IMG/VR virus record: IMGVR_UViG_3300021180_000146
Span: 1-33,513 of that record
DNA: 33,513 nucleotides
Strand: one strand, 5' to 3'
From: a virus
Part shown: piece after piece, positions 1 to 33,513 of the stretch
Numbering within the stretch: position 1 is the stretch's first letter
Layout of the letters: every line of letters begins with the position of its first letter
Position numbers and translations under genes: made by a program
The notes under the pieces: model-generated
The model's input: only the letters and a program-made list of their open reading frames with translations
What the model was told of the DNA's origin: nothing
Databases searched by the model: none

Positions 1-591
1 CTCGCGATGGACTGCAGAGAGGCATTTTTTGCAGATGACTTTGCAATGCTTGAGAACCGCTTGCAGCCTTGGACTTTTGGGCGAGAGGGACCAGAGAATT
101 CTTTTTTCAGGGCCGGTTGAGATGACCCTCAAGTCTTCCGTCGAGTTGCACTGAGAGCATGGGCCGTTCTCTTCGATCCAGCGGGTTCGCCTGCTCTTGA
201 TCCAGTTGACCTGAAAGGCGCGCTGGTATTCCTCTCGGTTGGCTTTGCTCTGCGACTTGTAGCCGGAAAAATCTACTGCATCCGGGAGCGCCCAACCGTA
301 GTGACCGGACGCCAGCGGCGACCACCGGTAGCCCATGTCGGCCAGATATCCATTTACCCTGGCAGCACATAAAGCAATATTCTTAGAGGCCAGAATGCCG
401 GATATCTGAATCGTGCTTAGCCTGCTGTTGGCCTCTACCGCTTCCTGAATTACGGCTCTGGTTATAAGGGTCTGTCTGTTAGGCCCACGTTTACGTCCAA
501 CAGAGCCACTTGCGGCGTCTTTACTGATGAATATCTCAGGGTCGAATGGTTGAATGTGGAATGGAGTACTGATAAGGTTTTGAGTGGCCAT
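1..591 (-). CDS. HTH / degenerate HNH-like zinc protein, 3' partial
   Basis: The minus-strand frame stays open from an ATG at 591 to the window edge (197 codons, no stop), so the C-terminus is missing. A GAGG lies about 8 bases before the ATG. Residues about 42-97 look like a helix-turn-helix of the transposase or resolvase type. Residues 145-190 contain C145-x2-C148 and C187-x2-C190, spaced and surrounded (GPCSQC...CKKC) like the treble-clef core of phage HNH endonucleases. The usual DH(V/I)DP stretch after the first Cys pair is replaced by STGP, and the His after the second pair is absent, so nuclease activity is doubtful. It follows the 649-873 gene by 57 bases on the same strand and is probably co-transcribed. 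The HTH assignment is weaker than the zinc-site assignment. Confidence 0.7.
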   Translation of the reverse strand, partial: MATQNLISTPFHIQPFDPEIFISKDAASGSVGRKRGPNRQTLITRAVIQEAVEANSRLSTIQISGILASKNIALCAARVNGYLADMGYRWSPLASGHYGWALPDAVDFSGYKSQSKANREEYQRAFQVNWIKSRRTRWIEENGPCSQCNSTEDLRVISTGPEKRILWSLSPKSPRLQAVLKHCKVICKKCLSAVHRE

Positions 592-648
592 GACTCGCCT
601 CGCTGGTTTGTAGTTGTGGTCATTCAGTCGCGTCGTGTAGGTGGCAAC

Positions 649-873
649 CTATGCGGCGCGTTTTTCTTGGGCTCTTTCCTTGTTCTTTTTGGCGCAGGAT
701 GTGCAGCGGGTTGATTTCTTCGGCTTTTTGTGGCCGCAGATGCTGCACAGTCCGGCCAGCTCCCGGATGACCTGCCAAGCCCTTTGGCGGGTGAGTCCGA
801 AGGCTGCGGCAAACTCGCTGATAGTGGGTTTTGCCTGCCTGATTTTGACTGGGATGTCTGTAATTTCACTCAT
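649..873 (-). CDS. Small HTH plus zinc-finger regulator (74 aa)
   Basis: A 74-aa basic protein. Residues about 17-39 (TISEFAAAFGLTRQRAWQVI) form a typical helix-turn-helix. C43-x2-C46 and C57-x2-C60 form a compact zinc knuckle, followed by a Lys/Arg-rich tail. The frame was preferred over an overlapping frame on the same strand and one on the plus strand because only this one gives a folded-looking protein with paired cysteines. It is transcribed divergently from the excisionase and integrase genes, across a spacer with repeated AAGCAA sequences, so a role as regulator of the lysogeny/integration switch is plausible but inferred. No strong Shine-Dalgarno sequence is visible before its ATG. 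Confidence 0.72.
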   Translation of the reverse strand: MSEITDIPVKIRQAKPTISEFAAAFGLTRQRAWQVIRELAGLCSICGHKKPKKSTRCTSCAKKNKERAQEKRAA

Positions 874-895
874 AGTAATTCAATAGACGTGAAAG

Positions 896-925
896 AGTGT
901 AGCGCAGAGGTAAAGCAACAAGCAA
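896..925 (-). promoter_or_regulatory. Candidate promoter for the 649-873 gene
   Basis: Read on the minus strand, TTGCTT (925-920) and TACACT (901-896) are separated by 18 bases, about 20 bases before the ATG at 873. The -35 hexamer falls inside one of the AAGCAA repeats, so a protein bound there would block it. This is pattern matching only. Confidence 0.4.
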
Positions 926-971
926 ATTTTTCTTTGCTTTAGTTTCAGACACTTACAATCTTTTTTTGCTT
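912..971. promoter_or_regulatory. Operator-like cluster of AAGCAA repeats
   Basis: Four copies of AAGCAA or its complement TTGCTT occur in 60 bases: AAAGCAA at 912-918, AAGCAAA at 920-926, TTTGCTT at 933-939 and TTTTGCTT at 964-971. The second and third form an inverted repeat with a 6-base centre. They lie between two divergently transcribed genes that both encode DNA-binding proteins, and they overlap the candidate -35 boxes on both sides. Binding by the 74-aa HTH protein, the excisionase-like protein or the integrase are all possible. Confidence 0.5.
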
Positions 972-994
972 GACGACTATTTTTTGTCTATGAG
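966..994 (+). promoter_or_regulatory. Weak candidate promoter for xis-int
   Basis: TTGCTT (966-971) and TATGAG (989-994) are 17 bases apart, upstream of the excisionase-like ATG at 1043. The -35 is the fourth AAGCAA-type repeat read on the plus strand. A TTGACG at 970-975 is also present, but it has no good -10 at the right distance. Low certainty. Confidence 0.3.
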
Positions 995-1042
995 TTGAGT
1001 TATAAAGATGGCCTGCACATCAGTATCGCAGGTCTAACAGTC

Positions 1043-1264
1043 ATGGAACAGAGATGGTTTTCAACCCGGCAAGCTTCCGAGTACACCGGCATTCCCATAA
1101 GTACGTTGCGTTGGTATCGTGCTGAAAATTCAGGGCCAAAATGGACAAAGCCTAAGGGCAGAGTCATGTATGATGTTGCCGAACTGGACGCATTTATGCG
1201 CTCCGGGGAACGTGTAACTTCTGTGCGCGCTAGCAAGGAAGGAACACGGCATGCCTCTGTATAA
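1043..1264 (+). CDS. Excisionase / MerR-like HTH DNA-binding protein
   Basis: A 73-aa protein beginning MEQRWFSTRQASEYTGIPIS, with the pattern of the helix-turn-helix 17 (excisionase/AlpA/MerR-like) family: a winged helix with STRQASEYTGIPISTLRWY as the DNA-reading part and a wing at GPKWTKPKGRVMYDVAELDAFM. The ATG at 1043 was chosen over an upstream TTG at 995 because the conserved domain starts right after it. Its end overlaps the integrase start by 14 bases, so the two are translated from one message. The likely role is recombination directionality factor or control of the integrase, inferred from family and position. Confidence 0.82.
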   Translation: MEQRWFSTRQASEYTGIPISTLRWYRAENSGPKWTKPKGRVMYDVAELDAFMRSGERVTSVRASKEGTRHASV

Positions 1265-2279
1265 GAGAAATGGCAACTGGCATTTCCATTTCGAGATCGC
1301 AGGAAAGCGGTATCGAAAGAGCACCAAGACAAGCAACAAAAAGGAAGCTGAGAGGATAGAAGCTAGGGCGTATGCAGCGGCGGAAAAGGGGGAAAGTCTT
1401 ACCCCCAAAAAGCCCCCGGTGTTGCGCGATTTATTAAAGGAATTTGAGACTTTCTTTTGGGCATCCCGCATCGCAAAACAAACGAAGCGGGACTACCGCA
1501 ACGGATGCCGTCTCATCTTAAGTACCAAGCTGGCAGGAATGCGGATCGATCAAATAACGGCTGATCACGTGGAAGTCACGCACTTCCATGATTCGCCCTA
1601 TTCGACTAACTGCGCCCTGCGGACTCTCCGGCGGGCTCTCCATAAGGCTGTTGAGTGGAAGAAACTGACGGATTGTCCGAAGTTCGGGACGGTGGAAGCG
1701 CCGCCCAGGAACATGATTTTCACGGCAGAGCTGGAGGACCGAGTTTTCAAGCATCCACGCTGCACACCTGTGCTGCGGGATTTCCTCTGCATGATGATCG
1801 ACGGCGGCTTTAGAGATTTGGAGGCCCTGTCGATGAAGGTTCAATATGTCCAGATCGACCACGGCTATTATGCTAACCTCGAAGGGAAGACCGTCCGCGC
1901 CCGGCGCCGGGTTCCTCTGAGCAATCGCATGATAGAGATTCTGCAGCGGCGCTGCGCTGGCCGTTACAGCGGGTTTGTCTTCCGCTCGGAAAAGTCGAAG
2001 TCTGGACACGTCATCTGCCAAAACCTACAGAAGCGCTTCCGGGAGATCCGGCGGGAGTTGGGCTACCCGGAAGAACTGAAAATTTATTGTGGCCGGCATA
2101 CCTACGGGAATGACGTGATGGATGCCACCGGTAACCCCTGGCTTGTAAAAGAGAGCATGGGGCATGCCGATTTTGATTCCACTGAGCCATACCTGAGAAA
2201 TAAAGTTGCGATTGCGAAGTCCGCTATTGACCAGCGGAACCTCGCAAATCAGCAATTGCTTTCAAAGGCGGTCCAGTGA
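1251..2279 (+). CDS. int: Tyrosine recombinase (phage integrase)
   Basis: A 342-aa tyrosine recombinase of usual length. The N-terminal part (about 1-50) is a short basic arm-binding-like segment, followed by a SAM-like core-binding domain (about 55-150) and the catalytic domain (about 160-325). Visible catalytic residues are R188 (GGFRDLEAL), K213 (GKTVRARRRVPL), R282-H283 (CGRHTYG), H305 (MGHAD) and the nucleophile Y314 (EPYLR). The first His of the usual H-x-x-R box is Tyr (Y279), a substitution I associate with acidobacterial integrases. AAGGAAGGA sits just before the ATG. It should recombine attP and attB; the candidate attP lies immediately downstream. Confidence 0.95.
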   Translation: MPLYKRNGNWHFHFEIAGKRYRKSTKTSNKKEAERIEARAYAAAEKGESLTPKKPPVLRDLLKEFETFFWASRIAKQTKRDYRNGCRLILSTKLAGMRIDQITADHVEVTHFHDSPYSTNCALRTLRRALHKAVEWKKLTDCPKFGTVEAPPRNMIFTAELEDRVFKHPRCTPVLRDFLCMMIDGGFRDLEALSMKVQYVQIDHGYYANLEGKTVRARRRVPLSNRMIEILQRRCAGRYSGFVFRSEKSKSGHVICQNLQKRFREIRRELGYPEELKIYCGRHTYGNDVMDATGNPWLVKESMGHADFDSTEPYLRNKVAIAKSAIDQRNLANQQLLSKAVQ

Positions 2280-2536
2280 ACAGCCACGAAAACAGCCACG
2301 CGGCTAACTGGTGACAATTTTAGGATGAAGGTAAGCTGAGCATAATCAATTGTTTCTGCCCATCTCACAGAGTGGCGTCACTGCTGATTAGAAATCAGAT
2401 GAGCCTTACAAAACTAAACGTTACCACAACACTGAAAACATTGATTTTATATCTTATGCGCGCACAGAATTACAGGACTAGAAAAAGCTAGAAACGTTGG
2501 TAATATACGGAAGCGGACAGCCACACGAACAACCAC
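2279..2536 (+). other. Candidate phage attachment site (attP) with arm-type repeats
   Basis: Directly after the integrase stop are two copies of ACAGCCAC with a 12-base period (2280-2287 and 2292-2299). About 220 bases further is a second pair, ACAGCCAC at 2517-2524 and ACAACCAC at 2529-2536, again 12 bases apart. The A+T-rich interval contains AAACGTT twice (2416-2422, 2492-2498) and the inverted pair TTACCA (2421-2426) / TGGTAA (2498-2503). Paired direct repeats flanking an AT-rich core next to int is the architecture of lambda-type attP. The core crossover sequence itself cannot be identified without the host site. Confidence 0.5.
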
Positions 2537-2693
2537 ACCCCCTTTTGCTCTTGTGGTCTGATGCTTCATTTGCAGTGCAGCAGTAACTATTAATTTACCG
2601 CGCAAAATCTACAAGCTTTTGCATAGTTTGGGTAATCATCACGCTATAGGTTGCGGCCCTGTTTTTATGCGGGTAAACCCAACATCTTGCGAT
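2537..2693. other. Non-coding spacer between attP candidate and accessory operon
   Basis: No credible gene on either strand. ACCACA (2532-2537) and TGTGGT form a possible 6-bp stem around a C/T-rich loop. A 68-codon minus-strand frame spans this interval, but its translation is unlike a folded protein and it runs through the promoter below. The rest is AT-rich DNA, as expected around a recombination site. Confidence 0.4.
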
Positions 2694-2722
2694 TGACAAT
2701 CGGTAAATGGAAAGCGAAGAAT
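2694..2722 (+). promoter_or_regulatory. Candidate sigma-70-like promoter of the accessory operon
   Basis: TTGACA (2694-2699, a perfect -35) and AAGAAT (2717-2722, 4 of 6 to consensus) are 17 bases apart, about 60 bases before the first gene of the plus-strand operon. In the leader, CTCCG (2755-2759) and CGGAG (2768-2772) can pair and would cover part of the Shine-Dalgarno GGAGG (2769-2773) of the first gene. Confidence 0.5.
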
Positions 2723-2782
2723 TAACTAGCATGAGAGCGCGAAAATCAGGTATTCTCCGGACATCAACGGAGGGCTTCACCC

Positions 2783-2938
2783 ATGAAAAAGCTTGCAACA
2801 ATCGCTCTGCTTCTCGTTCTTACCGGTGTCGCTGTAAATGCGGTGCCACATCAATCAACCTCATCCACGCCGGTTCTGTACGCCTGCGGACCTACGCCGC
2901 CGCCTATCTGCTTCCCTGGCGAAAACTGTCCCAAATAG
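2783..2938 (+). CDS. Small secreted cysteine-containing peptide (51 aa)
   Basis: ATG at 2783 with GGAGG nine bases upstream; 51 codons then TAG. The N-terminus has a clear Sec signal peptide: MKK, a hydrophobic stretch LATIALLLVLTGVAV, and a signal-peptidase-I-like site VNA|VP after residue 20. The mature peptide would be about 31 residues, rich in Ser, Thr and Pro, with three Cys (residues 35, 43 and 49) and a PTPPP segment. I do not recognise a family. It begins an operon of small envelope-type genes beside the integrase, a usual place for lysogeny cargo. The good start signal and signal peptide make a real gene likely. Confidence 0.6.
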   Translation: MKKLATIALLLVLTGVAVNAVPHQSTSSTPVLYACGPTPPPICFPGENCPK

Positions 2939-2956
2939 CAACAGCCTTTTCCGGGG

Positions 2957-3667
2957 GTGAATGTGTATAAGTACCTTTCATCTCCGGACTATTCAATCTG
3001 GCTCATTGGCGCTCTGCTGGAAATTGGCATTGTCTATTGCATGGTTGCTACCGGTGCCGTCGCCAAAGCCAAACTAGCCTTCACCTTTGCAGTCCTGAGC
3101 GTGGCACGTGAGCTCGCCTGCTTCCTTGTTGGGATATTCCTTCCGCCGTCTTCCTACGCTTATACCTATTGGTCATTCGAGCTTCTAGGTTACGTACTCC
3201 TGATCGCTCTCGGTGTCCAATACGTTTATTCCGCCGTGGGCAAATACTTCTCTCTGTCGGCCTTTTTTGTAGCACTAACAGCGGTTCTGCTGGCAACTCA
3301 TCCATTCGTCTTTTCCGGGGCCGGATGGAAAACACTGTTTCTGGTGAACCTGAGTCATATCGCGGCTTTCATGCGTTGCGCCTTGTTTCTGGTCGCTGCC
3401 ATTGGTGGGCGGCGCTGGGCATGGCCTCACCGTGGAATTGTTGCCTCTTTTGGAATGGCCGCGGCGTGTGATCTGGTTTTCAATGCGATCCGTGAGCAGT
3501 CGCTTTGGATGCACTGGAACGTGCTGAGTCGCACCTATCCTGCAACGTCACTGATTTATCTATCCGTCTGGCTTGTGACCATCGCGCGGCCAGAGGCTAG
3601 CTGTGAAAACGATGAGGCTTTAATACCGAATATCAAAGAGCAAGCTGCAGTAGCTCTCCCGGAGTAA
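2957..3667 (+). CDS. Seven-TM integral membrane protein, unknown function
   Basis: A 236-aa polytopic membrane protein beginning at GTG 2957. Hydrophobic segments lie at residues about 14-34, 38-60, 72-92, 97-116, 125-146, 160-178 and 192-209, giving seven helices with short loops and a soluble acidic C-terminal tail of about 27 residues. The membrane segments hold several conserved-looking polar residues (Glu22, ARE near 50-52, the HWN near 185), but no known active-site motif. It follows the secreted peptide gene by 18 bases and precedes the next gene by 5, so it is operonic. It resembles the 7-8 TM hypothetical proteins common in Acidobacteriota. A sensor, exclusion or transport role is speculation. 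Confidence 0.8.
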   Translation: MNVYKYLSSPDYSIWLIGALLEIGIVYCMVATGAVAKAKLAFTFAVLSVARELACFLVGIFLPPSSYAYTYWSFELLGYVLLIALGVQYVYSAVGKYFSLSAFFVALTAVLLATHPFVFSGAGWKTLFLVNLSHIAAFMRCALFLVAAIGGRRWAWPHRGIVASFGMAAACDLVFNAIREQSLWMHWNVLSRTYPATSLIYLSVWLVTIARPEASCENDEALIPNIKEQAAVALPE

Positions 3668-3672
3668 TAGGA

Positions 3673-4098
3673 ATGCCCCACTTCGCCATCGATACAATCA
3701 TCAGCGTGACTCTAGCTGTTGTCGTCATCCTTGTGGCCTTAGCAATTCTTCAATGCCGGCCGATTTCAGACCGCGAATTGATGTTGAAATTACGGAAGGT
3801 CAATCTCAAGAAAGCCCGCTTTAAGGATCTGCTCGACATGATCTTTAATGCATGGTTGCTGCGCCGCTACACGCGCAACTTCCCGGATGCTGATACCGAA
3901 CTCCGCAAGACTCTGAACGATCTAAGGGCCGAATCCACGCGCGTTATTACCCTGGCCGGGAAACGTGCGATCAGGCAACGTGCAGACTGTGTCGTGACTG
4001 CTTACAGAAACATGGTCGCGACGGCCACCTATCTGAATATCGAAGTGGCTCCCGATATCGTCCGGCAGTTTGAAGACCGCGCACTGAGAATGATGTAA
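3673..4098 (+). CDS. Single-TM protein with cytoplasmic helical domain (141 aa)
   Basis: ATG at 3673, five bases after the previous stop, with GGAGTAATAGG overlapping that stop. Residues 8-26 form one membrane helix (IISVTLAVVVILVALAIL). The rest is a strongly basic, mostly helical soluble region with many Arg and Lys, consistent with a cytoplasmic domain held at the inner membrane (N-out). I recognise no family. Its tight coupling to the 7-TM gene suggests that the two act together. Confidence 0.72.
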   Translation: MPHFAIDTIISVTLAVVVILVALAILQCRPISDRELMLKLRKVNLKKARFKDLLDMIFNAWLLRRYTRNFPDADTELRKTLNDLRAESTRVITLAGKRAIRQRADCVVTAYRNMVATATYLNIEVAPDIVRQFEDRALRMM

Positions 4099-4170
4099 AA
4101 TTTCCGGTAATCCAGCAGGTCAAGCAATAAGTGTGCCCGATCTAAACATTTGAAAATTTTAAGGAATGAT

Positions 4171-4569
4171 ATGGCAAAACAGCCGGAAATAATCCCCGAT
4201 CTGGATAAGAAGATCGACCGCATGGTTTTGAAGCGTGTAGTCGATGTCTTTCGTGGCATCGCCAATAATCTGGAGCGCGAGCTTAAGGCGCTTGAGGGTG
4301 GGTTACCTTACCGGGGAATGAGGGCATCCAAGGCAATAGAAATGATTCTGCGTAAAGCAAAAGATGTTGATCCTAATTCGAGCATGACATCTTTTGAGTT
4401 ACGAGAATTGCTGGTGGAAGGCGGGAGCGCAATAGGAGAGACGGACGATCCGCAAGGCAATACAAACCGCGCTATAAAACAGGGCGCGAATGAAGGCTAC
4501 CTGATTATTTTGGAAGACGGAACGGTTACAGTCCCAGAACAGAAGGCCGTAGGGGAAGGGCAAAAATGA
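4171..4569 (+). CDS. Hypothetical protein with winged-helix-like C-terminal half (132 aa)
   Basis: The ATG at 4171 is preceded by AAGGAATGAT and was chosen over an in-frame TTG at 4150. The N-terminal half (about 1-60) is helical and charged. The C-terminal half has the order helix (MTSFELRELLVEGG), loop, helix (NRAIKQGANEGYL) and beta-hairpin (IILEDGTVTV), which suggests a winged-helix fold. No family recognised. Its stop overlaps the next start by four bases (ATGA). It could be the regulator or adaptor of this accessory operon. Confidence 0.7.
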   Translation: MAKQPEIIPDLDKKIDRMVLKRVVDVFRGIANNLERELKALEGGLPYRGMRASKAIEMILRKAKDVDPNSSMTSFELRELLVEGGSAIGETDDPQGNTNRAIKQGANEGYLIILEDGTVTVPEQKAVGEGQK

Positions 4570-4841
4570 CAGAACCAAAGAAGCGCAGAACTCCGTCCGA
4601 GTTTCCTTCCGCCGGGGCGCGCATGCTGGCCGCTCTGGTGAGCTACGTACGCGGTGCTTCCGGAGTTGATAGCACCCTGAAGATGTTAAAGGGCCGCGAA
4701 GTCGCTCCCGAATGGGACGATCTGGCCACTAAGCTCCTGGCCGACCTGATGCACTCCCTTGATGAACCGAAAAAACCAAAGGAAAAGAAGAAAATCACAA
4801 TTCCAGAAGAGGCCCTGAAAAAGCCGCCTCTCATCCAGTGA
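4566..4841 (+). CDS. Hypothetical soluble protein (91 aa)
   Basis: Starts inside the stop of the previous gene (ATGA), with AGGGGAAGGG upstream, so it is translationally coupled. It has a helical central part (residues about 15-65) and a Lys/Pro-rich tail (EPKKPKEKKK). No family recognised. Its TGA stop (4839-4841) directly abuts the stop of the opposing gene: the palindrome TGATCA at 4839-4844 provides both stops. It is the last gene of the plus-strand operon. Confidence 0.7.
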   Translation: MTEPKKRRTPSEFPSAGARMLAALVSYVRGASGVDSTLKMLKGREVAPEWDDLATKLLADLMHSLDEPKKPKEKKKITIPEEALKKPPLIQ

Positions 4842-5093
4842 TCAGCGCTTTTGGTTCCTCAGATAATCGTCCAGGCTCTCAATCTTGTCGTATAGCCGGT
4901 TGAACTGCTTTTCCACGCTGTCCTTGTCTGCCTTCTTCTCGATCTGGGTCGAGTTCGACTTTCCGAGTTCGAGAGCATTGTCGGCTTTCGCGGATATCGC
5001 GAAAATCCAGAACAGCGCAGTGAGCAGAGCGGCGATTACTGGCACGAGTTTTGTAGCGGTGGACAACATCTCAGATTTTCTCTGTGGTGTCAT
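4842..5093 (-). CDS. Small membrane-anchored coiled-coil protein (83 aa)
   Basis: Start placed at ATG 5093, with AAGGGA about 10 bases upstream; an in-frame TTG at 5123 would add 10 residues. The protein begins MTPQRKSEML, has one membrane helix (about 14-35, TKLVPVIAALLTALFWIFAI), then a charged heptad-like helix ending ESLDDYLRNQKR. This is the layout of small phage membrane proteins near lysis modules (accessory holin or spanin-like), but the sequence gives no proof. It lies downstream of a strong minus-strand terminator, so its expression needs read-through or its own promoter. Confidence 0.7.
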   Translation of the reverse strand: MTPQRKSEMLSTATKLVPVIAALLTALFWIFAISAKADNALELGKSNSTQIEKKADKDSVEKQFNRLYDKIESLDDYLRNQKR

Positions 5094-5122
5094 GGCGTGG
5101 ATTCCCTTGTGGTGAAGTGGCA

Positions 5123-5150
5123 AAACAAAACCCGCCGGGTAAAGGCGGGT
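5123..5150 (-). terminator. Intrinsic terminator at end of late operon
   Basis: Read on the minus strand, ACCCGCC (5150-5144), a 7-base loop and GGCGGGT (5136-5130) form a perfect 7-bp GC-rich stem followed by a U-rich run (TTTGTTTTG). It lies just after the stop of the 56-aa gene at 5176 and before the 83-aa membrane protein gene. Confidence 0.8.
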
Positions 5151-5175
5151 GGTTGAAATCGGGTTGTGTTTATTT

Positions 5176-5346
5176 TTAGATCGGCTTGCCTTTTGGTTCT
5201 TCCTTTTCGGCCTTCTCGATTTTCAGAGCGCGTTGCACTTGCGGGAGCTGGAAATATTTAACCCGTTCGTCGTACATCCGCTGAGCGGTTTCAGGATCGC
5301 GGATCATCTCCGCTACCGTCATGCCGGGTTTTTTCTCGTCGCTCAC
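5176..5346 (-). CDS. Small late protein, unknown (56 aa)
   Basis: GTG at 5346 overlaps the TGA stop of the large upstream gene (GTGA), typical of translational coupling. The product starts MSDEKKPGMTVAEMIRDPET and ends in a charged, Lys/Glu-rich tail. It is predicted mostly helical, with no membrane segment and no recognised family. The start overlap, the composition and the terminator just downstream support a real gene although it is short and begins with GTG. It is the last member of the late operon before the terminator. Confidence 0.65.
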   Translation of the reverse strand: MSDEKKPGMTVAEMIRDPETAQRMYDERVKYFQLPQVQRALKIEKAEKEEPKGKPI

Positions 5347-8300
5347 TGGCTTCCAATCTGGGATATAAGATGCTGCCTTATACCCTCATAGGCCTTGGCC
5401 TTCACCTGCTCAGGCTTATTGTACCCTGCAGCCAGGTCTTTTGCGGCATTTTCCAGAATGTCATCCACTGGACCGCGTACGGCGCTCAGCTTGTTATAGG
5501 CTTCCATGGCGCGGGTCGCCTGCTCAGCGATTTTGGCATTTTCATCTACCTTGATCGACTGGCCTTCTACTTTCGCGAGCTGGGCTGCTTTGCCCTTGGT
5601 CGCTACAGCGCCAAACGTACGGCGCTCCTTGGCAATCTGCTGCTTAATGTAGGAAGAAATATCGGCTTTGTCTAGCGCCAGAGAGTGGATTTCCTGATTC
5701 GCGCCGAACAAACCACCTTGCTCCACAGTCTTATTGCCGCTATTTTTAACGAACCGGGAAAGCTCGGCTACGGTGTCATTGTTGACTCTGCGGCCTTTGG
5801 CTTCCTGCTTATCGATCAGCTTAAGAATAGCTTCCTGCTGGGCTGGATCGTCCGTCGCTGCGCCGATGGCCACCCCGCGTGACTCGCTGATGTCTCCGGA
5901 CTCGATCTTATTAAGAATCGAGTCATCCAATCGCGCCAGCGCGATGCCGTCCTGCACCTTGGCTTGTCCCAAAGGAAGATCGCGCGCCTGGGCGTCGGCT
6001 ACCGATTTGATGTTTGCCTGTTTGAAGAATCGGGCCGCGTCGACGCCGGTTCCATGGCCTTCGGAAATATTTACCTCTGCGCCGATCGCGCGGGCCTCTT
6101 CCGCGCTGCCTGCCTTGATTTTCATGATGGGGACGGCAGGTTCTCCAGTGCGCCGCGCCAACTCAAAACGGTGATGGCCATTGACCACATACGTTTTCTT
6201 GTCGGCTGGGTCTTCCCATGTGAGCAGGACACCGGCCTTGTTGGGGTCATATTTCTTGCTGTCTTTGAGCGCGTTGGTTACGCCTGATTCATCAACTCCG
6301 CTCTTGTATTGGAAACGGCTGGGGTCGGTGCGCAGTTCTTTTGTATCCACCATGGCCAGCTCTCCCGGATTGACGCGAGAGACGGCTGTAGTCTTGATCT
6401 CCGGCGGGCGCGGTGGCTTCGGGGTAGGCGCGGGCAGATTCTCTGCTGTCGCTTGGTCCGGCTGCATCCATGGCGAACCGCTGGCCCTCGTAATCTCGTA
6501 ATCTATGCCCTGCTGAATCTTCTCTCGCTCTGCTGGATCGGCAGTCCGCACCAATTCATTCCGCAATTCGCTGATGCGAGCTGCAGTGTGTGACGTGGGA
6601 TCAAGCTTCGCCACCAAGGGCCTGTCGTCTCCACCTTCCTGCACCTGTCGAATGGTTGGGGCGGCTGTCTGCTCTGGAGTTTTCGGCTGTGCCGGCGGGG
6701 CGTCCATTTCCACTTGCGGACGTCGCATCGGAACCACGGACGGATTGTCTCCGGCGCGCAGTTGTAGTTTCCCTTGCGGCGGCGTTGGGGCCTCTGGCTC
6801 AGCCGCGCTGGTCAAGAATTGGACACGGCCTGTTTCAGGATCAACACGGCGAGCCGCGCGAAATACTCCCCCATTATCGGCGGTTGCGGTCAGCGGAGAT
6901 TCACCCAAAGGAACCGGCCTTGCTGGTGGCGTAGTTCCTTGGGGCAGTAGCAGTCCCATGCGTTGCGCTCTGGTGGTAGCCGCTATTGGTGGCGGAACCG
7001 CCGTTACGGGGCTTGCGCCTGGCTGTGGCGTAATGATCGGGGCTTTATTGAGCGCTCCGCGAATCATCGGCGCGACTTTTGCAGGCGGTGGAAGGATTTC
7101 AGGCGTATCAAGCTTATTCCCAAAATTCACCGCGCGAGCTGCACCGGTTCTAAATGGTGTACTGTTGACGACTTTTCCAGCCATCTTGAAGGGTGAATTC
7201 CAGACATCCATTCCGTCAAAAAATCCCTTGTTTTCGTGCTGAGCAAGCCTCCTGAGTATTCCAGTCCGAGCGCTGATCAAGTTCGACGCGCGGTCATTAA
7301 GTGGCGCCGCTTCTGGGACTTCATTATTGACGGCATCTTTTATGCCGCTATAGATACTCTGCATGGCGGCTGCTGCGCTGGCTTCTACCGGATCGGTGGA
7401 TTTGAATGCTCCCAGATCAGAGGCTACCTTGCCGATTTCTTTCTTGAGATTGTTCATCTCGAACGGCGTTCCCTTTGTTGGTCCATACTCCGTATGCAGA
7501 GCCTCGCGGAGATTTTCAAGGCGCGTGATCATGGCCTGATTGCCGGTTTTTCGCGCCGCGGTGACTGCCTCATCAATCCCGCTGTCGATGATGGGCGCGG
7601 TGTCAATAACAGCATTGGCGTTGGGGTGGTTCTGCAGGACTGAATCGGTTGCTTTCGACACCTGGGCAATTCTGGCTTCTGTCTTTTCCGCCAATCCCTT
7701 AGTGGTTCCAGCGACGATGCCCTCATCTGCAATGCCGCTGGCCGGCTGGCGCTCAAACTGCATATCGGTGAGAGTTTTTCCCAGAGGCTTACGGATAAGA
7801 GGCTTAACGATGGACTGAGCTACTTTAGACCTGGCATCGTTAAAAGAGTCAACCGCGTTGGAAGCTGTGTTTACAACTGCCCTGCTCATTCCAGGAACGC
7901 GCGGGACGACGTATTTAAGTCCTGATTCAATCGCCTTAGGAGCAAGCAAATTAACGGCGAGTCCTCCTGCGCCTTCCAGTGGATCCTTGCCGATTTCTTC
8001 CCCTGTTTGTCCGGCGAATGGGCCGATTCCGGGAATTGATCCTGCAGCCCTGTGGCCCAAGCTCTCTATGCCGGTGGTCTGGTCAGCCTTTTTCTGCTCT
8101 GCGAGCATTGGATTGCCGATGAGTCGATTAATTCCAAGGCTGAGCCCTCCGCCATGTTGCACCGCTGCAACTTCATCTGGAGTTTCCGCTGGATCGGTGA
8201 CGGCGTGATAGACCTGGCCGGGAAGAGCCAGCAGGCCTTTAGCTTTAGCGATAGCGCCTTTTCCGATTCGCGCTACACCTTCATAAGGTGTGCCTACGGT

Positions 8301-8600
8301 GGGATCGGGTTGCTGATTCGACGGTCCAAGCTTGTAACCGTTCTTCAGGGCCTCCGCTACCTGATCATTGGGCAGCAGGCCATCTTGCCCGTTGGGGTCA
8401 GTGACGTGTACCCCGGCCTTGCCGCCCTGCTGAAGCACTTTCTGGTAGTGCTCTGGAGATACGCCGATGGAGTATTGCTGGCTCTTTACCGCGTCGGCCA
8501 GTTGCTCCACAGGAATGCTTCCGGGCGTACCTGTGCTGTCAGTCACGAAGACACTATTACCATCAGCGGAGAATGCCGGAATTAGATTAGGGCTGCTCAT
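5343..8600 (-). CDS. Large virion-associated protein with ParB-like domain (1085 aa)
   Basis: Residues 17-49 and 62-92 are two copies of a short repeat (VTD-x-G-x-x-G-x-(I/L)-P-x-(E/D)-Q, then A(D/E)A(V/L)K). A Gly/Ala-rich segment (about 110-240) contains weakly amphipathic helices, then a helical region and a long Pro-rich linker (about 520-745). Residues about 750-860 form a ParB/sulfiredoxin-like domain with VVNGHHRFELAR at 805-816. The C-terminal 220 residues are helical. ParB-like domains in large phage proteins are known from polyvalent proteins, proposed to be ejected with DNA. Its place at the end of the structural operon after two internal-protein-like genes fits an ejection protein. 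Start ATG 8600 abuts the previous stop. Confidence 0.85.
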   Translation of the reverse strand: MSSPNLIPAFSADGNSVFVTDSTGTPGSIPVEQLADAVKSQQYSIGVSPEHYQKVLQQGGKAGVHVTDPNGQDGLLPNDQVAEALKNGYKLGPSNQQPDPTVGTPYEGVARIGKGAIAKAKGLLALPGQVYHAVTDPAETPDEVAAVQHGGGLSLGINRLIGNPMLAEQKKADQTTGIESLGHRAAGSIPGIGPFAGQTGEEIGKDPLEGAGGLAVNLLAPKAIESGLKYVVPRVPGMSRAVVNTASNAVDSFNDARSKVAQSIVKPLIRKPLGKTLTDMQFERQPASGIADEGIVAGTTKGLAEKTEARIAQVSKATDSVLQNHPNANAVIDTAPIIDSGIDEAVTAARKTGNQAMITRLENLREALHTEYGPTKGTPFEMNNLKKEIGKVASDLGAFKSTDPVEASAAAAMQSIYSGIKDAVNNEVPEAAPLNDRASNLISARTGILRRLAQHENKGFFDGMDVWNSPFKMAGKVVNSTPFRTGAARAVNFGNKLDTPEILPPPAKVAPMIRGALNKAPIITPQPGASPVTAVPPPIAATTRAQRMGLLLPQGTTPPARPVPLGESPLTATADNGGVFRAARRVDPETGRVQFLTSAAEPEAPTPPQGKLQLRAGDNPSVVPMRRPQVEMDAPPAQPKTPEQTAAPTIRQVQEGGDDRPLVAKLDPTSHTAARISELRNELVRTADPAEREKIQQGIDYEITRASGSPWMQPDQATAENLPAPTPKPPRPPEIKTTAVSRVNPGELAMVDTKELRTDPSRFQYKSGVDESGVTNALKDSKKYDPNKAGVLLTWEDPADKKTYVVNGHHRFELARRTGEPAVPIMKIKAGSAEEARAIGAEVNISEGHGTGVDAARFFKQANIKSVADAQARDLPLGQAKVQDGIALARLDDSILNKIESGDISESRGVAIGAATDDPAQQEAILKLIDKQEAKGRRVNNDTVAELSRFVKNSGNKTVEQGGLFGANQEIHSLALDKADISSYIKQQIAKERRTFGAVATKGKAAQLAKVEGQSIKVDENAKIAEQATRAMEAYNKLSAVRGPVDDILENAAKDLAAGYNKPEQVKAKAYEGIRQHLISQIGSQ

Positions 8601-10361
8601 TTATTGTGAGAGTGGAACAAATTTGAATTGCGGTTTCACTGGATGCGGCGGGTTATTGTTATTGTCGCCTTCGGTGCTCCGGCGGGCGTTTTTGTCCACC
8701 TTGGGAACGCCTTTCATCTCGCGGTCAATATCAGCGATTGCCGCATCGATTTGCTTGTTCGCATATTTAGAATCGGGCGTGGCTGCTCCGGGCAAGGTCT
8801 TTACAATCGCCCTGATTCTCGCGTCCGAGTTTCCACTGGCCTGCAATAGGCTGCGCAATCCCTGAATCTGTTCACGCGCATTCAGGACAGAGATAACATA
8901 GTCTCTTTCGTCATCGTTAAGTTTTTCTGCGGCTGGGCTCTGCGAAAATTCAAGGGCGGTGCTGGTAGGGTCGGCGAGTACAGCAGAAATGATTCCTCTG
9001 TGAATTATGCCTCCATCCAAAACTTTAGTGTGGTCTTTGACGTTCTCCATTGACTGACGGATGTTTTCAGCGTTCGCTTCCTTGGCCATAGACGGCAAGC
9101 CGCCCTGAGTGGCGAGAACCCATGTTCCTCCATCTTTTTTATTGGCCTGGGCGAGTTCGCCGCGTGTCATTACCTGAAGCGTTCTAGTTTTCGTGTTGAT
9201 CACGTTGTAGGGAGTATCTTCAAAGCCCTGATTTCTGGTCGCTGCTCCAGCGGCCGCTTCCTGCATCTTGATCTGCTGAACAGATTTTCCCCATGCCGCA
9301 TTTGCCTTTTTGTATTCCGCGTCTTTCTCTCCCTGCGGATACTGCGCCGGGACAGGTGGCCGTCCGACCTGGGCCACGGCTTCAGCAGACACGCCCTGCA
9401 ACTTCTCTTCCTGCTGGCGCGCTGTAAGGTCTTCGCGCTCATCGTCTGAAATGGTTCCATTGGTAAGCTTGGTTTCGAGCGCTCTACGTTGCGTCTTGTC
9501 CTGCTGAGCTGTATCTGGTTTATTGTCGGCGATGTCCTGCTGCTCTTTCAGGCGCTGATTGTGGGCTGCTACCGCGCTATCTCCGAGCGTCTTTAATTCG
9601 GGTGGCATGTTCGGCGCGCCAATCGCGTATTCATTGCCTTGGCCATCAGTGATGCTTACCGGAATGCCCTGATCGAAATTGACCTTTGGAGGCCGTGGCA
9701 GTGGATGTCTCAGAGAATTTGCTTTCGCTTCTTCCTGATCTGTGAGCGCTGCCTGTTGGCGCAATTTCGAGCCCATCATGCGGGTATTGTTATCGCTGGC
9801 AGTCCGCAGTTTCTGATTGAGCATGCTTCCCGGAACCATCGCCATCACGCCAGGCGCTAAAGTGCTTGCGCCGATGTCCAAACCTTTGAGCAGACCTCCC
9901 CAAAAGTGATGCTTCTGCGAGATTTTATTTTCCGCGTCGGAAAACAGATTAGGCCGCTGCATGGGTTTTACCCCGTTGCTGGTCGGCGCCATCAATGAAG
10001 ACTCTAAATCGTCCGATGCCGGCCGCTTCATCGGAATGATGCTGCTGTCACCGGTAGGCGCTGTCAGTGAAGACTCGAGACTGTCTCCATCTTCGCTGGG
10101 CGCAGCCGTGGATGGGCGCATTGGTTTTGGCGGCGGGTTATCGACTGGCGTTCCTGCATCAGCCAGAGGAATTTGCTTTAGCCGCGGTTGAATGGGAAGT
10201 ACAGAGGCAGGGGTAGCGTCTGCCTGCTGGTCATCATCCTGCGGTCTGGCAAGGCTCAAGAGTTGCTGCTGGACCGCGAGCTGCGCTGGATGAAGTCCAA
10301 GCTGCTCTAAGAGGTCTTCCTGTTTCTCTTGTGTGCTATCGTCCTGTGGATCGTCTGCCAT
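8601..10361 (-). CDS. Putative internal/ejection virion protein (586 aa)
   Basis: A 586-aa acidic, Gln/Asp/Pro-rich protein. The N-terminal 140 residues are low complexity and contain the twice-used module (D)SLESS-L-x-APT...PM-(K/Q)-RP, at about 93-112 and 118-135. Residues about 150-190 form a Gly-rich, weakly hydrophobic segment (GGLLKGLDIGASTLAPGVMA), and most of the rest is predicted coiled or helical with many Gln and Lys. No enzyme motif seen. Position between small virion proteins and the ParB-domain protein suggests a podovirus internal protein delivered with DNA. This is inferred from order and composition, not homology. Confidence 0.78.
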   Translation of the reverse strand: MADDPQDDSTQEKQEDLLEQLGLHPAQLAVQQQLLSLARPQDDDQQADATPASVLPIQPRLKQIPLADAGTPVDNPPPKPMRPSTAAPSEDGDSLESSLTAPTGDSSIIPMKRPASDDLESSLMAPTSNGVKPMQRPNLFSDAENKISQKHHFWGGLLKGLDIGASTLAPGVMAMVPGSMLNQKLRTASDNNTRMMGSKLRQQAALTDQEEAKANSLRHPLPRPPKVNFDQGIPVSITDGQGNEYAIGAPNMPPELKTLGDSAVAAHNQRLKEQQDIADNKPDTAQQDKTQRRALETKLTNGTISDDEREDLTARQQEEKLQGVSAEAVAQVGRPPVPAQYPQGEKDAEYKKANAAWGKSVQQIKMQEAAAGAATRNQGFEDTPYNVINTKTRTLQVMTRGELAQANKKDGGTWVLATQGGLPSMAKEANAENIRQSMENVKDHTKVLDGGIIHRGIISAVLADPTSTALEFSQSPAAEKLNDDERDYVISVLNAREQIQGLRSLLQASGNSDARIRAIVKTLPGAATPDSKYANKQIDAAIADIDREMKGVPKVDKNARRSTEGDNNNNPPHPVKPQFKFVPLSQ

Positions 10362-10381
10362 GGTTTTTATCCAATGCTTTC

Positions 10382-10966
10382 TTATGCAAAGAATCCGGCA
10401 TCAGCGGCACCACTGAGTAACGTACCTGCACCCTGTGCGCCCTGGCTGAACGTGCTTATCAGTTTCATGAAGTTCTGCAGCCAACCGCTCTGGCCAGCAT
10501 TGATTTCTGTATTCACGTCCTGATCGCCCAGGCCCATTGATGCCAGTAGTTCATTTTGGCTCTGGCCTTCCAGTCCTGCCATACCTGCAAGTCCGGCTTG
10601 CTGCTGGGTCTGTTTCAGCTTCGCGTTTTCGCCTTGTATGTTGACGGCATTTTCTGAGTTCTGCCGCATGCCTTCCCGCGCTGCTTCATCGCCAGCAGCT
10701 TGGAAGCTTCCGGAGTTATGGGTACGAGCAGCTTCTAAATCGCCCGCGCCCACTGCGCCCGATACAGCGCCTCCAGTGGATTGCTGTGAGGCAGTGTTCA
10801 TAGCGGCCAGATCGTTAGCCCCAAAGCCCTGCGGGTTCGTAGCTTCGCCCTCGTAAAGCGGGAATAGCGTATTGAACAGCGTGTTGGTGTTATTTTCCGC
10901 TGTGTTGGCTACGCCCTGCGATTGATTAAAGAGCTGATTGGCTTGATTGTTTGGGCCTCTGGCCAT
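10382..10966 (-). CDS. Putative internal virion protein, Asn/Gln/Gly/Ala-rich (194 aa)
   Basis: A 194-aa protein with almost no charged clusters, rich in Asn, Gln, Gly and Ala (starting MARGPNNQANQLFNQSQGVA). A helical Gln-rich core spans about 75-135, and a weakly hydrophobic Gly/Ala-rich C-terminus ends GAGTLLSGAADAGFFA. This composition is typical of small podovirus ejection proteins (compare T7 gp14 or P22 gp7 in general character). It lies three bases downstream of the GNAT-like gene. The functional label is inferred. Confidence 0.72.
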   Translation of the reverse strand: MARGPNNQANQLFNQSQGVANTAENNTNTLFNTLFPLYEGEATNPQGFGANDLAAMNTASQQSTGGAVSGAVGAGDLEAARTHNSGSFQAAGDEAAREGMRQNSENAVNIQGENAKLKQTQQQAGLAGMAGLEGQSQNELLASMGLGDQDVNTEINAGQSGWLQNFMKLISTFSQGAQGAGTLLSGAADAGFFA

Positions 10967-10969
10967 GGC

Positions 10970-11365
10970 TTAGACCTTTCTCCAAAAGTCGGTCCACTCT
11001 GGTTTCTTCCACCCTAATAACCGCATCATCCGGCGACCGAAAGATTTAACGAGCTGGGGAGGACACCAAAAATGACCATCCTCGATTCCCTTTTCCTTCA
11101 ACTCCTGACGCATCGCCTCGTGCAATTGCTTCAATGCCGCAAACCTGACAGCGGGCGTGTCCCACGTGTGATCTACGAAGCCATAGAGTTCCACAGTGAT
11201 CCGCGCCGCCACTCCCATGCGAGCAGTGTTGTTTTCGTCTGTAACTACCTTTTTGGCGATTATGTTGTTACTGTCAAGCTCCGGTAGTTCATAGTCGAAA
11301 CCCTGAGCCTCAAAAATCTTGCGTATCTGCTCGATGTCCCCATTTTCCAAGCGCCTGATGTTCAC
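10970..11365 (-). CDS. GNAT-like acetyltransferase-fold protein (131 aa)
   Basis: A 131-aa protein starting MNIRRLENGDIEQIRKIFEA, the usual first strand and helix of the GNAT fold, followed by strands with MGVAARITVELYGFVD, a helix with FAALKQLHEAMRQELKEKG and a C-terminal WKKPEWTDFWRKV. The acetyl-CoA pyrophosphate loop (Q/R-x-x-G-x-G/A) is not obvious; its place is taken by DTPAVRFAAL. It may therefore bind without catalysis or be divergent. Similar small GNAT proteins sit among structural genes of podoviruses. Its start abuts the stop of the preceding gene. Confidence 0.7.
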   Translation of the reverse strand: MNIRRLENGDIEQIRKIFEAQGFDYELPELDSNNIIAKKVVTDENNTARMGVAARITVELYGFVDHTWDTPAVRFAALKQLHEAMRQELKEKGIEDGHFWCPPQLVKSFGRRMMRLLGWKKPEWTDFWRKV

Positions 11366-11929
11366 TTATGCGCCTTTGTTCTGCGGCCTGTTCGGTACGA
11401 ATCCGAATCCCGCGCCAGTTCGCGGGTTGACGTTGGTTTCAGTTCCGCTGCCCGCGCCTGGGTTGCCGGCAGTGGCAAGAAATCCACCTCCTGCATCAAC
11501 CGGGCCGCTGGCAAATACCGGGGATGATGGTGAGCTTGTCGAATACGCGCTATAGCCGCGAAGGAAAACGTTTCCTGAACCTACCGGGATGCGCGCATTC
11601 TTTGAAGGCCCCATGGGGAAGGTCTTCGTTGTGGCGGGCAAGAAATTCTGATCGGTCGAATATTCACAGAAATATTCAATCCCGCGCGTTACTGGATTGT
11701 TGTCAACGATAGCGACATCCACAAAGCCGCTGCCGATCGCCACCGGCGTAATAGAGCTGATCTGCGGTGGCGCTGGTACTGGAGCATTCGGGTTGCCGTT
11801 AACCTGCTGTGAGAGGTTCGCAATAGCCTGCTGCATGTCCGCAAAGGCTTCGTAAAACTGTGCTGGCGTGGCCTGCCCGCTCCTAATCGCGGGTAAATTC
11901 CTGACGTTTGGGATTGGCGGTGTTGGCAT
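11366..11929 (-). CDS. Tail-associated protein with fibronectin-III-like domain (187 aa)
   Basis: The ATG at 11929 shares its A with the TAA stop of the tail hub gene (TAATG), which decides the start over an ATG 51 bases upstream. The first 60 residues are helical and Pro-rich (QFYEAFADMQQAIANLSQQV). Residues about 62-140 form a beta-sandwich resembling a fibronectin type III domain (ISSITPVAIGSGFVDVAIVD, then RGIEYFCEYSTDQNF). The tail is Gly/Pro/Asn-rich. Coupled to the tail hub gene, it is probably a minor tail or adhesion protein. The fold call rests on pattern only. Confidence 0.7.
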   Translation of the reverse strand: MPTPPIPNVRNLPAIRSGQATPAQFYEAFADMQQAIANLSQQVNGNPNAPVPAPPQISSITPVAIGSGFVDVAIVDNNPVTRGIEYFCEYSTDQNFLPATTKTFPMGPSKNARIPVGSGNVFLRGYSAYSTSSPSSPVFASGPVDAGGGFLATAGNPGAGSGTETNVNPRTGAGFGFVPNRPQNKGA

Positions 11930-14900
11930 TATCTTGGTCCTGCGACTGGCTGATAAGACTCTTCTTTCATCGTGATACAAAGGCGCTGAATGCTAAATTT
12001 CACATCTGTCTGCCCGGCGAGCGGAGTCACGGCGAACCTGAAGGCGCAACGTTCACCGCTGAATTGCAGGGTGCGCTCGATGTCGAATGTCAAAGTGCTT
12101 GTTAGCTGCTGGCCTCTCAGCCCGCGCAGCGGATTGGTCAATTCGTTCATGAGTGGCGTAATTTGCAGAATTCCCGCGCCTGTCACGCGGGCAGTCAGAT
12201 AGGAATACGAGTGCCGGTGCGATCCCATCTGATACTGCTGTTCCATTTCCGGCGTGATGAAAAAGTAAGTTGTGTAGTACGGGAAAATCTGGCCGAAATC
12301 GTCATCAGTCAGCTTGGCTGGATCAAAGAAATAGGAATTGCCGAATCCGGGCGCAGCACTGGGAGCCTGCCCGTTGCCATCGCCAACACAAAATTCCTTC
12401 ACGTTGCCTGGGCGAACCAATAGAGCGCCGCAGTTGAGAGTGAGATTCCAGCGCGTCCACTTTCTTACCAGATCGGAAGCGATCATTTTTCCGGAGTAAG
12501 AAATATGAATCGGGCCGCTGGTGGAAATCTGGCCTTCGCCGTCCAGCTCGCGATAGTCGAGCACCAAAAGCAGATTGGGGCGCGCGGCAGTACCTTGCGG
12601 AGTTCCGATGTACGTTCTACGGTTTACCGCGTCGTTCACTACCCATGACGTGTTCTGAGTAGCCTTATTGATGCTGTCAAACCAAGTTTGGTACTCCTGC
12701 GAGATTTTCCGCGTCACGCCGCCATCGAAAATGTAGAGCCCAAGTCCGGAAGCTCCAGCAGAAGCGGTCATAAACCAGTTTTCGCCCTCGGTGGGCGGCC
12801 CCATTGAATTGACGCTCATCGCTCCAACGGCTTCAATCTGATCAACCTGCCAGCCGCCTCCCGGTCCACCTGGCTCTGTAAGTCCGTTATCGCGCGTCTG
12901 GTGCATGTTCTCGGTGGTCTGGAAATACATCGTTCCGCGCAAAGAGTTAACGGCCAGAATCGGGTTGGTGTCCTCAGTGGATCCGAGATTTCCGGTTACG
13001 CCGTCGAATGATTCAAAGTCGTTCACATAGGACATCGTGAACTCTGTTTCGCGGTAGGGCTGGGCCGTGAATACAATCATCATCTCGTCAAGGGTGATGG
13101 TCGCTCCGAGATTCAAGCCCGTTTGCTGGATGGTCAGCAGAAGGTCTGCGGGAATTACGGCCGGCGTCTTGAGCGAGAAATCCCCTTTAACGAATCCTCC
13201 AGTTGTGGGGCATGTGTTGATTGGGATTTGTGCTGTTGAGCTGAATCCAAGGCTCGCGCTGGATAATATTGCTTGCACGTTGCCGGTCAGTCCTGCGGCT
13301 GAAGCTGTGGCCTTAAACCAGAAAGTATATTGCGTGTTCGGCGATAGGATTGTCTGATTGAAGCTGTCCTGATAGGCCGATTGCTGGATTTGCCCTAGCG
13401 GAGCGCCCGTTCCGTTTCCTGAAATCTGCCACGCCTTTCCAGGCGTCACATTGATCAGCGTTCCTCCACCGGTGAGAGTCTGCCAGCCGCAAGGATTATT
13501 CGGAGCGCCAGAAAGAATGCCGCCCTCGAATCCCATATTGAGCAGCCTCTGTACGGTGTTGAACTCTCTCCAAGCCCAGAGCCGCGAAGCGTAGAAGAAA
13601 AATCCCAGACAAGGTGTAAGCGTATGGAGCGCAAAAAGGTCGTTTCCTGTGATGTCAATGGCGTCTGCAGCAAAAAGAGTGTTATCGGCGAAGTCCATCA
13701 CGACTGAGGTTGTGGAATTGTCTGGAATGATCGTCGCGATAGCGCCTGATGTAACGTTGGTCGGAATCCAGAAGAAATTTCCACCAAAAGCGCCAGTAAA
13801 GAACAGGATTCGCGCCATGACGTTATCCGGGCCGATGGACATATTTGAAATCTGTACCTGCTTGCCTCCGGCGCTGATCCACGATGAGATAGGGCAAGGC
13901 TTGCTGATATGCCCGCTGCGGAATAAGAACGACATGCAGACCTGATGAGGCCCTGCAGATATCAAGCCACCAACCTGCACGTTGCCGCCTGCCTGAGCTG
14001 CTGCCACTCCAACATTTACGGCCATGGTGAAAACCGTGGGCGAAACGATGGAAGCAATATTCCAGCTCGCTTGGTTTTCAACGGTTCCTCCGACTGCATC
14101 TGTGGATACCTGGCCATTGTTGTAATTGTTGTTGGCGTTGCCGGAGATAGTGACCGAATCAGGCACAAGCTGCAGGCCGTGAGCCGCGCCACAGGTGACG
14201 GTGACAAGATTTGAAATCACGGTCCCGCCGGTTGCCGAAGTTAGTCCTGATGTCTGGGCCGCTACGGTGAAACTTGTAGGCGTTGGGACTGTTTCAATGA
14301 AGTAGGAACCATTGAACCCGTTGCCTGCAGCCACAGCGATATGTACCGGCTGGCCTTGAACAAACCCATGCGGCGCTGTGGTGATACAGGTGTTTACCAG
14401 ACCATTTTGAGAAATCAGCGCAATGGTGAGGGCCGCTGAGCCTGTGATGTTGGTAATAGCTACCGATTTATTCAGGTCGGCTGCGGTAACCGGGAATGCC
14501 GGGCCATCCTGCGACACGCGATCAAGGAATCCATTATTGAGTTGCAGGGGAACGTCTATCCCATGCTCTCCATCGTGGAATGCAATGAACTCTGCGCCGT
14601 CGGCGGTGCAGGAAAATCCATTTACTCCCGGCGCCACGTTTCCAATCTTTGTCCTGATGCCCGGCGCATTGAAAACGTCTTCCTGATAAAGACTGCCGTC
14701 AGAGTAAAGCGATAGAGTGAGCGGGTTTCCGTTGGGCAGAATGAAAGTCTTCGAGTAGACCGTGGTCAGATTTCCGCCGAGCACGTCCGAATACAGCTTA
14801 TGCGTACCCCCGCGAGAGTCAGCCGATCCGGGCAGGAAAATAATGTCCTGATTATCGGGACTGACTCCCTCGGGTATATCTACGGGGCGCAGTTCGGAAT

Positions 14901-14946
14901 TTGTACCGCTGAAAAGACTCAGCGGAACATCGGTTCTTTTTGGCAT
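11929..14946 (-). CDS. Tail hub/stabilisation-type protein with FCCH-like repeats (1005 aa)
   Basis: A 1005-aa beta-rich protein. The N-terminus (PLSLFSGTNSELRPVDIPEG, then DNQDIIFLPGSADSRGG) resembles podovirus tail stabilisation or hub proteins that begin with an NVxF...P...-type strand. Residues about 180-245 and 246-312 are two copies of the small domain found in E1 FCCH and many phage tail proteins (HGF-x2-G-x2-VHI...FNGSYFIETV...TSFTV). Segments rich in Trp and Tyr (about 600-900) suggest a beta-propeller. It sits directly after the adaptor genes, as gp10/gp12-type tail proteins do. Its start abuts the stop of the 123-aa gene. Likely in the tail hub; the exact P22 or T7 equivalent is uncertain. 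Confidence 0.82.
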   Translation of the reverse strand: MPKRTDVPLSLFSGTNSELRPVDIPEGVSPDNQDIIFLPGSADSRGGTHKLYSDVLGGNLTTVYSKTFILPNGNPLTLSLYSDGSLYQEDVFNAPGIRTKIGNVAPGVNGFSCTADGAEFIAFHDGEHGIDVPLQLNNGFLDRVSQDGPAFPVTAADLNKSVAITNITGSAALTIALISQNGLVNTCITTAPHGFVQGQPVHIAVAAGNGFNGSYFIETVPTPTSFTVAAQTSGLTSATGGTVISNLVTVTCGAAHGLQLVPDSVTISGNANNNYNNGQVSTDAVGGTVENQASWNIASIVSPTVFTMAVNVGVAAAQAGGNVQVGGLISAGPHQVCMSFLFRSGHISKPCPISSWISAGGKQVQISNMSIGPDNVMARILFFTGAFGGNFFWIPTNVTSGAIATIIPDNSTTSVVMDFADNTLFAADAIDITGNDLFALHTLTPCLGFFFYASRLWAWREFNTVQRLLNMGFEGGILSGAPNNPCGWQTLTGGGTLINVTPGKAWQISGNGTGAPLGQIQQSAYQDSFNQTILSPNTQYTFWFKATASAAGLTGNVQAILSSASLGFSSTAQIPINTCPTTGGFVKGDFSLKTPAVIPADLLLTIQQTGLNLGATITLDEMMIVFTAQPYRETEFTMSYVNDFESFDGVTGNLGSTEDTNPILAVNSLRGTMYFQTTENMHQTRDNGLTEPGGPGGGWQVDQIEAVGAMSVNSMGPPTEGENWFMTASAGASGLGLYIFDGGVTRKISQEYQTWFDSINKATQNTSWVVNDAVNRRTYIGTPQGTAARPNLLLVLDYRELDGEGQISTSGPIHISYSGKMIASDLVRKWTRWNLTLNCGALLVRPGNVKEFCVGDGNGQAPSAAPGFGNSYFFDPAKLTDDDFGQIFPYYTTYFFITPEMEQQYQMGSHRHSYSYLTARVTGAGILQITPLMNELTNPLRGLRGQQLTSTLTFDIERTLQFSGERCAFRFAVTPLAGQTDVKFSIQRLCITMKEESYQPVAGPR

Positions 14947-15318
14947 TTAGATCAGACGCGGAAAGATTGCTTCGCCTTGGAGCTTGCTGCCAGTGATCGA
15001 GCCCGGATATGCAATGCCGGTAAGCTCGGTATTGAATGCAGTGGTGAATTTCACCTTGCTGTTTGTCTGAGTGGTTCCCAGCACCGGGAAAACTCCGTTG
15101 GCAAGGTTTCCGCCGGCGTCCCACACGTCCAGGCTGACTGGACCAAGGCTTGATTCAATGACCTCTGCGATTCCGGTAAACAATGGGTCTTTAACCGCTT
15201 TGGTGAAGTCGAGAGTATCACCGCCGGGCGAATAGTTCCCGGAAGGGATAACGTTGAAGGCCACGCGAAGCTGCTGGCCATCGGCTTTAATGTTGGTGAT
15301 TGATACCTGCAATGGCAT
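14947..15318 (-). CDS. Small beta-rich structural protein (123 aa)
   Basis: A 123-aa protein (MPLQVSITNIKADGQQLRVA) with alternating hydrophobic residues typical of a beta-barrel or sandwich, no Cys and no membrane segment. It lies between the adaptor gene (23-base gap) and the tail hub gene, which starts immediately after its stop. Possibly a head-tail joining, head-completion or decoration protein. No family recognised. Confidence 0.72.
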   Translation of the reverse strand: MPLQVSITNIKADGQQLRVAFNVIPSGNYSPGGDTLDFTKAVKDPLFTGIAEVIESSLGPVSLDVWDAGGNLANGVFPVLGTTQTNSKVKFTTAFNTELTGIAYPGSITGSKLQGEAIFPRLI

Positions 15319-15341
15319 TGTTTTTACCTCGTAGATTTAAA

Positions 15342-16121
15342 TTAACGGCGTCCTCTGGAGCTACGGCGCGAGTACGGAATGCGCCGGAAGTTCTCGCGCT
15401 GCAATTTGCGCTGAGTCTGAATGCACATCTGCTCGATGTACTTATTTGCCCTGGCATCCAGCTTGTCCGCGGCTTCGCCGTCCACGCTGGCAGAGAAAAG
15501 AGCGGCCGCTTTATAGCCGACTGCGTTTTCACAATTCAGAATGAGAAGCTGCTGAGCGCCGCCACCCGCTAGCGTCAGCTTGGGCAAATAGGGGATGTAA
15601 CGAAACTTGATGTCGAGCGAAAGCAACGCTCCGACCATATAAACCGCATCACTGCGCCAGTCCCATTCTGGCGAGTAGCTTGTTTTTACGCGGGACGGTA
15701 GCCCCTCTTTGGAGGCATGCATTTCCCTGAATGACATCATCGCTCCAGACTGACGTTGCCAGAGCAGCAAAGGCAATCTCAGGTCTGCTGGAAGCGTGAA
15801 GCCGGGTTGATTCTGAACTCCATCAAAATAGCCGGTGAATCCAAGCGATACTTCCGCGCCGGGGTCAACGGTCGCAACGGGTGGAATGCCGGTTACTGTG
15901 GCCTGCTTCGCAAACGTTTCCACGCCGTTATTTGTGAGTTCGGTCTGTACCTCGTCATAAGCGGACTGGATGATTACCAGTGTGCCTGGCCTGTCATCCG
16001 TGAAAACGTCACCGACAATATTTCCGGTGACAGGATCTACTCCCGCATCGGCCATTGCTGTACGTGCGACGTTCAGGACTGTTTCTACAGTCGGATATGG
16101 GCTGGTAGCTACAAAAGGCAT
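15342..16121 (-). CDS. Putative head-tail adaptor (gp4/gp11-like, 259 aa)
   Basis: A 259-aa protein. The first 65 residues are helical (TVETVLNVARTAMADAGVDP, then IIQSAYDEVQTELTNNGVET). A central region contains LPADLRLPLLLWQRQ, and the Arg-rich C-terminus ends RRSSRGRR. Similar architecture is common in podovirus head-to-tail connecting proteins (P22 gp4-type adaptors are helical with a variable C-terminal arm). It lies immediately before the small beta protein and tail hub genes. The call rests on order and general pattern, not a specific motif. Confidence 0.65.
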   Translation of the reverse strand: MPFVATSPYPTVETVLNVARTAMADAGVDPVTGNIVGDVFTDDRPGTLVIIQSAYDEVQTELTNNGVETFAKQATVTGIPPVATVDPGAEVSLGFTGYFDGVQNQPGFTLPADLRLPLLLWQRQSGAMMSFREMHASKEGLPSRVKTSYSPEWDWRSDAVYMVGALLSLDIKFRYIPYLPKLTLAGGGAQQLLILNCENAVGYKAAALFSASVDGEAADKLDARANKYIEQMCIQTQRKLQRENFRRIPYSRRSSRGRR

Positions 16122-16167
16122 GGGATTTTAAGGTTTGCTTGACGTGAGTAGTACAATATTTGGCGCT

Positions 16168-16527
16168 ATGAAGAAATTACTTATTGCCGCTATTTTCCTT
16201 GTATCTGTCTTCTCTTTTGGAAAAGCTAAGACCGAAAATCTGGAATGGAAAACCGGAACACTCCTGAATCAAAACTCTGATAGCGACTGCCGCGTAAGAG
16301 ACGGCAATAGCATTTGTCACACAATCACTTTCTACGAAATTGACACTGGCGAGATGATTTACACCTTCAAGCGCTCAGCGCCGCGCCGCGCAAAGAGCTT
16401 GGACATCACAGTGAATGCCCCCATCAAATATGCGTTCTCCGGCGAAAAGAGTTTCATCCAGGATGAGCATGGCCAATCGCATGAAGTTTCTCTTTCCCAG
16501 AAAGCCTTGAAATCACCGACTCATTGA
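16168..16527 (+). CDS. Plus-strand moron: secreted beta protein (119 aa)
   Basis: The only plus-strand gene inside the minus-strand late block. The start at ATG 16168 puts a signal peptide (MKKLLIAAIFLVSVFSFGKA|KT) at the N-terminus; an earlier in-frame start at 16135 would hide it. The mature part (LEWKTGTLLNQNSDSDC, TITFYEIDTGEMIYTFKR, VNAPIKYAFSGEKSFIQDEHG) is beta-rich with two Cys and resembles a family of small secreted acidobacterial proteins that I recall but cannot check here. A TACAAT (16152-16157) could be a -10, but no good -35 accompanies it. Its last 74 bases overlap the end of the opposing gene. Likely a moron expressed independently in the lysogen. Confidence 0.72.
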   Translation: MKKLLIAAIFLVSVFSFGKAKTENLEWKTGTLLNQNSDSDCRVRDGNSICHTITFYEIDTGEMIYTFKRSAPRRAKSLDITVNAPIKYAFSGEKSFIQDEHGQSHEVSLSQKALKSPTH

Positions 16528-17152
16528 TAGGCTTTTTCAATCCCGGCCAAGACGTCTGGCTGAAAACCTTAAGCATGTCGGATGAACTACCGGGAACGGT
16601 GAAGAAGATAGTGGCACTCATGCAATCAACTTCTATTGTGCCGGGTGCGCTCACGGCTTTTTCGGTGACATTCCCAATAAAATTGCCTCCATTCACATTG
16701 GCCACGGTCCATGTAGTCCCCCAAAGATCGGCAGGGCCACCGAAGGTAAAATTGGTTGAAGTTGGCGTCATGTTCCCAACTCCAGTCCCCTTGTTTACGC
16801 CTACCAAGGTTCCCGAAGGGGCTTCTATCCTGACAGTATTCCAGGCACCTGCATTCGTGGTGGTGGGCGTCAATGCTGTTACGTTGAGCTGAACTCCCAC
16901 GATAGTTGCGTTGGTAGGTATGCTGAAAATAATTTGACCGCGCAGGTCATCTGTCGTAGCCGTACCGGGAAGTATGGTTGCTAATACGCCATCGCAAGCG
17001 GTGATATTTAATGGGTTGGTCCATGCAACTGTGCCGCCTCCAGCAGTATTGCTAGTACCTGTAGCGGTGTTTGCTAAAACCGGCCCTTGACTGCCAGCAA
17101 ACGCTAATACAGTCAAGAACAGAAGAGAAAATGACTTAAGAAATCTTTTCAT
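16454..17152 (-). CDS. Secreted beta-sandwich protein, fibre-like (232 aa)
   Basis: The start at ATG 17152 lies one base after the previous stop and gives a signal peptide: MKRFLK, a hydrophobic core SFSLLFLTVLAFAG and a cleavage site VLA|NT at 27. Residues about 40-186 match the motif order seen in many phage and bacterial surface proteins: VAWTNPLNI, IPTNATIVGVQLNV, FGGPADLWG, and VANVNGGNF leading to a final strand. The last 25 residues (208-232) lie antisense to the opposing gene and look unlike the domain, as if an original stop had been lost. It pairs with the fibre-like gene upstream. Envelope location is predicted; a virion role is uncertain. Confidence 0.75.
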   Translation of the reverse strand: MKRFLKSFSLLFLTVLAFAGSQGPVLANTATGTSNTAGGGTVAWTNPLNITACDGVLATILPGTATTDDLRGQIIFSIPTNATIVGVQLNVTALTPTTTNAGAWNTVRIEAPSGTLVGVNKGTGVGNMTPTSTNFTFGGPADLWGTTWTVANVNGGNFIGNVTEKAVSAPGTIEVDCMSATIFFTVPGSSSDMLKVFSQTSWPGLKKPINESVISRLSGKEKLHAIGHAHPG

Positions 17153-17153
17153 T

Positions 17154-18452
17154 TTAATGGCCCTGATCCACGGCAACGACATCCCATTTAGTGTCCAAAG
17201 CATTCCAGATACAGCCGATATAGTCCGTCTTGGTTGCTGTTGTGGCTGTTGGAGCTACTATGCTTGTGGAGAAACGATAGGTGGCGTTGAAGCTGTAGGT
17301 TTGAGCGTTAGTTGTTTTGAGACGGATAATCAACTTCTGGCCATCGGTGGGCGTTCCTGTTGGAGCGGCGATAGTTATTGTCCCTGCGACTCCAGTCATA
17401 TTCATCACCGTCTCGTCTGAATTGTCGCTGTCTGGGGTGAAAGTCGTGGAGGTGGAAAGGGTGACAATGCGCGGATCGTTGCGTTTGTTCTGGAGGCGCT
17501 CTGTGCCGCTATCTGTGCCGGTGGTGGAGGGACTAGACAGGGCGCATCCTGTGGTTAAGCAGACGCTTCCACTTCCCGATGTTCCATTTGAAAGATCGGA
17601 CGCGGCCAGAGATGAATCAACAAAGTTGGTTCCATTGCCACGCAAAACATGACCAGAGCCAGCGCCGCCATTCACACGGTAGCCGGTTGCGATGTTAAAG
17701 ACTCCACCATCAGTCAGAAATGCTTCAATCGTGTCCACTGACCCGGTACGTTTCGCCCATTCGCACTGCCACCCGCTTCCGTCGCCACAATAAGTTCTGT
17801 TTGCATGAGGGGTTCCCAAGCCGCCTACGACTCTAAAATCTCCAGTTCCAGCCGTTGCTCCAAGTCCTGTGCTCGCTGTAACACTGAGAGAATCGCTCAC
17901 GGATAGAGTGTTGCCGTCGTCGGTTACGTCCGCGTTGCCAGTAACTCCAGTCGCGCCGTTTGTGTATTTAACAAGCGCATTGGTAGTGCCTGTCCCTGTG
18001 TTGATGGTTCCAGCGGGGATATTCGATCCGGTGACGGTTCCAGTAGCGGAAATGTTGCCGCCGGCTGAAATATTGCCGGTTGTCGTTACGCTCGCGAAGT
18101 TGGCCACGCTTCCAGGTACTAGAGGCGCGGCGAACGGGTAGCATGTCGTACTGGTGATTTGCGGAGAGGTCGCGGTGTAGCAGTAATTTCCAGCCGGGAC
18201 AAAGAACTGAAAATATCCATAACCGTCCGTGGTCAGCGTCGTGATTGGATGGGTAAGCGCCGCATCTGAATAGATCGTGATGGTAGGCGAGCATGGTGCA
18301 CCTGTTGCACCCGCATTGCAGGCGGTAATCAGGGCTCCGGCAATCGGCTGGCCTTGACCATTGGCCACGCTGCCCGAGAACGGCGAACCCTGAGAAAAGG
18401 CCGTACCCATAGAGAGTACGGCCATAGTGATCAGGAGGAGAATTTTACGCAT
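17154..18452 (-). CDS. Tail-fibre-like protein with signal peptide (432 aa)
   Basis: Residues 1-20 form a textbook Sec signal (MRKILLLITMAVLSMGTAFS|QG). Residues about 24-115 resemble a carboxypeptidase-regulatory/CNA-B-like sandwich (GQPIAGALITAC...PCSPTITIYSD...TTDGYGYFQFFVPAGNYCY). A Thr/Gly/Asn-rich repetitive stalk spans about 118-205, and a C-terminal domain (322-432) has the signature of phage fibre tips (NKRNDPRIVTL, GTPTDGQKLIIRL, TATKTDYIGCIWNALDTKWDV). Fibre tips normally act in the cytoplasmically assembled virion, so an export signal is odd. It is upstream of, and nearly overlapping, another signal-peptide gene. Could be an exported adhesin made from fibre parts. Confidence 0.8.
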   Translation of the reverse strand: MRKILLLITMAVLSMGTAFSQGSPFSGSVANGQGQPIAGALITACNAGATGAPCSPTITIYSDAALTHPITTLTTDGYGYFQFFVPAGNYCYTATSPQITSTTCYPFAAPLVPGSVANFASVTTTGNISAGGNISATGTVTGSNIPAGTINTGTGTTNALVKYTNGATGVTGNADVTDDGNTLSVSDSLSVTASTGLGATAGTGDFRVVGGLGTPHANRTYCGDGSGWQCEWAKRTGSVDTIEAFLTDGGVFNIATGYRVNGGAGSGHVLRGNGTNFVDSSLAASDLSNGTSGSGSVCLTTGCALSSPSTTGTDSGTERLQNKRNDPRIVTLSTSTTFTPDSDNSDETVMNMTGVAGTITIAAPTGTPTDGQKLIIRLKTTNAQTYSFNATYRFSTSIVAPTATTATKTDYIGCIWNALDTKWDVVAVDQGH

Positions 18453-18456
18453 GGTT

Positions 18457-19269
18457 TTACTTCTTTGCTAAGACGCGCTGTCTCTGGGCCTCAAGCTTCG
18501 CGGCCTTCTCTTCGTTGATGATGGTTCCGCAGGGGTTCTTGCCTCCGGTGTGCGCCGCGGCTTCTGCCCAAACTCTCTCACCGCAGCCGGGGCATTCAAT
18601 CGTGCGCTTGGATTCGTTGCACCATTCGGCGTCACGTCCAAGGAAGTCATTGGCCCAGCGGTGATATTCGGTGATATCAACGGCGTGGTTCGGTCCCTGC
18701 ATGTGGTACGCCTGTCCCTGTTTCCAGAGCTCTTCTGCTTTCTTGGTGAGCTTGGCATGGGCCTCTTCCAGTTCTTCTTTGGTGGGTACGTCGCCCTCAG
18801 CAAGGAAGCATCCCCATAGGGTCAAGTCCTGATTCGCGTTTTTGAATGGGCCGATTCCGAGCACATCCGCCGCGACCAAACGTCCGTCCCACTGAGTGAA
18901 GGAAATCTTCCGGATATCCACGGCGTTTCCTTCGTTGACGATCTTCGCCACTTTGCAGGGGCGGGAATACGACATCTCGCCTGGCTTGGCCGGGCGTCTC
19001 TCGTAATCGCCACTGGCGGCAACGTCTTGAGCGTTTTCGCCCTTGGCCGGTTTGCGTGGTTCCCACACAAAACCCTCTTCAGCCTGCGGGATCAGATACG
19101 TACCGAGCGTCCCAAGTTCCTGCACCCAATGCGGGTGGAAAGTGTTGATGTTGAAAATCTTGAAGTACCCCATTTTCTTGATCGATTCGGCGATAGGGGG
19201 GACATTGAAACTCTTGTTTGCCTGAAGCTGCCCTTCGATGAGGGCCTGAGCATCTTGAATGACCTGCAT
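18457..19269 (-). CDS. Unknown late protein with Cys-pair C-terminal region (270 aa)
   Basis: ATG at 19269 preceded by AAGGAGA. The N-terminus has a conserved-looking segment (FFKIFNI-like FKIFNINTFHPHWVQELGTL), followed by charged regions and a helical linker. The C-terminal region holds C217, C226-x2-C229 (ECPGCGERVW) and C247, which could bind one zinc. It follows the 324-aa gene by 11 bases. Both lie between capsid and tail genes, where structural or assembly proteins are expected. I do not recognise the family. Confidence 0.72.
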   Translation of the reverse strand: MQVIQDAQALIEGQLQANKSFNVPPIAESIKKMGYFKIFNINTFHPHWVQELGTLGTYLIPQAEEGFVWEPRKPAKGENAQDVAASGDYERRPAKPGEMSYSRPCKVAKIVNEGNAVDIRKISFTQWDGRLVAADVLGIGPFKNANQDLTLWGCFLAEGDVPTKEELEEAHAKLTKKAEELWKQGQAYHMQGPNHAVDITEYHRWANDFLGRDAEWCNESKRTIECPGCGERVWAEAAAHTGGKNPCGTIINEEKAAKLEAQRQRVLAKK

Positions 19270-19280
19270 GAAAATTCTCC

Positions 19281-20249
19281 TTAATTGACTTGCCGGAAAT
19301 CTTTGGCAGCGTTGGGCATGCCTTTTTTCGCTATATCTTTCGCGGTCACCTTGAAATCGTCAGGCGCGGAACGATATGGTGATCCGCTGAGGCCGCGAAT
19401 CGGGAATGCCGGCATAGCGTCCCTGATCATCTCCTCAAGCTTGTCGTCCTTGGCCTTTTCTCTCGCGTCGAGAGCGTCACGGTGGGCAAGCTTGATGTCG
19501 TTCTGACTGTATTTCTGCTTGCCGTAATTGATCATCTGAATGCGTTTTTCCACCAATGAATATGGCGGGTAGAAAGAAAATGTATATGCAGCTTCAAAAA
19601 CTCCGCGTGAGGGATATGGGCCTAATTCGAGTAACCCGGTTTCTGCATCGCGCATAACCATGTTCCAGAGTTCCTCGGTGCATTTGGCATATTCTTCAGC
19701 AGATAGCCACTTTTCCAGCACCCAGCCGTTCTCACCGCCGTACCTTGGAATCCAGCGGTACTCGTCCACGGTGCGCACGATCTTTCCCTGTTCGCGATCC
19801 TGCCAGCGTCCGCCAACCTGCCACATGCGGGACGGCGCCCAAACTACGCGCCAGATATTCTCCCCGTAGGGGTTCTGCCCGAAGGCTTTGAGCGATCCGC
19901 CGGTCCACAGAACAGGATTAACGTCGTTTCCTTTCACTGAAACCATTTCGGCCTTGGCAAGCTTTTCCAGCCGCTTGATCTCAGTGGCAAATTTTTCCTG
20001 TGCTTCCGTCACTGCGAGTTTTACCTGTGATTCGTCCATCTCGCTTGTGAGGATGAAAGCAAAAATGAATGGAATGGTGCTGTCTGCGGTCGGCTTGAAT
20101 ACCAGATAGGAGATAAATTTTCCGGGTTCGTCAGTCTCAAAGAGGATGTATCCCGGCGCTTGATGGTGGTTATCCATCAATTTCAACTCGTCGCCCAGAA
20201 TCTCCATTGCAGCTCCGTTAAGCGCTACCGACAAACGATCAGCATCCAT
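19281..20249 (-). CDS. Unknown late protein (322 aa)
   Basis: AAGGAG lies 8 bases before the ATG at 20249, so this start is preferred to the ATG at 20255. The protein is soluble, mixed alpha/beta, rich in Trp and Tyr in the middle (NIWRVVWAPSRMWQVGGRWQ, EYRWIPRYGGENGWVLEKWL), with a highly charged C-terminal third. No enzyme motif or family is recognised. It is the first gene after the capsid terminator, and its message probably comes from read-through. A role in capsid or connector assembly is inferred only from position. Confidence 0.75.
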   Translation of the reverse strand: MDADRLSVALNGAAMEILGDELKLMDNHHQAPGYILFETDEPGKFISYLVFKPTADSTIPFIFAFILTSEMDESQVKLAVTEAQEKFATEIKRLEKLAKAEMVSVKGNDVNPVLWTGGSLKAFGQNPYGENIWRVVWAPSRMWQVGGRWQDREQGKIVRTVDEYRWIPRYGGENGWVLEKWLSAEEYAKCTEELWNMVMRDAETGLLELGPYPSRGVFEAAYTFSFYPPYSLVEKRIQMINYGKQKYSQNDIKLAHRDALDAREKAKDDKLEEMIRDAMPAFPIRGLSGSPYRSAPDDFKVTAKDIAKKGMPNAAKDFRQVN

Positions 20250-20295
20250 TTGCATTGCTCCTTAAATTGGTTTCGGGGCATAGCCCTATGCGGTT

Positions 20296-20332
20296 AAAAG
20301 AAGCGGACAGCCTGCGCATGGCCATCCGCTTC
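20296..20332 (-). terminator. Intrinsic terminator after the major capsid gene
   Basis: On the minus strand GAAGCGGA (20332-20325) pairs with TCCGCTTC (20307-20300), an 8-bp stem with a 17-base GC-rich loop that can extend the pairing, followed by TTTTAACC. It starts 9 bases after the capsid stop and probably lowers transcription into downstream genes relative to capsid. Confidence 0.75.
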
Positions 20333-20340
20333 AAGGTTGA

Positions 20341-21585
20341 TTAGTAGCCCGCTGGTACGGGGATGTTGTTGATGAACACGCCTGCAAGGACGTTATCCAT
20401 GCCGATGTTGAAGCCGATATACAGATAGAACAGCAGGTTGGTCAGCAATCCACCATCAGGGGCGATCTGCGGGAAGATGGTCTGGCCTCCTACTTCGTAA
20501 TGATCGATCTTCTGGAACTCGGTACGGAACCAGTGAGACAGGACGAATCCGTCGATTCTTCCGGGGGTCTGGTGCAGTCCCACAATGACCGGACGCTGCG
20601 CAAAAGTGGACGGCGGCTCTTCCATCGCCATGTCTGGAGACGAATTACCCTTTTGCTGCTGGTAAATGTTCTGGGTGATGGAGATTCCAACGTTTTCCCA
20701 CGCTGCAATCGTGTCCAGGCCCATGTAATATTCCAGCTTCTCTTCCTTCGGTGCCTTGATGCCCAGCGCCCTTTGAATTGCGGCGATGGAGCGGCGCGCG
20801 ATGGCCGGAGTCAGTGGAAGTCCCTGAGCGTTGACGTTTGGAGTTGAAAGACGGCCGGGGTAAGAAGTACGCGGCACGCCCATGACCGAACCTACGTTCG
20901 CATTAACGTGATACGCCTTGGTTCCGGCGACACTGGTTCCAGCCTGCCCAGAGGATCCGCGAATCAACAGAACGTCGCCTACTTGCAGGTTAGGGATAGG
21001 TGCAAGGAAGTTGATAAGTTTGTTGTTCTGGTCTGTGGTGTAGATGGTCCCGGTGCCACGGAAAACGCCGCCGCCGATTTGCGACCAGGCATCAATCTGG
21101 CTTCCATCGGCAAACATGCTGGGGTTGTTAACTCCAACAACAGAACCCGCAATGGAGACAACCGTGTCAAGAGTCCCTGAGCCATCGGTGTTGATTGCAG
21201 CCTCGATGCGCTCACGGAACTGCTTCATGGCCAGCTTTTGAGTCTTAACGACGAAGTTCTCAATGGCCTGCTGGCTGCTTTTGGTGGTGATCTCAGTCAG
21301 TTTGGTGTACTGATGAGCCTGAGAAAACACTACCGGAACAAGAGTGCCAGCGTCGGAAGTCGGTGCAATACCGGTTCCGAGAGAACCGCCGTTAATATCT
21401 GTCTGCTGGAATTTGGCTGCGCCCACCAAGATCATGGGGACGCGCATGGGGCGGTAGGACTGTGAATCTTCGTCCGTCCGCTCCTCGAATTTAGAGTAGA
21501 GAGTATCGTCAGTCTGAAAGAATTCATCCGCTTTGGGGCGGACTTTTTCATGCATCAGACCGATTGCCTGAGACACTGAGCCCAT
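20341..21585 (-). CDS. Major capsid (coat) protein (414 aa)
   Basis: The ATG at 21585 has GAGG six bases upstream and is preferred to an in-frame GTG at 21597. The 414-aa protein has the features of P22-type/HK97-fold coat proteins that sit directly after the scaffold gene: an N-terminal helix (SVSQAIGLMHEKVRPKADEF), a charged loop region (YSKFEERTDEDSQSYRPMRVP), a spine-helix-like stretch (QAIENFVVKTQKLAMKQFRERIEAAIN) and a beta-rich C-terminal half ending FINNIPVPAGY. Order (portal, scaffold, coat) and length match the family. It has its own long leader and a terminator downstream, consistent with high expression. Confidence 0.85.
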   Translation of the reverse strand: MGSVSQAIGLMHEKVRPKADEFFQTDDTLYSKFEERTDEDSQSYRPMRVPMILVGAAKFQQTDINGGSLGTGIAPTSDAGTLVPVVFSQAHQYTKLTEITTKSSQQAIENFVVKTQKLAMKQFRERIEAAINTDGSGTLDTVVSIAGSVVGVNNPSMFADGSQIDAWSQIGGGVFRGTGTIYTTDQNNKLINFLAPIPNLQVGDVLLIRGSSGQAGTSVAGTKAYHVNANVGSVMGVPRTSYPGRLSTPNVNAQGLPLTPAIARRSIAAIQRALGIKAPKEEKLEYYMGLDTIAAWENVGISITQNIYQQQKGNSSPDMAMEEPPSTFAQRPVIVGLHQTPGRIDGFVLSHWFRTEFQKIDHYEVGGQTIFPQIAPDGGLLTNLLFYLYIGFNIGMDNVLAGVFINNIPVPAGY

Positions 21586-21783
21586 GGCAAGCCTCACAAA
21601 AATGGACTCGCTGTGGTTGCGCGTTCCCCGGCTCAGAGGCGGGACAGCATGCGCTTTGCTGTGTTGGGAACCTTTAGCGGCGTGGTACGGGTATTGCTTT
21701 CGTGCGATTTGTCCTGCTCAGGTTTTCTCGGTGGCCCGAGCAGCGGTGTCCTATCCGCTCAGCAGTGACAAGAACTTTTTGGT
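21586..21783 (-). promoter_or_regulatory. Structured non-coding leader of the capsid gene
   Basis: A 198-base gap, the longest in the minus-strand late block, with no credible reading frame. On either strand CTGCTC (21714-21719) can pair with GAGCAG (21738-21743), or CTCGG (21727-21731) with CCGAG (21736-21740). These share bases, so they exclude each other. No convincing -35/-10 pair was found. It may hold a phage-specific promoter, an RNA-processing site or a translational control element for capsid. Confidence 0.4.
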
Positions 21784-23280
21784 TTACGCTTCTACTGTGT
21801 AAACCTTGCGGCCATCTTTCAACACGCGACGGCCTTTCAAAATCATTTGTTCGTAGTCCAGACCGATCTTTCTTCCTTCAGCTTCGGTCAGACGGCGTGA
21901 AATCTCAGAAGCGGCGGGCGGTTTATCCATCTTGATCCAGCCCTGGCCGGGATTAGTGTTCTTCGCCCCGCCTTTATCGCCCTTGTCGCCATTTTTTCCG
22001 CCTCCGGCAAACTTCGTATCGCCGGTCAGAATGCGGTAGGCGCTGTCCACGATTCCGGCCTTGCCGTTCTCGCCTTTGAGCGCAGCGGCCACGCGGGATT
22101 TAAGGAATCTCACGAGCCCATCACCGTCTTTTGCTTTTGAGTAGGCAGCGATGGTGTCCCGGAAGTCGCCGGCTGCATGCATTTTTTTGGAAAGGTTCTT
22201 GAGGGCGATATTCACAACAATTTCCCGGCGCTCCGGGCTGATCGTTTTACTTTTCGCCTTCAATATCGCGTCGAGCTGCTGATTGATCAGGCCATCGCGG
22301 TAGGTGTTATACGAGAAAGAAACTTCGCGATTGAACTGAGCCATTTCACGTTGCTGATGCTGCAGATTCTTCGCGGCGTCTGGATCATTTCCACTTTTGT
22401 TCTTGTCCGGAATTTTGGCCGCTGCCATCGTGTCAAGACTGGTGGTCCAGTCGTTGAAATTCTTGTTGATGCCCAGAAGTTTTTGAACAATCGACTTGGC
22501 GCGCGGATCGTCCACCATTTCAAGCAGGGTTTGCAGATGCTCGCGCTCGATATAGAGCGCCTGCGGGACTTTTTGCTCCTGCAGCTCGGCAATCACCATG
22601 CCTGCATAAAATTTGGTGTACCCTTCCGGGGATTTCTCCGCGAATGTGTTCACAAAATGCGGAACCATGGCGCTGAATTCTTCCGGGTACTGCTCGGCCA
22701 GATTCTTCACGAGCGCCGGGTCTTTGGCTTCCCACTTTGCATCCAGATCGTGATAGAACTTGATCTCTTCGCCCAGAGTTTTCAGGCCGTTGACGCCGCC
22801 CAAGTTCTTGTCGATCGCGCCTTTCAGTTTCAGAACGTCATTCACGCCGTTCGGGAAATCCTGCTTCAGCTTAAAGAGGTCTTTCCGCATGTTCATCTCT
22901 GAAATGACGATGCCGCGGACTCGCTTGTACAGGGCGGGATTCTTGGCCTTCAGTTCGTCCAGGTGCTTTGTGACATCGGCATGCATCCGGGGCTTGTCAT
23001 TGGGGTTGTGCTCGCTGCCTTCCAGCTCGGTTTCGTCACCCTCTGCGCCCGCTGCATGTGCGCCGTCGCCCTCGCCAGCACCTTCACCGCCGCCGTCATC
23101 TTCAAGTTCTGCGTTTTCCTCGCCGCCTCCGGCTTCTTCGCCGCCATCGCCAAGATCCAGAGCATCAAGGACGTTGCCAGCGGAGAATCCACCTAACCCG
23201 GTATCTCCTGCGGCAAAAAACATCCCAAGGAAGCTCATGAACCAATTAGCGAACGGGAAAAAACTGTGAATCTTAAACAT
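21784..23280 (-). CDS. Putative scaffolding protein (498 aa)
   Basis: A 498-aa protein immediately upstream of coat. The first 35 residues contain a hydrophobic, Phe/Gly-rich stretch. Residues about 40-95 are extremely acidic and Gly/Ala-rich (runs of Glu and Asp), and the rest is charged and mostly helical, ending in a basic C-terminus (KGRRVLKDGRKVYTVEA). An acidic, low-complexity N-terminus with a helical body and a basic coat-binding end is what P22-like scaffolds look like. Its first 8 bases overlap the end of the 64-aa gene, and CAGGAGAG precedes its ATG. No protease motif is visible. Confidence 0.78.
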   Translation of the reverse strand: MFKIHSFFPFANWFMSFLGMFFAAGDTGLGGFSAGNVLDALDLGDGGEEAGGGEENAELEDDGGGEGAGEGDGAHAAGAEGDETELEGSEHNPNDKPRMHADVTKHLDELKAKNPALYKRVRGIVISEMNMRKDLFKLKQDFPNGVNDVLKLKGAIDKNLGGVNGLKTLGEEIKFYHDLDAKWEAKDPALVKNLAEQYPEEFSAMVPHFVNTFAEKSPEGYTKFYAGMVIAELQEQKVPQALYIEREHLQTLLEMVDDPRAKSIVQKLLGINKNFNDWTTSLDTMAAAKIPDKNKSGNDPDAAKNLQHQQREMAQFNREVSFSYNTYRDGLINQQLDAILKAKSKTISPERREIVVNIALKNLSKKMHAAGDFRDTIAAYSKAKDGDGLVRFLKSRVAAALKGENGKAGIVDSAYRILTGDTKFAGGGKNGDKGDKGGAKNTNPGQGWIKMDKPPAASEISRRLTEAEGRKIGLDYEQMILKGRRVLKDGRKVYTVEA

Positions 23281-23467
23281 GTTTGCTCTCCTGCGCGTTA
23301 AGCGCTATTTCTTTTTCTTTCTCGGCCTGGGCCGTTAAAATTTTTCCTACTGCTTCAGCGTGGTCAGCATCGCGGCAGTCAATAATCACGCGCCTTTGCC
23401 CAATAGAATTGCCGTAAAACCGCTCTATCAGGACTTCTACGCGGCAAGGCTTTTTTACGGGAATCAT
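23273..23467 (-). CDS. Small coupled protein between portal and scaffold (64 aa)
   Basis: Starts inside the portal stop (ATGA) and ends 8 bases into the scaffold start, so ribosomes would pass directly along the three genes. The product (MIPVKKPCRVEVLIERFYGN, then RRVIIDCRDADHAEAVGKIL) has a beta-beta-alpha pattern with a helical, Glu/Lys-rich tail. No family recognised. The tight overlap on both sides is the main evidence for a real gene. Confidence 0.68.
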   Translation of the reverse strand: MIPVKKPCRVEVLIERFYGNSIGQRRVIIDCRDADHAEAVGKILTAQAEKEKEIALNAQESKHV

Positions 23468-25788
23468 GCTGCAGCGGCTGCTCCTGCATCTCCGGGCTGC
23501 GGTGGATTGAGCTTGATTCCGTCCATAGCCGCCATCTGAATCTGTCCCTCTGCTGGCATGTCCTTAAAATTCATGGTCATGCTGGGAGGCTTTTTCTGTT
23601 GCTGTTTTTGCGCATCGGCTTCGGCCAGCGCTTTATGAATCAGTCCATGCATGCGCAAATTGGTCCAGCCCTTCGGGTTCGACTCTTTCTCGTGCTCTCC
23701 GTCCACGGACTCAAGGAATTCTTTGACCACTTCCCAATGCGCCGCGTGATCGTTGCATTCAACATCCACGTTCACGCTGGGCTTGGTGAAGTCCTCTTGT
23801 TTTGGCTCGGGCGGAATCGGCTGCGCTGCTGGCTGGCCTGTTTGCTGTTCGGTCGCCTTGGCTGCGGCAACCTGCACCATCCACGCCACTTTTGCCTGCT
23901 CATATTTCTTGGTATCGGGAACAGGGGTTTCAGCCAGGAGCTTTTCCATCTCGCGCAACTGCTGGTCGCCCGCTGACTCTGCTGGAATCTCGAAATCCTC
24001 AACACCGAGTGCCTGCAAAAATACCTTGAGATTGTTCGGCGTCTGCAGGAACGGCAAGATAGCCTCTCCAGCCATGGAGATGAGCTGCATAAGGCTCTGG
24101 CGCTTCGCTGAGAATGTTTCCGGGAAGCTGGAATCTACATCCGGGAAGCAAAGTATCTTGCCTACGCTGATGTTGCCGAAATTCATTTCCTCCACTCGCG
24201 TACCGCGTTTGCCTGTGATTTCCACATTCAGGCTGGTATCGCCGCGCTTTTCCGCAGCAATCATCACGGCCTGCTCATAAATGCGCGCGAAGTGGCGCTG
24301 CATCGATCCCCAAGGCAATCCCATCTGCCCTAAAGCCTGCTCACGTGCCATCGCATAACCGCTCGCCGTCTTTTGGTCTGGCATGGCGCCGCCCCAAAGT
24401 GACGGAACTGCGCCGCTGATGAACTGCGCCAGATTGCCGCGCACATCCTGCACGAAGGAAACAAAGTCAGCAGAGACGCTGGCGGGATTCTCTGTGTGGA
24501 ACTGATCCTCCATCGACTCGCCAGCAGGCTTGCCAAAAGGAATGTGATTGCCTGGCTCTGAAATCTGCTCACGGATGGCCGGCATGTCGGCAATCTTGGC
24601 ATTGATCCAAGTGACCGGGATGGTGTAATCGTAAGTCTCTTTCCAGAGGTTGTAAGAATCGTTCGTTGTGTTCTGCACTGGAACGATTGACCACCCCATG
24701 CTGCGCCGCGACATACTGTCGCCGGGAAGCGGGAAAGATACTTCCAGATGGTCATCCATCGACTCTGCTCTGCTGCCTACATAGACATCGCCCATAAAGC
24801 AGACGTGACAGCCATTCGGGAAGAGCTCGCGCAATTCCTTTGTGATTTCCTGATGCTTGCCCTCATCGTTCTTGGTTGACTTCGTTCCCTGCTTCTTTCC
24901 AACGTTGTGAAACCAGCTCGGGCGCATCCACACCCAATGCTGCGTTACAAGGTGGCTCTGTACATCTGCGGTCAGCAGCTTGCTGCCTCCGCTGAGTACA
25001 CCCATGCGCGCGGTGCGCTCGTATTCCTCTCCGAAACCGGATGGACCGGGGCTGATTTTGTCCGCAAATTCCGGGTTATCCTCTTTCGCTTCGACGCACT
25101 CAATTTCCTGAGAAATGATGAAATATGGGCATTTTTTTATGTTTCTGGCGCGCATAGGAACCTTGGTTTCAAGGGTTCCAAAAGCCTCAGATATTTCTCG
25201 CTCTTCTTTTTCGCAATAGCGCGTGTAGGTAGTGGTGCGCGTGTCCGTGTAATAGAGCCGCGCCATGTCCTGTTGAAGCTTTTTGTTATCGTTTGCACGA
25301 TCGAAGTAATGGCGGTAGCGCTCGGCTTCGGCCTTGGCTGTGTTATCGCGTCCTACGCGGGGATTCTTTGCGGCAAAGCGTACGCCTGGAGGGTTCTGGG
25401 TGAAAGCGGCAATCAGACTGCGACCGTAAGGCGTGTAAATGTTGTACACGTCCGTATAGCGGGGCATGTCGATGTGGGAATCACCAACCTGGAACGTCTG
25501 CAAGCCCTGTGGCGCTGCGGCATAGCATCCGTCGACTGAACTCCACCAGATGTATTGAAGATCGCGGTAATAGAAGCGCTGCAACGCGGCGTCCTGCACT
25601 TCCTGCAGGCGCTCGGCGCGGTCCATCATGAAGGCGTAGTTAACCAAGTCCTTCAAGGCGCGCTGAAGCTCTTCTTTGCCCTTGAGAGGATCTAAGTTCT
25701 CTTCGGCTTGTTCTTCGGATTCGCTCTCTGGCCCGGCTTCTTCGCCTTCGTCCAGCAGCTCGTTTTTGTCTTCGATTTCAATAGCCAT
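23464..25788 (-). CDS. Portal protein, P22-type (774 aa)
   Basis: The ATG at 25788 shares a base with the stop of the 73-aa gene (TAATG); an in-frame TTG two codons earlier was rejected. The 774-aa length matches large podovirus portals (P22 gp1 is 725). Seen are an acidic N-terminal extension, an aromatic segment (QRFYYRDLQYIWWSSVDGCY), an alpha/beta clip-wing region, a stem-like segment (SFVQDVRGNLAQFISGAVPS), a conserved-looking GYAMAREQALGQMGLPWGS, and a long helical barrel-like C-terminus rich in Gln and Glu. It forms the dodecameric ring for DNA packaging. Position after terminase and before scaffold and coat supports the call. Confidence 0.87.
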   Translation of the reverse strand: MAIEIEDKNELLDEGEEAGPESESEEQAEENLDPLKGKEELQRALKDLVNYAFMMDRAERLQEVQDAALQRFYYRDLQYIWWSSVDGCYAAAPQGLQTFQVGDSHIDMPRYTDVYNIYTPYGRSLIAAFTQNPPGVRFAAKNPRVGRDNTAKAEAERYRHYFDRANDNKKLQQDMARLYYTDTRTTTYTRYCEKEEREISEAFGTLETKVPMRARNIKKCPYFIISQEIECVEAKEDNPEFADKISPGPSGFGEEYERTARMGVLSGGSKLLTADVQSHLVTQHWVWMRPSWFHNVGKKQGTKSTKNDEGKHQEITKELRELFPNGCHVCFMGDVYVGSRAESMDDHLEVSFPLPGDSMSRRSMGWSIVPVQNTTNDSYNLWKETYDYTIPVTWINAKIADMPAIREQISEPGNHIPFGKPAGESMEDQFHTENPASVSADFVSFVQDVRGNLAQFISGAVPSLWGGAMPDQKTASGYAMAREQALGQMGLPWGSMQRHFARIYEQAVMIAAEKRGDTSLNVEITGKRGTRVEEMNFGNISVGKILCFPDVDSSFPETFSAKRQSLMQLISMAGEAILPFLQTPNNLKVFLQALGVEDFEIPAESAGDQQLREMEKLLAETPVPDTKKYEQAKVAWMVQVAAAKATEQQTGQPAAQPIPPEPKQEDFTKPSVNVDVECNDHAAHWEVVKEFLESVDGEHEKESNPKGWTNLRMHGLIHKALAEADAQKQQQKKPPSMTMNFKDMPAEGQIQMAAMDGIKLNPPQPGDAGAAAAA

Positions 25789-26009
25789 TAGCAATACTTT
25801 TGGGGCTCGTCAAAACCTTTAAAAAAATGCTGATCGAGCATCGGTTGCTCGTAATACGGTGAAACTCTCGCCCATCCCTGGAAGGCTGCGCGCTGTCCGC
25901 GCTTGTATGCCTCCATGCGCTTTTCCTCTGATGGAACCATGCAATCCATCACCTGCTGCTGCATCTTGCGCACTATGGCGGGGTCTAACTTCTTCAGTGC
26001 TGGCCTCAT
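25788..26009 (-). CDS. RMF/CrpP-like small protein (73 aa)
   Basis: A 73-aa protein whose second half (AYKRGQRAAFQGWARVSPYY, then FFKGFDE) follows the pattern G-x2-A...G...(N/S)PY...(W/F)-x2-GF that I associate with ribosome modulation factor and CrpP-like proteins. Such small proteins are frequent in phages. A basic helical N-terminus (LKKLDPAIVRKMQQQVMD) precedes it. It overlaps its upstream neighbour by four bases (ATGA) and the portal start by one (TAATG). The fold match is by pattern only; binding to ribosomes or another target is untested. Confidence 0.65.
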   Translation of the reverse strand: MRPALKKLDPAIVRKMQQQVMDCMVPSEEKRMEAYKRGQRAAFQGWARVSPYYEQPMLDQHFFKGFDEPQKYC

Positions 26010-26200
26010 TTGTTCATTGCCTCCGCGATGCGTGGGCGTTTGCGCTTTCTGCTGGGCAGTCCTTTTTCCGGGGTGTCCGCAAATTCATGTAGCTGTAAAT
26101 GCGTCATCTGAAGGAGCCCTTTATTTTTGGCAAAGAGCTCCTCCGGATGGTGTTCTGCGATGGCCATAGCGCGCCGCTGTTTTTTGGAAACGGCCGGCAT
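26006..26200 (-). CDS. DUF3008-like small basic protein (64 aa)
   Basis: A 64-aa protein with the layout of the DUF3008-type family found on phages and plasmids: MPAVSKKQRRAMAIAEHHPE at the start, a short middle, and EFADTPEKGLPSRK near the end. Function of the family is unknown; the proteins are small, basic and often near portal or head genes. It starts three bases after the stop of the 142-aa gene and overlaps the RMF-like gene by four. Confidence 0.72.
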   Translation of the reverse strand: MPAVSKKQRRAMAIAEHHPEELFAKNKGLLQMTHLQLHEFADTPEKGLPSRKRKRPRIAEAMNK

Positions 26201-26203
26201 CGA

Positions 26204-26632
26204 TTAATTGACGGTTTCTTTCACTTCGGTTGCGGCCGGCTGTTTTTCCGGCTCTTTGACTTCTGCTGCTTCCTTGGCCTTGCTTTCCGCTTCGGCCTTG
26301 CGCTTGGCCGCTGCCGCTGCAACTTCGGCAATGACCTCCAGCGGGTCCCGCGATTCGTGATAGCGGCCAACGGGCATGGTGCGCTTGTACTGTTCTGCGG
26401 TCTTCTCGTCGGCAAATTCATGGGAAGCGTGTACGCAGTCATGGACGATGACTGTTTTCAGGTTGGGATCAGCAAGATTCAGGTGCTCTTTGGCCGGATC
26501 GGGGTAGAGCACATGAACCATGGGCTCTTTATTTGCGCCCAGGTGAGTATGCAGGCCGTGATGCTCGTGATAGACGATGGCATCAAGCACCTTGCCGTTA
26601 AATGCAAGTTTTACTGATTTTCCATAGAACAT
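26204..26632 (-). CDS. Hypothetical late protein with Ala/Lys/Glu-rich tail (142 aa)
   Basis: Residues 1-85 look like a compact alpha/beta domain with many His (VYHEHHGLHTHLGANKEPMV, HDCVHASHEF). Residues about 95-142 form a highly charged Ala/Lys/Glu helix that is probably extended or a coil. TGAGGACATCGCC before the ATG gives a usable ribosome-binding site. No family recognised. The His-rich part could bind metal, but no fixed site geometry is evident. Confidence 0.68.
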   Translation of the reverse strand: MFYGKSVKLAFNGKVLDAIVYHEHHGLHTHLGANKEPMVHVLYPDPAKEHLNLADPNLKTVIVHDCVHASHEFADEKTAEQYKRTMPVGRYHESRDPLEVIAEVAAAAAKRKAEAESKAKEAAEVKEPEKQPAATEVKETVN

Positions 26633-26645
26633 GGCGATGTCCTCA

Positions 26646-26661
26646 GCCGCATGAGAGCGGC
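26646..26661. repeat. Short hairpin between spike-like gene and 142-aa gene
   Basis: GCCGC (26646-26650) and GCGGC (26657-26661) form a 5-bp GC stem with a 6-base loop, between the stop at 26690 and the ribosome-binding site of the next gene. There is no U-run after it on the minus strand, so it is not a standard terminator. It may stabilise RNA or mark a processing site. Confidence 0.35.
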
Positions 26662-26689
26662 CCGGTTAAGACTTCAAATTGTTTGTGGA

Positions 26690-27493
26690 TTAGAAGCTGG
26701 GAGCTACGAGCTTATAGCCTTGAAACACGGCGTGAATTGCGCCTGCGGAAGCGTTTGCGGTAGTGCAATGCGCAATCGGCAAGCCTGCAGTACCAGTAAT
26801 GAACGTGGTGCCACCGGTTGAGGAATCTGTAGTGGTTCCAGCGGTCAGCGTGGTGTTTGCAGCCGTGAACTCAGTGCCGGAAGTGATGCCCAAGGACCAT
26901 CCACCGGTGCAGGTGCCAATGGTGACGTTCACGCGCGCCGTTGCGGAGATGACCACAGAGCGAGCGGGAATGTTCACAGCGCCAAGGTTGGTATTGGCAG
27001 CGCCGGTTGATAGAGTCACCTGGCCAGTGTCAATCCTCCACCAAACTTGTCCGCCACCTGAAGCGGCAGCGTCGTTGATGGCTTCCTGAATGCCCTGATC
27101 TCCAGACTGCAGCAAGTCACCCGGGCCATGCGAGTTGGTAAGGCCGGTGAATGTCACAGAGCAGGTGCCGAGCGCCTGGCCGGTGAACAAGCATCCTGAA
27201 ACAGCGGAAGGGGTAGCGGTTTCCTGATTTGCTCCCACCCCGATTAATACCGGTGTGTTGGTGGAGAAAACCTGAAAGGTGCGACCGTTCGGCAGTTCCA
27301 CGCCTCCGATTGTCTGAAGCTGGAAGGTCTGAGTACCGTTGCCAGTGGGTGAACCGGGGGAAATCTGCACTTTCCACTGCGCGTAGTCAACGGAGTTGTA
27401 ATCACCGTTGCGCCATGGAGCGTTCTGAGCCTGAGCACAGAAAGGCAGCAGGATCATGAACGCGAGAGCAAAGATCAAATTGCGAAATTTCAT
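26690..27493 (-). CDS. Spike-like protein with signal peptide (267 aa)
   Basis: AAGGAG lies about 10 bases before the ATG at 27493. Residues 1-22 form a Sec signal (MKFRNLIFALAFMILLPFCA, cleavage AQA|QN). Residues about 130-165 (GDQGIQEAINDAAASGGG, then QVWW) resemble the entry of right-handed beta-helix tailspikes and pectate lyases, where AI-x2-A...GG-x-V is the usual opening. The rest is Thr/Gly/Ala-rich with three Cys and short strands. It is too short for a full spike and has no catalytic acid cluster that I can identify. It is a second exported fibre- or spike-like protein in the late block, here between terminase and portal. Confidence 0.72.
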   Translation of the reverse strand: MKFRNLIFALAFMILLPFCAQAQNAPWRNGDYNSVDYAQWKVQISPGSPTGNGTQTFQLQTIGGVELPNGRTFQVFSTNTPVLIGVGANQETATPSAVSGCLFTGQALGTCSVTFTGLTNSHGPGDLLQSGDQGIQEAINDAAASGGGQVWWRIDTGQVTLSTGAANTNLGAVNIPARSVVISATARVNVTIGTCTGGWSLGITSGTEFTAANTTLTAGTTTDSSTGGTTFITGTAGLPIAHCTTANASAGAIHAVFQGYKLVAPSF

Positions 27494-27541
27494 GATGATT
27501 TTCTCCTTGAGAAAAAGGGTTAGGGGTTGATGGTTAAGCGG

Positions 27542-27679
27542 TCAGTACCGCGTATTTACCAAGGCCAACGCAGCAGTCACTGCTATTTCCCACGTTGGCC
27601 ATATATCAGTGAAGCGGCCGTAATTAACTGCCCAGCCCGGATTCCCGGGATGATCAGATTTGAATATGCGGGGCTTCAT
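27542..27679 (-). CDS. Small hidden late gene (45 aa)
   Basis: ATG at 27679 follows the TAA of the upstream gene with no gap (TAAATG), with GAGGG upstream. The 45-aa product starts MKPRIFKSDHPGNPGWAVNY and has GRFTDIWPTWEIAVTAALAL. The pattern of a short strand, Trp-Pro-Thr-Trp and a helix is like many tiny phage proteins. An 8-bp inverted repeat (GGCCAACG at 27563-27570, CGTTGGCC at 27593-27600) lies inside this reading frame. The exact stop/start junction and the coherent translation favour a real gene. Confidence 0.6.
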   Translation of the reverse strand: MKPRIFKSDHPGNPGWAVNYGRFTDIWPTWEIAVTAALALVNTRY

Positions 27680-28096
27680 TTAGTAGCCCTCTTGGTCGGA
27701 TTCCTGCTCTGAGCTCTGCTCGCTGGCTGAGCCCTTCGGAACTTCGCCGGTTCCTTGGCAGAGAGGGCAATTCGGATCGTGGCCGTGGCACTCTGGGCAT
27801 GGTTCCATCTCGCCGCCGGCGTGTTCGTCACCCATTTCCGTTGACTGCTCGTCGCCAGAGGTCAAATGATCCGCAGCCTCAGCCGTAGAAGCATGCTCGG
27901 TGCGCTCTTTGTGGCCGTCTTTGTGATGGATGATGGTTTCAACCTTGGCCACGCCGCCATGCTCGTCTTCAGAGCTGCCAGACTGCGCGCCCTCGGGTTT
28001 TTGGCGCATCGGCGGCACAGGTGGCATCTTTGCGTTATCGTGCGCTCTGGCAACCTGGGCATTGCCGTAAAATTTTCCATTCTTGGCCATTGGCAT
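27680..28096 (-). CDS. Small protein with DnaJ-type zinc motif (138 aa)
   Basis: The ATG at 28096 lies one base after the previous stop; an earlier in-frame ATG would sit inside the upstream gene. Near the C-terminus are C100-x2-C103-x-G (CPECHG) and C110-x2-C113-x-G-x-G (CPLCQGTG), half of the four CxxCxGxG modules of the DnaJ central zinc domain, enough for one zinc site. The rest is hydrophilic, rich in His, Glu and Ser, and likely disordered. No J-domain is present. It may bind metal or assist folding or assembly; function unknown. Confidence 0.7.
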   Translation of the reverse strand: MPMAKNGKFYGNAQVARAHDNAKMPPVPPMRQKPEGAQSGSSEDEHGGVAKVETIIHHKDGHKERTEHASTAEAADHLTSGDEQSTEMGDEHAGGEMEPCPECHGHDPNCPLCQGTGEVPKGSASEQSSEQESDQEGY

Positions 28097-28097
28097 C

Positions 28098-28601
28098 TTA
28101 TTTTTCCTCGCTCTCTGAAGTTTCGGGTTCAATTACCGGCATGGTTCTACGTTTTGGGCCTTTTGCTGCCTGCTGCTGGCTGGCGTGTTCGATTAAAGCT
28201 CTGGCGCCGGTCGGTCCATTCCACCTGACAGCGCGCGGCTTCGTGCTGGGAACCTGTTTCAGTAGTTCGTTGTGACTTTTTACAATTCTTTCGTTCTCGC
28301 GCTGCAGTTCCTCGACGGAAGCCTTTAAATCTGCGTTCGCTTTTTCGAGATCAGAGACTTTGTCCTGATACTCGAAGGTTTTTCTACGCTCAGCGGTAAG
28401 ATTTGTGCGTAAATCCTCAATCGTGGTGTCTTTAATGCGCTCTCGCGCCGCGGCTGAGTCGAGCTTGCTTTCAGCAGATAGTTTTTCGGCCTCAAGATTG
28501 AGGATCTTCACAGTCAAATCGCCAGCAGCTTTGAGCTGGACCAAGCAAATGACCGCAAGGGCCACGCAAAGCAGGACTAAAATCACAATTGTTGCAATCA
28601 A
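28098..28601 (-). CDS. Membrane-anchored coiled-coil protein (167 aa)
   Basis: The start is set at TTG 28601, overlapping the terminase stop (TTGA), with GGGAGGG five bases upstream; an ATG at 28661 is possible but has no spaced ribosome-binding site and would extend over the terminase end. The protein opens with one membrane helix (IATIVILVLLCVALAVICLV), followed by a long heptad-like coiled coil (about 30-115) and a basic Pro-containing tail. The layout resembles inner-membrane spanin subunits or phage membrane tethers, but no partner gene is embedded in it and no endolysin is near. The spanin label is only a possibility. Confidence 0.68.
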   Translation of the reverse strand: MIATIVILVLLCVALAVICLVQLKAAGDLTVKILNLEAEKLSAESKLDSAAARERIKDTTIEDLRTNLTAERRKTFEYQDKVSDLEKANADLKASVEELQRENERIVKSHNELLKQVPSTKPRAVRWNGPTGARALIEHASQQQAAKGPKRRTMPVIEPETSESEEK

Positions 28602-30295
28602 TTCGCCCTCCCTCGGGAAAAACGACTGGGCCGCGTCAATGGCTTGTGCGTCCGCTGCCATTCCTGTTCAAATTTGAGGTTTTCAAGGTATTTGTCGGTC
28701 ATATCACCGCGAGATTGGAGAGCGTCTTTGCGCTGCTCCTCTTTCGGCTTCTCGGCGGGCTTCAATTTCGATTTCAGCCCATAGCGCGCGGTGTCGCCGC
28801 AGTCCTGCTCGAGCTTTGCCGACTGCTTATCGGTCTTCAGAACGTCATCCAAGTTTTTTGGATCACGCATCAGCAGCGGAATCGAGCGAATCAGCTCCGG
28901 GCAATTCGCGGCAATCAGCCAAACTTCATCATTCGGCGGTTCAACTTTCTTGGTCTGAGTGGCGTGGAAACGTTTCGTGGCCAGCAGCATGTTGTACATG
29001 AGCGACCATCCATCCACGCGGGAGTTATCTGCCTTCTGTGGGCGCGGCAAGCCCTCTGGCGAAAGGACGTCGCCGATGATCTCAGCGATTTCACTCTGCC
29101 CGGCGCGTCTTACTGACATCTCGAACGCATCTGGGCTCATCCAGAAATCACCAACCTGCTTGCGCTCGTCTTTGGGGGTGCGTTCCACCATCTGCCGAGC
29201 AATGTCAGACTCGGAAATCTCTCGCTCTGCGCCCTCGTCGCTGTCCGCAGCGCCTCCAGCGATGTATTCCCGATAGGTGAGGCAGAATTTAACCGGCTTG
29301 CTTACATTCCAGCCGAGTATTTCCTTGGCTTCTTTGGGCGAAAGAACGCCGCGCGCATGCCATTGCGTTGTGCAGTAGTGGCCCTTGCCCCAATCTTGCG
29401 ACATCCAGCGATTCAGCCAGGGCTTGAGTAGCAGCGCTACCTTGTCATCGCTGATGACTGTGGCGTCACGGTCAAAGACGCGGCCAAAATAAGCGCCCTC
29501 AAGCGCTGTCCATGAGCCTTTCCAATCGCGGTTACGCAGGACTTCATCTTGAGAGTTGAGGGTGTGTCCATAGTCTGAGCGGCTAGCGCAGTATTCCTCG
29601 CGCTCAGCATCGGTCATCACCATGTAATATTGGTGATCCTGCTCCTCTTCTGTCTCAAAACCGTCTTCAAATAGAGCCTGACGCGACCATTCGATATTGT
29701 CCCAAGGCCGAACGTGAATAAAGGCAAAGTCTTCCGCCTGTTCACGCTGGTTGTACTCATGCTCGTGGAATTTCTTCGATAAGAAGCTGATGCCAGCGCC
29801 GCCCATGTTGAAGAGCAGTGCCATCTTGCAAGTCTTCCTCTTCGTGTTCTTCCAGCGAACGGCCTGCTTTACTTCGCGGATCTCTTTTTCTGAGAACTGC
29901 TCGGCCTGGTCGATGATCACGTCAAAGTAGCTGGCAGAGCGAAAGCGCCGTTCGATGTCCTCAAGAGATTCCCCATAGGTGAAATGAAGCTCTGACGGTG
30001 GACCTTCCGGCATCGGGAACACGATTTTCTTTTCCGTGATGTGGTACTGGTCATTCAGCTCCGGATAATCCCGCAGCAGCGGGTCAATGTGGTAGCGCTT
30101 CACCTGATCGTAGTTCCGCATCAGGATCGCTCCGATTGTTCCGGGGTTTTCTAATCTGCGTTGAATCATGATTCGGTCTGCTGCTGCTGACTTTGCTGCG
30201 CCGCGCCCGCCACCCATACCCAGCCACGTTGAAATGTGGCCATCAAACAGTTCCTGAAGTTCAACCTGCTTAGGCTGAAGCTTTATTCTGGGCAT
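28598..30295 (-). CDS. terL: Terminase large subunit (565 aa)
   Basis: The packaging motor ATPase and nuclease. Walker A is GGGRGAAKS (28-36, K35). Walker B is DVIIDQ (125-130), with Gln130 where most terminases have the catalytic Glu, and E132 two residues on. LLFNMGG (160-166) fits the coupling motif. In the nuclease domain D301 (MSQDWG), E343 (YREYI) and D389 (MSPDAFE) are the likely metal ligands of the RNase H-like fold. Length is normal. Its start overlaps the end of the small subunit gene by 26 bases. It should bind the small subunit and the portal. Confidence 0.93.
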   Translation of the reverse strand: MPRIKLQPKQVELQELFDGHISTWLGMGGGRGAAKSAAADRIMIQRRLENPGTIGAILMRNYDQVKRYHIDPLLRDYPELNDQYHITEKKIVFPMPEGPPSELHFTYGESLEDIERRFRSASYFDVIIDQAEQFSEKEIREVKQAVRWKNTKRKTCKMALLFNMGGAGISFLSKKFHEHEYNQREQAEDFAFIHVRPWDNIEWSRQALFEDGFETEEEQDHQYYMVMTDAEREEYCASRSDYGHTLNSQDEVLRNRDWKGSWTALEGAYFGRVFDRDATVISDDKVALLLKPWLNRWMSQDWGKGHYCTTQWHARGVLSPKEAKEILGWNVSKPVKFCLTYREYIAGGAADSDEGAEREISESDIARQMVERTPKDERKQVGDFWMSPDAFEMSVRRAGQSEIAEIIGDVLSPEGLPRPQKADNSRVDGWSLMYNMLLATKRFHATQTKKVEPPNDEVWLIAANCPELIRSIPLLMRDPKNLDDVLKTDKQSAKLEQDCGDTARYGLKSKLKPAEKPKEEQRKDALQSRGDMTDKYLENLKFEQEWQRTHKPLTRPSRFSRGRAN

Positions 30296-30866
30296 CGGTC
30301 TTTTCTGGGCGCACCGGAATACGCTCTAACAGGAATTTCACCGGCCCGCCATTCTTGCCAGCAATCTCATGCTTTTGCGAGAAGCGCTCGAACTTGCGTC
30401 CCAGAATTTCGAGTGCCGGCGTCTTTGGTGCAAGCTTCAACTTGGTGCGTCTGTGAGTGGATTTTTCCTCACCTTTGCCTTCCGTCCATGTTTCTGTTGT
30501 GATCTCTGCGACTGCCGCCATCTGTGCGCGGGTGGATTCCTTCAAATTCACAACAAATTCGCCTTCCTGATCAACAAAGCCGTAATCCAGAGCATTGCTA
30601 TAGGCGATCTTGCGCAGCTCGACGGCCACGCCGAGCGCCGTTACTCCAATGCGGTACATCATGGAGTTAGTCAGGCGCTCGATTTCCTCTTGAATGGCTG
30701 GCTTGTCGAGAAGCTGAGAGGCTTTGACCTTGGCTGACCGCGCGCTATACCCTGCCTTTATGCAGGCTTCCGTAGCGTTGAAATCCGGATCGGCAACGTA
30801 CTCCGCGCAGAACAGCTTCTCCTTGATCGTTAGCCCTTCTTTTGTGACCTTGCGGGATGCTGGCAT
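30270..30866 (-). CDS. terS: Terminase small subunit (198 aa)
   Basis: An N-terminal DNA-binding region with the classic pattern of the Terminase_2 family: LTIKEKLFCAEYVADPDFNA, then ATEACIKAGYSARSAKVKAS, then LLDKPAIQEEIERL. A central helix-rich oligomerisation region and a basic C-terminal tail follow. It recognises phage DNA and starts packaging. Located directly upstream of, and overlapping, the large subunit gene. ATG start; a 5-base gap separates it from the previous stop. Confidence 0.92.
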   Translation of the reverse strand: MPASRKVTKEGLTIKEKLFCAEYVADPDFNATEACIKAGYSARSAKVKASQLLDKPAIQEEIERLTNSMMYRIGVTALGVAVELRKIAYSNALDYGFVDQEGEFVVNLKESTRAQMAAVAEITTETWTEGKGEEKSTHRRTKLKLAPKTPALEILGRKFERFSQKHEIAGKNGGPVKFLLERIPVRPEKTDAQNKASA

Positions 30867-30871
30867 TTACT

Positions 30872-31084
30872 CTACTTCCACCTGATTACTTCATCTTCCA
30901 ATCGTCCACGATGGGAGCCGCGATGACGTCTGAGGCGATTGCACTTCAATACCACTAGGTTGCCGTCGCCATCAGTTTTGTATTCGAGCTCAAGGTCGCA
31001 AGTCCGCGATAGCGTTTCTACTTTGGCCAGCGGAAAATAATTGTGGGATGGATGTGTGCAGTCTTCGCCGAAGCAGAAGCTCAT
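30872..31084 (-). CDS. Small Cys/His protein (70 aa)
   Basis: A 70-aa protein with C4, C9, His11, His14 near the start (CFGEDCTHPSHNY), then C29 and C48, and a basic His/Arg end (HRGSHRGRLEDE). The spread of Cys and His suggests a small metal-binding fold, but not a known finger. It abuts the stop of the upstream 127-aa gene. Similar tiny genes commonly sit before terS. Function unknown. Confidence 0.65.
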   Translation of the reverse strand: MSFCFGEDCTHPSHNYFPLAKVETLSRTCDLELEYKTDGDGNLVVLKCNRLRRHRGSHRGRLEDEVIRWK

Positions 31085-31468
31085 TTACTTCTTACCAATC
31101 AGGCCGGTCATGTTGACGCCTGGGCCGGTCACAATCACCATGCGGACAAATGGCAGTGGCGTTGTGAATGGAACGTTGTCGCCAGCTACGTTCGTGCTGG
31201 AAGCTCCGGCAATGTCGGTATAAGCTGAGTCCGTGTCTTTTGCCGCGTGTTGAATCTTCCAGCTAACTGCGACTGGCGCTGAAGCGAATGCAGCCGAAGC
31301 GTAAAGCTGATGTATTCCGCCTTCGCCGTAGGGCTCACCCAGCGCGACCTCTTGCGATTTGAAGCCGGTAGCCGGGTTCTCATTGTTGATGACAGGAAAG
31401 CCAGCATCGCCGGGGTAGATCGCCGTTAGCGGGCTATTCGTGAGTTGGTTTGCTTGATAAGCGGGCAT
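31085..31468 (-). CDS. Small beta-rich protein, possible virion component (127 aa)
   Basis: A 127-aa protein of mostly short strands and turns (QVALGEPYGEGG-like QEVALGEPYGEGGIHQLYA, VAVSWKIQHAAKDTDSAYTD, FVRMVIVTGPGVNMTGLIG). No Cys, no signal peptide, no membrane segment. Its composition is like small decoration or neck proteins. It lies upstream of the terminase genes with short spacing. No family recognised. Confidence 0.68.
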   Translation of the reverse strand: MPAYQANQLTNSPLTAIYPGDAGFPVINNENPATGFKSQEVALGEPYGEGGIHQLYASAAFASAPVAVSWKIQHAAKDTDSAYTDIAGASSTNVAGDNVPFTTPLPFVRMVIVTGPGVNMTGLIGKK

Positions 31469-31476
31469 GAGCTCTC

Positions 31477-31806
31477 CTATTCAACCCCGATGTTGATAAC
31501 TGCCAGCACTACCGCACCATCTGAGTTGCGGAAGTAGATCGAATTCTCTGGGTGCATCCAAACATGAGCAGGCTTGTTGAAAAGTCTGTGTTGGGATTTG
31601 AATGCTTCCGGAAGTTCCACAACGAAATCGGACGTCTTGAAAACGGCTTTTACTTGAAGGCCGATATTTTCAATGACTGCATGCACACTCAGGTTGGCAT
31701 CACTGAAGGACCAATCCTTGGTGTGCAGGATTTCAGCTATGGCCAGCAGCGAAGCGGCATACAGCTTCGCGCCTTTCAGGTTCATTGATTCATAGTCGGT
31801 GATCAT
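31477..31806 (-). CDS. Hypothetical protein (109 aa)
   Basis: A soluble 109-aa alpha/beta protein (MNLKGAKLYAASLLAIAEIL at residues 8-27, later KPAHVWMHPENSIYFRNSDG). The start ATG overlaps the stop of the XRE-type regulator by four bases (ATGA). No recognised domain, no signal peptide. The coupling suggests that it is made with the regulator. Confidence 0.65.
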   Translation of the reverse strand: MITDYESMNLKGAKLYAASLLAIAEILHTKDWSFSDANLSVHAVIENIGLQVKAVFKTSDFVVELPEAFKSQHRLFNKPAHVWMHPENSIYFRNSDGAVVLAVINIGVE

Positions 31807-32243
31807 GCGGCTAGTGGAACCTCGGCAATCTGAATCATCAGCGCCGCCGGGCAGTCCAGGGCTCGGGCTAATTTCGTGAAGGTGGTAGCGGACGGCTGGA
31901 TCGTATTGTTCTCAACCTTCGAGATGTACGTACGGGCCATGCCTACCTTGGCGGCAAGTTCATGCTGGCTCATCATCCGGGTAAGTCTGAGCAGCTTCAC
32001 TGCAAAACCGGTGTCGATCGATCGGCGTTCCGAACTGAGGAAAACCACCTTCGCAACGTCCGTTAAATCTGAGATTGATTCCGTTTGAGGCTGGCTCACC
32101 GCATCCTTTGCGGGCTCACCATTGATCGAATGACGGCAACGGCGACAAAGTCCGGTCTTCGTCATGAACTGATTCAGGTTGCAATTTGCACAGCGGGCCG
32201 CTTCTTTGTCGGCTACTGCGGGTTGTAACGTTGCTTCAAGCAT
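31803..32243 (-). CDS. XRE-type regulator with N-terminal zinc ribbon (146 aa)
   Basis: Residues 18-36 hold a zinc ribbon C-x2-C-x11-C-x2-C (CANCNLNQF...GLCRRC). Residues about 80-131 form a Cro/C1-type helix-turn-helix (VKLLRLTRMMSQHELAAKVG, then ARTYISKVENNT). The linker is hydrophilic. GAGGG precedes the ATG. It likely represses or activates phage promoters. Its start overlaps the LuxR-type gene by 31 bases in another frame, so the two are made together. The zinc ribbon is the same as in that neighbour, although the DNA-binding domains are unrelated. Confidence 0.82.
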   Translation of the reverse strand: MLEATLQPAVADKEAARCANCNLNQFMTKTGLCRRCRHSINGEPAKDAVSQPQTESISDLTDVAKVVFLSSERRSIDTGFAVKLLRLTRMMSQHELAAKVGMARTYISKVENNTIQPSATTFTKLARALDCPAALMIQIAEVPLAA

Positions 32244-32647
32244 TCTTTGCCCTCTTCAAGTAGTTGCGGGTGCATGGTGGCGAAAATGGCCAGCTCTAAG
32301 CGGGTATCCATGCCAGTTTTGTTGAATACCTCGCGCACCCTGTTTTTGGTGACCTGCTCAGTGGTTCCCATGATCTCGCCTATCATCCTGTTCCTGTGAC
32401 CATCGGAAACCAGATACAGCACGATCAATTCATTCTCTGTAAGCTCACCCAGAATCCTTTTTGCGATCAGGTCTTCCGGCTGTTCTTTGGCCATCGGTTT
32501 GTTACACCGACGGCAATTACCAGAACAGATAGGAAACTGATTGAGCTGGCAGTGAGGACACGTAATGACCGTAAGCTTTATGCCGCCGACATCAATTCGA
32601 TTTACTTCGCCGGCAGGATCAGCGGTATTAGTTTCACGTGGTTGCAT
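32213..32647 (-). CDS. LuxR/GerE-type regulator with N-terminal zinc ribbon (144 aa)
   Basis: Residues 30-48 hold C-x2-C-x11-C-x2-C (CPHCQLNQF...GNCRRC), matching the neighbour in spacing and in the LNQF and CRRC segments. Residues about 68-125 form a GerE-type helix-turn-helix (LTENELIVLYLVSDGHRNRM, then TEQVTKNRVREVFNKTGMD). There is no receiver or autoinducer domain, so the signal, if any, may come through the zinc ribbon. AGGA precedes the ATG. Probable regulator of late or lysogenic functions, inferred from position just ahead of the packaging genes. Confidence 0.82.
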   Translation of the reverse strand: MQPRETNTADPAGEVNRIDVGGIKLTVITCPHCQLNQFPICSGNCRRCNKPMAKEQPEDLIAKRILGELTENELIVLYLVSDGHRNRMIGEIMGTTEQVTKNRVREVFNKTGMDTRLELAIFATMHPQLLEEGKECLKQRYNPQ

Positions 32648-32790
32648 TCGAGTCCTGGCTGATAGTTCGGTAGAGGTTTACAGTCCCGCGTGTCATAACG
32701 CACCCTGATGGGTACGGTGATGGGTTCTACGCGCTTGTGAGCGCATCCCAGCGTGGCTATAAGCATCAATCCAGCTATCAGAGCTTTCAT
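32602..32790 (-). CDS. Small lipoprotein (62 aa)
   Basis: MKALIAGLMLIATLGCAHKR is a lipoprotein signal: a short basic start, a hydrophobic core and a lipobox TLG|C with Cys16 as lipid site. The mature part is about 47 residues with two more Cys (37 and 49) and several Pro. It overlaps the LuxR-type gene by 46 bases in another frame. No good ribosome-binding site precedes its ATG. Small Pro-containing lipoproteins in phages can be outer-membrane spanins (Rz1-like) or exclusion proteins; neither is shown here. Confidence 0.68.
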   Translation of the reverse strand: MKALIAGLMLIATLGCAHKRVEPITVPIRVRYDTRDCKPLPNYQPGLECNHVKLIPLILPAK

Positions 32791-32799
32791 AAAGTGGCG

Positions 32800-32830
32800 G
32801 GGCAGAGCCGGTTAAGACTCTGCCCTTTTT
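32800..32830 (+). terminator. Terminator-like hairpin with U-run on the plus strand
   Basis: GGGCAGAG (32800-32807) and CTCTGCCC (32818-32825) form a perfect 8-bp stem with a 10-base loop. TTTTT follows at 32826-32830 on the plus strand, so the terminator form acts on plus-strand RNA, opposite to the genes here. On the minus strand it is a hairpin just before the lipoprotein start. Confidence 0.6.
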
Positions 32831-32855
32831 GTTGAGGGAGTAGTAGCAGCCCTGT

Positions 32856-33513
32856 TTAGCGACCAGTGAACGGGATCGGCAGGCCCAGCACACGCGCTCG
32901 GGGTACGCTCAATTTGGCGTTCGTGTGGTTCTTGGCCAGCACGTTCCAAGTCTTCGCGATCTGCCGCGTAGAGTGGATAACGTGTTTCTTGCCCTTTGCC
33001 GGTGGTGCTGAGTTATCGACCATCTCATTCAGGACCATATCGGCTTCCACGTCTCCAGATGAGAACGCGACGGCATGCAATCCAATCACGGATCCGCCGA
33101 ACACATGCGGCATCTTCAGGCGAATGAGCTGCGCTGTAGCGGCAGGCTGCTTGGCGGTCAAGTCCTGAACGAATTGCAGGATTTCACCCGCTACGCCCGC
33201 GAACAGGTTCACCGCTGCCGTGCTTGTAGGGTCTTTCACTCCCACTGCGGCAACGATCTGGCTCAGATGGCTTGAAATGTCCTGATAGTAGGAATCAATC
33301 TTCGCCAGAATGCCGGGGTCTTGGGTAGCCTTGTAGTCATCCACAAGAGTTTTGAGCAGGTTGGCGTCGGCTGCAATGACTCCAGCTCCAGGCGCGATAA
33401 GCGGCGCATATTCCGGCGCCACAAGAGCGCTGATGCCGGTTGCCATCTGCGCGAGCTGCGGGAGATGGTTCTCGATGGTGGTAATGGTTTGGTCGAAAGT
33501 AGCAATCTGGGCC
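32856..33513 (-). CDS. Hypothetical late protein, 5' partial
   Basis: The frame is open past an ATG at 33446 to the right edge with no stop, and the extra 22 codons (QIATFDQTITTIENHLPQLA) read as a helix continuous with what follows, so the true start is probably outside the window. The visible part has helical, Ala-rich segments (LVAPEYAPLIAPGAGVIAAD), a region with KIDSYYQDISSHLSQIVAAV, and a basic C-terminus. No signal peptide is visible and no family is recognised. Gene order suggests an early-late or regulatory neighbour of the lipoprotein. Confidence 0.65.
   Translation of the reverse strand, partial: AQIATFDQTITTIENHLPQLAQMATGISALVAPEYAPLIAPGAGVIAADANLLKTLVDDYKATQDPGILAKIDSYYQDISSHLSQIVAAVGVKDPTSTAAVNLFAGVAGEILQFVQDLTAKQPAATAQLIRLKMPHVFGGSVIGLHAVAFSSGDVEADMVLNEMVDNSAPPAKGKKHVIHSTRQIAKTWNVLAKNHTNAKLSVPRARVLGLPIPFTGR

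Follow-up and report, generated by a model that had tools for sequence, protein, structure and literature searches.

Late spike- and fibre-like proteins of a podovirus-like contig carry predicted Sec signal peptides and may be exported, possibly to join the virion afterwards

Why would a tailed phage place export signals on proteins that look like its spikes or fibres? To our knowledge, tailed phages both produce their spikes and attach them within the cytoplasm. The two neighbouring late genes studied here, P0001 and P0002, depart from the rule that such proteins are made without an export signal, and in the P0001 family the signal is not only present but conserved. A first-pass annotation of this DNA had already placed both genes and described their leaders; the coordinates and leaders are as it gave them, and the export signals are now supported by a Sec/SPI scorer and by conservation among homologues. 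Its fibre signatures likewise hold up, since the C-terminus of P0001 matches phrog_3030 (E 7e-11) and the tail fibre protein of a phage, and the P0002 domain recurs in unsignalled tail proteins. It knew of no established system of this kind, and in the open-access papers that we searched we also found no precedent for Sec-exported phage spikes.

The window, meaning the whole 33.5-kb stretch analysed here, is a podovirus-like contig from an IMG/VR virus record, with a late operon on the minus strand and an integrase-like gene on the plus strand. The late operon runs in the order TerS, TerL, portal, scaffold, major capsid protein (MCP), two genes, P0001, P0002, a tail-adaptor-like gene, a nozzle-like gene of 1005 aa, and ejection-type proteins, several of these assignments being made by position and by reading of the sequences (Table 1). 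P0001 and P0002 share a slot between the MCP with its two following genes and the adaptor-like gene, as do the corresponding genes of many relatives; this spike slot lies in the late structural cluster and adjoins the tail genes, as is usual for receptor-binding spikes and fibres. No tRNA genes were found in the window, no plasmid match was found for it, and neither the fibre core nor the plus-strand gene gave a match when genomes were scanned with it. From the parallel with the cultured Tunturi phages described below, our guess is that the host belongs to the Acidobacteriota.

Other genes of the window have features of their own. A lone plus-strand gene within the minus-strand late operon (16168-16527, +) overlaps P0002 with its 3' end; it is moron-like, has a 34% homologue at a similar location in the related locus L041, and its product has its own signal peptide (MKKLLIAAIFLVSVFSFGKA). 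The putative scaffold protein (21784-23280) has a hydrophobic N-terminal stretch (MFKIHSFFPFANWFMSFLGMFFAAG) that is not a typical signal peptide, and the genes at the same position in L023-L026, L041, and L042 likewise begin hydrophobic. A late protein of 1085 aa (5343-8600), perhaps an ejected protein, has a ParB-like domain in its C-terminal third (phrog_21/phrog_1033) and zero Cys. A small late protein (10970-11365) starts with VNIRRLENGDIEQIRKIFEAQG and is GNAT acetyltransferase-like by appearance; similar-looking genes are found in L027 and L033.

Table 1. Positions in the window of the signal-bearing late genes, their parts, and two landmark genes
Feature	Position	Strand	Remark
P0001, 432 aa	17154..18452	-	signal peptide, spike N-domain, fibre body, and phrog_3030 C-terminal module
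P0001 signal peptide, residues 1-20	18393..18452	-	predicted cleavage AFS/QG
P0001 mature N-domain, residues 21-112	18117..18392	-	Cys pairs 44/53 and 91/104
P0001 central body, residues 125-320	17493..18080	-	~81% identical to L002 fibre
P0001 C-terminal module, residues 308-430	17163..17531	-	phrog_3030 / tail fibre
P0002, 232 aa	16454..17152	-	signal peptide and phage tail-protein domain
P0002 signal peptide, residues 1-27	17072..17152	-	predicted cleavage VLA/NT; AGS/QG possible too
P0002 mature beta domain	16559..17071	-	
Third signal-bearing late gene, 267 aa	26690..27493	-	between TerL and portal
Third gene signal peptide	27428..27493	-	predicted cleavage AQA/QN
Major capsid protein (MCP)	20341..21597	-	by position and homology to relatives; query for finding relatives
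Tail-adaptor-like gene after spike slot	15342..16121	-	by position

In P0001, the leader (MRKILLLITMAVLSMGTAFS, then QG) precedes an N-domain with a beta-sandwich fold that resembles the N-domains of phage tail spikes; the AlphaFold models have a mean pLDDT of 76-77. Residues 318-428 are 45% identical to the tail fibre protein of Methylophilaceae phage P19250A. The mature protein has nine Cys, of which one, in the C-terminal module, is without a neighbour. An internal start that would yield a signal-less P0001 was considered and rejected: the first 90 or so codons of the mature part contain no ATG and a single GTG, which has no obvious ribosome-binding site. The P0002 leader (MKRFLKSFSLLFLTVLAFAGSQGPVLA, then NT) has an ambiguous cleavage site (AFA/GS, AGS/QG, or VLA/NT). 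In many phage contigs its domain occurs unsignalled, either as part of a tail protein or next to one, and P0002 has two Cys, whereas most of these unsignalled homologues have none or one. Foldseek searches with P0002 gave weak matches only, some to carbohydrate-binding modules, and were set aside. Beyond the genes of the first-pass annotation, a third late gene has a leader (MKFRNLIFALAFMILLPFCAQA, then QN) that scores highest among the three. About a dozen relatives of this gene also have a signal and two homologues do not; most signalled members have about four mature Cys, compared with one in both unsignalled homologues.

Several lines of evidence indicate that the signals are real. With a crude, home-made Sec/SPI scorer standing in for SignalP, 3 of the 24 late genes of the window pass compared with 0.2% of composition-shuffled proteins, and shuffles of the first 30 residues match the observed score in 0.3% (P0001) and 0.1% (P0002) of cases. 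The scorer also flagged scaffold- or nozzle-like genes in L034, L041, L042, and L062, which we regard as false positives. The best evidence for predicted signals is comparative. Among 22 non-redundant homologues of the P0001 N-domain, pairwise identity is 14% over positions -24 to -4 and 69% over +1 to +60. Leader hydrophobicity is nevertheless kept in the same homologues, positions -3 and -1 are mostly small, with A or G at -1, and +1 is invariably Q, a residue that is partly built in because the set was picked by a motif starting at +1. When the motif was widened to leave out the Q (R[KQR]D[DE]), essentially the same set was recovered, with Q present. This pattern suggests that the signal properties have been kept by selection. 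Moreover, a separate scan with the mature domain found 51 loci, 48 of them with a match reaching the mature N-terminus, and all 48 have a hydrophobic leader-like segment before the domain that ends in A or G (in L149, in Q itself); several of these were missed by the scorer through its charge rule and were judged by eye, and gene starts in the metagenomic loci were assigned by us.

Thus, with n-, h-, and c-regions, small residues at -3 and -1, a poorly conserved leader, and a conserved mature start, the proteins have the hallmarks of Sec/SPI substrates. Because identity is low in the leader and high from the mature start, with small -3/-1 residues and Q at +1, the N-terminal segments have the pattern predicted for a cleavable signal and not for a conserved docking helix. 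An AxA/Q-like site, and with it Gln at +1, is found in 26 of 32 non-redundant signal-bearing proteins compared with 8 of 32 in a control window. Gln at +1 is the Q-rule of Bacteroidetes and has been described as specific to them (PMC10367356, PMC5837995); here it is an observation and not evidence of a Bacteroidetes host. A general habit of phages whose hosts use Gln at +1 was rejected as an explanation, as the annotated spikes of crAss001 are unsignalled and the stretches of B40-8, FCL-2, and crAss001 that were examined hold no signalled spike.

The cysteine content of these proteins points to the compartment in which they fold. Mature signal-bearing proteins have a median of 1.78% Cys compared with 0.67% in other genes of the same strand (53 versus 272, P = 3e-21), and the Cys count is even in 37 of 45 complete N-domain proteins compared with 69 of 144 genes that have two or more Cys and no signal (P = 3e-5), both P values being too small because related proteins are not independent and relatedness inflates the statistics. 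The N-domain has two invariant Cys where it is signalled and no pair in unsignalled phage spikes, and unsignalled homologues of the three domains are mostly without Cys pairs. The putative ejection proteins of the window have zero Cys. The fibres of Tunturi 3, a podovirus without the signals, are poor in Cys, but some small proteins of Tunturi 5 are not. From the conserved Cys pairs, we strongly infer that the exported spikes would contain disulfides.

Mapping the spike slot across relatives, we found that the signal recurs on different spikes. Scans based on the MCP yielded 18 and then 80 related loci, which form a lineage of soil phages, and in many of these a spike or fibre of ~460-1590 aa lies between the MCP with its two following genes and the adaptor, with a signal at its start. 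A large spike family has the mature start QG[ST]RKDD[IV]V, and the P0001 N-domain is 38-47% identical to it, including the two cysteines. In L041, the closest relative by MCP (81%), another spike occupies the slot; it too is signalled, and its N-domain is 45% identical to that of P0001. In the subgroup L027-L034, which has a related MCP, the slot is empty and no signal-bearing spike was found, so their receptor-binding proteins must be located elsewhere. Identity is 0.67 in the N-domain compared with 0.29 in the C-terminal 300 aa (153 pairs); a conserved N-terminus with a divergent C-terminus is the usual pattern of receptor-binding proteins. The N-domain also matches tail spikes of cultured phages in weak tblastn hits (E 0.002-0.6) and viral spike models in Foldseek, and pectate-lyase-like bodies occur among the signal-bearing proteins. 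A siphovirus-like contig (L002), with a Phage-tail_3 tail protein and an NlpC/P60-like gene, encodes a fibre with the P0001 body (81% identity over the core alignment) joined to another N-terminal region and another C-terminus; despite its different N-domain, this fibre begins with a signal (MKKLFSVLAFVCVVIGLSINAQA, then QN). When the P0001 N-terminus or Tunturi 1 gp12 served as the single query sequence, IMG/VR scans gave no matches.

The same trait is found in cultured phages. Tunturi 1 and Tunturi 2 are podophages of Tunturiibacter, and their hosts are Acidobacteriota (PMC11924767). Directly after its tail adaptor, Tunturi 1, which infects Tunturiibacter psychrotolerans X5P2, encodes five signalled proteins of 149-1190 aa, one of them annotated as a tail spike, and Tunturi 2 has the same signalled set. 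Five of six consecutive genes in this region of Tunturi 1 (L018, 10371-23028) are signal-bearing, one product having CHB_HEX_C and beta-helix domains, and all long spike-like proteins after the adaptor of this plaque-forming phage are signalled. In contrast, the spike cluster of Tunturi 3, a phage of the same host strain, has zero signals, so the trait follows the phage and is not imposed by the host; the examined fibre genes of Tunturi 4 and 5 are likewise without signals. Since tblastn detected no match between the window genes and Tunturi 1, the trait extends beyond close relatives. The main text of the Tunturi paper (PMC11924767) mentions neither signal peptides, structural proteins, nor mass spectrometry.

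We therefore consider how signalled spikes might be built into a virion. We propose, giving the proposal an even chance, that P0001, P0002, and the product of the third gene form a receptor-binding spike or fibre set that is exported by Sec, folded in the periplasm, and docked on tails at lysis. Each would be synthesized as a preprotein, pass through the Sec system of the host, and be cleaved by signal peptidase I, in most cases with Gln as the new N-terminal residue. The spikes would then fold in the periplasm, where their conserved cysteine pairs would form disulfides, with the cytoplasm as the assembly site of capsids and tails. When lysis proteins break the envelope, the freed spikes would dock on tails through the N-domain just past the cleavage site. 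Export of the signal-bearing spikes is what we infer strongly, and Sec export with periplasmic folding is the simplest reading; docking at lysis is suggested through domain homology and modularity only. A conserved N-domain with divergent C-termini would be expected if the N-domain fits a conserved virion partner. Tail spikes of P22 can attach to spike-less particles in vitro, and late docking is therefore physically plausible. However, attachment of spikes after lysis would be sensitive to dilution. More tentatively, and at slightly less than an even chance, we suggest that podovirus- and siphovirus-like phages alike use a two-compartment build, in which cytoplasmic heads and tails and periplasmic, disulfide-bonded Sec spikes are joined only at lysis.

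The exported proteins could instead never enter the virion, being late secreted enzymes or adhesins derived from spikes that reach the periplasm and then, at lysis, the medium, where they might break down exopolysaccharide, cover the receptors on debris, or obstruct competitors. This is the main rival, less likely than docking but quite possible. The signals, the cysteine pattern, and Q at +1 require export only, several signalled genes often stand in tandem, and the pectate-lyase-like bodies would also fit a secreted enzyme. The Tat-exported glycan enzyme WceF, of tailspike fold, offers a host precedent for export (PMC7949094). However, the most conserved part is the N-domain, which is seen on virion spikes, whereas the putative active bodies vary, and if the proteins were only secreted, neither the window phage nor Tunturi 1 would have any obvious receptor-binding spike. 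Among the signal-bearing proteins that were scanned, Pfam gave no match to an autotransporter, to T9SS, or to any other domain for outer-membrane secretion or anchoring. Since the residue predicted at +1 is also not Cys, no path is apparent by which the proteins could pass from the periplasm to the cell surface before lysis. Because no such domain was seen and the conserved N-domain is spike-like, we prefer docking at lysis to surface display before it. The first-pass annotation supposed that export would take the proteins out of the particle and saw adhesins on the host surface as one possible role; yet the proteins retain the N-domain of virion spikes and have the modular build of receptor-binding proteins.

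Two other explanations question either the signals themselves or their function. The first-pass annotation had paired export signals on fibre proteins with the alternative of a virion anchor, and only the former is supported. Although a hydrophobic peg is conceivable for some long spikes, an uncleaved docking helix or membrane anchor is very improbable, as the hydrophobic segment is the least conserved one, a docking-type domain and conservation itself start right where cleavage is predicted, -1 stays A/G and +1 stays Q, cysteine pairs accompany the signal, and such a helix is missing from the homologues found on other phages' spikes. Equally, fibre genes are recombination hot spots and the signals look like ordinary bacterial leaders, as would be expected of chance or of host leaders that were captured recently and do nothing for the phage; yet the signals recur in dozens of contigs that have diverged from one another, on three gene families of separate origin, and in two types of virion, and the cysteines change along with them, making this most improbable.

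If Sec-exported disulfide spikes exist, either the virion is completed after lysis or phage spikes have been repurposed as secreted proteins. The proposed export predicts pyroglutamate N-termini and disulfides on the spikes and matters for the host range of phages that infect a dominant soil phylum. It would also explain how receptor-binding proteins of this type might escape notice or be annotated wrongly as proteins secreted by the host. The question can be tested directly in culture, since Tunturi 1 and 2 have signals and Tunturi 3, on the same host strain, has none.

Known systems share some of these features and lack others. PblA and PblB of the Streptococcus prophage SM1 are reportedly phage tail-type proteins that act on the bacterial surface; they are said to have no signal peptide and to reach the surface through lysis. 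Spikes or fibres of Jilinvirus ECO1230-10, ECOO78, Enterobacter phage Arya, and Marinomonas phage P12026 resemble the window family in having the N-domain at the start, a variable body, and a place in the tail cluster, but unlike it they have neither a signal peptide nor the cysteine pair of the N-domain. Tunturi 1 and 2 are also podophages with signalled proteins clustered after the tail adaptor, but their genes have no tblastn match to those of the window. Genes of Porphyromonas gingivalis phages have signals with Gln at +1, as here (PMC10367356, PMC5837995), but these Q-rule genes have no assigned function and were not identified as spikes. WceF of Pantoea stewartii is an exported tailspike fold, as proposed here, but in contrast to the window genes it is encoded by a host exopolysaccharide gene, with a Tat signal and outside any phage operon (PMC7949094).
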